DNA of 64,000 nt from Methanoculleus frigidifontis (GTDB taxonomy: Archaea; Halobacteriota; Methanomicrobia; Methanomicrobiales; Methanoculleaceae), in NCBI RefSeq assembly GCF_030464345.1, contig NZ_VCYH01000001.1, positions 124,001 to 188,000 on the forward strand. The letters run 5' to 3'. Below are positions 1 through 64,000 of this stretch, piece after piece (within the stretch, counting starts at the first letter, position 1; each line of letters opens with the position of its first letter). A program made the position numbers and the translations under genes. The notes beneath the pieces are model-generated. The model had not been told where the DNA came from. It did not search any database and saw only the letters and a list, made by a program, of their open reading frames with translations.

Positions 1-117
1 CCCCCGCGCGATACCCCTGGAAATGTCGTGCTTCTAGGTTCTGCCTCTGATGCACCTCACGTACTGATACATCGAGAGGAGTGCGTCGATCCGGATCGAT
101 TATTCCATCCACGAATC

Positions 118-213
118 CTTTTGGGATGTGCTCCCCGTATCGAAGGGTAGCGCTCATGGGGCCGGCCTCCTCCCTTGTCCCCACCCCCACGAAGACACTC
201 ACCACGGTCCGGT
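118..213 (-). repeat. Short inverted copy of the dispersed intergenic repeat (5' block)
   Basis: Read on the minus strand, this stretch starts with CACCGGACCGTG, continues through a G-rich part and GGAGGAGGCCGGCCCCATGA, and ends with GCGCTACCCTTCGATACGGG. The same order of blocks opens the long copy at 63405 (GCCGGACCGTAGGGG, then GGAGGAGGCCGGCCCCATGA). The last block matches the copy at 54056 (GCTAACCTTCGATACGGG). Only the 5' part of the element is present. The rest of positions 1-306 holds no gene I can support. Boundaries were judged by eye. Confidence 0.6.
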
Positions 214-306
214 GTTTCCGGACGTGTTATCGCGGGTCCGGGATCCGGAGCGGTGGTTTCTCGATACAAGCAACAGGCATGTGCCGGCCTTGCGCCTGTT
301 CCGCGT

Positions 307-1161
307 TCAGCCACCCCCGCGGCCATGGGCTGCATCCTGTACACCCGTCCCCGCCTCCTCCGGCAGGCTCTGCCAGAACTGCTCGAGCGCCGAGAAGATA
401 CGCTTTCGGAGCCCCCGGATCACTGCTTCATCGGGCTGCACCGTTGCGAGGTCGCTCGATGCATCGTCCTCGTAAAGTCTGCGGTTCATCTCGATCTGCA
501 CCCAGGGGATGCGCCGGTGCCGGTAGTGCGCCTGTGATATGAACCCGCCGCGGAACGGTTTGTTGAGCGCGATCTCGCCTTCGCCGCCGAATGCATCGCG
601 GAATGCGTCGGCGAGCGCTGCCAGCAACTCCGGCGGGCAGGTCACGGTGCCGTGCCGTGTCGGCCGCCCCTTCTCATCTCCGCCGTTGCTGAGACAGAAG
701 AGCGGCCGCGGGCCGGGAGGCTCCGTCGAGAGGGGCGGCGGGTAGGGGAGCATGCTGTGGCAGTCGAACGCCAGGCGGACACCCCCGGCGTCGAGCGCTG
801 CGTCCAGCGACTGGTGGTATGGGTAGTAGTAGCGCTTGAGGAGTGTCAGGATCAGGTTTCTGTCGGGGTAGAGTCCCTCCCGGTAGACCGGCACCCCTTC
901 CGACGTCACCCTTTTGACGATGCCGTCCGGGTTCATGAACGGTGCATAGTACGGCGCCCGGTTCATGTCGACGATCACCCGGGCGATATCCGTTGCGATG
1001 CAGGCTGCGACCCGACCCTCAAAGCCGTAGATGCGCCGGGTAAGGGGGTCGCCGGTATACAGGATGTCTCTCCTGGTGATCGCAACGCGGTCCTGCACTT
1101 CCGGGGGTATCACCTCCCCGCTGTGGGGGATGGAGAGCAGAAAGGGGTACTGCAACGTCAT
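307..1161 (-). CDS. N-formylglutamate amidohydrolase family protein
   Basis: This 284-residue protein belongs to the N-formylglutamate amidohydrolase (FGase) family, zinc-dependent hydrolases that remove formyl groups from N-formyl amino acids. The N-terminal SIPHSG segment and the AFDCHSMLP segment near residue 135 are typical metal-site motifs of the family. The ATG at 1161 is preceded by CCGGAG about five bases upstream, a reasonable ribosome binding site. It is the last gene of a minus-strand run with a ferric-reductase-like protein, a membrane protein and a peroxiredoxin. No histidine-degradation genes are nearby, so the natural substrate is unknown. The extreme C-terminus (GAGTGVQDAAHGRGGG-like) is low in complexity and may be a recent extension. 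Confidence 0.8.
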   Translation of the reverse strand: MTLQYPFLLSIPHSGEVIPPEVQDRVAITRRDILYTGDPLTRRIYGFEGRVAACIATDIARVIVDMNRAPYYAPFMNPDGIVKRVTSEGVPVYREGLYPDRNLILTLLKRYYYPYHQSLDAALDAGGVRLAFDCHSMLPYPPPLSTEPPGPRPLFCLSNGGDEKGRPTRHGTVTCPPELLAALADAFRDAFGGEGEIALNKPFRGGFISQAHYRHRRIPWVQIEMNRRLYEDDASSDLATVQPDEAVIRGLRKRIFSALEQFWQSLPEEAGTGVQDAAHGRGGG

Positions 1162-1243
1162 GGCGACTCCGGATCCGTTGTGACGAGAATGACACCGGCA
1201 CCTGAAAATATCACCGGTGCGGACGAGGAAGGGGGATCCTCGA

Positions 1244-1870
1244 TCAGGTGCCTGACCCGGCCGTCGCCTGCCGCTTCTTCTGCGATCGCATCCTCTGCAG
1301 GCGCCGCACGATGAAGACCACGATCACGGCGGCAAAGAGGCCGTTAAAGACGACGAATATCCCCGGATTTGCAAAGTCGGTACCGCTCAGATTTCCATGG
1401 ACGATGGCAAGGAAGAGTGCCGCATACATCAGGCCATGTACCCATCGCCAGTACTGCCGAATCGTCTGCCGGAGCAGCACCCCGGCAACGGCGATGTAGA
1501 GGAGGTAGAGAGCCGGCCTCCCGGCAAGCGTCCAGAATGCCGTCCAGGAATCGAAGACCGGGATGAAGACGGCCGGGTTTGCGGTCTGGAGCGCAAGAGC
1601 CACGGGATGGAGCGTCGGGAAGAGGATCCCAAAAGCTGCAAACGTATGGTGCACGGCGAGAAAGGGTCGTCCAAAGACCCTTCGGATGTCGCGGAGGAAC
1701 GCCGTCAGGATGGTCGCGATGCCCAGCGCGAGAAATCCCCAGAGGGCAGAGAGCCGGACAAACAGGCTGAAGGGATCGGGTGAAGGATTCGTAAGCACCA
1801 CCGCGGTGACGCCGGCATAGAGTGCCAGAATGAGGACGGAGAGAACCCATCCCATGCGGGTCAGAGGCAT
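1244..1870 (-). CDS. Ferric-reductase-like transmembrane haem protein
   Basis: This is a 208-residue polytopic membrane protein with about six hydrophobic segments. It resembles the ferric reductase-like transmembrane domain (the MsrQ / cytochrome b-type fold). Histidines at residues 74, 75 and 88 lie in one helical hairpin and His145 and His158 in another, which fits the paired axial ligands of membrane b-type haem. There is no flavin or NAD(P)H-binding domain, so it would have to receive electrons from a partner. The gene sits 32 bases downstream of the DUF6141-like gene on the same strand and is probably co-transcribed with it. The physiological acceptor cannot be read from the sequence. 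Confidence 0.7.
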   Translation of the reverse strand: MPLTRMGWVLSVLILALYAGVTAVVLTNPSPDPFSLFVRLSALWGFLALGIATILTAFLRDIRRVFGRPFLAVHHTFAAFGILFPTLHPVALALQTANPAVFIPVFDSWTAFWTLAGRPALYLLYIAVAGVLLRQTIRQYWRWVHGLMYAALFLAIVHGNLSGTDFANPGIFVVFNGLFAAVIVVFIVRRLQRMRSQKKRQATAGSGT

Positions 1871-1902
1871 ACCTCCGGAAGGTGGTTGTGAGGAAATAAT
1901 GG

Positions 1903-2448
1903 TTATGCCCGGCCACCGGAGCTCCGGGAGCGCGCCTCCCCGATCGCCCGGGCGAGTTCCTCGGGCCGCTGCGACCCGAAGAGGACCCGTTTCCCGCTCT
2001 TCAGCAGAATCTCCACGCCGCGGGTGCCGCTGACGTTGTACGCTTTGCGCCCCCGCCCACCGTAGCGGATCCCCCAGCCGCCGAATTCGAGGAGTGGCCG
2101 GTACTCTTTCGCCTCGATCGTCGCCACCTCGTCACACTCAATCCGGCGGAAGGAGAGATGCAGGGGCAGAAAACGGTAGTACAGGCCGCTTCCGCGCACC
2201 TCCACCGTGAGGGAGAGCAGGGCGAAGAAGAGCGGAAACCCAACGCCGAATATCACCCAGATGAGAAAGAGCACGCTGTCCGGAGCAGGATTGTTGCCGA
2301 CCGGGATGCCCAGAACGACCTGGTATACGATGCTGAAGAGCGAGAAGGCTGCAAGAGCAATGAGAAAGAGCCAGAGGAGCGGCTGGCGGAAGCGCTGCAC
2401 CTCGCGGAAGCGGATCTCGTTGTTGTCTGTATCCTGCGGCATAGGCAT
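1903..2448 (-). CDS. DUF6141-like two-helix membrane protein
   Basis: This 181-residue protein has a charged N-terminus, two hydrophobic segments (about residues 22-48 and 58-82) and a soluble C-terminal domain of about 95 residues. The segment GGWGIRYGGRGRKAYNVSG followed by a VEILLKSGKRVLFGSQRPEEL pattern is characteristic of the bacterial and archaeal DUF6141-type family, in which a PH-like beta domain follows two membrane helices. I name the family from memory of these motifs. The function is unknown. It lies 51 bases downstream of the peroxiredoxin gene and 32 bases upstream of the ferric-reductase-like gene. Confidence 0.6.
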   Translation of the reverse strand: MPMPQDTDNNEIRFREVQRFRQPLLWLFLIALAAFSLFSIVYQVVLGIPVGNNPAPDSVLFLIWVIFGVGFPLFFALLSLTVEVRGSGLYYRFLPLHLSFRRIECDEVATIEAKEYRPLLEFGGWGIRYGGRGRKAYNVSGTRGVEILLKSGKRVLFGSQRPEELARAIGEARSRSSGGRA

Positions 2449-2499
2449 GGTTTCTGATCCGGGGACGCTTACTCCTTTCGTCCTGACCGCTCATCCCGG

Positions 2500-2994
2500 C
2501 TATATCTTCGGGACGTTGATCTCCTCCACCCGGCTCTCCTCCTCTTCACGCAGGAGCGCGATCACCTCCTGCAGGTCCGGGACGCCGCCCGGTTCTGAGC
2601 GCTTTGCATAGATGATATGCTGGAACTCGTCAACGACGACCGTCGCACGTTCTGCGACGCCCCGTTCGCTGTCGAAGACGCCGTAGTCCTGGGCGACACC
2701 CCCGTGCGGCCAGAAATCGGCAAGCAGGGTTGTCATCTCGAGATCGATCGCCTTTGCCCATGCCCTCTTGCAGGGGACGGAGTCCACGCTGATGCCGATT
2801 GCGATGGCGCCGAGTGCGTCGAATTCCTGCCAGTTCTCCTCAAGCGCCCGCATCTGGCGCGTACAGGTCTCTGTCCATGCAAGCGGATGAAACGAGAGGA
2901 CAACTCTTCTTCCCCGGTACCCGGAGAGGGTAAAGATCTCCCCGTGCTGATCCTTCAGTGAAAAATCGGGCGCCGGCTCACCAGTGTCTATCAT
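2500..2994 (-). CDS. Peroxiredoxin (AhpC/TSA family)
   Basis: This is a 164-residue thiol peroxidase. The active-site pattern P-x-x-x-T-x-x-C is present as PLAWTETC, giving a peroxidatic Cys44. A second cysteine, Cys75 in DSVPCKRAW, lies where some peroxiredoxins carry a resolving cysteine in helix alpha-2. The N-terminus (GEPAPDFSLKDQHGE) is the usual beta hairpin of the thioredoxin fold. It is the first gene of the minus-strand run. A TATA-like GGTATTATATGAGG on the minus strand near 3031-3042 would start transcription close to the ATG. The likely role is detoxification of hydrogen peroxide or organic peroxides in a strict anaerobe. Confidence 0.88.
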   Translation of the reverse strand: MIDTGEPAPDFSLKDQHGEIFTLSGYRGRRVVLSFHPLAWTETCTRQMRALEENWQEFDALGAIAIGISVDSVPCKRAWAKAIDLEMTTLLADFWPHGGVAQDYGVFDSERGVAERATVVVDEFQHIIYAKRSEPGGVPDLQEVIALLREEEESRVEEINVPKI

Positions 2995-3030
2995 GCTACG
3001 TGCACCTCACGTATCCCACGCCAGCACCTC

Positions 3031-3092
3031 ATATAATACCTTTGCAGAGCCGGTCGCGGGCAGCACAGCATACAAAGAAACACTATATACGG
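3031..3092. promoter_or_regulatory. Divergent promoter region between peroxiredoxin and CNNM transporter genes
   Basis: Two TATA-like elements face away from each other in this 160-base gap. The minus-strand element around 3031-3042 (ATTATATG) lies about 40 bases before the peroxiredoxin ATG. The plus-strand element around 3080-3092 (CACTATATACGG) lies upstream of the transporter, whose ATG at 3160 is preceded by GGAGGAG. These are read by eye, without a scored model. Confidence 0.45.
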
Positions 3093-3159
3093 TAAAGGAC
3101 AACCGTCCCTGTAACCGCCGTGGCCAGGGCGTGAATCCCTGCCGGAGGAGATCCGTACC

Positions 3160-4479
3160 ATGCCGATCATCACCAACAGCATCATTATTCTCCTGCTGAT
3201 CCTTGCCAACGGCATCTTTTCGATGGCCGAGTTCGCCATCATATCGTCCCGCAGTCTGCGGCTGCAGCGGCAGGCGGAGGCTGGGGATGCCGGAGCAGCG
3301 GCTGCGCTCGAGATCATAGAAGACCCGACGCCGTTCCTCTCCACCGTTCAGGTCGGCATCACCGTCATCGGGATCCTCGCCGGCGCCTTCGGCGGGGCGA
3401 CGATAGCAGGCGAGCTCGCCGCAGTCCTGGCAGCCTATCCGGCGATCGCTCCCTACAGCGATACGATTGCCATCGGCATCGTGGTCATCGGCATCACTTA
3501 CGTAACCCTCGTCATCGGCGAACTCGTGCCCAAGCGGGCGGCGCTGGCGAACGCCGAGAGGATCGCATCGCTCGTCTCCCGGCCGATGCGCCTTCTCTCG
3601 ATCATCACCTCTCCGATAGTCCGGTTCCTCAGCATCTCGACCGAGGCGGTGCTGTTTCTGATCGGTGTCCGCAAACCGGTCGAACCGCAGGTGACCGAAG
3701 AGGATATCAGGGTCATGATCGAGCAGGGTACGCGGGCCGGCGTCTTCGAGCCGGCCGAGCAGGACATGGTCGAGCGGGTCTTCCGGCTTGCTGACCGGCG
3801 GGTCAGTGCGCTGCTCACGCCGCGCCCTGAAGTAACGGCCCTCGACATTACCGATCCAGAGGAGGAAAACTGGCGGATCATGATCGAGAGCGGCCACTCA
3901 AGTTTCCCTGTCTATCGTGAAGATCTCGACGACATCCTCGGGATCGTCTCGGTTCAGGATGTCTGGGCACGCATGGCCTCGGGCGCGAAACCTGATCTCA
4001 AAGCGGTGCTCGGGCAGCCGCTCTTCGTGCCCGAGAGTATTCCGGCGCTGAAGGTGCTTGAGCAGTTCAAGCAGTCGGGGACGCAGTTTGCGCTCGTCAC
4101 CGATGAGTACGGGAGTATCCAGGGCGTGATAACACTTCACGACATTCTGGAGGCGATCGTCGGCGACATCCCCTCCGCAGAGCAGCCGGTTGAGCAGGAG
4201 GCGGTGCAGCGTGCCGACGGCTCGTGGCTCCTCGACGGAATGCTCCCGATCGATGAGTTCCGCGACATCTTCGGTGTCGGGCTGCTGCCCGGTGAAGGGC
4301 GGGGCTACTACCAGACCGTCGGCGGTTTCGTCATGACGTATCTTGAGCGCACCCCGGTCTCCGGCGATGTATTCGAGTGGAACCATCTCCGGTTTGAGGT
4401 GATGGATATGGACGGTTTCCGGGTCGACAAGGTGCTTGTCCGGCCGCTCCCGGAACCGGGTGAACCGGGGGAGGAGTGA
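3160..4479 (+). CDS. CNNM/CorC-type membrane protein with paired CBS domains
   Basis: This 439-residue protein has three parts. Residues 1-160 form the CNNM (DUF21) membrane domain with several hydrophobic helices. Residues of about 205-330 form a CBS pair (FRLADRRVSALLTPRPEV; FALVTDEYGSIQGVITLHDILE). Residues of about 345-432 form the CorC/HlyC transporter-associated domain. Proteins of this layout are linked to magnesium or other divalent cation export, with CBS domains sensing adenine nucleotides. The older name hemolysin C is misleading. GGAGGAG about ten bases upstream supports the ATG. It is transcribed alone, and a 220-base gap separates it from the ABC transporter genes. Confidence 0.87.
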   Translation: MPIITNSIIILLLILANGIFSMAEFAIISSRSLRLQRQAEAGDAGAAAALEIIEDPTPFLSTVQVGITVIGILAGAFGGATIAGELAAVLAAYPAIAPYSDTIAIGIVVIGITYVTLVIGELVPKRAALANAERIASLVSRPMRLLSIITSPIVRFLSISTEAVLFLIGVRKPVEPQVTEEDIRVMIEQGTRAGVFEPAEQDMVERVFRLADRRVSALLTPRPEVTALDITDPEEENWRIMIESGHSSFPVYREDLDDILGIVSVQDVWARMASGAKPDLKAVLGQPLFVPESIPALKVLEQFKQSGTQFALVTDEYGSIQGVITLHDILEAIVGDIPSAEQPVEQEAVQRADGSWLLDGMLPIDEFRDIFGVGLLPGEGRGYYQTVGGFVMTYLERTPVSGDVFEWNHLRFEVMDMDGFRVDKVLVRPLPEPGEPGEE

Positions 4480-4660
4480 GCAGGAAGGCCGGGAGTTCTG
4501 AGGCCGCCCGGAGGGGGACGGGACTTCACTGTCCACGGGACGCTCCTCTTCTGCCCCGCTGCCGTCTGTGAAGCGATTCTCACGGGAACGTGTCCCGACA
4601 TCAATATCCACTGGATGCTCAATATATTGTTTTCGCTTGGTATTACGGGAATATGGCTAA

Positions 4661-4674
4661 CTATTTATTATTTA
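4661..4674 (+). promoter_or_regulatory. TATA-box promoter of the ABC transporter operon
   Basis: A markedly AT-rich patch (CTATTTATTATTTAA) interrupts GC-rich DNA. Its centre is about 25-30 bases before 4694, so a transcript would begin just ahead of the ATG at 4702. This placement argues against the longer reading frame beginning at 4615, because its first 29 codons would lie across and upstream of the promoter. Confidence 0.5.
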
Positions 4675-4701
4675 ACGGCTAAAAGTGGCTTGATTAGTCG
4701 T

Positions 4702-5421
4702 ATGGCGGCGATCAGTACCAATGATCTGACAAAGAAGTATGGAGCCGTTGAGGCGCTCTCCGGTCTCTGCATCGAGGTCGCCGAAGGCGAGTCGTTCTGC
4801 CTGCTCGGGCCGAACGGCGCGGGCAAGTCGACGACGATCAGCATACTGACCGGCTCTATCGCGCCTACGTCGGGAACTGCGGAGGTGATGGGCATCGATG
4901 TGGCGAGCGACCCCATCGGCGTGAAAAAGGCGGTGGGCATCGTCCCGGAGACGGAGTATCCGCCGAGTTTCCTGACGGTCAGGGAGTACCTGGAGCTCGT
5001 CTGCAGCATCCGGAATGTGCCCGATCCGGATTCCCGGATCGAGCACTGGATTGAGTTCTTCGATCTCGGGTCGAAAAGGGATGTGCTCTGCAAGGATCTC
5101 AGCAAGGGCATGAAGAAGAAGGTGATCGTATCTGCTGCACTGGTACATGAGCCGAAGGTGCTCTTCCTCGACGAGCCTTTTCTTGACCTGGATCCGCTCG
5201 TGCAGCGCGCCATGAAGGACTACCTCCGCTCCTACGTGCGCGAAGGCGGGACGGTATTCCTCTCCACCCATATCCTCGAGATCGCCGAGAAACTCTGCGA
5301 CCGGGCCGGCATCCTGTACGACGGCAGACTGATCGCATGCGGGAAGCTCTCGGAGCTCAAGGCGTCCCAGGAGAGCCTGGAAGATGTCTTCATGCGGCTG
5401 GTGCACGAGGAATCCCGATGA
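4702..5421 (+). CDS. ABC transporter ATP-binding subunit
   Basis: This 239-residue nucleotide-binding subunit carries Walker A (GPNGAGKST), a signature region (LSKGMKKKV), Walker B (VLFLDEP) and the switch histidine region (STHILEIAEKLCDRAG). It resembles ABC-2-type export ATPases, in the CcmA/NatA style. I chose the ATG at 4702 because homologues begin at this point and an AT-rich promoter lies directly upstream. An in-frame start at 4615 exists but would add a hydrophobic leader not typical of the family. The stop overlaps the ATG of the permease gene in an ATGA arrangement, so the two are translationally coupled. The substrate is unknown. Confidence 0.88.
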   Translation: MAAISTNDLTKKYGAVEALSGLCIEVAEGESFCLLGPNGAGKSTTISILTGSIAPTSGTAEVMGIDVASDPIGVKKAVGIVPETEYPPSFLTVREYLELVCSIRNVPDPDSRIEHWIEFFDLGSKRDVLCKDLSKGMKKKVIVSAALVHEPKVLFLDEPFLDLDPLVQRAMKDYLRSYVREGGTVFLSTHILEIAEKLCDRAGILYDGRLIACGKLSELKASQESLEDVFMRLVHEESR

Positions 5422-6866
5422 GCGCCCGTCTCTTCCGGCTGCTCCTCAAAGAGGAATACCGGGCTCAGTCGTCCATGTTCAGAAGCTCGCTGCTCATGTA
5501 CCCGGTTTTCATATTTGTCCTGGCAGGGCTCATGGGTCTGATGCTGATGCCTCTGCGCATGTCGCTCTCCACCTACGAGCTCGTTACGCTGGCACAGGCC
5601 TCGGTGCTCGGCTCCGGCATGCTGGTCGGGGGCATGGCGCTGTTTCAGGAGGCGATACTGGAGCGCCGCATGCCGGGCGTGCGGCTGCTGCTCAACATTC
5701 CGGCCACGCTGCCGATATCCAACAAACGCGTCTTTGCTTTTTTCTATTTCAAGGATGTCCTCTACTACATCTGCATGAACGTGCTGCCCGTCGTCTTCGG
5801 CCTGTACGCCTCCACCCTCGTCACCGGCCTGCACGTCGATCTGCCGCTGGCGGCGCTGACGTTCGTCCTGTCGTTTCTTCTCGGCGTATCAATAAGTTTC
5901 GCCCTCTCCACGGTTGTCGTGCGGAGCAAAACCCTGTTTGCTCTGATAGTACTCGCCATGATCGGGCTTCTGGTCGCGGCGACGTTCGGGCAGGCGAGCG
6001 TGCTCGCCGGCATCGGCCGGTTCATCCCGACCGTCGGGGCATATGCCGGCGGGTCGGCGACCGATATCGTGCTGGCGCTGACAGTCTTTATCGTTCTCTC
6101 CGCGGTATCGCTCTGCTGCATCCGGGAAACGCCGCGCCCGACCGAGAAGCGGTATACCAGCAACTTTAACGGCGTGCAGGAGAGGTTCCGGGCGGTCGGG
6201 CGCTACTCCGCGCTGGCTGCCAAAGAATGGATCGATCTTTCGCGGAGCGGAGGCCTCGGATCCGTGCTCTTCTCCTTCGTGTTTCCCCTCCTGTTTCTCT
6301 GGGGCCTGCTCTGGATGCTCTCAAGCGCGCTGGTCTTCATGAGCGACGGCGAAGCGATCAGCCTGCCGTTTACCACGGTCTTCTACGCCATCATCATCGG
6401 GTTCTTCGCATCCCTGGTCTACGGGTGGCTGAACAATATCGACAACAATGCAAACTACCGGCTGCTGCCCGTCACCATGACCGACGTGATCAAGGCGAAG
6501 CTCATCCTCTTCGTCGTCCTCAATACCGCCGTCTCCGTGGTCTATCTCGCCCTGATCGCTCTTTCCAGAGGTGAACTTGCGCTGCTGCCGGTCAGCCTCT
6601 TCATCATGTTCATGGTCTCCGGGTACACGGGCGTGCTGACAGCCTACATGACCGGCATCTTCACAAACAGCCTGATGTTCGATTACCGGGTGATGACCGT
6701 CTACGCGCTGGGCGTGGCGCCGGTTCTCATTGTGCTCATCGTTTTATCGTTCTCTCCCGGGATGCTGCCTGCCGAGCTCGGCCTTGCCGCCGGGCTGGGC
6801 ATTGCAGCATACCTGCTCCTCGGCAGGATCGATAGGAAGTGGGGGCGGGTCGAGTTTCGGGCATGA
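5418..6866 (+). CDS. ABC transporter permease (ABC-2-like, two halves)
   Basis: This 482-residue membrane protein has about twelve hydrophobic segments in two groups, separated by a polar stretch around residues 240-275. It contains no ATPase motif and must work with the ATP-binding subunit whose stop it overlaps by four bases. The double-length layout suggests a duplicated six-helix ABC-2-type permease. Starting at 5418 removes a 27-codon upstream extension that lies inside the ATPase gene and does not look like membrane protein sequence. The exported compound is not evident. A role in drug, lipid or peptide export would be guesswork. Confidence 0.8.
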   Translation: MSARLFRLLLKEEYRAQSSMFRSSLLMYPVFIFVLAGLMGLMLMPLRMSLSTYELVTLAQASVLGSGMLVGGMALFQEAILERRMPGVRLLLNIPATLPISNKRVFAFFYFKDVLYYICMNVLPVVFGLYASTLVTGLHVDLPLAALTFVLSFLLGVSISFALSTVVVRSKTLFALIVLAMIGLLVAATFGQASVLAGIGRFIPTVGAYAGGSATDIVLALTVFIVLSAVSLCCIRETPRPTEKRYTSNFNGVQERFRAVGRYSALAAKEWIDLSRSGGLGSVLFSFVFPLLFLWGLLWMLSSALVFMSDGEAISLPFTTVFYAIIIGFFASLVYGWLNNIDNNANYRLLPVTMTDVIKAKLILFVVLNTAVSVVYLALIALSRGELALLPVSLFIMFMVSGYTGVLTAYMTGIFTNSLMFDYRVMTVYALGVAPVLIVLIVLSFSPGMLPAELGLAAGLGIAAYLLLGRIDRKWGRVEFRA

Positions 6867-6936
6867 CCGGCTCCTCCACAGCGGGAAACCAGCACCCTTT
6901 ATCTGGCGCAGAGCACTACCGCCGGAGTGAAGCGCT

Positions 6937-7395
6937 ATGGACGAGATCACCATCATCGACGTGCCGGAGCAGACGGTGCTCGGGGTTCGGAAGACCGGGC
7001 ACTACCGGATGATCGCCGAGTTTCTGCCTGTAATTGCCGTTTCCGCAATGGAGCGGGCCATCCCTCTCCTCGGCCCGCCCGTCTTCGTCATGCATGAAGT
7101 CAGACCGGAGGACGCGATGAAAGCGGATGCGGCAGGAACGGCGGATGTGGAAGTTGCCTTTCCGGTGCCGGAAGGCACCATGCCGGGCTCCGCAATGCAG
7201 GTCTGCACGCTTCCCGGCGGCAGGATGGCCAGAACCTTCCACCGGGGGGCCTACGATGCGTGCGAACCCACGTATCTGCGGCTGTATGCGTGGCTGGAAG
7301 AAAAGGGACTTGTCATTACGGGGCCGATGCGGGAGGTGGAGCACAACGACCCGCGAGAGGTTCCTCCTGAGGAGATCCTGATTCCGGTAGGATAA
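6937..7395 (+). CDS. GyrI-like / AraC effector-binding domain protein
   Basis: This 152-residue protein consists of a single GyrI-like small-molecule binding domain (SHS2-duplicated fold). The order is an N-terminal strand (VPEQTVLGVRKTGHY), a central part with FVMHEV and ADVEVAFPVP, then the characteristic HRGAYDACEPTYLRLYAWL helix. There is no DNA-binding domain, so it is a stand-alone ligand-binding or small hydrolase-like member. A CTTTATC element near 6896 and GGAGTG before the ATG support the start. It is convergent with the FKBP gene. Confidence 0.75.
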   Translation: MDEITIIDVPEQTVLGVRKTGHYRMIAEFLPVIAVSAMERAIPLLGPPVFVMHEVRPEDAMKADAAGTADVEVAFPVPEGTMPGSAMQVCTLPGGRMARTFHRGAYDACEPTYLRLYAWLEEKGLVITGPMREVEHNDPREVPPEEILIPVG

Positions 7396-7455
7396 CCTGC
7401 GCTCCTGCGGGACAGGCGGCGCGGTGCAGGCCGCAAAAAAAGGTGCCTGAAGAGA

Positions 7456-7968
7456 TCAGGCGATCTCGACGAGCTCGATGGTGAACGTCAGATCTTTCCC
7501 CGCCAGCGGGTGGTTGGCATCGACGGTGATAGTCGAGTCGGTGACGTTGACCACCGGGACGTTCATCGCTTGACCGCTGGAGGTCGTGATCGTCACCTTC
7601 TGGCCGACCTCGACGGTGCCGTTGACCTGTTCGCGGTCGAAGTCGATGAGCAGGTCATCGCGGTACGCGCCATACGCCTGGTCCGCCGGGATGGTGACGG
7701 TCTTTGATTCTCCGACGGCCATGCCGGGAACCGCCTGGTCAAAGCCCGCGATCATCTCCCCGGCACCGACGGTGAACTGCAGCGGCTCTCTCCCTTCCGA
7801 GGTATCGAAGACCGTGCCGTCCGCAAGCGTGCCGGTGTAGTGCACCTGCACCAGATCTCCGGCCTCTGCCGTCGCCGTCTCACCGGTGCCCGTGCAGCCG
7901 CTGACCGATACGAATGCTATCATCAGGCATGCAAGCAGCCCGATAGATGTGAGTGTATTTCTGTGCAT
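7456..7968 (-). CDS. FKBP-type peptidyl-prolyl isomerase, predicted lipoprotein
   Basis: This 170-residue protein starts with a signal peptide whose hydrophobic core ends in VSVSGC, placing a lipobox cysteine at residue 25. It is therefore probably anchored on the outer face of the membrane. The FKBP domain follows (VQVHYTGTLADGTVFDTS; GAGEMIAGFDQAVPGM). An insert-in-flap-like segment, DLLIDFDREQ through DSTITVDANHPLAG, is typical of SlyD-like archaeal FKBPs with added chaperone activity. The gene begins 15 bases after the stop of the long TPR gene on the same strand, so the two are likely one transcript. Confidence 0.88.
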   Translation of the reverse strand: MHRNTLTSIGLLACLMIAFVSVSGCTGTGETATAEAGDLVQVHYTGTLADGTVFDTSEGREPLQFTVGAGEMIAGFDQAVPGMAVGESKTVTIPADQAYGAYRDDLLIDFDREQVNGTVEVGQKVTITTSSGQAMNVPVVNVTDSTITVDANHPLAGKDLTFTIELVEIA

Positions 7969-7983
7969 CTTTTCATCTCCGTC

Positions 7984-10900
7984 TCATGCCTGATCATCCA
8001 GCCTGGTTCCTTCGTTGAGCGCGACCGCCCGGGAGAAGCAGTCGGCGGCGTCGCGGTATCGTCCGAGGCGGTCAAAGACCCTGCCCTTCCGGTACCACGC
8101 CTGCGCGTGGTCCGGGTTTGCCGCGATCACCCGGTCGAAGCAGGCCAGCGCCGCCTCGTTCTCGCCGAGATGGGAGAGTGCGATCCCCTTGTTGAAGACG
8201 ATGTTGGCGTCGTCGGTGCCGAGGACTGCGGCGCGGTCGAACGCCGCAACCGCATCGGCGTATCTCCCGAGTGTATCAAGGAGCATGCCCTGTGCGTTCC
8301 AGACGACGGCGTTCTGCGGGTCGATCTCAAGCGCCGTTTCGTAACTCTTCAGGGCGTCGTCGAACCTCCCGTTCTTCTCCAACACCATCCCGCGCATAAA
8401 GAGAGCAGCCGCGTTCTCGGGCTGGAGGACGATGATCTTGTCGATCGGCTTGATTGCGTCGGCGTATCGGCCGAGGCGGATAAGCGCGGTGCTCTTGGCA
8501 TAGAGCGTGTCGATGTTCGTTGGTTCCTCTTCGAGGATGGCGGTGTACTCGGCAAGCGCCTCCTGGTACTTGCCCGCCTTCTCGCGTGCATCTGCAAGGG
8601 CGCGGCGTGTCGCGAGGTCCCCGGGATCGGCGGTGAGCACTTTCTCATAGCAGGCCTCGGCATCCGCGTATCGACCCAGCCAGACAGAGATCTCACCCCG
8701 CTGCTGCCATGCTGCCCGGTCACCGGCGTTCAGCTCGATGATGCTGTCCGAGCATTCGAGTGCGTCGTCGCAGCGCCCCATATGCACCAGCGCGCTCGCC
8801 AGAACGTGCCAGGCCTCCAGATTTTTATCGTCCTCCTGCAGCACCTGGGCATAGGACTTGATCGCGTCGGAGTACTTCCCGACCTTCTCCAGCACCTTCC
8901 CGAGCGCCATCCGTGCGTTCAGGTCGCCCGGAGCCTGTTCCAGGTACTGTTCAAATCCGGCGGCAGCTTCCTCATGTTTTCCAAGGTGTTCGAGCGACGA
9001 CGCCCTGGTCTTCCGTGCGGCCGCGTTCGCGGGGTCGGCAGCCAGTACACGGTCGCAGCACGCGACCGCACGCTGGTACATGCCCAGGTGGAAGAGAGCA
9101 TTTGAGAGCGCGAACTGTGCGCCGACATCGTCCGGCTTCTCCTGTACGATCCGTTCGAACGACTCTGCGGCACGGGCGTAGTCGCCCAGGTGCAGCATCG
9201 ATTGTCCGCGGTGCAGCCAGGCGAAGAGGTTGCCGGGTTCTGTTTCGGTAACCTTCTCAAAGCATTCGGCAGCTTCATCGAACCGGCCGAGCGTGGTGAG
9301 CACCATGCCCGTGTTCAGGAGGAACCCCGAGTCTGCCGGGGCAGCCTCGAGGAGCCGGCGGTAACAGTCGAGCGCACGTTCGAATTTGCCCTGTTCCTCA
9401 CATATCCTGGCCTTCCGGAGAAGCATTCCCGTATCGTCGTCATCGACCTGCAACACCCGCTCGATGCAGGTGAGTGCGTCGCCGTACCGACCGAGGCGTT
9501 CGAGGGCGGAGGCCTGCTCCTGCAGGCTGCCGAGGTCGTCGGGGCTCCTCTCCAGCACTTCTTCGAAGCACTGAAGGGCTTCAGCATAGCGTCCCAGCAG
9601 GAGGAGAGCCTTGCCCTTGCTCTTCAGAACTGCACCGTCGCCCGGATTGATCCGCAGCAGCGCATCGAAGGTCTCGATGGCATCGCGGTACCGGGAGCGG
9701 TGCATCAGTGCCGACCCGCGCTCCTGCAGTGCGATGACGTTCTCGGCGTCCTCCTGCAGGACGAGGTCGAGGCAGCCGAGCGCCTCGTCGTACCGGCCGA
9801 GGTTCATCAATGCATCGGCCTGCATGGCACGGGCGACTGCGTTCTGCGGCTCCGCATCAAGGACTGCTGCGAAGGCTTCGTCCGCCGCGTCGTACCGCCC
9901 CAGATGGAGGAGGGCTATGCCGCTGTCGAGCTGTGCACGGGTGTTCTCCGGTTCGGCATCGAGGACACGGGCAAAACTCTCCTGCGCCTCGTCGTACCGG
10001 CCGAGGTTGAGGAGCGCAACGCCGCGGTGGTAGAGCATGGTCGTGTTCCTGATATCGAACCGGGACGGTTTTGACCGGGGGGCGGCCGACTCGTCGCGCT
10101 CAAAGAGGCTCAGGTCGCCGCCGTTGCCGATCCAGCGCATGCTGCTGTCCGTCTTCTCCGCCACCCTGTCGAACGACTCTACCGCCTCTGCGTACTCTCC
10201 GAGCTGGAAGAGGGAGATGCCCCGGTTGTACCAGACGTGGTGCAGGTTCTGGTCGTGCTTGAGCACCTGATCAAAGGCCTTCACCGCACGGTCGTACTGG
10301 CCGAGGGTATCGTAGACGAGCCCCATCGTGTAGCGGACAAGCACCTGATCCGGGTCGAGCAGGGCAACTTTATCAAAACAGGCGGCGGCCTCCTTGTAGT
10401 CTCCTGCCCTGAGGAGATCGACGCCGCGCTGGTACCAGGCCGGCACGTCTTCAGGATCGACGGTATGTATCTTCTCGTAACACTGAGCTGCATCCCGGAA
10501 CCGGCCCGCACCCTCCAGTGATCGTGCCTTCAGAAACAGGGCGTGCAGATTCCCGGAATTCTCCTTCAGCACCGCATCGCAGCAGGCAACTGCATCGTCG
10601 TACGCACCGAGGCGCTCAAGAGCGGCTCCTCTGCGGAGGACGGAATCGGTGTCGTCCGGGTTCGCCCGGACGAGCCGGTCGTATGCGGCTGCTGCTTCTC
10701 TGTAATCCCCTGCCTGCTCAAGCAGCAGTGCGAGGCGACGGCGGGCTCCGGTATCATCCGGATCAGCGTCGAGCGCCTTCTCAAATGCTTCGGCCGCTTC
10801 TCTGCGCCGGCCGAGCCGTTCGAGCAGATCCCCCCGCAGGTACCATGCCGCCGTATCTGAGGGTTCGCGCTCGACCACGCGGCCGATGGCATCAGCAGCC

Positions 10901-11199
10901 TCTGCATAGTTGCCGACCCTGCTCTGGACGTGCGCAAGTGTCCGGAGCGCCCCTGTGTCCTCCGGGTTCTTCTCAATTGCATTTTCGAGGCACTTTGCAG
11001 CATCTTCGTATCGACCAAGGCAGGAGAGCGCCCATCCGAGAGAGTGCCATACGGCAGCGTTCTCGGGATCGAGTTTGAGGGCTTTCTCATAGCTTTTTGC
11101 TGCTTCAGAATAGTTGCCGGCCTCGAGCTGGGTGTTTCCTTTATGGATCCATGGGTTCGGGTTCTTTCCCTGCCCCAGAATGTTTCCGAAGATATCCAT
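7984..11199 (-). CDS. Giant tetratricopeptide-repeat protein
   Basis: This 1071-residue protein is built almost entirely from tandem 34-residue TPR units, roughly 30 by length. They repeat a core like LGRYDEALxCFDxVLExDPxN. A non-TPR insertion lies around residues 350-388 (near RWIGNGGDLSLFERDESA), where the superhelix is interrupted. There is no signal peptide, transmembrane helix or enzymatic domain, so it is probably a cytoplasmic scaffold. The ATG at 11199 is about 30 bases downstream of the expected start from a TATA-like GGTATTAAGG around 11250-11260 on the minus strand. The FKBP lipoprotein gene follows after 15 bases. Binding partners are unknown. Confidence 0.88.
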   Translation of the reverse strand: MDIFGNILGQGKNPNPWIHKGNTQLEAGNYSEAAKSYEKALKLDPENAAVWHSLGWALSCLGRYEDAAKCLENAIEKNPEDTGALRTLAHVQSRVGNYAEAADAIGRVVEREPSDTAAWYLRGDLLERLGRRREAAEAFEKALDADPDDTGARRRLALLLEQAGDYREAAAAYDRLVRANPDDTDSVLRRGAALERLGAYDDAVACCDAVLKENSGNLHALFLKARSLEGAGRFRDAAQCYEKIHTVDPEDVPAWYQRGVDLLRAGDYKEAAACFDKVALLDPDQVLVRYTMGLVYDTLGQYDRAVKAFDQVLKHDQNLHHVWYNRGISLFQLGEYAEAVESFDRVAEKTDSSMRWIGNGGDLSLFERDESAAPRSKPSRFDIRNTTMLYHRGVALLNLGRYDEAQESFARVLDAEPENTRAQLDSGIALLHLGRYDAADEAFAAVLDAEPQNAVARAMQADALMNLGRYDEALGCLDLVLQEDAENVIALQERGSALMHRSRYRDAIETFDALLRINPGDGAVLKSKGKALLLLGRYAEALQCFEEVLERSPDDLGSLQEQASALERLGRYGDALTCIERVLQVDDDDTGMLLRKARICEEQGKFERALDCYRRLLEAAPADSGFLLNTGMVLTTLGRFDEAAECFEKVTETEPGNLFAWLHRGQSMLHLGDYARAAESFERIVQEKPDDVGAQFALSNALFHLGMYQRAVACCDRVLAADPANAAARKTRASSLEHLGKHEEAAAGFEQYLEQAPGDLNARMALGKVLEKVGKYSDAIKSYAQVLQEDDKNLEAWHVLASALVHMGRCDDALECSDSIIELNAGDRAAWQQRGEISVWLGRYADAEACYEKVLTADPGDLATRRALADAREKAGKYQEALAEYTAILEEEPTNIDTLYAKSTALIRLGRYADAIKPIDKIIVLQPENAAALFMRGMVLEKNGRFDDALKSYETALEIDPQNAVVWNAQGMLLDTLGRYADAVAAFDRAAVLGTDDANIVFNKGIALSHLGENEAALACFDRVIAANPDHAQAWYRKGRVFDRLGRYRDAADCFSRAVALNEGTRLDDQA

Positions 11200-11456
11200 A
11201 TGCTCTGCTAACCCCTGACCGTTTGCTAGTACTTGGGTACACCTGCATCCTTAATACCTCTGTGGATTGTCTGACAGCGCGGCCGGGAGAGTACGGACGC
11301 ATGCGATCTTCTCCGGGCGGCGGGTCTGAATGAAGAGGCGATCGGAGTGCTTCCGCCCTTCAGCGGTATGCAATATATCCGGCATCGCCGGGCGGCACGG
11401 AGGTGTTTTCAGCAGCACAAATCCGGCGCGGTTGTGGGCTCCGGCAGAGAATAGAA

Positions 11457-11490
11457 CGGCCGGGGAGGGGAATGATTCCTCTCCGGGCCG
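11457..11490 (-). terminator. Hairpin downstream of the double rubredoxin gene
   Basis: An inverted repeat (CGGCCGGGGAGGGGAA, TGA loop, TTCCTCTCCGGGCCG, with small bulges) lies directly after the stop codon of the rubredoxin gene. The stem is strong and GC-rich. A T-tract, the usual archaeal termination signal, is not obvious, so it could instead stabilise the 3' end. Confidence 0.45.
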
Positions 11491-11492
11491 GT

Positions 11493-11879
11493 TCAGAGAT
11501 CGAGGATCGGTTCGAACTGCGCTTTGCGAACCGGTCCGTAGAACTCGGTGATCCGCGGGTCTATGCCGCAGACCGGGCAGCTGTAGTCCTCGGGCAGGTC
11601 TTCGAAGGCTGTACCCGCAGGGATTCCGCGCTTGGGCTCTCCCCGTTTCTGGTCATAGACGTAGCCGCAGACCTTGCAGACGTATCGGGTCGGTTCCCAG
11701 GGTACAAAGCCCCACTTTCCGACAGGCCCTTTCCCTGTCGCGCCGCAGACCGGGCAGACGTAATCGTCGGGCAGGTCTTCGAAGGCTGTGCCCTCCGGAA
11801 TACCGCGGTGCGGTTCGCCCCGCAGGGGCGAATAGATATAGTTGCAGACTCTGCAGCGATACCGCTTCACTTTCTCCAT
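11493..11879 (-). CDS. Tandem double rubredoxin
   Basis: This 128-residue protein contains two rubredoxin domains. Each has the CxxC...CPxCG pair that binds one iron: [10 protein letters not shown] with YVCPVCG, and [10 protein letters not shown] with YSCPVCG. The halves are nearly the same, including a shared [15 protein letters not shown] segment, which indicates internal duplication. Two-iron rubredoxins pass single electrons to oxidoreductases such as superoxide or peroxide reductases. The start at 11879 is supported by GAGGGATATACA just upstream. Translation from earlier starts would run into the upstream intergenic region and kinase gene. The REC-PAS kinase gene is 115 bases upstream on the same strand. 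Confidence 0.88.
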
Positions 11880-11994
11880 TGTATATCCCTCGGAGTGGAT
11901 GCGTGACCCTTGCCTTCCTGCCTGATAATGGTTGCCCCTGCCGGCATGGAACGGGGAAGACTTCATTGCGAAGGGGGTGGTTGCTCTCCGGTGT

Positions 11995-14295
11995 TTACGG
12001 AGATCCGGCGTGGTCGCGTTCTGCCGGAGAGGTCGCCTTTCCGGGGCTGTGCATCCCGGCGTGCCGGTACGAACCGTTCGGAACGTACATCTCAAACCGT
12101 GCCCCTGCACCGGGCGTGCCGGTCTCTTTGATGAAGAGATCCGTTATGGAGAGGATCTCGCGTGCCAGGAACAGGCCATATCCTGTGTTATTCCCAAAAC
12201 CCCGTTTGAAAATGCTGTCTTTTTTGTCCGCAGGCAGGCCGTTCCCGTCGTCCTCGCAGATGATCGTCAGGCCGTCGTCGTCGATCCGGGTGTACACCCG
12301 GATCCTGCTGACCTGATCCCCGTGCCTGAGAGCGTTATCGAGGAGGTTATAGAATACCTTTTCAAGGAGCGGATCGGCAAATATCTCGAGGTCATCAAGC
12401 CTGATGGAGACCTGCACCCGGCCTGCATCGAGCGATGCCAGCGCACACTCGAAGGTCTCCTGAAGATTCTGCCAGGTCGGGAACTGAACGCCGATATCCT
12501 GGTAATCGGTCGTGAAGGCGATCTGCCGGTGTATGGTCTTTGCAGCCCCTTCCATCTTCGTGATATAGTCAAGCAGGAGCGGATCGGTGGAATGCTCCCG
12601 GGAAATATCCAGATAGCCGAGCAGGATGGTGAGCTGGTTGTGAACGTCATGCCTTGTGACACTGTTTAAGAGGTTGAGCTTCCGGTTGATCTGCCGGAGC
12701 ACCTCTTCCGCTCTCTTTCTCTCGGTGATGTCGATCACCGTCGAGACCACTGCGTCGACCTGGCCGTCCTGCCCGTAGATCGGGTTCAGCTCGTAGACCT
12801 GCTCCGTATCGCCGGTGATGGCCGGGACGGTATACTCTCCCTGGAGGTGGCATCCGGTTGCAAAGACGGTCCGGAGTTGCCGTTCGATCGGCTCCATGAT
12901 CTCGGGCGGCATTCCGAGGTCATGCCACGTCTTTCCGATCATATCGTCGGGTTTCAGGCCGCGCTCTTCGGCACCCTTCGAGCAGGCGTAGAGATATCGC
13001 AGGTCTCGGTCGTAGACGTAAAACTGGACCGGTGTCACGTCGAAGATCGTGTCGAGAAGGCGTTTCCGCGTCTCTATCTCTGCGATCAACTCTTCCCTCT
13101 CTTTTTCGGCACGCTTCATCTCGGTGATGTCCCGGATTGACTCGATAGCGCCGATGACGGCGCCGTCGCCGTCGTACAGGGGCGTTGCCTTGCCCCAGAG
13201 GATCCGGCCATCCAGTTCCGGCAATGGCTCGGCCGATTCGGCTACCAGCAACCCCGCTTCCTGCCGGATCATCCGGTATCTTCCGAGCCCGTCCTGATCC
13301 GGCAGGAGCACGAGATCGATCAGCATGGGACGCCGTTCTCCGTAGAACGGGAGCGCATATGCATACTCTCCTCTTCCGACGATCTCTGCGGCCGCAACGC
13401 CGGTCATCTCCTCGATGGCTTTGTTCCAGGATATGACCCGCGAGCCGGTGTCGATAGCGAAGGTGGCCTCCGGCAGGTGGTCGATGATGGTAGAGAGACG
13501 CCGCTCCGACTGTATGAGCGCTTCTTCGGCAGTCTTTCGTTTTGTTACGTCCCGTCCGACCGACTGGTACTCGATCAGGCGTCCGGCGGCGTCGAAGATC
13601 GCCCGGTCGTTCCAGTGCTGCCACCGAACCGAGCCATCCGGCATAACGATCCGGTGTTCGATAGAGGAGACGGGATTGTCCGGCGTCAGAGAGGCGAAGT
13701 AGTCGCGGAGGTGGTCACGTTCCTCAGCCGGAACCTCCGGGGCGAACCGGTGCCCCACTATCTCGTCGCACCGCTTCCCGAAGTATCTGCAGTAGGCTTC
13801 GTTGACGAAGAGGATGACCCCGTCGGGGCGGAACCGGGTGATGAGTTCCGTCTGGCTCTCGACGACGGCGCGGTAGCGCTCTTCGCTTGCCTTGAGCGCC
13901 GCCTCCGTCCACCCGCGCCGGGACGCCTTGTGGATCATCTGTTGCAGTTCGGCGAAGATCGAACGGGGATCGCCCCCTTTCTCGAGGTAAAAGTCTGCAC
14001 CGCTGTTGAGCGCTTCGATCGCAACGTTCTCTCTGCCTTTGCCGGTGAAGATGATAAATGGTGTCGTGTCGTCCTGTGACCGGAGCGCCTGCAGAAACGC
14101 GATGCCGCTCATCTCCGGCATGTCGTAATCGGATACGATGACATCGAAGTGCTGTCCCTGCAGACGTTCGAGTGCCTCCCGTGCAGAGGATGCGCACACG
14201 ATTGCGTACTTTCCCCCTCGCTCGAGGAATAGACGGGTAACGTCGAGCAGGGGGGGCTCGTCGTCTACAAGAAGCACTGATATCTGCATGGTCAC
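11995..14295 (-). CDS. Hybrid sensor: receiver domain, three PAS domains and histidine kinase
   Basis: This 766-residue protein starts with a receiver domain (VLLVDDEPP; phospho-acceptor Asp56 in [12 protein letters not shown]; conserved Thr and Lys in FTGKG and LEKGG). Three PAS/PAC segments follow at about residues 130-255, 265-395 and 410-535. A kinase core ends the protein: H-box RHDVHNQL, N-box DNALRHG, G-boxes EDDGNGLP and GYGLFLA. There is no transmembrane helix, so it senses inside the cell. The N-terminal receiver with a C-terminal kinase is a common methanogen layout and suggests a phosphorelay with a kinase encoded elsewhere. No output gene is adjacent. Confidence 0.9.
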
Positions 14296-14399
14296 TCCGG
14301 GCGTCTCTTCCGGGCAGAAGAGTTCCTGATCCCTTCTCTCTGCTCAGACGGCAGTGCCTGTCCGGGTATTCTACCAACCGCATGCAGGAAAATAGCAAC

Positions 14400-14699
14400 C
14401 GGAATTTTCATCGTACGCTACTCTTTATAGTGTCGGTTTTGAGTTATTAAGTAGTTATTGCTTATCTCGGAAACAAAGGGAAATTTTCCCTTTTTATTGC
14501 AATTACCGGTCAAATCCGCACGATGCCGAGCAGCCCTCTCCGGCTTGGGCGGGGAGGCTTCCTCCCCGTGAGACCCTTCCCGTCGGCAGGCCCGGAGGGA
14601 ACGAGTATCGCCGTTGCTGCCGACCCATATGCGGATCAGCGGATGGGTATGTATTAATCGGAGGTTGCCCCATCAAAAGATACGCATAAGGAGATCGTG
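14400..14699. other. Intergenic region with two hairpins and a candidate promoter
   Basis: This gap holds no gene I can support. It starts with an AT-rich stretch (to about 14510). Next come a perfect hairpin at 14550-14568 (CGGGGAGG, CTT, CCTCCCCG) and a longer stem whose arms are GTCGGCAG (14582-14589) and CTGCCGAC (14617-14624). A TATA-like TGTATTAATCG around 14649-14659 fits a start about 25 bases before the ATG at 14700. The hairpins would then lie upstream of the transcript and could be remnants or belong to a transcript from the AT-rich part. Confidence 0.4.
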
Positions 14700-15989
14700 A
14701 TGTTTGAGAGGGTACTGGTTCCGACTGATTTCTCTGATTACTCCCGGAGGACGGTGGAATGCATCGGGCAGATCCCCGGTGTACGGGAGGTGATCCTGTT
14801 GCATGTCGTCGATGAGGATCGTGCGATGACCCGGACGTGGATCTCCGGACATCTCTTTGAAGAGCCGCTGGAATACATCGATCGGGAACTGCAGCGCCAG
14901 AGAGAGTACGTCAGCGGTCTCGGCCTGACGGCGATCCCGGTCATTGATGTCGTAAAAGATGGGGATGTCGCCGAGGCAATCATCTCACGCGCTACAGACG
15001 AGCAGATCCCTCTGATCGTCTGTGGAGCCAGAGGTAAGGGGATCATCCAGGGGTACTTCCTTGGCAGCGTCTCTTCACGCGTCCTCACCCGGAGCAGGGC
15101 GGATATTCTGATCACCCGCTACTGGAATGGCGGTATGGAAGCATGCCGGACGAACATCTTTTCGCGAGTGCTCTGCCCGGTCGATTTCTCCAGACCGTCC
15201 CGGATGGTACTGGACTTTGTCAAAGGAATCGACCGTGCATCGGAGATTATCCTGGTTCATGTCATCAGGAGTGCGGAGACACGGGAGGAGCTGGTGTCTG
15301 CCATCGAGAATTCAGAGGCGCGGCTCCGGGAAATGGCGCTCGGGCTGGAGCGTGACGACCGTGCGGTAAAGATACTTGTCCGGTTTGGAAATCCCGCTCA
15401 GGAGATCACCGACTGCGCCGAGGAAGAAGACGTCTCTCTCATTCTTCTGGCCCGGTATGGGGAGCAGGACTACTTCCGGAACATTCCGCTCGGAAGTACG
15501 GCCGCCGAAGTGGCGAAGCGTGCCCGTCGGCCGGTCTTCGTCAAGTATCCGATCATCTCGCTGACGGTGCAGGCCAGGGAACTGGATGCGGCGGAGTTTT
15601 CGAAGGCCGAGAAGCTCTGGGAGCAGTATCACCAGCAGAAAGCAGACCCGGAGATGGACAGGATATTCGGGGTGTTTCTGGACGGCAACCTCGTCAACGT
15701 TGCGCGATGCCGGCGGCACCCCGACGGTATGGAGGTCGACGGTGTCTTCACACCCGAAGAGTTCCGGGGGCGCGGGTATGCCAGGCGAGCGGTTGCGGCG
15801 CTGGTTGCGGCCTGCGGGGATGCGGTGCTCTACATGCATGCGACGCGTGAACTCGTCTCGTTCTACGGCATATTCGGCTTTGGTCCCATCAGGGAGGATG
15901 AACTGCCGCCCAGCATCCGGGAGCGCTACGTCTTTGCCCTCGGCAACATGGAGGGCTCAAACGTCTGCCCGATGAGGAGGGAGCCCTGA
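14700..15989 (+). CDS. Two universal stress domains fused to a GNAT acetyltransferase
   Basis: This 429-residue protein has two universal stress protein (USP) domains, about residues 1-145 and 150-285, followed by a GNAT N-acetyltransferase domain of about 285-425. The first USP domain has the nucleotide-binding loop pattern (CGARGKGIIQGYFLGSVSS). The second keeps only its later part (RNIPLGSTAAEV). The GNAT domain shows the acetyl-CoA binding motif FRGRGYARRAV. AAGGAG seven bases upstream supports the ATG at 14700, and a GTG directly before it is less likely. The fusion suggests an acetyltransferase controlled by nucleotide or stress state. The substrate is unknown. The gene is convergent with the DnaJ-like gene. 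Confidence 0.83.
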   Translation: MFERVLVPTDFSDYSRRTVECIGQIPGVREVILLHVVDEDRAMTRTWISGHLFEEPLEYIDRELQRQREYVSGLGLTAIPVIDVVKDGDVAEAIISRATDEQIPLIVCGARGKGIIQGYFLGSVSSRVLTRSRADILITRYWNGGMEACRTNIFSRVLCPVDFSRPSRMVLDFVKGIDRASEIILVHVIRSAETREELVSAIENSEARLREMALGLERDDRAVKILVRFGNPAQEITDCAEEEDVSLILLARYGEQDYFRNIPLGSTAAEVAKRARRPVFVKYPIISLTVQARELDAAEFSKAEKLWEQYHQQKADPEMDRIFGVFLDGNLVNVARCRRHPDGMEVDGVFTPEEFRGRGYARRAVAALVAACGDAVLYMHATRELVSFYGIFGFGPIREDELPPSIRERYVFALGNMEGSNVCPMRREP

Positions 15990-15991
15990 AA

Positions 15992-16456
15992 CTATTTTTT
16001 TCGTGCTCCATTGCCCCGGGTGAGGGGTGCGAGGAGCGCTTTGAGCAGAAGAACGAATATCATGAAGAACGCTCCGACGAGGAGCATCACCAGCGCAGCG
16101 ACAGCTATGAGAGTGCCTCCACCACCTGTCCCTGTCCGCGAAAACCCCTTTCCGGGTTTATAATAGTAGGTGTATTGCCGTGACGTTGTCTGCTGGTATC
16201 CAGGGGACTCCCCGTCTCCGGTGTACGCGGTCCGGGCCTGTCCGGTTGCAAGGAGCATGTCGTACTCTGCCCGCTTTGCCGGGTCGGAGAGGGTTTCGTA
16301 CGCCTCCTGTATCTTCAGGAATTTTTCGGCGGCATCTGGTTCGGAGCTCGTATCCGGGTGATACCGTTTCACGAGTCTGCGGTAGGCAGACCGGATCTCC
16401 CGCTCGTCAGCCCCGTGTGTCACCCCGAGCACGGCGTAGTAGTCTTCCACAACCAT
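15992..16456 (-). CDS. J-domain protein with C-terminal membrane anchor
   Basis: This roughly 154-residue protein has an N-terminal J domain (YYAVLGVTHGADEREI; the HPD motif in KRYHPDTS) and a Gly/Tyr/Thr-rich linker. A hydrophobic segment near the C-terminus (LIAVAALVMLLVGAFFMIF) follows, then a basic tail. J domains stimulate Hsp70 ATPase, and this one would recruit DnaK to the membrane. The zinc-finger and substrate domains of true DnaJ are absent. I use the ATG at 16456. Upstream in-frame starts (ATG 16480, TTG 16483) add a basic nine-residue extension and cannot be excluded. Confidence 0.82.
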   Translation of the reverse strand: MVVEDYYAVLGVTHGADEREIRSAYRRLVKRYHPDTSSEPDAAEKFLKIQEAYETLSDPAKRAEYDMLLATGQARTAYTGDGESPGYQQTTSRQYTYYYKPGKGFSRTGTGGGGTLIAVAALVMLLVGAFFMIFVLLLKALLAPLTRGNGARKK

Positions 16457-16522
16457 CTGGCGTCTGCCTCTTTCGGGCATCAATCTTCCGGTCGCCTCTC
16501 CGCTCTCCAGCTCCCGGGGCGG

Positions 16523-16927
16523 TTATTCTGTATCGCCGCAGATGAGCTCGCCGGAATCGCCTTCCACGGTCACTTCGGTGCCGTCCTGCAGGTCGGCGAG
16601 ATCGAGCGGCAGCCGGTCGATCATTGGTATCCCGGCGATGATTGCCCCGACGGCGATGATGGGTTCCGCCTCGACGTTGATGATGGCTGCCGGGGCGGTG
16701 CCGTTCTGCTGCAGCGCGTAGATGATGTACGATCCTACCGTGGAGCCTTTCCCGTAGGGGAACGCCAGTACCCGCCCGGCGACCGTCTTTCCCTCGAGCG
16801 GGTGCCCTTTCTCAACCACGATGCCGGTATCCGGGTTCACGCCGGAGAGGAACGATATCGGTGCGGGACTGACGAGGAGCTCTCCTCTGCCTGACCCCTT
16901 CGCTATGCTTCTTCCCTTCAAGATCAT
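16523..16927 (-). CDS. Aconitase X swivel domain (DUF126), phosphomevalonate dehydratase small subunit
   Basis: This 134-residue protein matches the AcnX small or swivel subunit (DUF126). The conserved core is AFPYGKGSTVGSYIIYAL. Family segments include the LKGRxIAKGxGxGELLVS start and the AIINVEAEPIIAVGAIIAGIP tail. In archaea the AcnX pair forms phosphomevalonate dehydratase of the modified mevalonate pathway for isoprenoid lipids. The large catalytic subunit is not in this window, so the two are split in this genome or the partner lies elsewhere. It is divergent from the PAN gene with a 36-base gap. Confidence 0.82.
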   Translation of the reverse strand: MILKGRSIAKGSGRGELLVSPAPISFLSGVNPDTGIVVEKGHPLEGKTVAGRVLAFPYGKGSTVGSYIIYALQQNGTAPAAIINVEAEPIIAVGAIIAGIPMIDRLPLDLADLQDGTEVTVEGDSGELICGDTE

Positions 16928-16963
16928 ACGACCACACTAATAAGAGGTTAGAGAGCCAACTAT

Positions 16964-18142
16964 ATGAGTACCATGGACGAAACCATTGGCAGCAACCCTG
17001 GCAGTGAGCACGATATGCTCGCTCTCCAGATCCAGGATCTCAAGGCGCAGATCCTGGATCTGAAACTCAAGAGCGAGCTGGCGGAGAAGGAGCTCGCCCA
17101 GCTTCGCAAAGAAAACAGCCAGCTGAAGCGTGTGCCTCTGTTTGTTGCCGTTGTGGTCGATGTACTGGAAAAAGGTGAAGTATATCTCCGGCAGCAGGGC
17201 AACAATCAGGAATACGTCACGGCGGTGAACGAAAAACTGCACCGCACACTCAAACCGGGCATGAAGGTTGCAGTCAACAACACCCTCTCCATCGTCAAGA
17301 TCATCGGGAACATCTTTGACTCCCGCATCCGGGTGATGGAGCTTGAAGAGCAGCCGGACGTTACGTTCGAGAACGTCGGCGGCCTTGGGGAAGAGATCGA
17401 GGAGGTTCGCGAGGCGGTCGAGTATCCGCTGACGAAACCTGAGATCTACGAGCGGATCGGTGTCGAGCCCCCGAAGGGCATCCTCCTTCACGGTCCGCCG
17501 GGCACCGGCAAGACGCTGATCGCGAAAGCGGTCGCCCACAACTCAAACGCTCGCTTCATCAGGATGTCGGGCAGCGAGCTCGTGCACAAATACATCGGTG
17601 AAGGAGCACAGCTCGTCCGCGAGCTCTTCATCCTGGCACGGGAACGGGCTCCCTCCATCGTCTTCATCGACGAGATCGATGCCATCGGCAGCATGCGGAC
17701 GCACGACGGCACGAGCGGCAGTGCCGAGGTGCAGCGGACGCTGATGCAGCTCCTGGCCGAGATGGATGGGTTCGGCAATCGCGGCAACGTGCGGATTATG
17801 GCTGCGACCAACCGGATCGACATGCTGGATCCGGCGCTGCTGCGGCCGGGACGGTTCGACCGGATCATCAGTGTGCCGCTTCCGGACGAGGGGTCACGGC
17901 GTGAGATCCTGAAGATCCACACGGCAAAACTGACCTTAAGCGACGTCGACCTCGAGGCGATCGTCGGCCTGACCGGTGGCGCAACCGGTGCCGAGCTGCA
18001 GGCCATCGCCCGCGAAGCCGGTATGATGGCGGTTCGCCGCGATGCGGAGGCAGTGGAGCAGTCCGACTTCCTTGCTGCGATCAAGAAAGTGCGGCGCGAG
18101 GAGCGGCAGACATTCACCCCGGATACCCGGATGTATCTCTGA
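16964..18142 (+). CDS. pan: Proteasome-activating nucleotidase (paralogue 1, HbYX tail)
   Basis: This 392-residue AAA+ unfoldase feeds substrates to the archaeal 20S proteasome. Residues of about 20-55 form a coiled coil that captures unfolded or tagged proteins, followed by an OB-like segment. The ATPase core has Walker A GPPGTGKT, Walker [12 protein letters not shown] and an arginine-finger region LLRPGRFDR. The last three residues are Met-Tyr-Leu, a canonical HbYX motif that docks into the proteasome alpha ring and opens the gate. The next gene starts one base after the stop, so the two are probably translated together. A second PAN lies convergent about 850 bases away. Confidence 0.93.
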   Translation: MSTMDETIGSNPGSEHDMLALQIQDLKAQILDLKLKSELAEKELAQLRKENSQLKRVPLFVAVVVDVLEKGEVYLRQQGNNQEYVTAVNEKLHRTLKPGMKVAVNNTLSIVKIIGNIFDSRIRVMELEEQPDVTFENVGGLGEEIEEVREAVEYPLTKPEIYERIGVEPPKGILLHGPPGTGKTLIAKAVAHNSNARFIRMSGSELVHKYIGEGAQLVRELFILARERAPSIVFIDEIDAIGSMRTHDGTSGSAEVQRTLMQLLAEMDGFGNRGNVRIMAATNRIDMLDPALLRPGRFDRIISVPLPDEGSRREILKIHTAKLTLSDVDLEAIVGLTGGATGAELQAIAREAGMMAVRRDAEAVEQSDFLAAIKKVRREERQTFTPDTRMYL

Positions 18143-18143
18143 T

Positions 18144-18596
18144 ATGGATGTGCTGTTGATCCAGGCGGAGGGGGTCGATCTCTACACGACTCTTGTAAAA
18201 TCAGAGACGAGCCGGGGAATACTCCGGTTCTACCACCCCACCCGCCTGGACTACGGTGTGCTTATCAGGACTGCGTCCCTCGGAAGCAGCCTCTCTCTTA
18301 TTTCCGAGATCCGATGGTATATCCGCCGGTACGTCGAGGAGGTGCTCTTTTTGATGCCAGAAGGGACATACTGTTCGCTCGATCTGGTGCAGCAGGTGTA
18401 CAAGCGGAACATCCGGCTCCGGGCGCCGTGGCAGCACCGCAGCCTCTACGCCATCAGGGACGGTCGCCTCGTCCAGTCGCTGCCGATTGCGCCGGGCAAA
18501 GAACGGAGCGATTATGCCGAACTCCTCGAGGGCATGGACGACGTGCTCGAGGTCTGGTGTACCGACCCCGAGGCTGAAGACCGAGCGACTCTTTGA
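18144..18596 (+). CDS. Unknown 150-residue protein coupled to PAN
   Basis: I do not recognise this gene. It encodes 150 residues without a signal peptide or transmembrane helix. Its features are an N-terminal strand-rich part (MDVLLIQAEGVDLYTTLV), a central region with MPEGTYCSLDLVQQVYKRN, and a C-terminal acidic helix. The codon pattern looks like that of its neighbours. The ATG at 18144 lies one base after the PAN stop, so translation is probably coupled. That makes a role with PAN, such as an adaptor or cofactor, a reasonable guess but no more. The start at 18144 excludes a 34-codon extension inside pan. Confidence 0.7.
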   Translation: MDVLLIQAEGVDLYTTLVKSETSRGILRFYHPTRLDYGVLIRTASLGSSLSLISEIRWYIRRYVEEVLFLMPEGTYCSLDLVQQVYKRNIRLRAPWQHRSLYAIRDGRLVQSLPIAPGKERSDYAELLEGMDDVLEVWCTDPEAEDRATL

Positions 18597-18694
18597 TCCC
18601 GGCATTCCTGGGGTTTTTCGTGTAGGGAACTTGGCTTCTGCTCTTTGCCCTATTCTCGACCGACATTCTGTGCAAGATCTCTACGATTCCGGAA

Positions 18695-18795
18695 AACCCG
18701 GCCGTGGGGAGAATCGCCATGGGGGTGAGGCCAGAGGAGGGGGCCGGCCCCCCTCCCCTGAAACCCCTCCCCCGGTGCGATAGCCCACGAAGGAC
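18695..18795 (+). repeat. Short derivative of the dispersed intergenic repeat
   Basis: This copy begins with GGCCGTGGGGAGAATCGCCATG and passes through a GGGGGCCGGCCCCC palindrome. It ends with CCCTCCCCCGGTGCGATAGCCC. The first block matches the start of the long copies and the last block matches the end of the copy at 54056 (CCCTCCCCCGATGCGATAGCC). The interior of about 400 bases is missing. The rest of the 400-base gap between the two convergent genes has no feature I can support. Confidence 0.55.
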
Positions 18796-18995
18796 ACTGC
18801 TCCGGGGTTTGTATGCCGTGTTGCTTCTCTGGAATCTGTTCTCCGAAATTCCGAAGCATGGAATGTACCTTCTGGGGAATGCACCCGGATATGGTTGCCG
18901 TCTCGGCCAGCCGCCCCTTCGGGAAACCTCGGGCAAAAAATCTCTCAGTCGTCTCTCTGAGCGGAAATTTAAAAGAAAAAAGATAGTTTCGTATC

Positions 18996-20234
18996 TCAGG
19001 CAAACATCGCACCGAACGAGGTGTGGATGTGGTGTTTGTCGAAGTCCAGCGAGAGCTTGTCGATCGCTTTGAGGAAGTCCTCCTTCGTCACCGTATCGTG
19101 TTCGCTCCGGATTGCAAACATTCCTGCCTCCATACAGATTGCCCGGAGATCCGCACCGTTCTTCCCCTCGGTCAGGCGCGCCACCTCGGAAAGATCGACG
19201 TTCTCGTCGAGGGTCATGGTTTTGGTATGGATCTTCATGATCGAGAGCCTGCCATGGAAGTCGGGGAGCGGGATCTCGATCATCCGGTCGAACCGGCCCG
19301 GCCGGAGGAGGGCGCGGTCAAGGATGTCAATCCGGTTGGTGGCGCCGATGATCTTGACGTCGCCCCGGTTCTCGAAGCCGTCCATCTCGGCCAGGAGTTG
19401 CATCAGCGTCCGCTGCACCTCGCGATCACCCGAGGTTGTCGAATCGTTCCGGTGCGCTCCGATGGCGTCGATCTCGTCAATGAAGATGATCGACGGCGCC
19501 TTCTGTTTGGCGAGGTCGAAGAGCTCGCGAACGAGCCGTGCGCCCTCACCGATATACTTCTGCACCAGTTCGGAGCCGACGACCCGGAGGAAGTAGGCGT
19601 TCGTCTTGTTTGCGACTGCGCGTGCAAGCAGCGTCTTGCCGGTGCCGGGCGGGCCGTAGAGAAGGACGCCCTTCGGCGGCGCGATCCCGATCCTGTCGAA
19701 GAGCTCGGGGCGCGTCAGCGGGAGTTCGACCGCTTCCTGGATCTCCACGATCTGCTGGTCGAGACCGCCGATATTCTCGTAGGTCTCGTCCGGAGACTCC
19801 ACCAGTTCCATGCCGTAGACCTGCGAGTCGTAACTCGTGGGAAGGACGTCGACGATGGCAAGGGACTGCTGGTTTAAGGTGCACCGTACGCCCGGCTTGA
19901 GGAGATCCGGGTCAATGAGCTGGGATGTCCGGACAAGGAACCGCGGGCCTGCGCTGCTCCGCACAATCACCCGGTTACTATCCACGACGTCCGTAACCGT
20001 GCCGATGACGAGAGGCGGGCTCCGGAGCTGCTCGATCTCGCTCTTGAGTTTCCGGAGTTCCCTCTCGTACCGGATCTTCTGGGTCTCGATATAGCGTTTC
20101 TCCGATTCCATCTGTCGGAACTGTTCGCGCAGCTCCAGGTTTCGATTTTCGAGGTTGGTTATCCGTTCAAGCAGATACTGGTAGAGATCTTCACCGGTAT
20201 CCTTGTCTGGTGCTTGCCGAGCTATATCTCCCAT
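18996..20234 (-). CDS. Proteasome-activating nucleotidase paralogue 2 (non-canonical tail)
   Basis: This 412-residue AAA+ protein has the same order as PAN: a longer N-terminal coiled coil (about residues 15-70), an OB segment, Walker A GPPGTGKT, Walker [12 protein letters not shown] and LLRPGRFDR. The C-terminus ends in Met-Phe-Ala, so the tyrosine of the HbYX motif is replaced by phenylalanine. PAN paralogues can form alternative or mixed hexamers, and a weak docking tail could reduce proteasome binding or favour another partner. It is divergent from the MBF1 gene, with an AT-rich promoter patch around 20247-20260 shared between them. Confidence 0.9.
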
Positions 20235-20291
20235 AGGTCTCCTCGATTAATTATATAGGGTAAAATGGATATAAAGTTCTTTGCGAGAATC

Positions 20292-20789
20292 ATGCAATGT
20301 GAATTATGCGGCGCTCCTATCCATGGACCGTCAAAGACGGTGCAGATCGAAGGTGCAGAACTCTGTGTATGCGTCAGATGTGCAAAATACGGAACCGAAG
20401 TCCAGCAGTCACGGCGCGGGGGAGCCCCTGTGTATCGAGCAGGAAAGCCAGTTGCTTCTACGCCGCAGCCCCGGAGAAGACCGCGGGATGTCTTCGACCT
20501 GATTGAGGGCGAGATAGTCGACGATTACAGCACCCGCATCAGAACAGCCCGGGAAATGAAGGGCTGGTCGACGCAGGATCTTGCGCACGAGATAAAAGAG
20601 CGTGAGGTTCTGATCAAGAAGATCGAGAAGGGCGATCTCATTCCGGAGGATGCCGTCCGGAAGAAGATCGAGCGGGCGCTTGAGATCAAACTTGTAGATT
20701 CTTCGGTCGACGAGGCCGAATCCCGTAGTAGCGGCAGGGTGACGACGACCATCGGCGACGTCATTTCCTTTAAAAAGATCCGCAAGTAA
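20292..20789 (+). CDS. Archaeal multiprotein bridging factor 1 (MBF1)
   Basis: This 165-residue protein has an N-terminal zinc ribbon (CELC and CVRC pairs) and a basic linker. A Cro/C1-type helix-turn-helix of about residues 80-135 follows (TREMKGWSTQDLAHEI-like; KKIEKGDLIPEDAVRKKIE). This is the archaeal MBF1 layout. MBF1 is linked to transcription and to the small ribosomal subunit. I prefer the ATG at 20292 because archaeal MBF1 proteins start MQCELCG and a TATA-like TTAATTATATAG lies about 40 bases upstream. A longer in-frame start at 20265 would place the promoter almost on the start codon. Confidence 0.87.
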   Translation: MQCELCGAPIHGPSKTVQIEGAELCVCVRCAKYGTEVQQSRRGGAPVYRAGKPVASTPQPRRRPRDVFDLIEGEIVDDYSTRIRTAREMKGWSTQDLAHEIKEREVLIKKIEKGDLIPEDAVRKKIERALEIKLVDSSVDEAESRSSGRVTTTIGDVISFKKIRK

Positions 20790-20845
20790 CCGATACCGAG
20801 AGCGGTACGAGCGGATACGGGCAGGGGCGTCGCCCTGATCCGGTC

Positions 20846-20867
20846 GGGAGACGCGGCCGCGTCTCCC
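20846..20867. other. Perfect 22-base palindrome after the MBF1 gene
   Basis: GGGAGACGCGG is followed directly by its reverse complement CCGCGTCTCCC, with no loop. It lies 57 bases after the MBF1 stop and 31 bases before the aromatic-operon TATA box. A weaker stem CAGGGGC...GCCCTG precedes it at about 20822-20836. It could be a transcript end for MBF1 or a protein-binding site upstream of the aromatic operon. No T-tract follows. Confidence 0.5.
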
Positions 20868-20897
20868 GTCGCCGATCCTCCGGCTGCGGGGCTCAGG

Positions 20898-20908
20898 TTT
20901 TTATATCA
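20898..20908 (+). promoter_or_regulatory. TATA box of the aromatic amino acid operon
   Basis: TTTTTATATCA stands out in GC-rich surroundings. Its centre is about 25 bases from 20930, so transcription should begin close to ATG 20930 and GTG 20934. The transcript would then carry a leader of about 240 bases before the first enzyme gene at 21169. That is far longer than the near-leaderless transcripts predicted elsewhere in the window. Confidence 0.55.
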
Positions 20909-20933
20909 GAACCGCCTACGATACTAGCGATGC

Positions 20934-21116
20934 GTGGTGAATGTTTTTTCGCCGGTGAGGGCTTTTATCTCAACGAGTGACCTCTCCGTCCACCGTGCAG
21001 GTGTTATCGACCTATTTCTCACAATGACCTTCTCCGTTACCGGAGGGGCATTGCAGTACGCGTTTTTCCCCTATTTTAGCTTTAGCGCTTTTCGCGCTTA
21101 TTATCCCTGGCGCTGA
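20934..21116 (+). CDS. Candidate aromatic leader peptide of the shikimate operon
   Basis: This open frame of 60 codons lies between the operon's TATA box and its first enzyme. Its final 20 residues are QYAFFPYFSFSAFRAYYPWR, of which five are Phe, four Tyr and one Trp. The stop (21114-21116) lies 52 bases before the ATG of the first aldolase gene. Translation could begin at GTG 20934 (nearly leaderless) or at the in-frame ATG 21024, giving 30 residues. A different frame from ATG 20930 encodes a 16-residue peptide with three Phe and one Tyr and might compete. The residue composition is seen directly. A regulatory role by ribosome pausing is inferred from known leader-peptide attenuators. Alternatively, a chance open frame in an AT-rich patch is possible. 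Confidence 0.55.
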   Translation: MVNVFSPVRAFISTSDLSVHRAGVIDLFLTMTFSVTGGALQYAFFPYFSFSAFRAYYPWR

Positions 21117-21160
21117 TGCGTTCCGGAAAAATCGGAACTTTCGGCGGCCTTTGGGAGGAG
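21029..21160 (+). promoter_or_regulatory. Structured leader with alternative hairpins before the aromatic operon
   Basis: Several short stems are visible. They are CTCCG/CGGAG (21032-21036 with 21041-21045), AGCGC/GCGCT (21084-21088 with 21094-21098) and GTTCCG/CGGAAC (21120-21125 with 21133-21138). AGCGC at 21084 can instead pair with GCGCT at 21110-21114, so two pairings exclude each other across the aromatic codons. CTTCTCC at 21029-21035 is also complementary, with one G-U pair, to the GGAGGAG ribosome binding site at 21154-21160. This would allow control of translation as well as of transcription. These are hand pairings without computed energies. Confidence 0.4.
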
Positions 21161-21168
21161 TTGTGCTT

Positions 21169-21960
21169 ATGAGAGGAAAAGAAATTCGTATGGAACGTAT
21201 CATGGATCGGAATACCGGAAAGACCATCATCGTACCGATGGATCATGGTGCTACCCAGGGTCCGATCCCGGGACTGATTGACACAGGAAGGACTATCGAC
21301 CGCGTGGCGGAGGGTGGGGCGAATGCGGTGATCGGGCATATCGGGCTTGCCCTGCATGGCCATCGCGGACACGGGAGGGATGTCGGGCTCATCCTGCACC
21401 TCTCGGCAAGCACCGCGATCGGCCCGGACCCGAACGACAAGGTGCTGGTGAACACCGTCGCCAATGCCCTGAAGATGGGTGCCGACGGTGTCTCGGTGCA
21501 TATCAATGTCGGTGCGGATTCGGAGGCCCGGATGCTCGAAGACCTTGGCCGCATCGCCGTTGAGTGCATTGAATGGGGGATGCCGCTCCTCGCGATGATG
21601 TACCCGCGCGGCAGGAAGGTCGCAAGCGAAAACGGGCTTGAGGACGTCAAGCTCGCCGCCCGGGTAGCCGCGGAGCTCGGCGCCGACATCGTGAAGACTG
21701 TCTACACCGGTGACCCGGACTCGTTCCGCGAAGTGACGCAGGGGTGTCCGGTGCCGGTGGTCGTCGCCGGAGGGTCGAAGACCGACGATCTGGCCATCCT
21801 GGAACTGATTCAGGGGGCGATGGAAGGGGGTGCGGCAGGCATCTCCATCGGGAGGAACGCATTCCAGCACCCGAGGCCTGCAGACCTGATGCGTGCCGCC
21901 GCGCTGATCGTACACGGAGGGCGGTCCGCTGCAGAGGCGATCGAGACGATACGGGAGTGA
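21169..21960 (+). CDS. ADTH synthase / archaeal class I aldolase (copy 1)
   Basis: This 263-residue enzyme is of the family that includes 2-amino-3,7-dideoxy-D-threo-hept-6-ulosonate (ADTH) synthase and the related archaeal fructose-bisphosphate aldolase. Both families act in the archaeal route into 3-dehydroquinate. The expected catalytic residues are present: Asp in VPMDHG, Tyr in MMYPRG and the Schiff-base Lys in IVKTVYTGD. GGAGGAG about nine bases upstream supports the ATG at 21169, with TTG and GTG codons just before it less likely. It is followed after five bases by a second copy. One of the two may make the 6-deoxy-5-ketofructose phosphate precursor and the other ADTH, but the sequence alone does not decide. 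Confidence 0.85.
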   Translation: MRGKEIRMERIMDRNTGKTIIVPMDHGATQGPIPGLIDTGRTIDRVAEGGANAVIGHIGLALHGHRGHGRDVGLILHLSASTAIGPDPNDKVLVNTVANALKMGADGVSVHINVGADSEARMLEDLGRIAVECIEWGMPLLAMMYPRGRKVASENGLEDVKLAARVAAELGADIVKTVYTGDPDSFREVTQGCPVPVVVAGGSKTDDLAILELIQGAMEGGAAGISIGRNAFQHPRPADLMRAAALIVHGGRSAAEAIETIRE

Positions 21961-21965
21961 GAGAG

Positions 21966-22751
21966 ATGATTGGAAAAGAGATACGTCTGGAACGGATTAT
22001 GGATCGAAACACGGGGAGATCCGTGATAATCCCCATGGATCACGGGTTCACCCTCGGCCAGATCGAGGGGCTGCGGGATATGACCCGGATCGTCTCCGAT
22101 GTCAGTGAGGCGGGTGCGAACGCCATCGTCCTGCATAAAGGGATGGTGAAGGGCGGCCACCGGAAACACGGCAGGGATATCGGGCTCGTCGTCCACCTCT
22201 CGGCGAGCACGTCCTTAAACCCCGACCCGAACGACAAGGTGCTGGTCTGCACCGTCGAGGAGGCTGTCGCCCTCGGTGCGGATGCCGTCTCGATCCACAT
22301 CAACCTCGGGGCGCCGCATGAATCCAGCATGATCGAGTCGGCGGGGATGGTGGTGAAAGAGTGCAACCGGTGGGGAATGCCGCTGCTGATCATGATCTAC
22401 CCCCGCGGCGAGGGGATCGATCCGACCTCCCCGCAGGCGATCGGGCACTGCGTCCGGGTCGCCGAGGAGCTCGGCGCAGATATCATCAAGACAAACTACA
22501 CCGGCGACCCCGAGTCGTTCCGGCAGATCACGGATGCCTGTTCGGTTCCTGTCATGGTCGCAGGGGGCGAGAAGGGAGGAGACGTTGAGACGCTCTCCAC
22601 CATCCGGGAGGCGATCGGCGCAGGGGCTGCCGGTGTCTGCATGGGGAGAAACGCCTTCCAGCGGGAGAACGTGCGGCAGTTCGTCCGGGCGATCTGCCGG
22701 GTGGTGCACGACGGCGCCGACCCGGAGCGGGTGCTGGAGATGGAGTCATGA
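21966..22751 (+). CDS. ADTH synthase / archaeal class I aldolase (copy 2)
   Basis: This 261-residue paralogue of the preceding enzyme shares its start (GKEIRLERIMDRNTG) and keeps the catalytic Asp (IPMDHG), Tyr (MIYPRG) and Lys (IIKTNYTGD). It differs most around residues 35-65, near the substrate pocket (GFTLGQIEGL and VLHKGMVKGGHRKHG against GATQGPIPGL and IGHIGLALHGHRGHG). This could mean different substrates. The ATG at 21966 is preceded by GAGAG, and a 74-codon upstream extension lies inside copy 1 and is ignored. Its stop overlaps the start of the 3-dehydroquinate synthase gene. Confidence 0.86.
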   Translation: MIGKEIRLERIMDRNTGRSVIIPMDHGFTLGQIEGLRDMTRIVSDVSEAGANAIVLHKGMVKGGHRKHGRDIGLVVHLSASTSLNPDPNDKVLVCTVEEAVALGADAVSIHINLGAPHESSMIESAGMVVKECNRWGMPLLIMIYPRGEGIDPTSPQAIGHCVRVAEELGADIIKTNYTGDPESFRQITDACSVPVMVAGGEKGGDVETLSTIREAIGAGAAGVCMGRNAFQRENVRQFVRAICRVVHDGADPERVLEMES

Positions 22752-23734
22752 AGCGGTTCTGGGTAGATCTCCGGCCTTGGGAGAGCGATCTCGCGACGAC
22801 GGCAATCGAGAGCGGAGCGGACGCTCTGGTGGTCGAGGATGCCGGGCGGGTGCGCGAACTTGCACGGGTAACGACGATCGCGCCCGACGGCGATCTTATG
22901 CCCGGCGAAGACGTCTTTGAGGTGACGATCACCGATAAAGAGAGTGAGGACGAAGCGGTCCGCCTTGCCGGCAGGGGCTTTGTGATCGTCCGGACGCAGG
23001 ACTGGACGGTGATCCCGCTCGAGAACCTGGTCGCGCAGTCGGACCGGATCATCGCCGCCGTGAGAAACAGGGAGGAGGCGGCGGTGGCGCTGACCGTCCT
23101 TGAGCGGGGCGTCGCCGGAGTCCTGCTGACGACCGATGATCCGGCAGTCATCCGGGACGTGGCGTCCCTGGTATCCACCGGTCGCGGGAACGTTGCTCTC
23201 GTTCCCTTCACAGTCACCGGTATCCGGCCGGTGGGGATGGGTGACCGCGTCTGCGTCGATACCTGCTCCCTCCTTGCGGACGGACAGGGGATGCTCGTCG
23301 GCAACACCTCCTCGGCATTCCTGCTCGTGCACCCGGAGACGCTGGAGAACCCGTACGTGGCGCCGCGCCCGTTCCGGGTCAATGCCGGTGCAGTCCATGC
23401 CTACATCATGCTCCCGGATGGGAAGACGGCATACCTCGCAGACCTGAAGGTCGGCGATCGCGTCATGGTCGCGGAGAGCGCAGGCAAGGCGACCGACGCA
23501 ATCGTCGGCAGAGTGAAGATAGAGCGCCGCCCGCTCCTCCTTGTGGAGGCCGAGACCGGAGAAGGCCGCGCAACGCTCGTCCTGCAGAATGCCGAGACGA
23601 TCCGGCTCGTCGGCGAGGGCGGCGAGGCAGTATCGGTCGTCGATCTCCGAGAGGGCGACCGCATCCTCGGGTGCACCGCCGAAGGCGGCCGGCACTTCGG
23701 TATGCCTGTGCAGGAGACTATTCGTGAGAAGTAA
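22748..23734 (+). CDS. 3-dehydroquinate synthase type II
   Basis: This 328-residue enzyme is the archaeal 3-dehydroquinate synthase (AroB'), unrelated to bacterial AroB. It deaminates and cyclises ADTH to 3-dehydroquinate with NAD. The family features are the start KRFWVDLRPWE, the segment DTCSLLADGQGMLVGNTSSA and the C-terminal TIRLVGEGGEAVSVVDL region with repeated small-barrel elements. It begins four bases inside the end of the second aldolase gene (ATGA overlap), which supports co-translation of consecutive pathway steps. Confidence 0.9.
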   Translation: MKRFWVDLRPWESDLATTAIESGADALVVEDAGRVRELARVTTIAPDGDLMPGEDVFEVTITDKESEDEAVRLAGRGFVIVRTQDWTVIPLENLVAQSDRIIAAVRNREEAAVALTVLERGVAGVLLTTDDPAVIRDVASLVSTGRGNVALVPFTVTGIRPVGMGDRVCVDTCSLLADGQGMLVGNTSSAFLLVHPETLENPYVAPRPFRVNAGAVHAYIMLPDGKTAYLADLKVGDRVMVAESAGKATDAIVGRVKIERRPLLLVEAETGEGRATLVLQNAETIRLVGEGGEAVSVVDLREGDRILGCTAEGGRHFGMPVQETIREK

Positions 23735-23738
23735 ACCC

Positions 23739-24563
23739 ATGCAGGTCGGCATCATCGGCGGCACCGGGAAGATGGGCAGGTTCTTTGCAGACGTCTTCTC
23801 GTCCGCCGGATGGGACGTCAGCGTCTCGGGGCGGAAGACGGCCCTCACGAATCGCGACGTCGCGGAGCAGGCAGATGTCGTGATGGTCTCGGTTCCCATC
23901 AGGGAGACGGTCCGGGTCATCGCGGAGATCGCGGCGCACCTCTCGGAGCGGCAGATCCTCTGCGATCTCACCTCGCTGAAGGCAGAGCCCGTCCGCGCGA
24001 TGCTCACGTCGCCTGCCCGCGTCATCGGGCTGCACCCGATGTTCGGGCCGGGGGCTGAGTCGCTCCGCGGCCAGACGATCATCGTCACCCCGGCCCGGTG
24101 CGAGCCTGAGGATCTCACCCTCCTGCTCGACGTCTTCGAGCGGCAGGGAGCCTCAATCACCATCACCACCCCCGAAGAGCACGACCGGATGATGGCGGTC
24201 ATCCAGGGGCTGACCCACGTCTCCACCCTTGCCGCGGCGGAGACGATCCGGAGGGAAGAGGTGGACGTCGCAGAGTCGCTCACCTTTACGAGCCCGATCT
24301 ACCGCATCCAGATGGGGCTGATCGGACGGCTGCTTGCCCAGGACCCCGATCTCTACGGCGATATGCTCCGGATGAACCCGGCCGTTCCCGGCGTGCTCGC
24401 CGCATTCGAGGACGCCGTCCGCGATCTGCGCTCCGTGGTGGAGAGCGATGACCCTGCCCGGTTCCGCGAGTATTTCGCAAGAAACGCCCGGCACTACGAG
24501 ACCTACGGCAGCGACGCCACCCGCGAGACCGATGACCTGATACGCTGCGTGGTGAGCAGATGA
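23739..24563 (+). CDS. tyrA: Prephenate dehydrogenase
   Basis: This 274-residue enzyme oxidises prephenate to 4-hydroxyphenylpyruvate for tyrosine synthesis. The N-terminal Rossmann fold shows GIIGGTGKMGRFFADVF. Middle segments LHPMFGPGAE and the helical C-terminal domain are typical. No chorismate mutase domain is attached. The ATG at 23739 follows the previous stop by a few bases, and a longer upstream frame is a shadow of the 3-dehydroquinate synthase gene. It overlaps the start of pheA by four bases. Confidence 0.88.
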   Translation: MQVGIIGGTGKMGRFFADVFSSAGWDVSVSGRKTALTNRDVAEQADVVMVSVPIRETVRVIAEIAAHLSERQILCDLTSLKAEPVRAMLTSPARVIGLHPMFGPGAESLRGQTIIVTPARCEPEDLTLLLDVFERQGASITITTPEEHDRMMAVIQGLTHVSTLAAAETIRREEVDVAESLTFTSPIYRIQMGLIGRLLAQDPDLYGDMLRMNPAVPGVLAAFEDAVRDLRSVVESDDPARFREYFARNARHYETYGSDATRETDDLIRCVVSR

Positions 24564-25357
24564 CTCTCGTAACCCTCGGGCCTGCGGGCACGTTCAGCCA
24601 TGAACTCGCAATGCGCCTCTACGGCGACGACTGCACGCTCCTCCCCACCATCGGGAGGATCATCGAGACGGTTGCACGCGGTGGGACGGACGGCCTCGTG
24701 CCGCTGGAGAACAGCGAGGCAGGCGGCGTCGGCCCGACCCTCCAGGGGCTCCGTGACGAGGCGGTCTTCATCACCGAAGAGATCTATATGCCTATCCGCC
24801 ACCACTTTGCGGCACGGGGCGATCCATCGGCGATCACGACTGTCTTTGCGCACCCGCAGACGCACGAGCAGTGCAGCGATTTCCTCGACCGGCTCGGCGC
24901 CGACGTCGTGCATACCAGCAGCAACGCAGCGAGCGCCCGTGCGCTGCTGGAACACGACGATGCGGGCGCCGTCGTCTCTCTGAGCGCGGCGGAGATATAC
25001 CAGATCCCGGTCGTCAGGCAGGATGTGCAGAACAGCAGCCGGAACGTCACCCGGTTCGTCCGGATAGCGTCGGCACCGCGGGACGGTGCCGGGTGCACCA
25101 AGTGCAGCATCCTCATCGATCCTTCGGCCGACCGTGTGGGGCTCCTCTACGATCTGCTCGGCGTCTTTGCGGCCCGGTCCGTGAACCTGACCCGGATCGA
25201 GTCGCGGCCGTCCCGGCGCGGTATCGGAACGTACGTCTTCTTCATCGATTTTGCGGTCACATCGGGCTGCGGCGATGTGCTCGCCGAGCTGCACGGCATG
25301 ACTGCGGTGAAGGAGCTCGGGTGTTACACCTGCCGGGAGGTGCCGGAATGGAGGTGA
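24560..25357 (+). CDS. pheA: Prephenate dehydratase with ACT domain
   Basis: This 265-residue enzyme converts prephenate to phenylpyruvate. It starts TLVTLGPAGTFSHELAMRLYG, with the PDT catalytic TRF motif in RNVTRFVRIA. A C-terminal ACT domain includes LTRIESRPSRRG, the ESRP motif of phenylalanine feedback sites. Feedback inhibition by phenylalanine is therefore likely, on top of any control of the operon leader. There is no chorismate mutase domain. The gene overlaps tyrA by four bases and aroA by ten. Confidence 0.9.
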   Translation: MTLVTLGPAGTFSHELAMRLYGDDCTLLPTIGRIIETVARGGTDGLVPLENSEAGGVGPTLQGLRDEAVFITEEIYMPIRHHFAARGDPSAITTVFAHPQTHEQCSDFLDRLGADVVHTSSNAASARALLEHDDAGAVVSLSAAEIYQIPVVRQDVQNSSRNVTRFVRIASAPRDGAGCTKCSILIDPSADRVGLLYDLLGVFAARSVNLTRIESRPSRRGIGTYVFFIDFAVTSGCGDVLAELHGMTAVKELGCYTCREVPEWR

Positions 25358-26616
25358 CCCTCTCGCGCCGCCCGGCGGTGGATCTTCGCTTCTCCGCGCC
25401 GCCCTCCAAGAGCTATACGCACCGTGCACTGATCGCCGCCGCACTTGCCGCCGGGGAGAGCCGGGTCACCCGCCCGCTCGACGCCGACGACACCCGGCTG
25501 ACCGCTGGCGCCCTGCAGCGCCTCGGCGTCCCGGTAGACTGGCGCGACGGCGGGATCGCCGTTACGGGGTGCGGCGGCCGCCTGCCGCCCGGCGATCCGG
25601 TGACCCTCGATCTCGGCAACTCCGGGACGAGCCTGCGGCTGCTCACCTCGGTCGCCCTCCTCTCTCCGCGGCCGGTGGTGCTCACCGGGAATGCGCGGAT
25701 GCTGGAGCGGCCGCTTGAGCCGCTTGCGGAGGCTCTATGCGCCCTCGGCGGCAGGGTGACCTCCCTCGGCAGGGTCGGCTATCCGCCGATCCGGGTGGAG
25801 GGCAGGCTGCAGGGCGGGGCGGCCGTCGTCGACGGGAGCATGAGCAGCCAGTTCATCTCGTCGATCCTGATGGCCGCTCCGTTTGCAGAGGAGGATGTCG
25901 AGCTCTCCATCCCCGACGTCCCGGCGTCCCGCTCGTACCTCGATGTAACGGCGGACGTGATGCAGGCCTTCGGCGTCTGGATCGAGCGGGATGGGTATAC
26001 CCGGTTCCGGGTGCGAAGCGGCAGCACCTACCTGGGGCGGGAGTATGCGGTTGAGGGTGACTACTCCTCGGCATCCTACTTCTTCGCCGTCGCCGCCGTC
26101 TGCGGCGGCAGGGTCACGGTCGATACCCTCAACCCGGCGTCTGCGCAGGGAGATCGGCGGTTTCTCGAAGCGCTCAGTCGGATGGGGTGCCGGGTGACCG
26201 CCGGAGATGGGAGCGTAACGGTCGAGCGGAGCGGCGACCTACGTGGGATTACGATCGATATGTCCACCGCACCCGATACGGTGCAGACGCTGGCTGCCGT
26301 TGCGGCAGTGGCGGCCTCTCCGACGACGATCACCGGGATCGGTCACCTGAAGTACAAGGAGAGCGACCGCGTCGGCGTCACGGCGGAGACGCTGCGCCGG
26401 ATGGGAGCGGGCGTTACGGTCGGCAGTGACCGGATGACGATCGAGCCCGCCCCTCTCCGCGGCGTGACTGTCGACCCGCAGGACGACCACCGGACCGCGA
26501 TGGCCTTTGCCGTCCTCGGGCTCGGCTTCGGCGGCGTGACGATCACTGATCCGGCCTGCGTGAGCAAGTCGTTCCCGGGATTCTGGGATGCCCTCCGGGA
26601 GGCTGGTCTGTTGTGA
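25348..26616 (+). CDS. aroA: 5-enolpyruvylshikimate-3-phosphate synthase
   Basis: This 422-residue enzyme joins phosphoenolpyruvate to shikimate 3-phosphate. Recognisable motifs are PPSKSYTHRALIAAAL near the start, LDLGNSGTSLRLLTS and GNARMLERPLEPLAEAL. The C-terminal DDHRTAMAFAVLGLG is followed by SFPGFW. Length is normal for the family. The ATG at 25348 lies inside the last codons of pheA (ten-base overlap), and a much longer frame upstream is a shadow of pheA. Its stop overlaps the GTG of the next gene in a GTGA arrangement. Confidence 0.92.
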   Translation: MEVTLSRRPAVDLRFSAPPSKSYTHRALIAAALAAGESRVTRPLDADDTRLTAGALQRLGVPVDWRDGGIAVTGCGGRLPPGDPVTLDLGNSGTSLRLLTSVALLSPRPVVLTGNARMLERPLEPLAEALCALGGRVTSLGRVGYPPIRVEGRLQGGAAVVDGSMSSQFISSILMAAPFAEEDVELSIPDVPASRSYLDVTADVMQAFGVWIERDGYTRFRVRSGSTYLGREYAVEGDYSSASYFFAVAAVCGGRVTVDTLNPASAQGDRRFLEALSRMGCRVTAGDGSVTVERSGDLRGITIDMSTAPDTVQTLAAVAAVAASPTTITGIGHLKYKESDRVGVTAETLRRMGAGVTVGSDRMTIEPAPLRGVTVDPQDDHRTAMAFAVLGLGFGGVTITDPACVSKSFPGFWDALREAGLL

Positions 26617-27965
26617 AGGTCGTGCTGACCGGGTTTCGGGGCACCGGGAAGACCACCGTCGGGCGCCGTCTTGCCGAGCACCTCCACCTCCCCCTCATCG
26701 ATACGGATGCCTGCATCGAGGAGCAGGCCGGGATGCCCATCCCGGAGATCTTCCGTTCCCGCGGCGAGGCCGGGTTCCGGCTGCTCGAACGGGAGGTCAT
26801 TGCATCGCTCCGGAACGAAGATTGCGTGATCGCCACCGGCGGCGGAGCGGTCTGCGACCCCGCGAACGTCGAAGATCTCAGGTACAACGCGACGATCGTC
26901 CTGCTGACGGCAGACCCGGGTGTCATTGAGGAGCGGATCCGGGGAAGCGATCGGCCCGCCCTCACGGATCTTCCGGCTGCGGGCGAGATACGCCACCTGC
27001 TCCAGGTGCGCCGCCAGGCCTACCGGAGCAGTGCCGACGTCTGCATCGAGACCGGGAACGCCGCATCTCCGGAGATCGCCGCCTGGATTGCCCGCACCCT
27101 CGCGGAAGGCACGGTGAGTGCCGGGAACCGCAGGGAGGCGGCGCTGCTCGCGCGGGAGATGGGGATCGGCGACGCGGTCGCCGGCGACCCTGCGACCCGG
27201 CTCTGTGGAATTGCCGGGAACCCCTGCGCGCACAGTAAGAGCCCGGGGCTCTACAAACGCCTCTTTGAGAGGTTCGGGATGAACTACCGCTATACCCGGT
27301 TCGAGTGGCACGATATCGGGACGATCGTCAGGCTTGCACGGCTGCTGGACGTCCGCGGCATGAGCGTCACCATTCCCTTCAAGGTCGATATCGTCCCGTA
27401 TCTCGACGAGGTATCGGAAGATGCCGCCGCCATCGGCGCGGTCAACACGGTCGTGCAGTGCGGCGGGGTGATGCAGGGGTTCAACACCGACTGGCTGGGT
27501 ATCAGGATTCCTCTCCGGCACCGCGCCGGCGGGCGGGCGGTGGTGCTCGGCGCCGGCGGGGCTGCCGCCGCTGCCGTCTACGCCCTCCAGTCCCTGGATA
27601 TGGAGGTGACCGTCCTGAACCGGACGCCGGAGAAGGCGCGCACTCTCGCAAGCCGCTACGGTTGCGCCGCAGGCGGTCTCGACGCCTTCGAAGGGCGCGA
27701 CGTCGACGTCGTCGTCAACACGACGCCGGTCGGGATGGAGGGCGATGCCCGGAGTCTGCTTACCGTAGAGCAACTTGAAATGGGAATGACGGTCTATGAT
27801 TGTGTATACACGCCGCCAGAGACGCCGCTCCTCCGTGAGGCTGTCCGGGCAGGGTGCGAGACGATCGCCGGCACCGAGATGTTCGTGCACCAGGCGGTCG
27901 AACAGTTCCGGCTGATCACCGGCATCGCCGTGGAGCCGGCGCTGGTCCGGGAGATGATGGAGTGA
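26613..27965 (+). CDS. Shikimate kinase fused to shikimate dehydrogenase
   Basis: This 450-residue protein carries two enzymes. Residues of about 1-165 form a bacterial-type P-loop shikimate kinase ([39 protein letters not shown]). Residues of about 195-450 form shikimate dehydrogenase ([22 protein letters not shown] with catalytic Lys; FNTDWLG with catalytic Asp; [17 protein letters not shown]-binding loop). The protein would catalyse the two consecutive steps from 3-dehydroshikimate to shikimate 3-phosphate. Most archaea use an unrelated GHMP-type shikimate kinase, so the AroK-type domain is notable. It starts with GTG overlapping the aroA stop. Confidence 0.9.
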
Positions 27966-28969
27966 ACACCTACGGAAGAAACTTCAGGGTCACGACCTTC
28001 GGGGAGAGCCACGGGAAGGCACTCGGGGCGGTCATCGACGGGTGCCCGCCCGGAATCGCCCTTGCGGAGGCGGATATCCAGCCCTACCTCGACCGCAGGC
28101 GGCCGGGAACGAGCGATCTTGTCTCCGCCCGCAGCGAGGCCGACCGGGTGGAGATCCTCTCCGGAACGTTCGAGGGGGTGACGACCGGGACACCCCTCGC
28201 CCTCATCGTCTACAACAGCAATCAGCGGTCCGGCGACTACGATGCGCTCCGCGATCTCTTCCGCCCCGGGCACGCGGATTATACCTACCACGCGAAGTAC
28301 GGCATCCGCGACCACCGCGGCGGCGGGCGCAGTTCCGGCCGGGAGACACTCTCCCGCGTTGCCGCTGGAGCCGTGGCGGTGAACATTCTTGGATGCTGCG
28401 GTATCCGCGTTGCAGGATCGATCCGTGAGATTCACGGAAAGACCGGGCACGCCGAGATGGAGGCGGAGATACGGAGCGCCCGCGACCGGGGAGATTCGGT
28501 CGGCGGGATCGTTGAGGTGATTGTCACCGGGTGCCCGCCGGGGCTTGGCGATCCGGTATTCGGGAAGCTCGACGCGGCAATCGCCGCAGCCCTGATGGGC
28601 ATCGGTGCGGTGAAGGGCGTCGAGATCGGCGACGGTTTTGCCGCGGCACGGGCATCCGGGAGCGAGAACAACGACCCGCTGACGCCGGAAGGCTTCGCCA
28701 GCAACCACGCGGGCGGCATCCTCGGCGGGATCAGCACCGGGCAGGAGATCGTTGCCAGGATCGCCGTCAAACCCACGCCGTCGATAAATCTTCCGCAACG
28801 GACGGTCGACGCCGCAGGGGCGGAGCGGGAGATCCGGATCGGCGGGCGGCACGACCCCTGCATCGTGCCGAGGATCGTGCCGGTTGCCGAGTGCATGACG
28901 GCGCTCGCCGTCCTCGACGCCTTCCTCGAGCGGGAGAAGTATCGGGGCTTTCTGGAAAAAGAGGAATGA
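27962..28969 (+). CDS. aroC: Chorismate synthase
   Basis: This 335-residue enzyme makes chorismate from EPSP and needs reduced flavin. The family signature is [18 protein letters not shown] near the N-terminus. [19 protein letters not shown] and KPTPSI later confirm it. The start is GTG at 27962, overlapping the stop of the preceding fusion gene by four bases. The coding strand then ends before a 285-base gap with a short copy of the dispersed repeat, so this is probably the last gene of the operon. Confidence 0.93.
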
Positions 28970-29065
28970 GGGTCCGGCGCTTGTGTGGAAAAAGTGGATG
29001 GAGGGAGGATGATATGCGGGTGTTCTCCTCCCCATGCTTTTTATCCACAGCGATGCAGAGAACAT

Positions 29066-29155
29066 GCGTCGGACCGTGAGGGGAATCTTCACGGGGGTGG
29101 AGCCAGCCCCTTCCCCTGATACCCCTCCTCCAATGCGATTGCCGTCACGGTCTGA
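29066..29155 (+). repeat. Short derivative of the dispersed intergenic repeat
   Basis: This copy begins with ATGCGTCGGACCGTGAGGGG, matching ATGCGCCGGACCGTAGGGG in the long copy at 63405. It ends in CCCCTGATACCCCTCC and AATGCGATTGCC, like the short copy at 18695 and the end of the copy at 54056. The interior is missing. It lies between the convergent aroC and aroD genes. A TTATCCACA at 29041 is a chance match to a bacterial DnaA box. Confidence 0.5.
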
Positions 29156-29253
29156 TTTTCGAAGCGATTTCAGTGCTTGTTACCAGAAAGCGGCTCTTCT
29201 GTAAAGAAATGCCGGATCGGTATCAGTAGGCCTTATTCGGCACCGGCTTGCAA

Positions 29254-29883
29254 TTACCGGAGCATCTCCAGGAGCTGCTTGAGCTCCTCCACGTGGTACT
29301 GGCCCCGTGCGGTCGGCGTGCCGACGTGGCAGTAGGCGAGCTCCGAACCGAAGAGCGGGAGGAGGGCGCGGGCGCATCGGAACTGCTCCCCTACAATACT
29401 CACGCAGATCGGCTTTGGCGCTTCGCTGGTGTATGCCAGGAGGTCGAGGAGTTCCGCCTGCGACCGGAGCCCTACCGCAATCTTCGGGATATCCCCGAAC
29501 AAACGGAGTTCGAGAGCGATCTGCTCGAGTTCAAACCGGGTCGGCATATCCGGGCGGTGGAGCGACGCGATGATCTGCACGCCGTGGGACATGATCTTCG
29601 GTGCGTGCTCGCGGTACCGGGTCTCGATGTCCACCAGGTCGACGTGCCGCACCAGGGGCTCGATGATCGCGAACCAGTCGTCGGACGTCCCCTCAAACCG
29701 TCCTCCTTCGTCACGGCTCCGCAGGGTGGCGATCAGCGGGAGGACGGTCCGTGCCCGTATCAGTTCGACGGTGCCCGCGAGGTCGCCCTCCATCATATCA
29801 AGGCGAAGTTCGATGAAGTTCGCCTTCGCCGAGACTGCCATGTCGAGCATATCGGGTTCCTGAATGGAGGCGACGATCTTCAT
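29254..29883 (-). CDS. aroD: 3-dehydroquinate dehydratase type I
   Basis: This 209-residue class I enzyme dehydrates 3-dehydroquinate through a Schiff base. The family pattern ELRLDMM with upstream strands, the central HGVQIIASLHRP region with the catalytic His, and the IPKIAVGLRSQAELL segment with the Schiff-base Lys are visible. It completes the shikimate route encoded by the operon on the other strand, to which it is convergent. It is somewhat shorter than bacterial AroD (about 250), which is usual in archaea. Confidence 0.88.
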   Translation of the reverse strand: MKIVASIQEPDMLDMAVSAKANFIELRLDMMEGDLAGTVELIRARTVLPLIATLRSRDEGGRFEGTSDDWFAIIEPLVRHVDLVDIETRYREHAPKIMSHGVQIIASLHRPDMPTRFELEQIALELRLFGDIPKIAVGLRSQAELLDLLAYTSEAPKPICVSIVGEQFRCARALLPLFGSELAYCHVGTPTARGQYHVEELKQLLEMLR

Positions 29884-29926
29884 GGTTCTCGGGAAGGTAT
29901 ACGGTCAGGATGCATAATAAGTCTGT

Positions 29927-30739
29927 TCATCCACCAAAAGACAGCAGTGCAGCGTTCCGGGCGAGCATCCGCTCGAACATGGCATCGAGAACCGGTGGAA
30001 GGTCGGTCTGCAGGGCTGCAACCCCTGCCTCGGTGATCCCTCCCGGAGTGGCAACCCGGCGGATCAGGTCTTCAAGACTTGTTCCGGTCGCCTCGAGGTA
30101 CGCCGCGGTCCCGATCAGCGTCTCCCGGACCAGCCGGCCGGCGTCTTCCCGGGTAAGATCGCTTCCGCGGACGGCGGCGTGGAGCAGTTCTTCAGAGATT
30201 GCCGCGATCAATGCCGGGCCGCAGCCGGATATGACGGTTGCTGCCGCTAGGTTCTCCTCGCCGACCCTGACAACGGATCCTATCGCAGAAAAGAGCCGCT
30301 CCACCCGTTCTGCCTCCGTCGTGCGCGTCCTGCTCTCATGCGCGATCAGGGTCGTGCCCCTGCCGACTTCCGAGAGGATGCTCGGCATCGCGCGGGTGAC
30401 GGGGCCGGGATATGCATCCTCCAGGGTTTTGAGGTCAGGCGCTGCGGCGATGGAGACGAGGTGCTCGTCGCCGCGGAGAGCCGGGATGATCTCGTCAAGG
30501 ACGCGTTGCACGTCGGGCGGCCTGACGCAGAGAACGACGAGATCGCAGCGCCGGGCAAGGCCGGCGTTGTCGGCGGCGAGGGTTATGCCCGGATAGCGGG
30601 TTCTGAGCGCCTCGGCGGCGGTGAGGCTCCGGGAAGTGACGACGAGCTCTTCCTGCTCAAGGGCGCCGGACGCGAGAAACCCCTCCGCCAGCATGCTCCC
30701 CATATGTCCGTAGCCGATGATGCCTGTCTGCCGGTTCAT
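29927..30739 (-). CDS. proC: Pyrroline-5-carboxylate reductase
   Basis: This 270-residue enzyme performs the last step of proline synthesis with NAD(P)H. It starts with a Rossmann motif (TGIIGYGHMGSMLAEGFL). The family signature appears in the C-terminal half as VATPGGITEAGVAAL. The helical dimer domain shows VISGCGPALIAAISEELLHAAV. The ATG at 30739 is taken because homologues begin here, and a longer frame upstream is antisense to the peptidase U32 gene. It lies 43 bases upstream of aroD on the same strand. Confidence 0.9.
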   Translation of the reverse strand: MNRQTGIIGYGHMGSMLAEGFLASGALEQEELVVTSRSLTAAEALRTRYPGITLAADNAGLARRCDLVVLCVRPPDVQRVLDEIIPALRGDEHLVSIAAAPDLKTLEDAYPGPVTRAMPSILSEVGRGTTLIAHESRTRTTEAERVERLFSAIGSVVRVGEENLAAATVISGCGPALIAAISEELLHAAVRGSDLTREDAGRLVRETLIGTAAYLEATGTSLEDLIRRVATPGGITEAGVAALQTDLPPVLDAMFERMLARNAALLSFGG

Positions 30740-30859
30740 GGATGTACTGGAGCGGCTCTCCCGATGAACCCCTGCTTTTGCTCTCGTGCCGGGCACAATC
30801 ATATAGTCCCCTCCGGCTCCACATATCTGGTACTCACGAGAGGCTGGGAACGAACAGAG

Positions 30860-34125
<3,266 letters not shown>

Positions 34126-34127
34126 GA

Positions 34128-34682
34128 TCAGACGATCAGCGATATCAGGTCGTGCTTGGTGATGACACCCTGCACCTTTCCTTTATCGAGCACGATCACC
34201 GCGTGATTCTGCTGCAGGATATGCACGACCGTCTCCACCGGCATGGAGTGGGGCACGGTCGGAAACCCGGGTTCCATGAAGTCCCTGACGTCATGTGCGT
34301 GCGTCTTCTGCAGCCCGCCGCTCTCCATGGCGTTGATGATGGCGGACTCGGAGATGCACCCGACCGGCACGCCGCTTTCGATAACCGGCAACTGAGAGAT
34401 GCTGTTCTTTCCCATAATCTCCACCGCGCGGCTGATCGGGTCGCTCGGGGAGACACAGAGGACAGGGGTATGCATGATGTCCGCCGCTGTGAGCGTGGAG
34501 TTCTCTGCGGATTTGAGAACATCCACGATCTTGATGAGGGTGCTTGTCCTCGGATCGACGCTCCCCGCCTCGATGCGGGCAACCATCGACTGGCTGATCC
34601 CTGCCAGTCGTGCAACGTCTGCCTGCTTCAGTCCGAGCTGCATCCGTTTCGCTTTGAGTTCTGCCGGTGTGGGAATGTCCAT
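34128..34682 (-). CDS. XRE-type helix-turn-helix regulator with two CBS domains
   Basis: This 184-residue protein has a Cro/C1-type DNA-binding domain at residues 8-60 (KRMQLGLKQADVARLAGISQ). Two CBS domains follow, about 68-125 and 130-183 (DIMHTPVLCVSPSDPISRA; VITKHDLISLIV). CBS pairs bind adenine nucleotides or S-adenosylmethionine, so this looks like an energy- or metabolite-sensing transcription regulator of a kind common in euryarchaeotes. Its upstream region contains an ATATGCATAT palindrome that might be its own operator. No target is obvious from the neighbours. Confidence 0.87.
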   Translation of the reverse strand: MDIPTPAELKAKRMQLGLKQADVARLAGISQSMVARIEAGSVDPRTSTLIKIVDVLKSAENSTLTAADIMHTPVLCVSPSDPISRAVEIMGKNSISQLPVIESGVPVGCISESAIINAMESGGLQKTHAHDVRDFMEPGFPTVPHSMPVETVVHILQQNHAVIVLDKGKVQGVITKHDLISLIV

Positions 34683-34725
34683 TCTATTATCAATAGTAAT
34701 CTCAGTATCTAAAGGTTATGTATCT

Positions 34726-34735
34726 ATATGCATAT
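34726..34735. promoter_or_regulatory. Candidate operator palindrome upstream of the HTH-CBS gene
   Basis: ATATGCATAT is a perfect ten-base palindrome 44 bases upstream of the regulator's start codon, in the AT-rich gap shared with the divergent gene at 34835. A looser inverted repeat, ATTATCAATAGTAAT, lies at about 34686-34700, close to the expected transcript start. Autoregulation is inferred only from position. Confidence 0.3.
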
Positions 34736-34834
34736 CAGGCCACCCTGATGCGTGATGCGGCAGCCGGCGGCACAGCGTGACCACTGGCATTCTCTGCGCA
34801 GTATATTTATATGGCCGGGGAGGAATGAGCATCT

Positions 34835-35098
34835 ATGGCCGTGAATACGGAAGAGCAGCAGAAGGTTCTGCAGCAGGTGCACGACATACTCTCCGCCTAC
34901 GGGTCGGTTTCGGCCGTCAGGGGCGAGCTCGCCACCCGGGGTTTCGTCGTCAAGGCCGAGCACGGCGACGTCGTCTCGATGGAAAACGCCGATGCTGAGA
35001 TCTTCGTGCTGATCCGGGCGGGCGAGGCCGGGCAGGTCGCCGGCAGCCACGTGACGACGTTCGATGAGATCGAACTGAAGCCGCAGGGAAAGAGTTGA
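34835..35098 (+). CDS. Small conserved-looking hypothetical protein (87 residues)
   Basis: I do not recognise this protein. It is 87 residues, acidic and soluble, with an N-terminal helix (TEEQQKVLQQVHDILSAY) followed by alternating short strands (GFVVKAEHGDVVSME; AEIFVLIRAGEAG). A strong TATA-like GTATATTTATATGG lies at about 34800-34813 and GGAGG about ten bases before the ATG. The close spacing of promoter and ribosome site leaves a very short leader. It stands alone between divergent and convergent neighbours. Confidence 0.65.
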   Translation: MAVNTEEQQKVLQQVHDILSAYGSVSAVRGELATRGFVVKAEHGDVVSMENADAEIFVLIRAGEAGQVAGSHVTTFDEIELKPQGKS

Positions 35099-35153
35099 TG
35101 ATCTGCCGCCGGGTGTCCGGCACCCGGCCGCTGTAGGTGCTCCGTTCCGGCGA

Positions 35154-35720
35154 TCACGCCTGCACGTCGTCGCCGATTGTGAGCACCTCGTCAGTGAACG
35201 ACGTCAGGTGTGAGAACAGGACCGGATCGAGGCCGGTTTCCACCGCAAGGATAATTCCCCTGACCTCCATAAGGCGGAGTTTGCTCGTGAGGAAATGAAT
35301 GAATTTGATGAGGCTGTCGGATGATGCATGAATCAGCATTGCATTGATCGAATCGATGAATATCAGGACGTCTTCTCCGGAATATTTCTTCAGCATCTCC
35401 GTTATGGCGATGCCGAGATCGGTAAAATTCCCCGGGTGGCTGATAAATCTGGTATTTCCCGGAACATCCGGGACAGAACCCACCGCATACTTCGTGATGC
35501 AGTCGATGAATGCGACCCGTGAAATGTCGACATCCCGCTTCGCAAAGAGATCGGTGAGGTACCGGGACGGCATATTTGCGCCGACGTAGATGATGGTGAT
35601 GCCCTGCCCGGTAACCTCCCGGACAAGGGCGATGTTATTCTCTTTTATTCTGGTTGCGGAAGAGAGTGCCAGGACAATCCTCTTCTCCCCGTCGTCGAGC
35701 CGTATCTGATTGACCGACAT
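35154..35720 (-). CDS. KaiC/RecA-like protein without a P-loop
   Basis: This 188-residue protein has the strand order of a RecA/KaiC-like fold. The hydrophobic strand and acidic pair of Walker B are visible (DVLIFIDSINAMLIH), followed by a sensor-like strand (VRGIILAVETGLDP). The start, where Walker A would stand, reads KRIVLALSSATRIKENN and has no GxxxxGK[ST], so ATP hydrolysis is unlikely. Archaeal proteins of this kind often neighbour sensor kinases. Here it begins six bases after the PAS sensor stop on the same strand, suggesting a joint signalling unit. I am fairly sure of the fold and unsure of the function. Confidence 0.65.
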   Translation of the reverse strand: MSVNQIRLDDGEKRIVLALSSATRIKENNIALVREVTGQGITIIYVGANMPSRYLTDLFAKRDVDISRVAFIDCITKYAVGSVPDVPGNTRFISHPGNFTDLGIAITEMLKKYSGEDVLIFIDSINAMLIHASSDSLIKFIHFLTSKLRLMEVRGIILAVETGLDPVLFSHLTSFTDEVLTIGDDVQA

Positions 35721-35726
35721 TCCTCT

Positions 35727-37049
35727 TCACCTGGACAGGAACGCCCTGAATGCCTCGGGAATCTCTTTTCGTTCCTGTGCGACGGCACGATCGAGGTCGC
35801 GGAGGTTGTCGACGATCCGGTCGGCATGTATGATCTGAACCTTGATCGCCGTCTCGATGACATCGCGAGCGGTTTCGTCGTCATGGATCTGCTGGAGGAT
35901 ATCTGCGAGGTTGTCGCGGATCAGTTCGACCGGCTGCTTCAGGCGGAGTGCCGCTTCTGTCACGTAGGCAAGGAGAGCCTGTTCCGCCTCTTTTCGATTG
36001 CGGATGTCGATGACGTTCTCGACGAGGTACGGGTGCCCGTCAACCGTCATCCGTGCGACGGTCTTGATGACCGGGATCTCTTCGCCCTGCAACGTAACGA
36101 CAACCCGTTCTGCGTGATCCACGCTCTGTCCAAGGTCGCTGATGGGGCACGACCCTTTCTGTGCAGGACAGATGAACCGGTGGCAGATATGGCCGATGAT
36201 CTGATCCCCGGGAGCGCCGATCAGATCCGCAGCGGCCGGATTTACGTATTCTATCGTGTGATCCTCCTCATCGATGACGGCGACGCCTGCCTGGAGACTG
36301 TCCAGGATTGTCTGGAGGCGTGTCTCGGAAGCCTTAAGGGCGGCATCTGCCTGTTTTCTCTCTGAGATGTCCGAAAGCGCGATGATGTAGCCTCCCGTGG
36401 TCGGTGCCGCCGCAACGGTCATCATCGCGTCGAAGACGCTGCCGTCCTTTCGAGCAGCCCGCATCTCGAAGGAAGATGGTGCACTGCTCCCGTGGGAGTC
36501 CAGACCCGCAAGCATGGTGCCGACCCGTTCCCGCTCTTCGGGCGCCACGAAATTCTCCCAACCAATGGTTCCGGCGGTCTCGTCCTCGGAGTATCCCGTC
36601 ACATTTGCGAGCTCGCTGTTGATGCGAGCGACGGTGCCGTCGCGCCCGACGAGCATCGTGGCAGTGCCGGTAGACTCAAAGAGTGCACGATACTCTTTCA
36701 TGTCGTTCTTGAGGTGTCCTGCCAGGTATGCAACGACCGCTGCGATGCCGACGAATACTGCGGCACGGATGGCGGCAGCGGCAAGCGCTGCAACGTCGGC
36801 GTTGCCGAGGAGCAGGACGAGCGCACAATACGCGATTGCCAGCACGAGGGCAAAGACCACACCCTGACGGGGGTACCAATAGGCAGCAAGCACTATCGGA
36901 AGATAGTACAGGTGGGGGAAGACATTCGTGATTCCTGCCTGCAGGGAAACTACCGTAGCGGCGATGGCAACGGCAGCGGTGATCAGGAGGATGTACGGGT
37001 AGATCGATGTCAATGCACCCGTTTGTTGATTGTGACCGGATGACATCAT
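35727..37049 (-). CDS. Membrane PAS sensor protein lacking a kinase ATPase domain
   Basis: This 440-residue protein has about four membrane helices (residues 15-112), then two PAS/PAC domains (about 118-232 and 245-362). The second PAS contains Cys residues in HRFICPAQKGSCPISD that could hold a cofactor or act as a redox switch. The C-terminal 75 residues are a helical segment resembling a dimerisation helix (VTEAALRLKQPVELIRDNL), but no H-box or ATPase motifs follow. It should therefore signal through a partner, possibly the KaiC-like protein encoded six bases downstream. Tandem ATG codons at 37049 and 37046 are alternative starts. Confidence 0.82.
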   Translation of the reverse strand: MMSSGHNQQTGALTSIYPYILLITAAVAIAATVVSLQAGITNVFPHLYYLPIVLAAYWYPRQGVVFALVLAIAYCALVLLLGNADVAALAAAAIRAAVFVGIAAVVAYLAGHLKNDMKEYRALFESTGTATMLVGRDGTVARINSELANVTGYSEDETAGTIGWENFVAPEERERVGTMLAGLDSHGSSAPSSFEMRAARKDGSVFDAMMTVAAAPTTGGYIIALSDISERKQADAALKASETRLQTILDSLQAGVAVIDEEDHTIEYVNPAAADLIGAPGDQIIGHICHRFICPAQKGSCPISDLGQSVDHAERVVVTLQGEEIPVIKTVARMTVDGHPYLVENVIDIRNRKEAEQALLAYVTEAALRLKQPVELIRDNLADILQQIHDDETARDVIETAIKVQIIHADRIVDNLRDLDRAVAQERKEIPEAFRAFLSR

Positions 37050-37315
37050 GAGATATCGGGATGAAGGTGTATTTAGCGTTTGCTCATCCTTCCCTTAAAT
37101 CTCCGAAATTTTCCGGTGTTTCTCACGGAGAATCTGTGTCTGCTGAAGTCCATCGGGCGTCCTGTGCTTCCCGGCAAGGGAGTGCGTGATGATCACAATG
37201 CCCCGAGATCCTGATCGTCAGCAGCAGTCAGCGTGGCATGAGAATAGGTTGTCTTCTGCTTCTGGTTACGGAATAAACAGTGTAGAAGAAACGATCGGTG
37301 ATGCAGAAGATACAA

Positions 37316-37643
37316 GGAGTGGGAGGAGTAAGCCTCCTTCTGTTCGTGGCGGCATTCAGCTCAGCGCCATACCTGGGCGGATACCAGAGAATCCATATGC
37401 CCTGTTTTGGCTTGCACCCGCAGGGATTCACCGTTTCATCGCATCCCATCGCTACGTTCAACGAGTTAGGTATCGCCCCGTGGGGCTCGGTCGTTTCATA
37501 ACTGACGATGGGCCGTGTCGTTTCTGTGTCATTGCCGTGACTCTCGCCACCCGCACTTGCATGCGGCTGCGTCTCCGGTCGGTGGGAGGACTTTCCTCAG
37601 CAGCATCGTTGTGCCACCGTCGGCCGCCCTCTCCCTCTCCCCC
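37316..37643 (-). ncRNA. rnpB: Archaeal RNase P RNA
   Basis: The minus strand carries the conserved landmarks of archaeal type A RNase P RNA in order. These are TGCTGAGGAAAGTCC (CR-I), GGCAATGACACAGAAACG, GATGAAACGGTGAATCC, GGGTGCAAGCC, then GCTGAATGCCGCC and ACAGAAGGAGGCTTACTCC at the 3' end. The terminal helix P1 can form between GGAGAGGGAG at the 5' end and CTCCCACTCC at the 3' end, which sets the boundaries to within several bases. A TATA-like CATATG at about 37664-37671 precedes it on the minus strand. The RNA processes tRNA 5' ends. A long plus-strand open frame crossing this region is spurious. Confidence 0.9.
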
Positions 37644-37708
37644 AGTATATTGGACGTGTGGCTACATATGCTTGACGGAGGCGGGGGGGTTACCTCAGGT
37701 AAGCGAAA

Positions 37709-37720
37709 GGTATATAAACT
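37709..37720 (+). promoter_or_regulatory. TATA box of the archaellin-like gene
   Basis: GGTATATAAACT is a near-ideal archaeal TATA box, preceded by a purine-rich GCGAAA that could act as BRE. Transcription would begin around 37740, about ten bases before the ATG at 37751. It lies back-to-back with the promoter of rnpB on the other strand. Confidence 0.6.
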
Positions 37721-37750
37721 ATTATTTAAGTCTTACGTTCCGATCCAATC

Positions 37751-38308
37751 ATGGCCATCCGAGCAGGACCCGATGCCGCAGCAGAGCTCGAGATCGCCCT
37801 CGTCCTTGGAGCGTTCATAGCCGTTACATCCCTCTTCTCATTCCTCTCGCTCGGTACGGGGGCAGCCTCCCTTGCGGGAGCAGGCGATGCCGGCTACCCG
37901 GTCGTCGCCGCGGGCAGTCCGTGCCTGGAGGCTGTCTGGGATATTCGCTCTGCCGGCGGCCAGAACGCCGACACCCTCACGCTGACCGTCGCCCCGACCG
38001 AACCGGGAATGCCGGTCGATATGGCACGTGCGACGGTGACCGTCATGACGCCCTGCGACCTCGAGACGCTCACCTACTCGGCTGCCGCCGCACCGGAGCC
38101 GGGAGCGTGGACGGTCGCCGCGCAGGAGAACGGCAACGGCGATGCCGTCCTCGAGGCAGGCGAGATATTCACGCTACAGATCCGTCTCCCCTCTCCGCTG
38201 CCCGACGGTGCGGATGTGCGGGTCATTATCCGCCCGGAGAGCGCCGGCCCGACGGTTCTCACCCGTACGATCCGGACGGTCGATGGCAACGCCCCCGTCC
38301 CGGCATGA
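37751..38308 (+). CDS. Archaellin-like (archaeal flagellin-type) protein, solitary
   Basis: This 185-residue protein opens with a short polar leader followed by a class III hydrophobic segment, AELEIALVLGAFIAVTSLFS. This is the hallmark of archaellins and other type IV pilin-like proteins assembled after cleavage just before the hydrophobic helix. The rest is an extracellular beta-rich domain (SPCLEAVWDIRSAGGQNADTL-like) ending in ESAGPTVLTRTI. It is not accompanied by fla/arl assembly genes or a prepilin peptidase in this window. It may be an unusual filament subunit or a membrane-tethered surface protein. It is preceded by a strong TATA box. Confidence 0.65.
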   Translation: MAIRAGPDAAAELEIALVLGAFIAVTSLFSFLSLGTGAASLAGAGDAGYPVVAAGSPCLEAVWDIRSAGGQNADTLTLTVAPTEPGMPVDMARATVTVMTPCDLETLTYSAAAAPEPGAWTVAAQENGNGDAVLEAGEIFTLQIRLPSPLPDGADVRVIIRPESAGPTVLTRTIRTVDGNAPVPA

Positions 38309-38369
38309 AAGCGGCGGTGTGGTTCCAAAAGCATATGAACACGCAGCCGTATACGACCTTTTGATAGCT

Positions 38370-38927
38370 ATGTTGATCGATGAGGAGGGGCGGATCGCCC
38401 TGCAGACCGCCCGCAGGGCTATTGAACACGCCGTTAACGGCGAAACGTACGCACCGGATAATCTCCCTGGCATCTTCGACGAAAAGCGGGGCGTCTTTGT
38501 CACTATTAAAAAGCGCGGTGACCTCCGCGGGTGTATCGGGTTACCGTACCCGGTCAAATCGCTCGGAGAGGCGCTTGTCGAGGCTGCGGTCTCGGCGGCC
38601 CTTCAGGACCCGCGGTTCCCGCCGGTCTCCGGGCGGGAGATCCCGGATATCGACCTTGAAGTGACGGTGCTCACGGCGCCCGAGCCGCTCGCATGCCCGC
38701 CGGTGGACCGACCCGAGCACGTTGTAATCGGGAAGCACGGCCTGATCGTCAGCGGCCTCGGGACCAGCGGCCTTCTGCTCCCGCAGGTTCCGGTCGAATA
38801 CAACTGGGAGACCCGGGAGTTTCTCGATTACACCTGCAAGAAAGCGGGACTGATGGCAGGGTGCTGGAAGCGGAGCGATGTCAACGTACTTACATTCGAG
38901 GGGCAAATATTTGAGGAAGAGGCGTGA
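38370..38927 (+). CDS. AMMECR1 domain protein
   Basis: This 185-residue protein carries the AMMECR1 family core motif LRGCIG in KKRGDLRGCIGLPYP. The C-terminal segment includes VEYNWETREFLDYTCKKAGL. The family is universal in archaea and eukaryotes and is often found beside MEMO-like and radical SAM genes, but its biochemical role is unresolved. I chose ATG 38370, which leaves a normal family length. In-frame upstream GTG and TTG codons could add up to about 20 residues. It precedes tgtA by nine bases. Confidence 0.85.
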   Translation: MLIDEEGRIALQTARRAIEHAVNGETYAPDNLPGIFDEKRGVFVTIKKRGDLRGCIGLPYPVKSLGEALVEAAVSAALQDPRFPPVSGREIPDIDLEVTVLTAPEPLACPPVDRPEHVVIGKHGLIVSGLGTSGLLLPQVPVEYNWETREFLDYTCKKAGLMAGCWKRSDVNVLTFEGQIFEEEA

Positions 38928-38936
38928 AGAAAACGA

Positions 38937-40388
38937 ATGACAATAACCTTTGAAGTAATCCACAAAGATATCGGCGGCCGCGTAGGCAAGGTCAAAGTCG
39001 GATCGAAGACCGTCCGGACGCCGGCGCTCCTCCCGGTGGTGAACCCCCACCTGCCCCTGATCACCCCCCGCGAGATGCAGGAGATGGGCGTCGAGGCGCT
39101 GATCACCAACGCGTACATCTTCAACCGGAGCACTGAGTTTCGCGACAAAGCCCTTGCCGAAGGCCTCCATGCGGTGCTCGACTTCGACGGCGTGATCATG
39201 ACCGACTCCGGGTCGTTCCAGCTCTCGGTCTACGGCGAGGTCGAGGTCAGCAACGAAGAGACGCTCGCATTCCAGCAGGCCATCGGGAGCGAGATTATCG
39301 TTCCGCTCGACATCCCGACGCCGCCGGGCACGGACCGGGAGACGGCACGGCAGGAGCTCGCCGTCACCCTGGAGCGGATGCGGGAAGGGCAGGCGCTCTT
39401 CCCGGACGCCAACCTCGCCGGCCCGGTGCAGGGGGGCATCTACACCGACCTCCGTCGGGAGGCCGCTGCAGCGGTGCAGGACCTCGGGTTCACCTTCTGC
39501 CCGATCGGCGCGGTCGTTCCCCTGATGGAGTCGTATCGCTACAAAGAGCTCGTGCAGGTCGTCCTTGCTGCAAAGAGCGGCCTCTCTCCCGGAACGTGCG
39601 TCCACCTCTTCGGCGCCGGGCACCCGGCGATGCTCGCACTCGCCGTCGCGATGGGCTGCGACTTCTTCGACTCCGCGGCCTACGCCCTCTTTGCCCGCGA
39701 GGGACGCTACATCACGACGCACGGCACCCTGAAGGTGGACGAACTGGCGGAGCTCCCCTGCGCCTGCCGGGTCTGCCGCAGCCATACTGCCGAAGAACTG
39801 AAGAGATCCCCGGAGCGCGAGCGGCTGCTCGCCCTTCACAATCTCCACGTCACCCTCGCCGAGATCGCCCGGATCCGGCAGGCGGTGCAGGACGGCACTC
39901 TCTGGGAGCTCGTCGACGAGCGATGCAGGAGCCACCCCCGGCTCCTCGCCGGTTACCGTGAACTCCTGCGGCACGCAGAAGAACTCGAACCCGCCGACCG
40001 GGTCTCCAAACGGCGGTTCTTCTACCGGGGCAGCGAGAGCTGCCGCCGCACCGAGGTGCTCCGCTATCACCAGACGATCCCGCGGATCAGTCTCGGCGGG
40101 CGGGTGCTCATCTCCTTCGACGGCAAGGAGGTGCCCGGGTTCGATACGGTGCTCGGGTTCAAACCTCCCTTCGGCCCCTACCCGACCGGGCTCGCCGAGA
40201 CCTTCCCGGTCGGGCAGAGTGAGATCCCGGACTGGGACGAGGCTATGGTCCGGTCGGGGTGTGCCGGGATACGAAGCCTGATGGCAGGCCACCCGGAGAG
40301 CTGGTTCGCGGTCCGGTGCGGCCCGGCATGGGCGCCGGTCGTTGCCGAGGAAGTGCCGGGAGCGGAGGTGCAGCGTGAGCAGGTATGA
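38937..40388 (+). CDS. tgtA: Archaeosine tRNA-ribosyltransferase (TgtA)
   Basis: This 483-residue enzyme swaps guanine-15 of archaeal tRNAs for preQ0, the precursor of archaeosine. The TGT barrel shows the active-site [16 protein letters not shown] segment and [13 protein letters not shown]. The zinc-binding cluster follows as CACRVC with a downstream His in LLALHNLHV. The C-terminal third is the archaeal-specific region. The next gene, arcS, starts inside its last five codons. The neighbouring order tgtA-arcS-ArcS-like points to a dedicated archaeosine cluster. Confidence 0.92.
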
Positions 40389-42009
40389 GGGCCGGAAGCG
40401 CGACGGCCTTGCGCGGATTGGCATCTTCGAGCACGAGGGCGTGACCCTCACCCTCCCGGCGGCGGTTGATGCGGACGGCCTCTTCCCGAACCTGCAGCGC
40501 CGGGCGCTTTCGAACGTGCCCCTCGACGCCGGCCCGGCGTTCGCTGCCCGCTACCACGAGCCCGGCAGCGATCAGCCGGCCAGCGTTCATCCTGCCGCCC
40601 CGGCTGCGGCGGCGTCGGGCGACTGCGTGATGGCGGCAGGATGGCACACGGCGCTTGCAAACCCCAGGAAGTACGTGGAGTGGCTCGTCGCCCTGAAGGA
40701 GCGGGTCGTCCCCGACACCGCCTGGTACGCACCGGCGGCGGCGCTCCCCCGGGCGGCCGCCCTGCTGGTCTACACCGGGTTCGATCTCTTCGACTACCGT
40801 GCAGTTGACCTTGCGACCGCCCGGGGCGTCTTCTGCACGCCCGAAGGGGAGTTTCCGGCATCGATGATGGAGTCGGGCGTCTGCGGCTGTGCGGGGTGCC
40901 GGGACGGCGACCTCAAACGCCACAACCGACAGGCACTTGAGCGCGAGATCGCCCTCGTCGCCCGGTTCGTTGAGGCCGGGCAGCTCCGCGAGCTCGTCGA
41001 GTCCCGGTGCAGGCTGGATGCCGCGCAGGTCGGGATCCTCCGGTTCCTGGACCGGCAGTATGCCTTTCTGGAGCGCCGCCTCCCGATCGCCCGCGACGTC
41101 ACCCTGCGGGCGAACTCGGCGGAGTCGCAGAACCGGGCGGAGGTTCGGCGGTATGCCGAGCGCGTCATCGACCGGTTCGCCCCGACGCGGACCGACGTTC
41201 TGGTCCTCCTCCCCTGCTCGGCAAGGAAGCCCTACTCCCTCTCCCAGAGCCACCGGCGCTTTGCGGCCGCGGTTGCAAGCCGCGGCCACGAGGTGATCGT
41301 CACCTCGCCCCTCGGCGTCGTGCCGCGGGAACTCGAGCGGGTCTACCCCGCCGGCCACTACGACGTGCCGGTGACCGGCTACTGGGACCGGGAGGAGTGT
41401 GCATTCATCGCCGATATCCTCGTCCGCTATCTCGCAAAGAACGCTTACGGCCGCGTCATCGCGCACCTGGAGGGCGGGGCGCTCACGGTTGCGGAGATGG
41501 CGGCCGAAGCCCTCTCGCTCGACCTCGAGGTCACCTGCAGCGGCCACCCGACGAGCGGTGCGTCCCTCCGGGCGCTCGACGAGGCGCTCCGCGGTGAGAG
41601 GAAGATGCAGGCCGACATGGTGCGCGGCACCCTCGCCTGGCAGTTCGGCACCGATGTCGATATGAAAGGCCTGCGGGTGCGGAGCAAAGGCCCCCGGGTC
41701 TCGGTGCTCAGAGGCAAGCAGCAGGTCTTCAGCATCGACCCCGGTACCGGGCTCTTCCGGCCGACCTTCGAGGGATGGCAGCTGATTCCTGACCGCTACC
41801 GGGTGACGATCGACGACTTCGTGCCGCAGGGCGACGTCCTCGCCCCGGGCGTCGTCGCCGCCGACCCGGCGATCCGCGAGGGCGACGAGGTGCTGGTGCA
41901 GGGCGAGCGTGCACTGGCAACGGGCAAAGCGATGATGGGCGCCGACGAGATGGTTCAGGCAAAGCGCGGCGTCGCCGTCAAGGTGCGGAAAGTCCGAACA
42001 CTCGAGTGA
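40375..42009 (+). CDS. arcS: Archaeosine synthase (ArcS)
   Basis: This 544-residue protein resembles a degenerate TGT barrel at the N-terminus with retained cysteines (CGCAGC). It carries the ArcS-specific motif PC-x3-KPY-x2-S-x2-H as [14 protein letters not shown] around residue 280. A C-terminal PUA domain ([19 protein letters not shown]) for tRNA binding follows. ArcS converts preQ0-15 in tRNA towards archaeosine, in some archaea by adding lysine that a radical SAM partner then cleaves. The start is GTG 40375, overlapping tgtA by 14 bases. That partner is not in this window. Confidence 0.9.
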
Positions 42010-42187
42010 GGGTGGCGGCGACCTCTCCCTCCGCCGTTTTTCCGGGTGACGACCTGCACGAAACCCCGCTTCCGGCAGAACATTCCCGGAGCCTGTGCGA
42101 ATATCCGCGCCCCGCCTGGTATACGCCGGTTCCTGCTGACCTGCAGCTCTGGTATATACCTGTATCTCCGTTCCGCAAAGGAGCCGG

Positions 42188-42964
42188 GTGGCAAAATATG
42201 GGATTTCCGCCAAAAAGCGGAATGCTTTTTCATCATCCGCCGCCGATCTTCTCAGGCAGATGAGCAGATCAGGCATGGATCGAAGGTCGGCCGTGCGGGT
42301 CACCGGAGTGGTTACCGACCGGCACGGCAACGAGATCGAGATATTCGATCCGCCTTTCTACCGTGCAGAGTTCGAGGCCGCATACCGCTATATCATCGAC
42401 GAATACCGGGTAGAGGCGAGAGATGTCGGGATATTTATCCCCTGCGCCGTCAGGAAACCCTACAGCCAGAGCCCGAGCCACAAACTCTTCCGAAGGATCA
42501 TCGACGAGGTTCTCTCGCCGGAGGAGTATCATATCGTTATATTCGGGACGTGCGGGACGGTCCCTGCGGAGCTCGAACTGATGTACCCGTTCCGCCACTA
42601 CCACTACATGCTCGGCAGGGTCGCCGACGAGAGAGTCCGGCGGGACTTTCACCGGATCGAGGTCTACCGGCTCTGCGGCTACCTCGAAAAGACCCGGTTT
42701 ACCTATAAACAGCGGCTTGCCTACTGTATCGGCCCGTTCAGAAAGGCGATGGCCGAGGCCTCGGCGGCGACCGGCATACCCGTCGATCTGCTGCCGTCCG
42801 ACCCGATGATTGGGCGGATGTACGATATCGACTGTCCGTTCCCCGAAGGAAGCCTCTCGATGCAGGCGTATATCGATGAGTTCCGGGCAGGAATCGCGCG
42901 GCTTGCACGGACACGACCGAAGCCTGCAGTCCGGGTGGAAGAGGCGTCTCGGGTGACAGTGTAA
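42188..42964 (+). CDS. Stand-alone ArcS core domain protein (DUF5591)
   Basis: This 258-residue protein corresponds to the central domain of ArcS. It carries the complete ArcS motif PC-x3-KPY-x2-S-x2-H, here PCAVRKPYSQSPSH around residue 85, but has neither the TGT-like N-domain nor a PUA domain. It is the third gene of the archaeosine cluster. The GTG at 42188 is preceded by AAAGGAG and, further up, by a TATA-like GGTATATACC near 42150, so it has its own promoter. ATG 42260 is an alternative start. It may assist ArcS, act on free preQ0, or modify another substrate. Confidence 0.78.
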   Translation: MAKYGISAKKRNAFSSSAADLLRQMSRSGMDRRSAVRVTGVVTDRHGNEIEIFDPPFYRAEFEAAYRYIIDEYRVEARDVGIFIPCAVRKPYSQSPSHKLFRRIIDEVLSPEEYHIVIFGTCGTVPAELELMYPFRHYHYMLGRVADERVRRDFHRIEVYRLCGYLEKTRFTYKQRLAYCIGPFRKAMAEASAATGIPVDLLPSDPMIGRMYDIDCPFPEGSLSMQAYIDEFRAGIARLARTRPKPAVRVEEASRVTV

Positions 42965-42999
42965 TTCTTCCCCGTTCCCGTGCTTATGGCGAGAACGTC

Positions 43000-43290
43000 T
43001 CATCTCCTCCACCGGGCGTGATGTATCACCTCGGCCGTCCGGAGGAGAACGAACGTGGCCAGCGCCGTAACGACCATCAGGCCGATGAGAATCCAGAAGG
43101 TGTAGGGCAGACCTTTCAAGGGGTGCTCGACGTTCGTCCCCCAGGCGCCGCCGATGATCGCCGGGATGGTGAGTGCAATGGTGATCTCGATCAGCACCTT
43201 CACGAGCTGGTTTAGGTTCAGGGAAACGATGGAGGGGACTCCCTCCGGCATCGTCCGGTGAACCTCGGTGGTGAAGAGGGCATGCGCGAC
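43000..43290 (-). pseudogene. C-terminal remnant of a CorA-type magnesium transporter
   Basis: The 83 codons up to 43251 encode the membrane end of a CorA protein: LNLNQLVKVLIEITIALTIP, then IIGGAWGTNVEHPL, then a second transmembrane helix. The invariant Gly-Met-Asn loop motif reads Gly-Thr-Asn. The cytoplasmic two-thirds is missing. Upstream, the frame continues without CorA similarity and other frames carry unrelated fragments, so this is a decayed 5' end. Positions 43291-43705 contain no other gene I can support, only degenerate coding-like sequence. Confidence 0.65.
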
Positions 43291-43705
43291 GAGGTATCTC
43301 CGACCGCTCCAGGAAGCCGGTGATTGCGGTTCGGAATCTGGGTGTGCATCCCGCGCCAGACCCGCCTCGGCAGGCGAGAGGCGAGCGGCCCTGCATTCCC
43401 AGCGACCCGGAGCACCGTCCGGAGCGAATCGACGTTCGTTGCGACGAGGAGCAGATGGCCGAGCCCGAGATACGCAGTATTCATGGCGGCATCCCTTCCG
43501 GTCGGCGGTATAAAAACGTGTTCTCCGGCTCCGGGTTGCCCGGCATGGGGGCGGCTATGCGCCGCGAGGGTGAGATGAGCGCCGTCTCTCCGACCAGCAG
43601 CTCCCGGGCTTGAACGCTGCAAAGGGACATGTGCAGAGCGTCTGCGAGGGTAGACGGTACCGGGAAACGAGGTTTCAGAAGAGGGAGGTGACGAATATTT
43701 TCGAA

Positions 43706-43777
43706 TGCGCCGACCGGGACTCGAACCCGGGTTTAGGCGTTGGCAACGCCTAGTGATAACCACTACACTATCGGCGC
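43706..43777 (-). tRNA. tRNA-Gly (anticodon GCC)
   Basis: The minus strand folds into a complete cloverleaf of 71 bases plus discriminator A. The acceptor GCGCCGA pairs with TCGGCGC. The D-arm region reads TAGTGTAGTGGTTATCA. The anticodon arm TAGGCGTTGCCAACGCCTA has GCC in the loop, and the T-arm is CCGGGTTCGAGTCCCGG. CCA is not encoded. It lies between the trkA gene and the CorA remnant on the same strand. Confidence 0.96.
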
Positions 43778-43840
43778 ACACGTCGTGTGCCTTACAACAT
43801 GGCATTCGGTAGATAATAAGCGTATCGAAATAGACCCGGG

Positions 43841-44509
43841 TCAGATGATAATATTCTCGGCGGTCTCGCAGAGGCGCGAACAGATCTCTTTGACGAACGC
43901 GCTCCTGGTGACGATGATCAACTCATCGTCCTCCTTTAGGACCGGGTTATCCTCCGAGAGCAGGAACCGGTCGTCGCGGTAGACGCCGACGACCGCGCTT
44001 GCATCGGGGAGTTTGAGATCCGACGTATGAATGCCCTTGATTCGCTTTTCAACGATGATGCTGATGAAACGGACGTCGCCGCGGAGAAGCGTGGAGAGCT
44101 CGGTGGTGTCGACGCCCCGGAGTGCATCCGCGATGATGACCGACCCGATCTGCGGCGGGTTGATGACGTGGTGGAACCCGAGTTTCTTTGCAACCGCCAG
44201 GAACTGTTCGTCGTCTGTCCGGAGAACGATCTCGGGGACGCTTGACTTGCGCGCGATCAGGCCGATGATGATATTGTCCTGATCGTGATCGGTGCAGGCC
44301 ACGACTGCGTCGGCGTCATCGATCTCCGCCTTGTCGAGGACGTCCGGCCGGGTTCCCTCGGCGTTGATCACCGTGCAGTCGAGCGTCTCCGCAAGTTCCC
44401 GCGCGCGCCCCGGGTTGCGGTCGATCAGGACGACTTCATTCCGCTCCCGGATCAGCCGCTGCGCCAGGTGCTGTCCGAGCGGGCTTGCGCCAACGATGAT
44501 GACTCTCAT
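43841..44509 (-). CDS. TrkA family potassium-transport regulatory protein
   Basis: This 222-residue protein has an N-terminal RCK nucleotide-binding Rossmann fold (VIIVGASPLGQHLAQRLI; VLIDRNPGRARELAE). A C-terminal TrkA-C domain (RFISIIVEKRIKGIHTSDL; LLSEDNPVLKEDDELIIV) follows. It binds NAD(H) or ATP and gates a membrane K+ channel or transporter. It shares strand and probably transcript with prsW-like and trkH genes upstream, so its partner is almost certainly the TrkH protein at 45338. The C-terminus includes an unusual helical tail (CSRLCETAENIII). Confidence 0.9.
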   Translation of the reverse strand: MRVIIVGASPLGQHLAQRLIRERNEVVLIDRNPGRARELAETLDCTVINAEGTRPDVLDKAEIDDADAVVACTDHDQDNIIIGLIARKSSVPEIVLRTDDEQFLAVAKKLGFHHVINPPQIGSVIIADALRGVDTTELSTLLRGDVRFISIIVEKRIKGIHTSDLKLPDASAVVGVYRDDRFLLSEDNPVLKEDDELIIVTRSAFVKEICSRLCETAENIII

Positions 44510-44558
44510 GCAGATCCGTCCCTCAGATGTTCATAGAACAGGGATGTTGCTCATATAC

Positions 44559-45257
44559 CTATCGCCGCCCCTGCCGAAGCGCTCTGCCGATGTTGCGGTT
44601 GACCAGGATCCACATGCCGGGCACCAGCACCAGGACGAAGATCAGCATAGCGACGGCAAAGACCTCTGCTGAGATGAGCAGGAAGTTGAAGACCCCGTGG
44701 AGCACCATTGCGAGGACGAGGCCGCGGACGACGATCCCCTGCCGCTGCTCGGGCGGCGAGAACTTCGCCCTGCCGAGGGCGTAGCCCCAGATGCTGGCGA
44801 AGAGCGCGTGTGCCGGCACCGAGAAGAGTGCGCGGATGATGACGGTGCCGAGCGCCGCTGCCGGCGAGAGGGCGTAGGCGGAGAAGATGTAGATGACATT
44901 CTCCAGCGAGGCGAACCCGAGCGCTGCAGCAGTCGCATAGACGATGCCGTCCATCGGTTCGTTGAACTCCCTGTCCCGGTACACGAACCGTCTGACCACG
45001 AAGTACTTGCCGTACTCCTCGACGATCGGCGCGACGATCGCGGCCAGGAAGAGGGGCGATGCGACCAGGACGGCTATGAGCCCCTCGATGAAGGCGACCG
45101 GGAACGTGACGGCAATGCCGAGGAGAAACATCCGGAGGATAAGATATGCCGGTTCCGGCTCATACCGATCCCGCTGGTAGAAGTACCAGACCCAGAAGAT
45201 GCCGGGCCCGAGCGCCAGCGTAAACAGCACCAGGAGATCGAGTTCGAGCTGCACCAT
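44559..45257 (-). CDS. PrsW family intramembrane protease
   Basis: This 232-residue polytopic protein has seven or eight hydrophobic segments. It carries the PrsW hallmarks: an EE pair followed by KY (PIVEEYGKYFVVR) and a helix with ALGFASLENVIYI. A conserved His appears in LFSVPAHALFASIWG and another near MVLHGVFNF. Bacterial PrsW cleaves anti-sigma factors, and archaeal substrates are unknown. The start at 45257 was chosen because it begins just before the first hydrophobic segment, and upstream codons are charged and unlike membrane protein. It is placed between trkH and trkA genes. Confidence 0.84.
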   Translation of the reverse strand: MVQLELDLLVLFTLALGPGIFWVWYFYQRDRYEPEPAYLILRMFLLGIAVTFPVAFIEGLIAVLVASPLFLAAIVAPIVEEYGKYFVVRRFVYRDREFNEPMDGIVYATAAALGFASLENVIYIFSAYALSPAAALGTVIIRALFSVPAHALFASIWGYALGRAKFSPPEQRQGIVVRGLVLAMVLHGVFNFLLISAEVFAVAMLIFVLVLVPGMWILVNRNIGRALRQGRR

Positions 45258-45337
45258 ATACCTGCACCGCGATACTGCTACCAGGTTCGTCATTGGAGAA
45301 GAGGTTTTCCCGCCGGAACCGCTTTCACGGGCACAGC

Positions 45338-46831
45338 TCACCTGACAATCCTCACCGGTTCCGTGGATGCCTGCCCGGATGACTCCACCGTCGTGGTCGT
45401 GCGGCCCGGGCGCTTCCACCAGGTCTTGGGCATGAAGAGGATGAAGAACGGAACGATCTCGATCCTGCCGAGCAGCATGTCGAGGATCAGGATGATCTTC
45501 AGCGTCTCCGGCATCGCGGCGCCGGTGATCCCGGTGGAGAGGCCCACGGTCCCGAGTGCACTTGAGACCTCAAAGACGGCATCGCTCATGGGGACTCCGT
45601 GGAGCATGACGACGAAGGCCGAGACCACGACCACACCGAAGTAGAGCAGCACGAAGGTGATGAGGTAGTGGATGCGTGTCTCGTCGATGATATGCCCCCC
45701 GATCTTCAGGGGGGTGACGGCCTCGCTGGGCAGGAAAAATCTGGCGAAGACGAGCTCGATCAGCCGGAACAGCACGACGATGCGGACGATCTTGATGCCG
45801 CCTGCGGTCGAACCGAGCCCGCCGCCGATCCACATCAGCAGCGTCAGCACGGCCTTCGCCGTGTCGGGCAGGCCGCCGATATCGACGGTCGAGAACCCGG
45901 CGGTCGTCAGCGCGGAGACCGCCTGAAAGGCCGATGCGGATACGACGGCCGCCGGCGACCCGGCCGGATGGGTGAGGATCAGGGCGACGGTGCCGGCCGC
46001 AAGAATGAGGACGAAGTAGCGCAGCTGGATACTCGCCAGGATGATGCGGGGATTTCTGAAGAGCCGTGGGTAGAGGGCAAAGTTGACTGCCCCCAGGATG
46101 CATGCAACCGCCACGGCGGCCGGAACGGCTGATCCGGCGAATACGGCGATGCTCTCCGGGCGGGTCGAAAAGCCGCCCGTCGAGACCGTGGTGAGCGCCT
46201 GGCAGACTGCGTCGAAGAGCGGCATGCCGGCGGCGAGCAGGAGCGTGAATGCAAGGAGGGTTATCCCGACGTAGACCGAGCCCAGGATTCTGGCGGTTCC
46301 GGCGACGTTTGGCCGGAGGCGGGTGTCCCCGACGTTTGCATCGAAGAGCCGGAACGCACTTGTCCCCGGCCGCACGAGGATCAGAAGCGCCAGGACGACG
46401 ATCCCGATCCCTCCGGCCCACTGCGCCCATGAGCGGGTGAAGAGAAAGAGGCTGCTGACACCCGCCGGAGCGACCGACAGGCCGGTTGTCGTCAGCCCGG
46501 AGACGCTCTCAAAGATCGCATCGAGCGGGGCAAAACCGTTGGTGATCGCGAGCGGGACCGCGTTGATGAGCGAGGAGAGCGGAAAGACGAGTGCTGCGAC
46601 CACGATCGCCTCCTTCGGCCGGAGTTCCGACTCGGGCAGGAGGCGGACGATGACGGCGCCGGCACCGAACGTCACTGCGGCGCTTGCCGTGTAGATCGCC
46701 GCTGCAGAGAGATCGCCAAGGATAACCGCAGCCAGGACGGGGACGGTCATGACACCGGCGATCATCAGCAGGAGATAGCCGGTATACTTCAGAACCGCCC
46801 GGGGGCTTACCGGAGAGACCAGTTCGTACAT
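45338..46831 (-). CDS. TrkH-type potassium transporter
   Basis: This 497-residue membrane protein has the four-fold pore-loop layout of TrkH/KtrB. The selectivity-filter-like loops are SVSGLTTTGLS, ALTTVSTGGFS, AVSALTTAGFS and VSSALGTVGLS. The C-terminus is basic and ends in a polar tail. It imports K+ under control of the TrkA protein encoded two genes downstream. The ATG at 46831 is preceded by GGAG four bases upstream, and a TTG at 46867 would add twelve residues. Confidence 0.92.
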   Translation of the reverse strand: MYELVSPVSPRAVLKYTGYLLLMIAGVMTVPVLAAVILGDLSAAAIYTASAAVTFGAGAVIVRLLPESELRPKEAIVVAALVFPLSSLINAVPLAITNGFAPLDAIFESVSGLTTTGLSVAPAGVSSLFLFTRSWAQWAGGIGIVVLALLILVRPGTSAFRLFDANVGDTRLRPNVAGTARILGSVYVGITLLAFTLLLAAGMPLFDAVCQALTTVSTGGFSTRPESIAVFAGSAVPAAVAVACILGAVNFALYPRLFRNPRIILASIQLRYFVLILAAGTVALILTHPAGSPAAVVSASAFQAVSALTTAGFSTVDIGGLPDTAKAVLTLLMWIGGGLGSTAGGIKIVRIVVLFRLIELVFARFFLPSEAVTPLKIGGHIIDETRIHYLITFVLLYFGVVVVSAFVVMLHGVPMSDAVFEVSSALGTVGLSTGITGAAMPETLKIILILDMLLGRIEIVPFFILFMPKTWWKRPGRTTTTVESSGQASTEPVRIVR

Positions 46832-47112
46832 CCGCTCCGTGCGATACTGGTGCGCCTGGTTAATCAAAGGTTGCCCTTGCTCTGCTGCATCCGGCCGAGA
46901 TGCCGCCGAAAGTCTGTGTTCTGCCGGAACGGTGATTGTGGTGCCTGGATAGCAAAACTCACTGCTGTTTGGCCTGTGAAATTCTGGCGGTTGTGGAATA
47001 GGTGGAGCGCTCCCCTCAATCGCGACGAACCCGGCCGGGACTGCATTGCGGGTGGTCTCCCGGGCGAGGTTTTCACGTGCCTGTTTCCTGAGAGGAAGCG
47101 CAGAGAAAAAGG

Positions 47113-48078
47113 TTACTCAGCCGCCGGAGGCGACGGCGGCCTGACAAGGTCGTATGCCGGCGCCAGCCGTCCGAGCACGAGCAGGGAATAGTGCCGGAAG
47201 AAGGCGACGAATGGCACCTGGATGAGCAGGGAGACCGGGATGTAGATGATGAGGAAGAGAGCCGTAAGGGCGATGATCGCCGGGAGGTTTGCCGCGATCC
47301 AGTCGGGCTCCGGGATGCCGGTGCTGTAGAGTGCAAGCGCTGCCAGGACGAACGGAATGGCGATGATGACCAGGGCAATCAGGAGCAGGATGAAGAGGAT
47401 GATCGCAGCGACGATGTTCAGGATGACCCTGACGACGACGTAGGCGACCGTCTGCCACGCCTGCGATGCCATGGCCGGCCAGAGGCGTCTCCACCCGGCA
47501 AGGACGCCGCAGTCGTCACGGATCATGATCGGGACGACGAAGTCGATCGTGAGGCCGAGGATGAGCGCGAAGACGAGGATGACCGGCAGGAGCAGGAGGA
47601 TTGCCCCGATTATCGCGAGGAAATTCGGCACGCCGAAGGCTGCACCTCCAAAACCGGCGAGGAACACCGCCGCCAGGATGAGGATCAGCAGCAGGACCAG
47701 AGCGGCCTGGAAGAGAAAAAGCCGTGCCCCTTTGCCGAGCCGTTCGCGGAAGAACCTTGCGAGCGTGAACTCTCCGGTCGTCAGGCAGTCGACGAAGACG
47801 AACTGGACGGTCGCGCTGATGAACCCGAAGACGAGCGCCAGGACGATGATGAGGGCGACGGCGCCGACGACAAGAGGCAGCATATCCGGCGAGATGCCCG
47901 GCATGCCCTGCGGTGCGGGAGTGCTGTAATTGAAGTTTGGGGAGCTGAAGCCTCCCCCGACAAAGAATGCGATCACGGCAAGCCGGAGCCAGACCCCCCA
48001 TCTGACCGGCCAGAGTAGATCTTTCGTCCGCTTCAGCGTCTCATCCAGTGTATCGAACGCAAATATGTCTTCCGCCAT
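47113..48078 (-). CDS. Polytopic membrane protein (DUF7544-like)
   Basis: This 321-residue protein has a charged N-terminus (AEDIFAFDTLDETLKRTKDLL), a first helix, then about six further long hydrophobic segments. Between them sits IRDDCGVLAGWRRLWPAM, a pattern common in archaeal integral membrane proteins of the DUF7544 or glycerophosphoryl-membrane-domain type. It has no recognisable catalytic motif. The start at 48078 excludes 49 upstream codons that cross the divergent promoter. It is divergent from the tetrapyrrole operon. Confidence 0.75.
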   Translation of the reverse strand: MAEDIFAFDTLDETLKRTKDLLWPVRWGVWLRLAVIAFFVGGGFSSPNFNYSTPAPQGMPGISPDMLPLVVGAVALIIVLALVFGFISATVQFVFVDCLTTGEFTLARFFRERLGKGARLFLFQAALVLLLILILAAVFLAGFGGAAFGVPNFLAIIGAILLLLPVILVFALILGLTIDFVVPIMIRDDCGVLAGWRRLWPAMASQAWQTVAYVVVRVILNIVAAIILFILLLIALVIIAIPFVLAALALYSTGIPEPDWIAANLPAIIALTALFLIIYIPVSLLIQVPFVAFFRHYSLLVLGRLAPAYDLVRPPSPPAAE

Positions 48079-48211
48079 GGAAATCAGCAGGAGATTCATT
48101 TTATTCAGTACACTTAAGGATTCTGGTACGTTTCCCGCGACGGGCGGTTCACCTTCGCCGGAGGGCAGAATCCAACACCTTAATGTGGACGTTTCAACAG
48201 ATGTACACAGA

Positions 48212-48844
48212 ATGATCCCGCTCATGCTCGATCTCGCAGGCCGGACGGTGCTGATCTTCGGGGGGGGGGATGTCGGGGTTCGAAAGGCTGCATTCTTTCA
48301 GCATGAAGCTAAGGTCACGGTGATCAGCCGTTCTTTCTCCCCGGCATTCGACGGCCTTACGATACGGCGGTGCCGGATGGAGATAGCAGACCTCAGGGAA
48401 GATGAGCTCGTGCGGATGCTGACGGGTGCGTTTCTCGTTGTGACGGCGACCTCCGACCCGGCTCTCAACGACCGGATCGGCAGCCTCTGCAGGGAGAGAG
48501 GAGTTCTCTGGAACAATGCAGCAGGTGAACAGGGCGACGTGCTGGTGCCCTCCATCGTCGCGGGAAAGCACTATCTGCTTGCCGTCACCACCTTCGGCAT
48601 GAGCCCCGCAGTGCCGCGATACCTGCGGCTGCGCCTGGAGAGAGAATATGCGGAACTGGACGGGATGATCGCGTTGCAGAGGGATCTCCGCGCGATGCTG
48701 AAGGATGCCGAGCCGGTGCAGGACCGGCGATCGGCGACACTCTGGTCGGTTCTCTGCGACGAGGATATCTGGGCGGCGCTTGCATCCGACTACAATCGAG
48801 CATTGCACCTTGCAGAGGAGAGATACCTGGCGTGCCCGAGATGA
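48212..48844 (+). CDS. Precorrin-2 dehydrogenase / siroheme synthase N-domain protein
   Basis: This 210-residue protein oxidises precorrin-2 to sirohydrochlorin with NAD. The start MLDLAGRTVLIFGGGDVGVRKA is the Rossmann motif of the CysG N-domain family. TATSDPALNDRIG and VPSIVAGKHYLLAVTTFGMSP match further conserved parts. The GGGDVG codons include a run of ten consecutive G bases at about 48260-48269. It starts the tetrapyrrole operon and overlaps hemA (ATGA). Sirohydrochlorin feeds siroheme, F430 and cobamides. Confidence 0.88.
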   Translation: MIPLMLDLAGRTVLIFGGGDVGVRKAAFFQHEAKVTVISRSFSPAFDGLTIRRCRMEIADLREDELVRMLTGAFLVVTATSDPALNDRIGSLCRERGVLWNNAAGEQGDVLVPSIVAGKHYLLAVTTFGMSPAVPRYLRLRLEREYAELDGMIALQRDLRAMLKDAEPVQDRRSATLWSVLCDEDIWAALASDYNRALHLAEERYLACPR

Positions 48845-50106
48845 CCTTTGCGCCGCTCGCCCTGGCCGGGCTGAGCCACCACACCGCCGATATCCCTGCG
48901 CTTGAGCGGTTCCGCTTTCCGGACGAAGAGGTGTTCCTGCAGCGGGCCAGGGAGCACTTCAAGGGCGTCCTGCTTCTCCAGACCTGCAACCGCGTGGAGG
49001 TTCTCGTGCAGGGCGATGGACGGATGCTCGCCGAATTCCTGCACGAACAGGGAAAATCCGGTTTCTTCGTGCTTGAAGGGGCGGCGGTTCCCCGGCATCT
49101 CCTGGGACTGGCGGCCGGCGTCGACTCCCTGATCGTGGGCGAAGACCAGATCCTCGGGCAGCTCAAACGGGCGCTCGCTCTCTCGCAGAGCACCGGCACC
49201 TGCTGCAATCTGATCGAGCTCTGCGTCACCAAAGCCGTGCACGTCGGTGTCCGGGTGCGCCGCCTGACCGATATCAACCGGGGCGCGGTCTCCATCGGGT
49301 CGGCGGCGGTGGGGCTCGCCGAGCAGCTGCTCGGGACACTGAAAGACCGGCATATTCTGGTCGTCGGCACGGGGGAGATGGGGATGCTGGTGGCGCAGGC
49401 ACTCGCCGCCAAGGATCTCACCGCCATCTACGTGACCAACCGGACACCCGAACGGGCTGAGATCCTCGCAGGCAAGATCGGCGGAAAAGCGGTCAAGTTC
49501 GACGATCTCTACCGGTATATCGCCCTTTCGGACGTCGTGATCTCCTGCACCGCCGCCCCGCACCCGGTCATTCACGCTCCCGAGATCGGAAAGGTGATGG
49601 AGGAGCGGCTCTGGCCGCTCGACGTCAGTCCGCGCCACCTGATCCTCATCGACATCGCCCAGCCGCGCGATATCGAGGAGGAGATCCGGTCGATCGAGGG
49701 TGTCCACCTCTTCACCATCGACGACCTCCGGCAGGTCAGCGATGCGACTCTCTCCTCCCGGAAGGCGGAGGTCGACCGCGCCCACGCAATCATCGCTGAA
49801 GAGTTCGACCAGTTCGTCATGCAGATGAAGCGGTCTGCGGCCGACGAGACACTCGGCCTCCTCTACACCTGGGCTGAGGCGATCCGGACACGGGAACGTG
49901 ACCGTGCGCTGCACCGCCTCGGGACGGCCGACCCGCGTATGGCATCGGTGGTGGATGACCTGACACGGTCGATGACGAAGAAACTCCTCTCCGATATGAC
50001 CGTCGCCATCCGGGCGAGTGCCGAGTGCGGCGATCTGACAACTGCAGAAGCCCTTGTACGGGCGATAACCCAGGGTGAACCGTTATGTTTCCGAACCGAC
50101 GAATGA
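48841..50106 (+). CDS. hemA: Glutamyl-tRNA reductase
   Basis: This 421-residue enzyme reduces glutamyl-tRNA to glutamate-1-semialdehyde, the committed step of tetrapyrrole synthesis. The catalytic Cys is in LLLQTCNRVEV. The NADP-binding domain shows ILVVGTGEMGMLVAQALAA. A C-terminal dimerisation helix region follows. I prefer the ATG at 48841, which overlaps the previous stop as ATGA, although GTG 48832 would add three residues. It overlaps hemB by 22 bases. Confidence 0.93.
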   Translation: MTFAPLALAGLSHHTADIPALERFRFPDEEVFLQRAREHFKGVLLLQTCNRVEVLVQGDGRMLAEFLHEQGKSGFFVLEGAAVPRHLLGLAAGVDSLIVGEDQILGQLKRALALSQSTGTCCNLIELCVTKAVHVGVRVRRLTDINRGAVSIGSAAVGLAEQLLGTLKDRHILVVGTGEMGMLVAQALAAKDLTAIYVTNRTPERAEILAGKIGGKAVKFDDLYRYIALSDVVISCTAAPHPVIHAPEIGKVMEERLWPLDVSPRHLILIDIAQPRDIEEEIRSIEGVHLFTIDDLRQVSDATLSSRKAEVDRAHAIIAEEFDQFVMQMKRSAADETLGLLYTWAEAIRTRERDRALHRLGTADPRMASVVDDLTRSMTKKLLSDMTVAIRASAECGDLTTAEALVRAITQGEPLCFRTDE

Positions 50107-51068
50107 GACGCCTGCGACGAAGGAATATTCAGCCTCTCCTTCGGGAGACCCGCATAGCAAAAGCGGATCTGATCGCGCCGATCTTTGTGGACGAATCGAT
50201 CGACGAGCCCGTTCCCATCGGGTCGATGCCGGGGCAGTACCGCCACCCGGTCGGCGGCCTTGCCGCGCACGTGCAGAAGCTCAGGGACGCAGGACTCCGT
50301 GCGGTGATCCTCTTCGGGATTCCGGCGCAGAAAGACGATGCCGCGAGTGAGGCGTATGCAGCCGGAGGCGTCGTCCAGCGTGCGGTCAGGGCGATCCGGG
50401 AGGCGGTGCCGGAGATGGTTGTCTGCACCGATCTCTGCGCCTGCGAGTACACCGAGCACGGCCACTGCGGCATCATCGGCGAGACGTGCGACGGCACCGA
50501 TCTTTTAAACGACCCTTCGCTCGACCTGATGGCGCGGATCGCCGTCAGCCAGGCAGAGAGCGGTGCAGATATCGTCGCACCGTCCTGCATGCTCGACGGG
50601 ATGGTGCAGGCGATCCGGACGGCTCTCGATGCGGCAGGCTATGCGGATGTCCTGATCATGTCCTACTCCACCAAATTTGCCAGCGCCCTCTATGGGCCTT
50701 TCCGTGACGCCGCGGACTCCGGGTACAGTTTCGGCGATAGGAGCACCTACCAGATGAGCCCCGCCAACGCCCGCGAGGCGTTCCGCGAGTCGGAGATCGA
50801 TGCGGCCGAGGGGGCGGACATCCTGATGGTCAAGCCTGCAGGGCTGTACCTGGACGTGCTCGCTGCGCTCCGGCCGCTCGGGCTCCCGGTCGCCGCCTAC
50901 CAGGTGAGCGGCGAGTACGCGCAGATCAAGGCCGCGGCACAGCGCGGCTGGCTTGACGAACATGCCGTGGTGATGGAGAGCCTGACCTGCATCAAACGGG
51001 CGGGGGCGGATCTGATCATTACGTATTTTGCAGAAGATGCTGCGAGGTGGCTTGATGAAGAGCAGTGA
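50085..51068 (+). CDS. hemB: Porphobilinogen synthase
   Basis: This 327-residue enzyme condenses two 5-aminolevulinate molecules. The zinc-binding cysteines lie in [16 protein letters not shown]. The two active-site lysines are in [14 protein letters not shown] and in DILMVKPAG. The N-terminus starts [18 protein letters not shown]. It overlaps the 3' end of hemA, and its own end overlaps hemL by 14 bases, so translation along the operon is tightly coupled. Confidence 0.95.
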
Positions 51069-52302
51069 TTTTTACAAACGAGCAGAAATGCTGATGCCGG
51101 GCGGCGTCAGCAGTCCGGTCCGTGCGATTAAACCCTATCCGTTCTACACGGTCGGCGCTGCCGGCGCAAAACTCGTCACGGCGGACGAACGGGAACTGAT
51201 CGACTGCTGTCTCGGGTTCGGGCCGCTGATCCTCGGACACGCCCACCCGGGCGTTCGCGAGGCGATTGAGAAGCAGCTTGCGTCCGGGTGGCTCTACGGT
51301 ACGCCGACACCCCTTGAGCTTGACCTTGCCGAGCTGATCATCAGCGATCATCCGGGACTCGAGATGATCCGGTTCGTCTCATCCGGCTCCGAGGCGACGA
51401 TGGCCGCCATCCGGCTCGCCCGGGGATTTTCCGGGAAGAGCGATATTGTGAAGGTCGAGGGGGGTTTTCACGGAGCGCACGATGCTGTCCTGGTGAAGGC
51501 CGGGTCGGGTGCCACGACGCTCGGGGTACCGAACTCCGCCGGCGTGCTCCCCGACCTCGTCAGCCATACCCGGCAGGTGCCGTTCAACGACCCTGAAGCG
51601 CTCGAGGCGATGCTTGCAAAAAATGACGATATCGCGGCATTCATCCTCGAACCGGTGATGGGAAATATCGGGCTCATCCTGCCGGATGACGGCTACCTTG
51701 CGGCGGTCCGGGAGATCACGGCGGCGCACGACGTCCTCCTCATCTTCGACGAGGTGATCACCGGATACCGGGTCGGCGTCGGAGGAGCGCAGGTCGCCTA
51801 CGGCGTGAGCCCCGATCTCTCGACCTTCGGCAAGATCATCGGCGGCGGCCTGCCGATAGGCGCCTTCGGCGGGCGGCGCGATATCATGGAGATGGTTGCG
51901 CCGTCGGGCCCGGTCTACCAGGCCGGCACCTTCAGCGGCAACCCGGCGAGCCTTGCCGCAGGGCTTGCCACCATCCGGTACCTCCACATGCACCGTGACC
52001 TGTACGGGGCGATGGAGGACGCCGCCCGGGCGATAGACGAGGCTGTATCCGGGCGCGGCAGCGGAACATTCGTGCGGCTGGGCTCGATGTTCAAGTACTT
52101 CTTCAGGGAAGCCCCGCCCCGGAACTACCTGGAGGTGCAGGAGTGCGATACTGCTGCGTTCGGGAGGTTCTGGGCGGGCATGCTCAGTGAAGGCATCTTC
52201 CTCCCCCCCTCGCAGTTTGAGACGAATTTCCTCTCCACGGCGCATGCCGGCCGGGAGATCGAAGAGATTACGGCGGCGTACAGAAAATGTCTATCAGAAT
52301 AG
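51055..52302 (+). CDS. hemL: Glutamate-1-semialdehyde aminotransferase
   Basis: This 415-residue PLP enzyme converts glutamate-1-semialdehyde to 5-aminolevulinate. Typical segments are [13 protein letters not shown] near the start, [13 protein letters not shown], and [16 protein letters not shown] with the PLP-binding Lys. The ATG at 51055 follows a GAGGTGG ribosome site. A few upstream codons in the same frame lie inside hemB. Its end overlaps the start of hemC by 16 bases. Confidence 0.95.
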
Positions 52303-53171
52303 GTACCCGGGGCAGCGCCCTGGCGCTGGCGCAGACGGAACGGGTCTGCAGGATGCTCGCCGAGCGGGACATCGCCGTTGAGACGTTTGTCATCACGACG
52401 GAGGGGGATACGACGACCGGCGTTCCCCTCCACGAGATCGGCGGGCAGGGTGTCTTTGTCAGGGCACTCGACGATGCGATCCTCCGGGGCGAGATCGACA
52501 TCGCGGTTCACAGCATGAAAGACATCCCCGCCGCCAGGCCTCCCGGGCTCGCCCTCGGAGCCGTGCTGGAGCGTGATTCCCCGGCGGACTTCCTTGCATA
52601 CCTCGGGCAGATAGAGGACGTCCGCACCGTCGGGTCGTCGAGCACCCGGCGGTGTGCGCAGATCCTGCGGTTCGACCCGTCGGTGGAGGTCAAGCCGCTC
52701 CGCGGCAACGTCGACACACGGATCCGGAAGATGCGGGAGCGGCAGTACGACGCTATCATCCTCGCGGAGGCCGGACTCGAGCGGCTCGGGTATACCCTTC
52801 CCGGCGACCGGCTTCCCGTCGATACCTTTGTCCCGTCCCCGAACCAGGGGGCGATCGCCGTCGTCTGCCGGGAAGACCCATCGCTTGTGGAGATGCTTAC
52901 GTTCCTCGATCACGCGCCCACCCGGTTCGACGTCGAGGCTGAGCGGGCAGTCATGGAAGAGGTTGGCGGCGGGTGTTTCACGCCCCAGGGAATCTACTGC
53001 CGGGACGGCAGCCTGATCGGTGAGGTGCTCGCGCTGGACGGCAGCCGCTGGGAGCGCGTGGAGCAGCACGTGGAGACACTTGAGGAGGCGCGGGAGTGCG
53101 GCAGGGATCTTCGGGCGCTTGCGGAGCACCTGATCCGGGAGGCGCGCGAGGCGCTGGGGTTGTCGTCATGA
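52287..53171 (+). CDS. hemC: Hydroxymethylbilane synthase
   Basis: This 294-residue enzyme polymerises four porphobilinogens. The N-terminus [19 protein letters not shown] and the segment [20 protein letters not shown] are diagnostic. The dipyrromethane-cofactor cysteine is in [11 protein letters not shown]. It starts inside the end of hemL and overlaps cobA by four bases (ATGA). The product cyclises to uroporphyrinogen III by HemD, a gene not seen in this operon. Confidence 0.95.
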
Positions 53172-53905
53172 CGGGTAAGGCATATCTTGTCGGTTCGGGT
53201 CCCGGGGCTCCGGGGCTGCTGACGCTGCGGGCACGCGAGGTGATCGATGCGGCGGACGTGGTGCTCTTCGACCAGCTGCCGGGGGAGGAGATCCTCGCAT
53301 CGCTCCCCGCCGGCGCAGAGCTGATCGACTGCGGGAAGTACGGCAGCAGCCATACGCTGGAGCAGCGCGAGATCGAGGATCTCATGGTCGCACGGGTGAA
53401 GGAGGGTAAGACGGTCGTCCGCCTGAAGGGCGGCGATCCCTTCCTCTTCGGGCGCGGTGGGGAGGAGGTTGAAGTCCTGCGGGAGCACGGCATCCCGGTC
53501 GAGGTGGTCCCCGGGATCACGAGCGCCATCGCCGTCCCGGAGTGTGTGGGTATCCCGGTCACCCACCGGCGCTACGCCTCGCAGGTGACGTTCATCACCG
53601 GGCACGAAGACCCGACCAAGCCGGAGTCGGCCCTCGACTGGGAGGTGCTCGCCCGACTGAAGGGGACGCTGGTCATCCTGATGGGGGTGAAGAACCTCCC
53701 CATGATCGCGCCTGCACTCATCGCGAACGGAAAAGACCCGGCAACACCCGTCGCGATCATCGAGCGCGGGATGCGGCCCGACCAGCGCGTCACCACAGGG
53801 ACGCTCGCCACGATCGTCGATCGTGCCCGCGCCGCCGGTGTCCGTCCGCCGGCCGTCATCGTCATCGGCGGCGTCGTCGAGCTCTACGAAGGGTTTGCGG
53901 AGTAG
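53168..53905 (+). CDS. cobA: Uroporphyrinogen-III C-methyltransferase
   Basis: This 245-residue SAM-dependent enzyme methylates uroporphyrinogen III twice to give precorrin-2. The start KAYLVGSGPGAPGLLTLRA and the motif LKGGDPFLFGRGGEE are those of the SUMT family, as is VVPGITSAIAVPECVGIPVTHR. Precorrin-2 is the substrate of the first gene's product, so the operon closes a circuit. It is the last gene of the operon, and the expected hemD is replaced by an intergenic region with a dispersed repeat. Confidence 0.94.
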   Translation: MTGKAYLVGSGPGAPGLLTLRAREVIDAADVVLFDQLPGEEILASLPAGAELIDCGKYGSSHTLEQREIEDLMVARVKEGKTVVRLKGGDPFLFGRGGEEVEVLREHGIPVEVVPGITSAIAVPECVGIPVTHRRYASQVTFITGHEDPTKPESALDWEVLARLKGTLVILMGVKNLPMIAPALIANGKDPATPVAIIERGMRPDQRVTTGTLATIVDRARAAGVRPPAVIVIGGVVELYEGFAE

Positions 53906-54055
53906 GCGGCAGGATCTCTTTTTTGTTGGTTTTGTTCTCTTCTGTCTCACCTTTCTCCGACAGGAGAGGGCTTGAGCGCCCTTTTGCCCCCTTCTCCTCG
54001 TGCGATAGTCGGGCAACTGGCAGTGTTCGCGGCATCGCGTTCGCTCTACGGTGTG

Positions 54056-54545
54056 CTGGATCTTGGGGAGTATCTCCTTTGGGGTAGGGCCAGGAGAGGC
54101 GTCTCCCCCAAGCGCTAACCTTCGATACGGGTATTCAAGCGTATATCACGTTCTTCCCCTTAGGAGGCTTGTCTCCGGGACGACCTTTTTCCCGGGCGTC
54201 TCCCCATGCCGTGGACTCTGGCGGCTATCGCCGTTGGGGTGGGGCTGACGGGGAGGGGTTTCCCCCTCCCCTGTCTTACGCAAAGATCCGTACACCTCAC
54301 CCCCCACCTCAGCCGGCCTCCGGCCTCCGGCCTCCTCCCCCGCCCCTGGGGGCGGGGGCAGTCATGGCGATACCCAGGGGAAAGCCGTGCCTCCGAATAC
54401 CCGGATTGTGGCCATCCGGAGCAATGGATGGAACCTCATCAATTCCCTGAACCCCGCCGATAGCAACAGGGATTTCGGTGCACCCATAGGATACGTTAGC
54501 GCGTATTGGGAGACCCCCTCCCCCGATGCGATAGCCAACCCGACC
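54056..54545 (+). repeat. Long copy A of the dispersed intergenic repeat
   Basis: This element of about 490 bases matches the copy at 63405 in order along its whole length. Shared blocks include CGTATA-CACGTTCTTCCCC, CCCGGGCGTCTCCCC, GGGGTGGGGCTGACGGGGAG, GTCATGGCGATACCCA, GGAAAGCCGTGCC, GGCCATCCGGAGCAA, GATGGAACCTCATCA and ATTTCGGTGCACCCA. It contains a strong hairpin at 54337-54358 (CCCCCGCCCC, TG, GGGGCGGGGG). Positions 53906-54055 and 54546-54695 carry no supported gene, although the second includes the promoter of ilvD (GATATTATACAG near 54646). A small open frame inside is interrupted in the other copy. Confidence 0.75.
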
Positions 54546-54695
54546 CCCTGCATTGGGCGAGCTCGCTCCCGCCGCATCGTCGGCTCCCCCTCCCCACCCC
54601 CACTACAGACGCATTATCCTGGCGCCGCCGATCTGGTGCAGCGAGATATTATACAGGCGCACGTCCCACGTATCCTCCAACGGATATGATGGCAT

Positions 54696-56339
54696 ATGCG
54701 GAGTGAGACTGTCCGGAAGGGCTACCAGAGGGCTCCGAACCGGTCGCTGCTGCGATCGCTCGGGGTGACGGACCGTGAGATGAACCTCCCGTTCATCGGT
54801 GTGGCGAACGCCTGGAACACGATCGTCCCCGGGCACATTCACCTCAGGTCGATCGCCGGGAAGGTGAACGAAGGGATTGCGGCAGCAGGCGGCGTGCCGT
54901 TCGAGTTCGGCACCATCGGTATCTGTGACGGCATTGCGATGGGGCATGAGGGGATGCGCTACTCGCTCCCGTCGCGGGAGAACATTGCGGACTCCATCGA
55001 ACTGATGGTCGAAGCGCACCGGTTCGACGGTCTCGTCTGCGTCGGCACCTGCGACAAGATTGTTCCCGGCATGCTGATGGCCGCCGCCCGGTGCAACATC
55101 CCGGCGGTCGTCGTCACCGGCGGCCCCATGCTCCCGGGATACCTGGGCGGCCGCGAGCTCTCGCTCATCGACGTCTTCGAAGGCGTCGGCAAGGTCGCCG
55201 CAGGCGCCATGAGTGAAGAAGAACTCTGCGACCTCGAGTGCGCAGCGATGCCGGGGTGCGGGAGCTGCCAGGGTCTCTACACGGCGAACACCATGGCCTG
55301 CATGACAGAGGCGGTTGGAATGAGTCTCCCCGGGTGCGCCGCCATCCCTGCCGTGGATGCGGCGAAGCTCCGGATCGCGCGCGAGAGCGGTGAGCGGGTC
55401 GTGGAACTCGTCAGGGAGAACGTCCTGCCGCGGGATATCATCACCCTCGCGAGCCTGAAGAACGCCATCCGCGTGGATATGGCGCTCGGCGGGTCGACGA
55501 ACACCGTCCTCCACCTGATGGCGGTCGCCCGCGAGGCGGAGGTGCCCCTCGATCTTGCGACCTTCAACGCCATCGGCGAGCAGACGCCGCACATCTGCCA
55601 CATGCAGCCGGCAGGACCGCACTCGATGCTGGCGCTCCACCGGGCGGGCGGCATCCCCGCGGTCTTTAAAGAGCTTGCAGCGTACGTCGACGACTGCCCG
55701 ACCGTCGCAGGGAAATCCGTCGCCGTCATCGCCCGGGAAGCAAAGAAGGCTGGCGACGATGTCTTAAAGGCCGTCGAAGCGCCGGTCAGTCCCGCCGGCG
55801 GCCTGAAGATCGTCTCGGGCTCGCTCGCCCCGGACGGCGCCGTCGTCAAGTGCGCGGCGGTGCCGGAGTCGATCTGGCGGCACCGCGGCCCGGCACGGGT
55901 CTACGACGGCGAGCAGGCGGCGATGACCGCGATCCTCGCTCGGGAGATCAACGAAGGTGACGTCGTGGTGATCCGCTACGAGGGGCCGCGAGGCGCTCCC
56001 GGGATGCCGGAGATGCTCTCGCCGACCTCGGCGCTGATGGGGCTTGGGTATACCCGGGTGGTGCTGGTAACCGACGGCCGGTTCTCGGGCGGCACCCGCG
56101 GACCCTGTATCGGGCACGTCGCTCCCGAGGCGGAAGTCGGCGGACCGATCGCGCTGGTCCGCGAGGGCGACCCGATCGAGGTCGACCTCTACGAAAAGCG
56201 GCTCGATCTCCTCGTCGATCCGGAAACCCTTGAAGAAAGGCGGCGTTCCTGGGTGCCGAGATCCCGCAGCCTCACCGGCGTGCTGGGCCGCTACGCCCGG
56301 ACGGTCGAGCAGGCGAATCTCGGCGCAGTTCAGCGGTAA
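54696..56339 (+). CDS. ilvD: Dihydroxy-acid dehydratase
   Basis: This 547-residue enzyme makes the 2-keto acids of valine and isoleucine. The iron-sulfur cluster cysteines are in [13 protein letters not shown] and [16 protein letters not shown]. The C-terminal [21 protein letters not shown] segment is conserved. Length is normal. A TATA-like ATATTATAC at about 54646-54655 places the transcript start near 54676, which suits the ATG at 54696. It is a single gene. Other branched-chain genes are not nearby. Confidence 0.94.
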
Positions 56340-56477
56340 CTCCGCCATCTCTCATAAATTTCTGTTTTTTCCATGCCCTGGCGATGCCGCAGGGTTTATG
56401 TAGCCGCTCTCGAAAAGGGAACTGATAGGCACGCCTGATACGAAGTGTCTGTTCTACCATTGATAAGGAGAATCCTG

Positions 56478-57059
56478 ATGATCGATAGATTTCTCGAAGG
56501 CAACAAGAAGTTCCTTGCAGAGGACTTCAGTAAGGATCCCGATCACTACGGCAGCCTGGTCTCCAGTCAGAGCCCGACCGTCCTCTGGATCGGGTGCTCG
56601 GACTCACGTGTCAACCCCGAGCGGATCACCGGAGCAAAGGCCGGCGAGATCTTCGTCCAGCGCAACATCGGCAACATCGTCCCGGTGCACGACTGGAACT
56701 TTGCCACGGTTCTTGAGTACGCCGTCAATCACCTGAAGGTCGACGACATCGTCGTCTGCGGCCACTCCGACTGCGGCGCCATGAAGGCACTGGATAAAGA
56801 GAGCAGCGATGCATACATCCCGCTCTGGCTCAACAACGCCGTCGAGGCGAAAAACCGGGTGGATGCGCGAATACAGGCGCCGGTGACGGAGGAGGAGAAA
56901 CTGGAGCGCAAGCGGCAGATCGAGCTCGAGAATATCGCGGTGCAGCTTGAGCATCTCCGCACCTACCCGCCGGTCCGGCAGGCAGAGAGCGAAGGCAGGG
57001 TCACCGTCCACGGGCTGTACTTCGACCTCGCCACCGGCGAACTCGAAAAGGTGTATTAA
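56478..57059 (+). CDS. Beta-class carbonic anhydrase
   Basis: This 193-residue zinc enzyme interconverts CO2 and bicarbonate. The zinc ligands Cys, His and Cys and the Asp-Arg pair are visible in WIGCSDSRVNPE and CGHSDCGAMKAL. AAGGAG seven bases before the ATG at 56478 fixes the start and rejects an earlier frame at 56445. In a methanogen it may supply CO2 or bicarbonate to carboxylating enzymes, and carbamoyl phosphate synthase genes lie 1.4 kb downstream. Confidence 0.93.
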   Translation: MIDRFLEGNKKFLAEDFSKDPDHYGSLVSSQSPTVLWIGCSDSRVNPERITGAKAGEIFVQRNIGNIVPVHDWNFATVLEYAVNHLKVDDIVVCGHSDCGAMKALDKESSDAYIPLWLNNAVEAKNRVDARIQAPVTEEEKLERKRQIELENIAVQLEHLRTYPPVRQAESEGRVTVHGLYFDLATGELEKVY

Positions 57060-57406
57060 GCCTCTTCCAGGGCATAATCAATCTCTTCTTTTATCAGGGG
57101 ATACGAGATCCTCCCGATCGAGGTGAGCCGCCCGTTCACCAGGATCATCGGGATGGGCGGTTGCCGCTCCTCGAGGAGCTGCCGGACATGATCCGGCATC
57201 GCTTCGTCGATGACGGTCAGCTGCACCGCGACCCGGTCGCCGTACTCCTTCTCGATTTCGTAGCGCAGTGCCGAGACCGCGTCCAGCATGCGGTTCGACG
57301 GATAACAGACCTCAAGCCCGCAACTGCGGGTCTCATCGCAGGGAAACGGGCCGCACTCGGACTCGGAGAGTCCGACGATCTCAATGGTTACGTCAGCCAT
57401 ACTCAT
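57056..57406 (-). CDS. Thioredoxin-fold-like small protein, Cys-rich N-terminus
   Basis: This 116-residue protein starts with a strand followed by a cysteine-rich segment, SECGPFPCDETRSCG, with Cys pairs separated by four to six residues. The remainder (YGDRVAVQLTVIDEAMPDHV; PPIPMILVNGRLTSIGRIS) has the strand-helix pattern of the thioredoxin fold, including a cis-Pro-like IPMILVNG. It could be a redox or metal-handling protein. Its end overlaps the stop of the carbonic anhydrase gene on the opposite strand by four bases. In-frame starts at 57406 and 57400 are equally possible. I do not recognise the exact family. Confidence 0.65.
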   Translation of the reverse strand: MSMADVTIEIVGLSESECGPFPCDETRSCGLEVCYPSNRMLDAVSALRYEIEKEYGDRVAVQLTVIDEAMPDHVRQLLEERQPPIPMILVNGRLTSIGRISYPLIKEEIDYALEEA

Positions 57407-57417
57407 TTCATCCTATT

Positions 57418-58377
57418 TCACCCTATATGAGCCTTCGTCTCACCGGAAACCTTCAGCAGCGACGCAACGGCCGCCCGCACCCGGTCTTCGAGCCCCTCGA
57501 TCGCCCTGACGTCCTGCCGGGTATCCATCCGGTCGACCGTGATCTCCTCTGCAGGATGGATGCCGATGTTCCGCATGAACGCGCCCGTGACCGATCTGAC
57601 ACATTCGAACGGCTCGGGGCCCGGGCGTCCTGCGACGGCGATCAGAAGGCCTTTTGCGGCGATGGGGGTCGATAGAAGCGTCCGGCGGGCGTGGAGCGCC
57701 TGACCCCGGTCGATGACGGCCTTGAGGGCCGCCGGAACGGTGTTCGTATAGACCGGCGTCGCGATGATGAGGAGGGACGCCTCCTCAATGGCCTTGATAA
57801 TGGCCGGCATATCATCCTCGACCGGGCAGACGCCCTGGTTGTAGCAGGCGTAGCATCCCGAGCAGGGCCGGATATCCATCTCGTGGACCGGGAAGATATG
57901 CACCGAGCGCCGTTGCCGTGACGCTTCGTCGGCGCACCATCCGGCAAGGGTTGCAGAGTTCCCGAACTGCCGCGGGCTGCCCTGGAGGATGACGACGTCG
58001 TAGGCCGCGCCGGGGAGTGCCCGGCGGACAGGCGGCAGCGCTTTCGTGTAGTGCTCCGGGCGCGCCTTGATATCGTAGATGAGCCGTCCGAAGACGATGT
58101 TGGCCACCTCGTCGGTGGAGAAGAGCGTATGCGGCGGCTGTTCGTACGAGTTGATCACGTAGTGGTAGACGGATTGCCCGGCGTAGTGGATCTCCACGGT
58201 GTAGCGCCGCATGCCGGGATATACGCCGCCGAGGTCTTCAGTCAGAAGATCGATGACGAATGTCCCGATCGGTGTCTCAACCGTCCGGCTCTCTGCCGGC
58301 TTGCTGCTCCCCTCCATGCATCGCAGTGCGCGGTCATCCATATGAACCTGCCGCACGTCTTCATCCGGCAGAACCAT
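57418..58377 (-). CDS. Iron-sulfur flavoprotein with N-terminal extension
   Basis: This 319-residue protein is an NADPH-dependent FMN reductase-like flavodoxin fold from about residue 125 (YDVVILQGSPRQFGNSATL). It carries the compact cysteine motif of archaeal iron-sulfur flavoproteins, CxxCxxCx5C, as CSGCYACYNQGVCP. Isf-type proteins take electrons from ferredoxin and reduce O2 or H2O2 in methanogens. The first 120 residues form an extra domain without recognised motifs. Alternative starts exist at Met13 and Met21. The downstream thioredoxin-fold gene on the same strand may be co-transcribed. Confidence 0.85.
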   Translation of the reverse strand: MVLPDEDVRQVHMDDRALRCMEGSSKPAESRTVETPIGTFVIDLLTEDLGGVYPGMRRYTVEIHYAGQSVYHYVINSYEQPPHTLFSTDEVANIVFGRLIYDIKARPEHYTKALPPVRRALPGAAYDVVILQGSPRQFGNSATLAGWCADEASRQRRSVHIFPVHEMDIRPCSGCYACYNQGVCPVEDDMPAIIKAIEEASLLIIATPVYTNTVPAALKAVIDRGQALHARRTLLSTPIAAKGLLIAVAGRPGPEPFECVRSVTGAFMRNIGIHPAEEITVDRMDTRQDVRAIEGLEDRVRAAVASLLKVSGETKAHIG

Positions 58378-58463
58378 CGACCGGAAGGCGGACGGGATGC
58401 GGGGGTGCGCCGATCCGTCACTACCGTTAATAAGGTTCCAAAGACCAACTAATATGGTAATTC

Positions 58464-59516
58464 ATGAAGGCGGTTCTGGGTCTTGAAGACGGCACTTTTG
58501 TAATTGGGAATGGTTTTGGTGTTGAAGGGAGTTGTTCGGGAGAACTCGTCTTCACCACACAGATGGGCGGATATATGGAGTCCCTGACGGATCCGAGTTA
58601 CGCCGGCCAGATCCTGATGTTTACTTTTCCGACAATCGGAAACTATGGCGTAGATGCACAAAATTTTGAGAGCCAGCAGGTCCGCGCTCTCGGCTGCGTC
58701 GTGCGCGAGGCCTGTGAGAAGCCCTCGGTGCAGCCCCCGCTCGCCCGTTTCTTTGAGGAGAACGGGCGGATGGGCATCTCCGGCGTGGACACCCGGATGC
58801 TGACGATCAAGACGCGGATGAACGGGACGCTGCGGGCGTCGCTCATCGTCGGCGACGACAATCCGGAAGAAGCGATCGAGCGTGCACGGGCGGTGCCGGA
58901 GATATCGGATATCGACCTGATCGGCAGCGTCTCCTGCCCTGAGCCCTACCGGATCGCGGGCACGGGGAAACGGATCGCGGTCATCGATCTCGGGATCAAA
59001 CGCCACATCCTTGTCAGCCTCGCTGCGCGCGGGGCGGATCTCTGCATCTTCCCCCACGATGCCACGGCCGACCAGGTGATGGCGTGCAAGCCCGCCGCGC
59101 TCTTCATCAGCAACGGCCCCGGAGACCCCCGGAGGGCGGTGCATGTCATCCGGCTCATCCGCGACCTCGCCGGTGAACTGCCTGTCATCGGCATCTGCAT
59201 GGGCATCCAGGTGACGGCGCTCGCGCTCGGTGCGGAGACCTACAAGATGAAGTTCGGGCACCGCGGCACGAACCAGCCCGTCCGTTACAAGGACGGAAGC
59301 ATCTATATCACCACGCAGAACCACGGGTTTGCGGTCGACGCGGATACTCTTCCCGAGGGGTGCGCAGTCTCCTATACCAACGTCAACGACGGCACGACCG
59401 AGGGGTTCGAGAACCGGGACCTTGACATCACCTGTGTTCAGTTCCATCCCGAGGCGCACGGCGGCCCGCTGGATACGGAGCTGCATTTCTTTGACAAAGT
59501 CTACCGGGGGATCTAA
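58464..59516 (+). CDS. carA: Carbamoyl phosphate synthase small subunit
   Basis: This 350-residue glutamine amidotransferase delivers ammonia to CarB. The class I catalytic Cys is in VIGICMGIQVTALALG, where the usual GICLGHQ is a GICMGIQ variant. The His-Glu pair is in CVQFHPEAHGGP. The N-terminal CPSase-specific domain starts KAVLGLEDGTFV. carB begins directly after its stop. A TATA-like AATAAGG near 58427-58434 precedes the gene. Confidence 0.94.
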   Translation: MKAVLGLEDGTFVIGNGFGVEGSCSGELVFTTQMGGYMESLTDPSYAGQILMFTFPTIGNYGVDAQNFESQQVRALGCVVREACEKPSVQPPLARFFEENGRMGISGVDTRMLTIKTRMNGTLRASLIVGDDNPEEAIERARAVPEISDIDLIGSVSCPEPYRIAGTGKRIAVIDLGIKRHILVSLAARGADLCIFPHDATADQVMACKPAALFISNGPGDPRRAVHVIRLIRDLAGELPVIGICMGIQVTALALGAETYKMKFGHRGTNQPVRYKDGSIYITTQNHGFAVDADTLPEGCAVSYTNVNDGTTEGFENRDLDITCVQFHPEAHGGPLDTELHFFDKVYRGI

Positions 59517-62500
59517 ATGCCGAAGAAGTCTCATATCAAATCGGTCCTTCTCATCGGCTCGGGGCCGATCCAGATCGGCCAGGCGGCGGAGTTCGATTTT
59601 TCGGGCTCCCAGGCCTGCCGGGCGCTCCAGGAGGAGGGTGTGAAGGTTATCCTGGTGAACTCGAACCCGGCGACGATCCAGACCGACCCGGATATGGCCG
59701 ACGTCATCTACGTCGAGCCGATCAAGGCCGAGATCATCGCCGGGATCATCGAAAAAGAGAAGCCAGACGGGATCCTCTCCGGCATGGGCGGACAGACCGG
59801 CCTGAATATGACGGCCGAACTCGCGGAGATGGGTGCGCTCGAGGGTGTCGAGATCCTCGGGACACCCCTTGAGGCGATCTACCGCGGCGAGGACCGCGAA
59901 CAGTTCCGCGACCTGATGAACGCCATCGGTGAGCCCGTTCCGAAGAGCATGATCGTTGAGAGCATCGACGAGATCGATACGGCGCTTGCCGAGGTGGGGC
60001 TGCCCGCCATCATCCGGCCGGCCTACACCCTCGGCGGATCCGGCGGCGGCGTCGCCCACACGCCTGAGGAGATGCGGCAGATCCTCGAGCTCGGTCTCTC
60101 CCGGTCGCGGATTCACCAGGTCCTCGTCGAGGAGAGCGTTGCCGGGTGGAAGGAGATCGAGTTCGAGGTCATGCGCGACTCCGCCGATACCTGCATCATC
60201 GTCTGCGGTATGGAGAACGTGGACCCGATGGGTATCCATACCGGTGAATCCGTCGTGGTTGCACCGATCCTCACCCTGCGCGACGACGAGTTCCAGATGA
60301 TGCGCAGCGCCGCCATCAAGATCATCCGGGCGCTCGACGTGCAGGGAGGGTGCAACATCCAGTTCGCGTACCGGGACGGCGATTACCGGGTCATCGAGGT
60401 GAACCCCCGTGTCTCGCGGTCGTCCGCCCTCGCATCCAAGGCGACCGGCTACCCCATCGCCCGGGTCGCGGCCAAGATTGCTATCGGCCTGCGGCTCGAC
60501 GAGATCACGAACACCGTTACGGGCGTCACCCCGGCGTCTTTCGAGCCCGCGATCGACTACGTCGTGGTGAAGGTGCCGCGCTGGCCGTTCGACAAGTTTA
60601 AATCGGCCGACCGGACGCTCACGACCGCGATGAAGAGCACCGGCGAGGTCATGTCCATCGGCCGGACGATCGAGGAAGGCTTTAAGAAGGCGCTCCGGTC
60701 GCTCGACGCCGACGGGAAAAGGCACACCAGCCAGAGCGAGATCCGGATGATCCTCACGCAGCCGACCGATGAACGGTTCGCCTGCCTCTTCGACGCTTTC
60801 CGGGAGGGTTTCTCCCTTGAGGAGATCGCCAGGATGACCGCCATCACCCCGTTCTTCCTCGAAAAGATCCAGAACATCGTTCTGATGGAGCAGAACCTGC
60901 GCGACTCCTTCGAGCCCGGGATGGTTCGTGAGGCGAAACGCTACGGGTTTACGAACGAGGAGATCGCCGAGTTCTCGGGCAGGGATCCGGTTGAGATCGC
61001 TGCGGCCGCGGGATCGCCTACCTACAAGATGGTGGACACCTGTGCCGCGGAGTTCCCGGCGACGACGCCCTACTTCTACTCCACCTGGGATGAGGGCTGC
61101 GAGATCACGAAGAACGGGACGAAGAAGGTGCTGATACTGGGTTCGGGCCCCATCCGGATCGGTCAGGGGATCGAGTTCGACTACTGCACCGTTCATGCAG
61201 TGATGGCGCTCCGTGAGGAGGAGGGGGTCGAGGTGCATATCGTCAACAACAACCCGGAGACGGTCTCGACCGACTCCGACACCTCCGACCGCCTCTTCTT
61301 CGAACCGATGCAGCTTGAGGACATCATTAACATCCTCAAGAAGGATGACTACTACGGCGTGATGGTGCAGTTCGGCGGCCAGAACTCGGTGAACCTTGTG
61401 ATGCCGATTGCCGAGGAGATCGAGCGGCTCGACCTGGCGGTGCGGGTCCTCGGCACCAGCCCCGACGCCATGGATGTCGCGGAGGACCGCGACCGGTTCA
61501 GCCAGCTCTTAACGAAGCTCGCGATCCCGAGCCCGCCGAACAGCTCGGCGTACTCGGAAGAAGAAGCACGCGATATGGCCGCGAAGATCGGCTACCCGGT
61601 GCTTGTCCGACCGAGTTACGTCCTCGGCGGGCGGGCTATGGAGCTCGTCCACGACGAGGCGGAGCTTGAGACCTACATCAAGGAGGCGGTCCGGGTGAGC
61701 AGGAAACACCCGGTGCTGATCGACTCGTTCCTCCAGAATGCCGTGGAGATCGACGTCGACGCTGTCTGCGACGGCACCGACGTCCTCATCGGCGGGATCA
61801 TGGAGCATATCGAGGAGGCGGGCGTCCACTCCGGGGACTCTGCCTGCGTCATCCCGCCCCAGTCGCTCTCCGATTCGGTCATCCGGCAGGTGCGCGACCA
61901 TACCCGCAGGCTCGCCCTCGGCCTCGGTGTCGTCGGGCTGATCAACATCCAGTATGCGGTCAAGGATGACGTGGTCTACGTGCTGGAGGCGAATCCGAGG
62001 GCGAGCCGGACGGTGCCGTTCGTCTCCAAGGCGACCGGGATCCCGCTTGCCAAAGTGGCGGCGAAGGTGATGATCGGCAAAAAGCTCGCCGAGATCGGCA
62101 TCACCGAACGCGAGATCAACCATGTGGCGGTCAAGGAGGTGCTGCTCCCCTTCAACAAGCTTCCCGGTGTTGATACGGTGCTTGGCCCGGAGATGAAGAG
62201 TACCGGCGAGGTCATGGGGATCGACTACGACTTCGGGCGGGCGTACTACAAGGCCTGCACGGCCGCCGACAACACGCTCCCGGTCAGGGGCAACGTCTTC
62301 ATCTCGGTGACCGACGAGCAGAAAGAAGAAGTGATGCCGATAGCGCAGAGGCTCACCGCGATGGGTCTCTCCCTCTACGGCACCAGTGGGACGGTTGAGT
62401 TCCTCGGCCAGTGCGGCATTGAGGCGAACCTGGTGCGCAAAGTGCAGGAAGGCTCCCCGAACGTCATCGACCTGATGCGCAACGGCAGCATCAGCCTCAT

Positions 62501-62687
62501 CATCAACACCCCTGCCGACAAGGCATCGCGCCAGGACCATCTCCAGATCATGCGGATGGCCGTCGATTACGGCATCCCCTACATCACCACCCTGCAGGCG
62601 GCCCGTGCCGCCGCGATGGCGATCGACGCGATCAAGCGCCAGGAAATAACCATCGAGCCCCTGGGCCACTACCTCAAAGCGCAGTGA
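59517..62687 (+). CDS. carB: Carbamoyl phosphate synthase large subunit
   Basis: This 1056-residue enzyme has two homologous ATP-grasp halves. The starts of each half are KSVLLIGSGPIQIGQAAEFD and KVLILGSGPIRIGQGIEFD. A C-terminal MGS-like domain (NVFISVTDEQKEEVMPIAQR) for allosteric binding of effectors such as UMP or ornithine follows. It makes carbamoyl phosphate for pyrimidines and arginine. It starts immediately after the carA stop codon, so both subunits are made together. Two long antisense open frames across it are shadows of GC-rich coding. Confidence 0.96.
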   Translation: MPKKSHIKSVLLIGSGPIQIGQAAEFDFSGSQACRALQEEGVKVILVNSNPATIQTDPDMADVIYVEPIKAEIIAGIIEKEKPDGILSGMGGQTGLNMTAELAEMGALEGVEILGTPLEAIYRGEDREQFRDLMNAIGEPVPKSMIVESIDEIDTALAEVGLPAIIRPAYTLGGSGGGVAHTPEEMRQILELGLSRSRIHQVLVEESVAGWKEIEFEVMRDSADTCIIVCGMENVDPMGIHTGESVVVAPILTLRDDEFQMMRSAAIKIIRALDVQGGCNIQFAYRDGDYRVIEVNPRVSRSSALASKATGYPIARVAAKIAIGLRLDEITNTVTGVTPASFEPAIDYVVVKVPRWPFDKFKSADRTLTTAMKSTGEVMSIGRTIEEGFKKALRSLDADGKRHTSQSEIRMILTQPTDERFACLFDAFREGFSLEEIARMTAITPFFLEKIQNIVLMEQNLRDSFEPGMVREAKRYGFTNEEIAEFSGRDPVEIAAAAGSPTYKMVDTCAAEFPATTPYFYSTWDEGCEITKNGTKKVLILGSGPIRIGQGIEFDYCTVHAVMALREEEGVEVHIVNNNPETVSTDSDTSDRLFFEPMQLEDIINILKKDDYYGVMVQFGGQNSVNLVMPIAEEIERLDLAVRVLGTSPDAMDVAEDRDRFSQLLTKLAIPSPPNSSAYSEEEARDMAAKIGYPVLVRPSYVLGGRAMELVHDEAELETYIKEAVRVSRKHPVLIDSFLQNAVEIDVDAVCDGTDVLIGGIMEHIEEAGVHSGDSACVIPPQSLSDSVIRQVRDHTRRLALGLGVVGLINIQYAVKDDVVYVLEANPRASRTVPFVSKATGIPLAKVAAKVMIGKKLAEIGITEREINHVAVKEVLLPFNKLPGVDTVLGPEMKSTGEVMGIDYDFGRAYYKACTAADNTLPVRGNVFISVTDEQKEEVMPIAQRLTAMGLSLYGTSGTVEFLGQCGIEANLVRKVQEGSPNVIDLMRNGSISLIINTPADKASRQDHLQIMRMAVDYGIPYITTLQAARAAAMAIDAIKRQEITIEPLGHYLKAQ

Positions 62688-62747
62688 ACCGTGCCGGAGG
62701 GAAGCTTTTCCCCCCTCCACATACCGGCACTGGTCTTTTTTCAGACT

Positions 62748-63293
62748 CTATGCCGTTGCCGATGCTGCCCCTCCGCTTCCGGAGGTAAACCCGTAGATGA
62801 TCCCGAGGATGCCGAAGATCACTGCATAGATGCCGAGCACCCAGATGATCGTGACTGCGCCGAGGAGCGGGTAGAAGAGCAGAACGGCGCCGAAGATCAC
62901 CGACACGATGCCGAGGAGCACGAGAAGCAGCCGTGTTCCCATGCCCGCCGGGGCGAACGCGGCGATGAAGTCGCCGATGCCGGTGACGATTGCCCAAAGC
63001 GCGATGATGATGACGATAAGGGCTGTAAACTGTGCCGGGAAGACCAGCGTGAAGATCCCGATGAGTATCCCGATGATGCTGAGCAGTATGATCGGCCATC
63101 TGGATCCGCCGGCCAGTTCCGGTGCGGCGGCTCCTGCGACGAGTGCAAACGCCGATACGATGATGGCAAAGAAGCCGAAGAAGTAAACGAGAAACTCGAG
63201 AACGACTGCCGGCCATATGATGGCGGCGATCCCGAAGAGGAGCGCGATGAGTCCTCTCAGGACATAGTACCATTTCATACTGTTTCCGTTCAT
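62748..63293 (-). CDS. HdeD-like membrane protein
   Basis: This 181-residue protein has six hydrophobic segments in three similar pairs, the layout of the HdeD / DUF308 family (acid-resistance membrane proteins of unknown mechanism). The first pair is WYYVLRGLIALLFGIAAIIWP, and later pairs repeat the GIxxIIxG pattern. GGAGGGTAACC upstream fixes the ATG at 63293, and a TATA box at 63331-63345 agrees. It is convergent with carB, and a 60-base gap separates them. Confidence 0.83.
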   Translation of the reverse strand: MNGNSMKWYYVLRGLIALLFGIAAIIWPAVVLEFLVYFFGFFAIIVSAFALVAGAAAPELAGGSRWPIILLSIIGILIGIFTLVFPAQFTALIVIIIALWAIVTGIGDFIAAFAPAGMGTRLLLVLLGIVSVIFGAVLLFYPLLGAVTIIWVLGIYAVIFGILGIIYGFTSGSGGAASATA

Positions 63294-63330
63294 GGTTACC
63301 CTCCAGTACAGGGCAGCATACAGCGCTTGC

Positions 63331-63345
63331 ACTATTTATATATGA
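63331..63345 (-). promoter_or_regulatory. TATA box of the HdeD-like gene
   Basis: The minus strand reads TCATATATAAATAGT, one of the best TATA-like sequences in the window. Its centre is about 45 bases before the ATG at 63293, giving a transcript with a leader of about 20 bases that includes the ribosome site. Confidence 0.6.
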
Positions 63346-63404
63346 GGGGAGCCTTCGCCGGCAGGGAGGCGGCGGGATGCGGGGTGAAACTGAGCCGACC
63401 CGGA

Positions 63405-63905
63405 TGCGCCGGACCGTAGGGGCAATCTCCATGGGGAGGGGGCAGGGGAGGAGGCCGGCCCCATGAGCGCTACCCGTAGCTCAGGGGATTTGCGCGTATA
63501 CCGCGTTCTTCCCCTGACGAGGCTGGTGCCGGACCGGGCTTGTCCCGGGCGTCTCCCCGTGCCGTGGATCGTGGCGGCTAATCGCCCCCGGGGTGGGGCT
63601 GACGGGGAGAGGTTTTCCCCTCCCCTGTCTCCTGCGAAGATCCCCAGACAGCATCAACCCCGCCCCACCCGGCCGCCGGCCTCCTCCCCCGCCCCTTAAG
63701 GGGCGGGGGTAGTCATGGCGATACCCAATGGAAAGCCGTGCCCCCGAATACCCCGGATTGCGGCCATCCGGAGCAAGAGATGGAACCTCATCACGTGCCT
63801 GGATCCCGCCGATAGCACCAGGAATTTCGGTGCACCCAGAGGGTACGGTAGCGTATATGGCGGCCGCCCCCCTTCCCTGGGATCCCTCGCCCTGCACGAC
63901 CTCCT
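63405..63905 (+). repeat. Long copy B of the dispersed intergenic repeat
   Basis: This element of about 500 bases aligns by eye with the copy at 54056 through all shared blocks. Its central hairpin at 63686-63709 has the same ten-base stem (CCCCCGCCCC / GGGGCGGGGG) but a TTAA loop instead of TG. Small insertions and deletions shift reading frames between the two copies, which argues against a conserved protein. Positions 63906-64000 contain CACGGTCCGGTG, the reverse complement of the element's opening, and nothing else I can support. Confidence 0.75.
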
Positions 63906-64000
63906 TCACGGTCCGGTGTATCTGACCTCCCGTGCCATTCATACCTCTGAAGCGTATGCCCGCTCCGAACTGCTCCTGATCGCGGTCGGACCTGCGTCTT

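Follow-up and report, generated by a model that had tools for sequence, protein, structure and literature searches.

KaiC-like ATPases are said to have been presented by Makarova in 2017 as hubs of archaeal signalling. The RecA-like fold is also known to work without a classical P-loop, as in the Elongator subunits Elp456, which act as a ring. A 2018 survey described inactivated KaiC/RecA-type domains tied to signalling proteins (iKaiC, DUF835 and MEDS), and also nonenzymatic histidine kinase (HK)-like proteins of the type "HisKA, no HATPase", the latter for the most part from Archaeoglobi and Methanomicrobia (Galperin et al. 2018, PMC5847659). Further HK-like sensors of methanogens are the MA_type 2 kinases MsmS and RdmS of M. 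acetivorans, which are devoid of an H-box and, according to the part of the paper dealing with them, bind and hydrolyse ATP (PMC11784639).

Here we describe two adjoining genes of Methanoculleus frigidifontis, which encode a sensor and a KaiC-like protein (pseudo-KaiC in the following) and which join two known kinds of proteins, nonenzymatic HK-like sensors and inactivated KaiC proteins. Like the "HisKA, no HATPase" proteins of the survey (PMC5847659), the sensor has PAS domains and no HATPase; its end may be HisKA-like, as weak matches suggest. In contrast to those proteins, which keep the conserved His according to the accessible part of the survey, the window family has no His in the aligned column (0/69), and it has a dedicated pseudo-KaiC partner, of which no mention is made for the proteins in that part of the survey. 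With iKaiC, DUF835 and MEDS the pseudo-KaiC shares a KaiC/RecA-type domain judged to be inactivated and the tie to signalling proteins, but the iKaiC domains of the survey are fused to REC, PAS or HalOD1, whereas here a separate DUF7504-type gene accompanies a kinase-less sensor. The fold and the Walker-B-type Asp are common to the pseudo-KaiC and the KaiC-family ATPases (PF06745), but the P-loop is missing and the Glu pair is apparently replaced by N(Q/M)P; Elp456 is a RecA fold match (Z 14.4) to which the pseudo-KaiC does not belong by sequence. MsmS and RdmS, as described in the text available (PMC11784639), are similar in being methanogen HK-like sensors without H-box, but retain the ATP-binding domain that the window sensor does not have. 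The pair is not described in the accessible literature on DUF835, DUF7504, inactivated KaiC and incomplete histidine kinases, although an earlier mention in Makarova 2017 is possible, and the available parts of PMC13286277 and PMC6393860 hold nothing on it.

The two genes in the window

The window, i.e. the whole stretch of 64,000 nt that was analysed, is part of the 3.17 Mb genome of a methanogen (two MCR_alpha matches), which is designated G000 in our set. In line with the preliminary description, both genes were found at the positions proposed there (Table 1), on the minus strand and with 6 nt between them; in addition they are in the same frame. Several PAS models exceeded the Pfam cut-offs in the sensor, the best of them with two stretches, and no HisKA or HATPase model matched it up to E 10, which agrees with the description of a sensor with two PAS domains and without kinase ATPase. 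Models of PnpS and PhoR (NCBIfam) extend into the sensor end (residues 232-419 and 240-424), far below their cut-offs. The four helices attributed to the sensor are plausible; a crude hydrophobicity scan gives three N-terminal hydrophobic segments in this protein and three to four in its relatives.

Table 1. Features of the sensor and pseudo-KaiC genes (positions in the window; aa, amino acids)
Feature	Position	Strand	Remarks
Pseudo-KaiC gene	35154..35720	minus	188 aa, DUF7504, predicted RecA fold
D123-S124	35349..35354	minus	Walker-B-type Asp retained
N-M-P in place of the KaiC Glu pair	35568..35576	minus	residues 49-51; weak alignment
SSATRIKE in place of the lost P-loop	35640..35663	minus	residues 20-27; weak alignment
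Sensor gene	35727..37049	minus	440 aa, membrane protein with two PAS domains, no kinase ATPase domain
Putative pseudo-DHp end domain	35730..35990	minus	residues 354-440; constant part of the sensors
Conserved C-terminal tail IPEAFRAFLSR	35730..35762	minus	stop codon follows directly
LRLKQPV, aligned with H-box HELRTPL	35928..35948	minus	Leu in the column of the phospho-acceptor His
Second PAS domain of the sensor	36003..36320	minus	residues 244-349
Three-Cys motif in the second PAS domain	36147..36185	minus	C289, C294, C301; marks one sensor subclass
First PAS domain of the sensor	36336..36701	minus	residues 117-238
Hydrophobic N-terminal part of the sensor	36741..37019	minus	residues 11-103; three segments in a simple hydrophobicity scan

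Divergently from the sensor gene, an archaeal flagellin/pilin-like protein is encoded at positions 37751-38305 on the plus strand (PF01917, 36.2 bits at a cut-off of 29.5). Downstream of the pair, a gene for an HTH-CBS regulator is present at 34128-34682 on the minus strand. A convergent frame of 85 aa without Pfam match (34841-35095) intervenes between the regulator and the pair, and the regulator is therefore probably outside the operon.

Linkage and distribution of the gene pair

The gene linkage was analysed in 24 near-complete genomes of the host order, picked for matches and few contigs. They contain 61 full-length strong copies of pseudo-KaiC, one to seven per genome; a further copy is split between two frames, and 17 relatives are weak or partial. 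With the end-domain profile, 80 sensor ends were found in the same genomes. All full-length strong copies except one (G111:C1:1375561) adjoin a sensor end domain (60/61), which is located upstream on the same strand in 58 cases, with 7-128 nt between the model ends, and downstream in two (G000:C5 and G081:C1). An end domain is also present upstream of the split copy (G139), and beside none of the 17 weak or partial relatives. Of the 80 end domains, 61 are paired and 19 have no adjoining pseudo-KaiC. Since 60 of 61 strong copies are paired, the juxtaposition is not a matter of chance. This answers the question of how often the two genes occur together, which was raised in the preliminary description; separate contexts in relatives, named there as the contrary outcome, were looked for, and adjoining genes were found instead.

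A similar picture emerged from the window and 80 further loci. In 74 of them a sensor frame is located directly upstream of pseudo-KaiC; judged by the homology start, the gap ranges from -10 to +13 nt (33 nt in one case). These 74 of the 82 loci were used for all sensor statistics. Left out were L040, in which the end domain is upstream but pseudo-KaiC is interrupted by a stop, L059 and L066 with the end domain downstream, L094 and L096 with a partial end domain only, L057 and L097, in which no end domain was found beside pseudo-KaiC, and the distant locus L033.

At the level of the host order, a search with the single protein (E <= 1e-5) detected relatives, including weak paralogues, in 131 of 232 genomes. 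The pseudo-KaiC profile at E 1e-20 matched in 100 of them, including 67 of the 135 good genomes and representing 23 of the 40 genera, and gave no match in the other 132, and thus the family is common but patchy. Outside the host order, a scan of genome contigs with the single pseudo-KaiC protein led to one distant locus (L033, Micrarchaeota, 32% identity); the profile matches there at L033:5899-6480 (plus strand), and no end domain was found within the 12 kb of this locus. When the end-domain profile was used with 392 genomes of the phylum, it matched in 46, each of them the window genome itself or of the same order. Judged by this profile, the two-gene module is found only within the host order. 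DUF7504 proteins that seem to be single-copy and have a length of about 235-240 aa are encoded at L139:3360-4082, L140:2600-3313 and L141:2212-2919; they have no pseudo-DHp alongside, a KaiC-like frame follows in L140 and L141, and FeoB precedes the one in L140.

An all-against-all comparison of the neighbouring frames revealed no third gene recurring widely. The neighbours found were PAS-, HK- and REC-like genes, antisense frames and some families that occur in four to five genera, none of them general. One operon subtype has the order REC - CheX/CheC-like - PAS sensor - pseudo-KaiC, with genes that overlap or nearly touch; all four are present in L085, L098, L102 and L108, the part from the CheC-like gene onward in L100 and L101, and most of the sensor is lost in L096. 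In L136, an unpaired sensor follows REC and CheC. The assignment of REC and CheX/CheC relies on Pfam for L098 and L136, while the other operon loci were read by eye. In this subtype, the receiver proteins are the first output candidates. Separately, two unpaired sensors of the pseudo-DHp type are located near hydrogenase maturation genes, one (L124:3198-5389) adjoining HypD and the other (L127:3323-6014) at a distance of about 1.3 kb from HypA (both by Pfam), and an unpaired pseudo-KaiC (L138:826-3610) is near a frame recognized by eye as HypD-like. A link between sensors and hydrogenase genes is possible.

The sensor end domain and its KaiC-like partner

The sensor ends of 69 of the 74 sensors were aligned (alignment A2), the near-duplicates L039, L071, L082, L095 and L108 being left out. 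The end domain comprises about 87 aa, of which E12, R16, P20 and P78 are invariant and L6, Q52 and I77 almost invariant in the 69 rows. In the one-chain model described below, it is predicted to form three helices, of which the first two are long and the last one is short. For comparison, DHp domains from five genomes of the host order were used (15 of 21 kinase extracts; six with an internal stop, mostly His-bearing truncated proteins, were dropped). With hhalign, the sensor end matched these local DHp domains with a score of 21.4 (P 0.0019, probability 14%), and 50 column shuffles scored at most 17.1. In this weak alignment, the H-box HELRTPL is opposed without gaps by LRLKQPV. The column of the phospho-acceptor His is occupied by Leu in 41 rows, Met in 19, Val in four, Ser and Arg in two each and Lys in one, and never by His (0/69), and in the next column Arg replaces Glu in 69/69. 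Elsewhere in the first 25 positions, His is present in 18 of the 69 rows. Pfam HisKA matched weakly in seven of the 69 sensor ends, with a best E value of 0.0015.

All 74 sensors carry near their end the permissive motif (I/L/M/V)P..(Y/F-like)R.FL, corresponding to a tail of the type IPxxYRxFLx. The stop follows two residues later in 61, three in four, four in seven and seven in two of them, i.e. there is no ATPase domain beyond the tail in any of the 74 sensors. The conserved tail is a likely contact and a candidate for a docking tail. What stays constant in the module is the sensor end, which resembles a degenerate DHp with a conserved tail; both points had escaped the preliminary description. 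Other HisKA proteins without HATPase, most of them with the H-box His, were noticed in L146, L150, L151, L154, L158 and L161; they stop soon after a [RK]x[FY]L[RK]-like tail, and in the 3.2 kb loci neither of our two profiles matches these proteins or their neighbours.

The end domain is common to sensors with very different inputs. According to a simple hydrophobicity scan, 18 of the 74 sensors are membrane-only proteins (203-228 aa), 13 combine a membrane part with PAS, and 43 are soluble PAS sensors. On a quick tree of pseudo-KaiC, made without shuffled control, the sensor type changes at least three times. The motif of three Cys residues is present in all 13 membrane-plus-PAS sensors, in two of the 43 soluble and in none of the 18 membrane-only ones, and thus marks one input type. 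A redox input by Cys residues of the second PAS domain, which had been considered for the window sensor, was therefore rejected as a general principle, the motif being confined to one sensor subclass.

The pseudo-KaiC of the window matches DUF7504 (PF24336) with 32.9 bits at a cut-off of 27, in residues 61-181 only. This match was found at E up to 1 in all 80 rows of the family alignment (A1; L040 and L033 left out). DUF835 (PF05763) was tried and rejected as family, the score being 17.1 bits at a cut-off of 33.1. A model based on the 80 sequences (pLDDT 90.5, pTM 0.88) is matched by PH0284 (Z 16.4, rmsd 2.7, 174 aligned residues), PH0321 (Z 15.5, rmsd 3.0, 174), KaiC CII (Z 14.8, rmsd 3.3, 161) and Elp456 (Z 14.4, rmsd 3.2, 168), and fold matches were also searched with Foldseek. 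By this prediction, the KaiC-like protein has the RecA/KaiC fold. A search of solved structures with the single sequence led to KaiC (E 0.027); nothing of use came from searching them with the pseudo-KaiC or the sensor-end profile.

The strict P-loop pattern [AG]xxxxGK[ST] is absent from all 80 rows, with one loose match in a C-terminal tail, while D123 is Asp in 79/80. Together with the predicted fold, this agrees with the proposal of a RecA-fold protein with Walker B and without Walker A; judged by the sequences, the P-loop is gone. P51, P96, T100, F140, H142 and P166 are invariant in the 80 rows, D73 is conserved in 79, and E161 and D177 in 76 each. Residue 49 is Asn in 73/80. A profile alignment, whose probability is as low as 0.6% (E 0.093), places N-(Q/M)-P at the catalytic Glu pair of KaiC and SSATRIKE at the P-loop, and the mapping of both sites rests on this weak alignment and on the strand order in the model. 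The P-loop profile was built from six pieces, including a secretion-ATPase-like neighbour frame (L117) and two which by eye resemble RadB and RadA; comparisons of single sequences with P-loop proteins encoded in the same genome (six hhalign runs) yielded no usable alignment. At position 26, the approximate site of the P-loop Lys, Lys is present in 40 and Arg in 36 rows. In the model, the first helix begins at residue 22, straight after the first strand, which leaves no room for a phosphate loop.

Proposed mechanism and alternatives

The distances between sensor ends correlate with those between their partners (r 0.724 over 74 pairs), while 1000 global shuffles of partners gave r of at most 0.102. 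When partners were swapped within the nine multi-pair genomes, the mean r was 0.619 and the maximum 0.724; the observed value was reached in two of 2000 draws from 1536 possible arrangements. This suggests that the two members of a pair diverged together, which contact would bring about, though linked duplication would do so as well. The shared frame made it possible to translate the sensor end and its partner, across the stop, as a continuous chain. Of the 86 rows of the underlying alignment (A3), 26 are in-frame pairs (out of 27), and unpaired entries of the sensor end and of pseudo-KaiC contribute 30 each. The one-chain model has a pLDDT of 86.5 and a pTM of 0.83, with about 57-66 in the tail and linker. 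For freely floating parts one would expect a lower pTM, nearer to the share of the larger domain, and the value of 0.83 hints at a possible interface between sensor end and pseudo-KaiC. The complex to be predicted according to the preliminary description is thus hinted at by the model as a whole, but not confidently in the tail and linker. In a fold search with the one-chain model, Foldseek listed RecA-type ATPase folds only, and the VIA table spans residues from about 92 on, thus not the hairpin.

The two genes are a conserved unit, and both proteins are without the known catalytic residues, as had been noted for the window. Because both partners are short of catalytic parts and almost always adjoin, they probably signal as a pair that has no phosphate-transfer chemistry of its own. 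Building on the gene linkage, the co-divergence, the common end domain, the lost known catalytic residues and the predicted RecA fold, we propose, with about even chances of being right, a dedicated two-protein signalling module in which the pseudo-DHp governs the docking of pseudo-KaiC. A signal would enter the sensor through its membrane part and/or its PAS domains and would lead to a conformational change in the helical bundle of the pseudo-DHp, which may be dimeric and would no longer accept phosphate. The pseudo-KaiC, devoid of a P-loop, would bind to this bundle, docking at the site that the ATPase domain occupies in a kinase, with the conserved C-terminal tail as likely contact and presumably without use of a nucleotide. 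By assembly, release or reshaping of pseudo-KaiC the signal would leave the sensor, and the output would be an action of pseudo-KaiC on another protein; in one subtype, the receiver/CheC pair may be its target. The "non-catalytic switch" of the preliminary description may be appropriate in this sense; a basic residue is kept at the approximate position of the P-loop Lys, so that pseudo-KaiC may still bind a ligand. We count against the module the possibility of linked duplication, the weak DHp match (14%), the low tail pLDDT, the patchy distribution, the 19 of 80 ends and the one of 61 pseudo-KaiC copies that are unpaired, the similar cases L057 and L097, and possible ligand binding. A more far-reaching version, which we regard as tentative and as having the odds somewhat against it, is a phosphate-free two-component system: pseudo-KaiC would have replaced the kinase ATPase domain on the pseudo-DHp, the insulated pairs, of which a genome has as many as seven, would signal by regulated assembly alone, and the short tail would be the specificity plug.

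Several other explanations have to be weighed against regulated docking. Ligand binding by pseudo-KaiC is suggested by the basic position 26 (76/80) and by the strong conservation of D123 and other polar residues. The protein could bind a nucleotide or another phosphate ligand at a non-canonical site and inform the sensor of it, and PAS input would then be combined with energy or second-messenger status in the pair; with no P-loop in 80 rows and a first helix that begins at residue 22 without space for a phosphate loop, we consider this unlikely. We think it less likely still that the pseudo-DHp continues to bind REC proteins and sequesters or dephosphorylates them, with pseudo-KaiC regulating the contact. 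The DHp-type helical hairpin and the REC/CheC operons (L085, L098, L102, L108, and L136 with its unpaired sensor) would fit this idea, but most loci have no such operon and no widely recurring third gene, and the replacement of both the H-box His (Leu/Met) and the neighbouring Glu (Arg) makes DHp-type phosphatase chemistry doubtful.

Linkage and co-divergence alone are no proof of contact, and the two proteins could share an operon and a pathway without touching each other. The use of one end domain whatever the input, the nearly touching genes and the one-chain pTM of 0.83 argue against this, and we rate it as improbable, below the two explanations just discussed. Finally, missing kinase parts and broken copies (the split copy in G139, L040, L094 and L096) are what a decaying remnant of a kinase operon might look like. 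This is highly improbable in view of the invariant residues in both families and the one to seven full-length copies per genome in 24 genomes, and it is contradicted by the conservation across the families f1-f6 of the host order. Of all the readings, signalling by regulated docking has the best support, unproven as it is.

With the pair described here, an inactivated KaiC-like protein, belonging to a class proposed as archaeal signalling hubs, sits directly behind a receptor. The 2018 survey (PMC5847659), in its accessible part, leaves open the output of the methanogen HK-like sensors that have no kinase parts, and for one large class of them a candidate partner can now be named. Given this partner and a conserved candidate contact, the question of how these sensors signal becomes directly testable by binding assays.

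Follow-up and report, generated by a model that had tools for sequence, protein, structure and literature searches.

The 64,000-nt window, meaning the whole stretch of Methanoculleus frigidifontis DNA that was analysed, encodes a small stand-alone protein that belongs to a conserved, uncharacterised subfamily of the core of archaeosine synthase (ArcS), a tRNA-modifying enzyme. Homology of this protein, called the paralogue here, to the ArcS core is established, as are its age relative to arcS, the selection acting on it, its distribution in the phylum and its cysteine signature; its chemistry is inferred. The best explanation, put at slightly under an even chance, is that the paralogue is an enzyme with an ArcS-type base pocket, a different partner and a possible three-cysteine centre. 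The argument draws on the following features, all on the forward strand.

38937 to 40388, forward strand: tgtA, archaeosine tRNA-guanine transglycosylase; no PUA domain is matched in the frame.
40342 to 42009, forward strand: full-length arcS with a partial TGT-like part, DUF5591 and PUA; a neighbour of the paralogue only in the source genome.
42151 to 42160, forward strand: TATA-like site GGTATATACC, ~108-110 nt 5' of the ATG at 42260; present in the sister genome too.
42260 to 42964, forward strand: stand-alone DUF5591 (ArcS-core) paralogue, 234 aa, with its start moved from GTG 42188.
42440 to 42481, forward strand: signature PCAVRKPYSQSPSH, containing Cys62, Lys66, Tyr68, Ser71, Ser73 and His74 (234-aa numbering).
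42542 to 42556, forward strand: FGTCG, a family-specific motif with invariant Cys98; ArcS has T-S-P-I/L-G.
42719 to 42742, forward strand: AYCIGPFR, a family-specific motif with invariant Cys156 and Arg161; ArcS has A-H-V/L.

The initial annotation gave the protein the extent 42188-42964. An open frame does span these positions on the forward strand and encodes the ArcS signature PC-x3-KPY-x2-S-x2-H in full as PCAVRKPYSQSPSH, a motif also carried, as had been claimed, by the ArcS alongside. The start had to be moved. It is most likely ATG 42260 and GTG 42188 is probably misplaced, because the genus has one other genome, the sister genome, whose copy of the gene contains a stop codon within the would-be N-terminal extension and starts at the ATG that aligns with 42260 in the window. 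A TATA-like run is present as proposed, and the sister genome has a TATA-like run, GGTATATATCC, at a similar distance (~108-110 nt) from its own ATG. Beyond the paralogue, an 83-aa frame on the reverse strand (43000-43251) has a match to CorA confined to the C-terminal end (224-291 of 292 positions) and is possibly a truncated or frameshifted CorA gene.

The DUF5591/ArcS-core match of the paralogue is far beyond chance. It scores 54.6 bits against Pfam DUF5591 (PF17884; cut-off 26, E 1.4e-14), with a direct match to the first half of the profile only (positions 8-76 of 150). Against the ArcS equivalog model NF040592 it reaches 55.9 bits, below the cut-off of 440 bits, and the match is confined to model positions 284-354 of 575. 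The paralogue is thus without the TGT-like and PUA parts of ArcS, as originally proposed; neither the TGT-like N-terminal part nor the C-terminal PUA domain was matched by the Pfam and ArcS models. Further evidence of homology comes from a profile-profile comparison of the paralogue family with 35 ArcS cores, which gave 99.2% probability and E 1.5e-19 over 141 columns at 30% identity. The signature PC-x3-KPY-x2-S-x2-H is invariant or nearly so among the 42 aligned members of the family. Judged from these alignments, the paralogue is genuinely homologous to the ArcS core and keeps the catalytic motif. None of the ArcS invariants T321, S322, P323, D341, W348 and H375 is kept, and by this measure it falls outside ArcS itself.

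How old is the paralogue relative to arcS? It follows arcS immediately on the same strand, as a recent or decaying duplicate of that gene would. However, its identity to the ArcS alongside is only ~35% (80 residues compared), as against 82% to its orthologue in the sister genome. The phylogenetic comparison with ArcS cores that the initial annotation had called for placed the small proteins and ArcS each on one side of a branch, in separate clades with long stems of ~3 changes per column, although the tree was built by a quick method and its long branches make this depth approximate. Decay in relatives, which had been named as grounds for rejecting a function, was looked for and not found. Pairwise dN/dS was 0.09-0.24 for pairs with comparable starts, which indicates that the gene is maintained under strong purifying selection; values of 0.29-0.46 came from two pairs that include doubtful N-termini. 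Tree, identity and dN/dS together rule out a recent tandem duplicate or decaying copy, and the probability left to such an origin is negligible.

The paralogue represents an ancient family, separate from ArcS, that class II-type methanogens have inherited vertically. An order-wide search of 150 Methanomicrobiales genomes, 139 of them outside family f3 and 11 within it, found orthologues in 131 of the 139, with ~45-80% identity over the core, and none in the 11. Family f3 lacks the paralogue yet keeps ArcS, so the paralogue is dispensable there. A phylum-wide profile search recovered it in every sampled member of families f1, f2, f4, f6, f7, f8, f14, f26, f30 and f31 and in all sampled members but one of f5. 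The same search did not find it in the ArcS-bearing families f9, f10, f13, f17, f21, f22 and f23, among others. The f1 relatives that carry it are Methanoculleus and other Methanomicrobiales, and f8 is taken to be Methanosarcinaceae.

The paralogue had been described as lying beside tgtA and arcS. This is true of the source genome, where both genes lie upstream on the same strand, but it does not extend beyond it. In the sister genome, the paralogue and arcS are on different contigs, and among the 53 loci examined arcS lies within 4 kb of the paralogue at the source locus only (0 of the other 52). The sister contigs and the 53-locus comparison rule out a conserved operon of the paralogue with tgtA-arcS, and the linkage looks like a local rearrangement or accident. 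In genomes from three families (G035, G053, G070, G038 and G050), the distance between the two genes is 44-49 kb, a spacing that suggests an old regional arrangement, though not one of neighbours.

Other neighbours vary by lineage. The genes uvrB-uvrC-uvrA lie near the paralogue in some Methanoculleus loci and, on its opposite side, in seven further loci. In families f7, f14, f30 and f31, ogt is found beside the paralogue, in some cases with an overlapping or close gene for TATA-binding protein (TBP). In two f31 genomes (L152:3028-4271 and L155:8016-9364), the start of the paralogue overlaps the end of the TBP gene by 4 bases, which suggests a shared transcript. A UPF0020 (tRNA G10-type) methylase is adjacent in six loci. 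In nine f8 loci the adjacent gene, oriented divergently, encodes a single-domain TrmB-type regulator with cysteines, and rubrerythrin adjoins the paralogue in Methanoculleus loci. Further, unrelated neighbours in other lineages include DnaJ/DnaK, FeoB, S8e and rubisco. The co-occurrence of ogt is uninformative, as a match to its domain (PF01035) turned up in each of the 147 genomes searched, whether or not they have the paralogue. Because the neighbourhood is not conserved and the ogt domain is in every genome, no pathway can be derived from gene context.

Nevertheless, some of these neighbours bear on the possibility that the paralogue acts on DNA or nucleotides instead of tRNA, either in a 7-deazaguanine DNA modification like that of phages with stand-alone ArcS proteins or in DNA repair. 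The uvrB-uvrC-uvrA neighbours, seen in seven genera, and the ogt neighbours in four families are in line with such a role. So is the best viral structure match of the paralogue, the DUF5591 protein of Vibrio phage nt-1 (R9TEI9/VPFG_00169; 226 residues, TM 0.62). The DNA of this phage contains preQ0 and a little archaeosine (dG+) (PMC6884629). A DNA or nucleotide role is nevertheless unlikely. A search with the TgtA model revealed no DpdA-like second, DNA-inserting transglycosylase in the source genome, PF01035 occurs irrespective of the paralogue, and other lineages have unrelated neighbours.

Some neighbours also speak for a non-catalytic role, with the paralogue serving as a binder or redox sensor, for instance a regulator that works through its three cysteines. 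The TrmB-type regulators of the f8 loci, for which MreA (PMC4158304) is a candidate identity, and the rubrerythrin of the Methanoculleus loci point in this direction, and single-domain TrmB-type regulators can be thiol switches (PMC9426492). Neither neighbour is conserved beyond its group, however, and the catalytic-type residues that the paralogue has in common with ArcS hardly ever change, which would not be expected of a pure binder. A non-catalytic role is accordingly rated very unlikely.

Does the paralogue instead assist in making archaeosine? It could be an accessory or redundant component that binds ArcS or its partner RaSEA, or it could carry out the same lysine transfer on certain tRNAs. 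ArcS of Thermococcus kodakarensis transfers lysine onto the preQ0 nucleoside and nucleotide and is active only in complex with RaSEA (PMC11298593). RaSEA (TIGR01210) is present in the source genome, the core motif is kept in the paralogue and tgtA-arcS adjoins it there, all of which would suit an accessory role. Against it, the adjacency is unique to the source genome, the residues invariant in ArcS are replaced, and many families of the phylum have ArcS and RaSEA without the paralogue. Moreover, lysine transferase activity is reported for the ArcS of Methanosarcina acetivorans too (PMC11298593), so that an organism of the paralogue-bearing group already has an enzyme dedicated to archaeosine. 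An accessory role is therefore improbable. The more specific suggestion of a complex with ArcS has no support: the linkage is not conserved, M. acetivorans ArcS is reported to transfer lysine itself, and f8, taken to be Methanosarcinaceae, carries the paralogue.

Several observations on the archaeosine pathway stand apart from these readings. The source genome encodes, outside the window, a second and more divergent RaSEA-type radical SAM protein matching TIGR01210 (G000:C14:29292-30227, 404 aa). This second protein is sporadic and common to some relatives of genus g2; it was rejected as a partner of the paralogue, since most paralogue-bearing genomes have one RaSEA. In one f3 genome (G003, 98% complete), ArcS is matched but TIGR01210 only very weakly, and RaSEA may be missing there. 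A separate 196-aa frame (G000:C2:176005-176484) matches the C-terminal part of the ArcS model. Together with the window TgtA, which has no PUA, it would fit the kind of split ArcTGT described from M. acetivorans. Within the library searched, DUF5591 is mentioned in no paper, and none deals with an archaeosine synthase paralogue in Methanosarcina. The "repurposed enzyme" of the M. acetivorans ribosome in the literature is PurH, not the paralogue.

The residues that the two families share, and those in which they differ, carry the preferred reading of an enzyme with an ArcS-type base pocket and a different partner. Fifteen positions around the signature show little or no variation in either family (P61, C62, K66, P67, Y68, S71, S73, H74, G99, P102, E104, L105, Y109, P110 and Y114). 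Residues specific to the paralogue are F95-G96-T97-C98, R152, Y155-C156 and F160-R161. T321-S322-P323 of ArcS has become F95-G96-T97, H375 has become Y155, and D341 and W348 are replaced. This pattern fits a chemistry related to that of ArcS with a different second substrate. The earlier proposal of the same chemistry on a different substrate survives to that extent: homology of the core speaks for it, and the residues fit a related chemistry in which the second substrate would differ.

Both Cys98 and Cys156 are present in all 80 distinct paralogue sequences, and their counterparts in ArcS are I/L and V/L. In a confident AlphaFold model of the paralogue (pLDDT 87.6), Cys62, Cys98 and Cys156 are located at or just after the ends of strands 54-61, 90-95 and 149-155. 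The ends of parallel strands usually lie on one shared face, which makes a common site for the three cysteines plausible. Cys62, Cys98 and Cys156 may form a common metal, [4Fe-4S] or redox-thiol centre.

How might such an enzyme work? The paralogue would bind the ArcS-type substrate, the 7-deazaguanine nitrile preQ0, as a nucleoside or in RNA. The free base, suggested earlier as a substrate, is unlikely by analogy, as T. kodakarensis ArcS is inactive on free preQ0 base (PMC11298593), an observation on ArcS and not on the paralogue. Cys62 is the candidate nucleophile. With its second-substrate site presumably rebuilt, the paralogue would join preQ0 to something other than lysine or alter it in a different way. 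The likeliest source of substrate would be preQ0 placed in tRNA by TgtA, because the TgtA model matches nothing but TgtA and ArcS in the source genome; no preQ0-synthesis genes were recognised among the annotated neighbours of the paralogue. Against the enzyme reading stand the direct match to half of the DUF5591 profile only, the lineage-dependent neighbours that point to no pathway, and the absence of the paralogue from f3. A narrower version, in which a metal- or [4Fe-4S]-dependent three-cysteine enzyme built on the ArcS core makes an undescribed 7-deazaguanine-derived nucleoside in class II methanogens, is doubtful. Should the paralogue prove to be another 7-deazaguanine enzyme, these archaea would contain a modified nucleoside that has escaped notice. 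Nearly all members of a large and ecologically central group of methane producers have the family, for which no assigned function was found.

Comparison with known systems begins with viruses. The nt-1 DUF5591 gene lies between genes for a 6-pyruvoyl-tetrahydropterin-synthase-like protein and GTP cyclohydrolase, close to queC. A DUF5591 protein of Vibrio phage GR7B (GR7B_00119; L197:5545-6552), annotated as hypothetical, is encoded directly before queC-type genes, and a scan with this protein found no relatives. The Sulfolobus viruses STSV1, STSV2 and STSV4 have one DUF5591 protein each; that of STSV1 (ORF19; L195:3923-4486) is annotated as hypothetical and is encoded downstream of thyX. The nt-1 and GR7B loci indicate that 7-deazaguanine DNA systems can include an ArcS core that has no tRNA-binding PUA domain, and in these general terms the initial suggestion of a different nucleic-acid substrate holds up. 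The preQ0 genes around the phage proteins and the dG+ in nt-1 DNA also count in favour of the preferred enzyme reading. The viral stand-alone proteins resemble the paralogue in being ArcS cores without a PUA domain. They differ in that nt-1 and STSV1 have neither extra cysteine and GR7B has only the Y-C one. Among its annotated neighbours, the methanogen paralogue has no recognised preQ0 genes or DpdA. No viral member of the three-cysteine family was found in viral contigs, and the three-cysteine type has so far been seen only in these archaea.

Among proteins in the PDB, the only significant match by sequence and fold is AF0587 of Archaeoglobus (2q07; E 1.8e-6, TM 0.48). AF0587 is a protein of 306 aa, however, and is matched over part of its length only. 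DUF6884 gave a weak structure match only. The closest comparison is with ArcS itself (NF040592; T. kodakarensis, PMC11298593), with which the paralogue shares a homologous DUF5591 core and the conserved positions that include PC-x3-KPY-x2-S-x2-H. It differs from ArcS in being without the TGT-like and PUA parts, in the replacement of T-S-P, D341, W348 and H375, and in its two extra invariant cysteines. If the paralogue is such an enzyme, comparing the two families supplies a ready list of residues that separate lysine transfer from its own activity.
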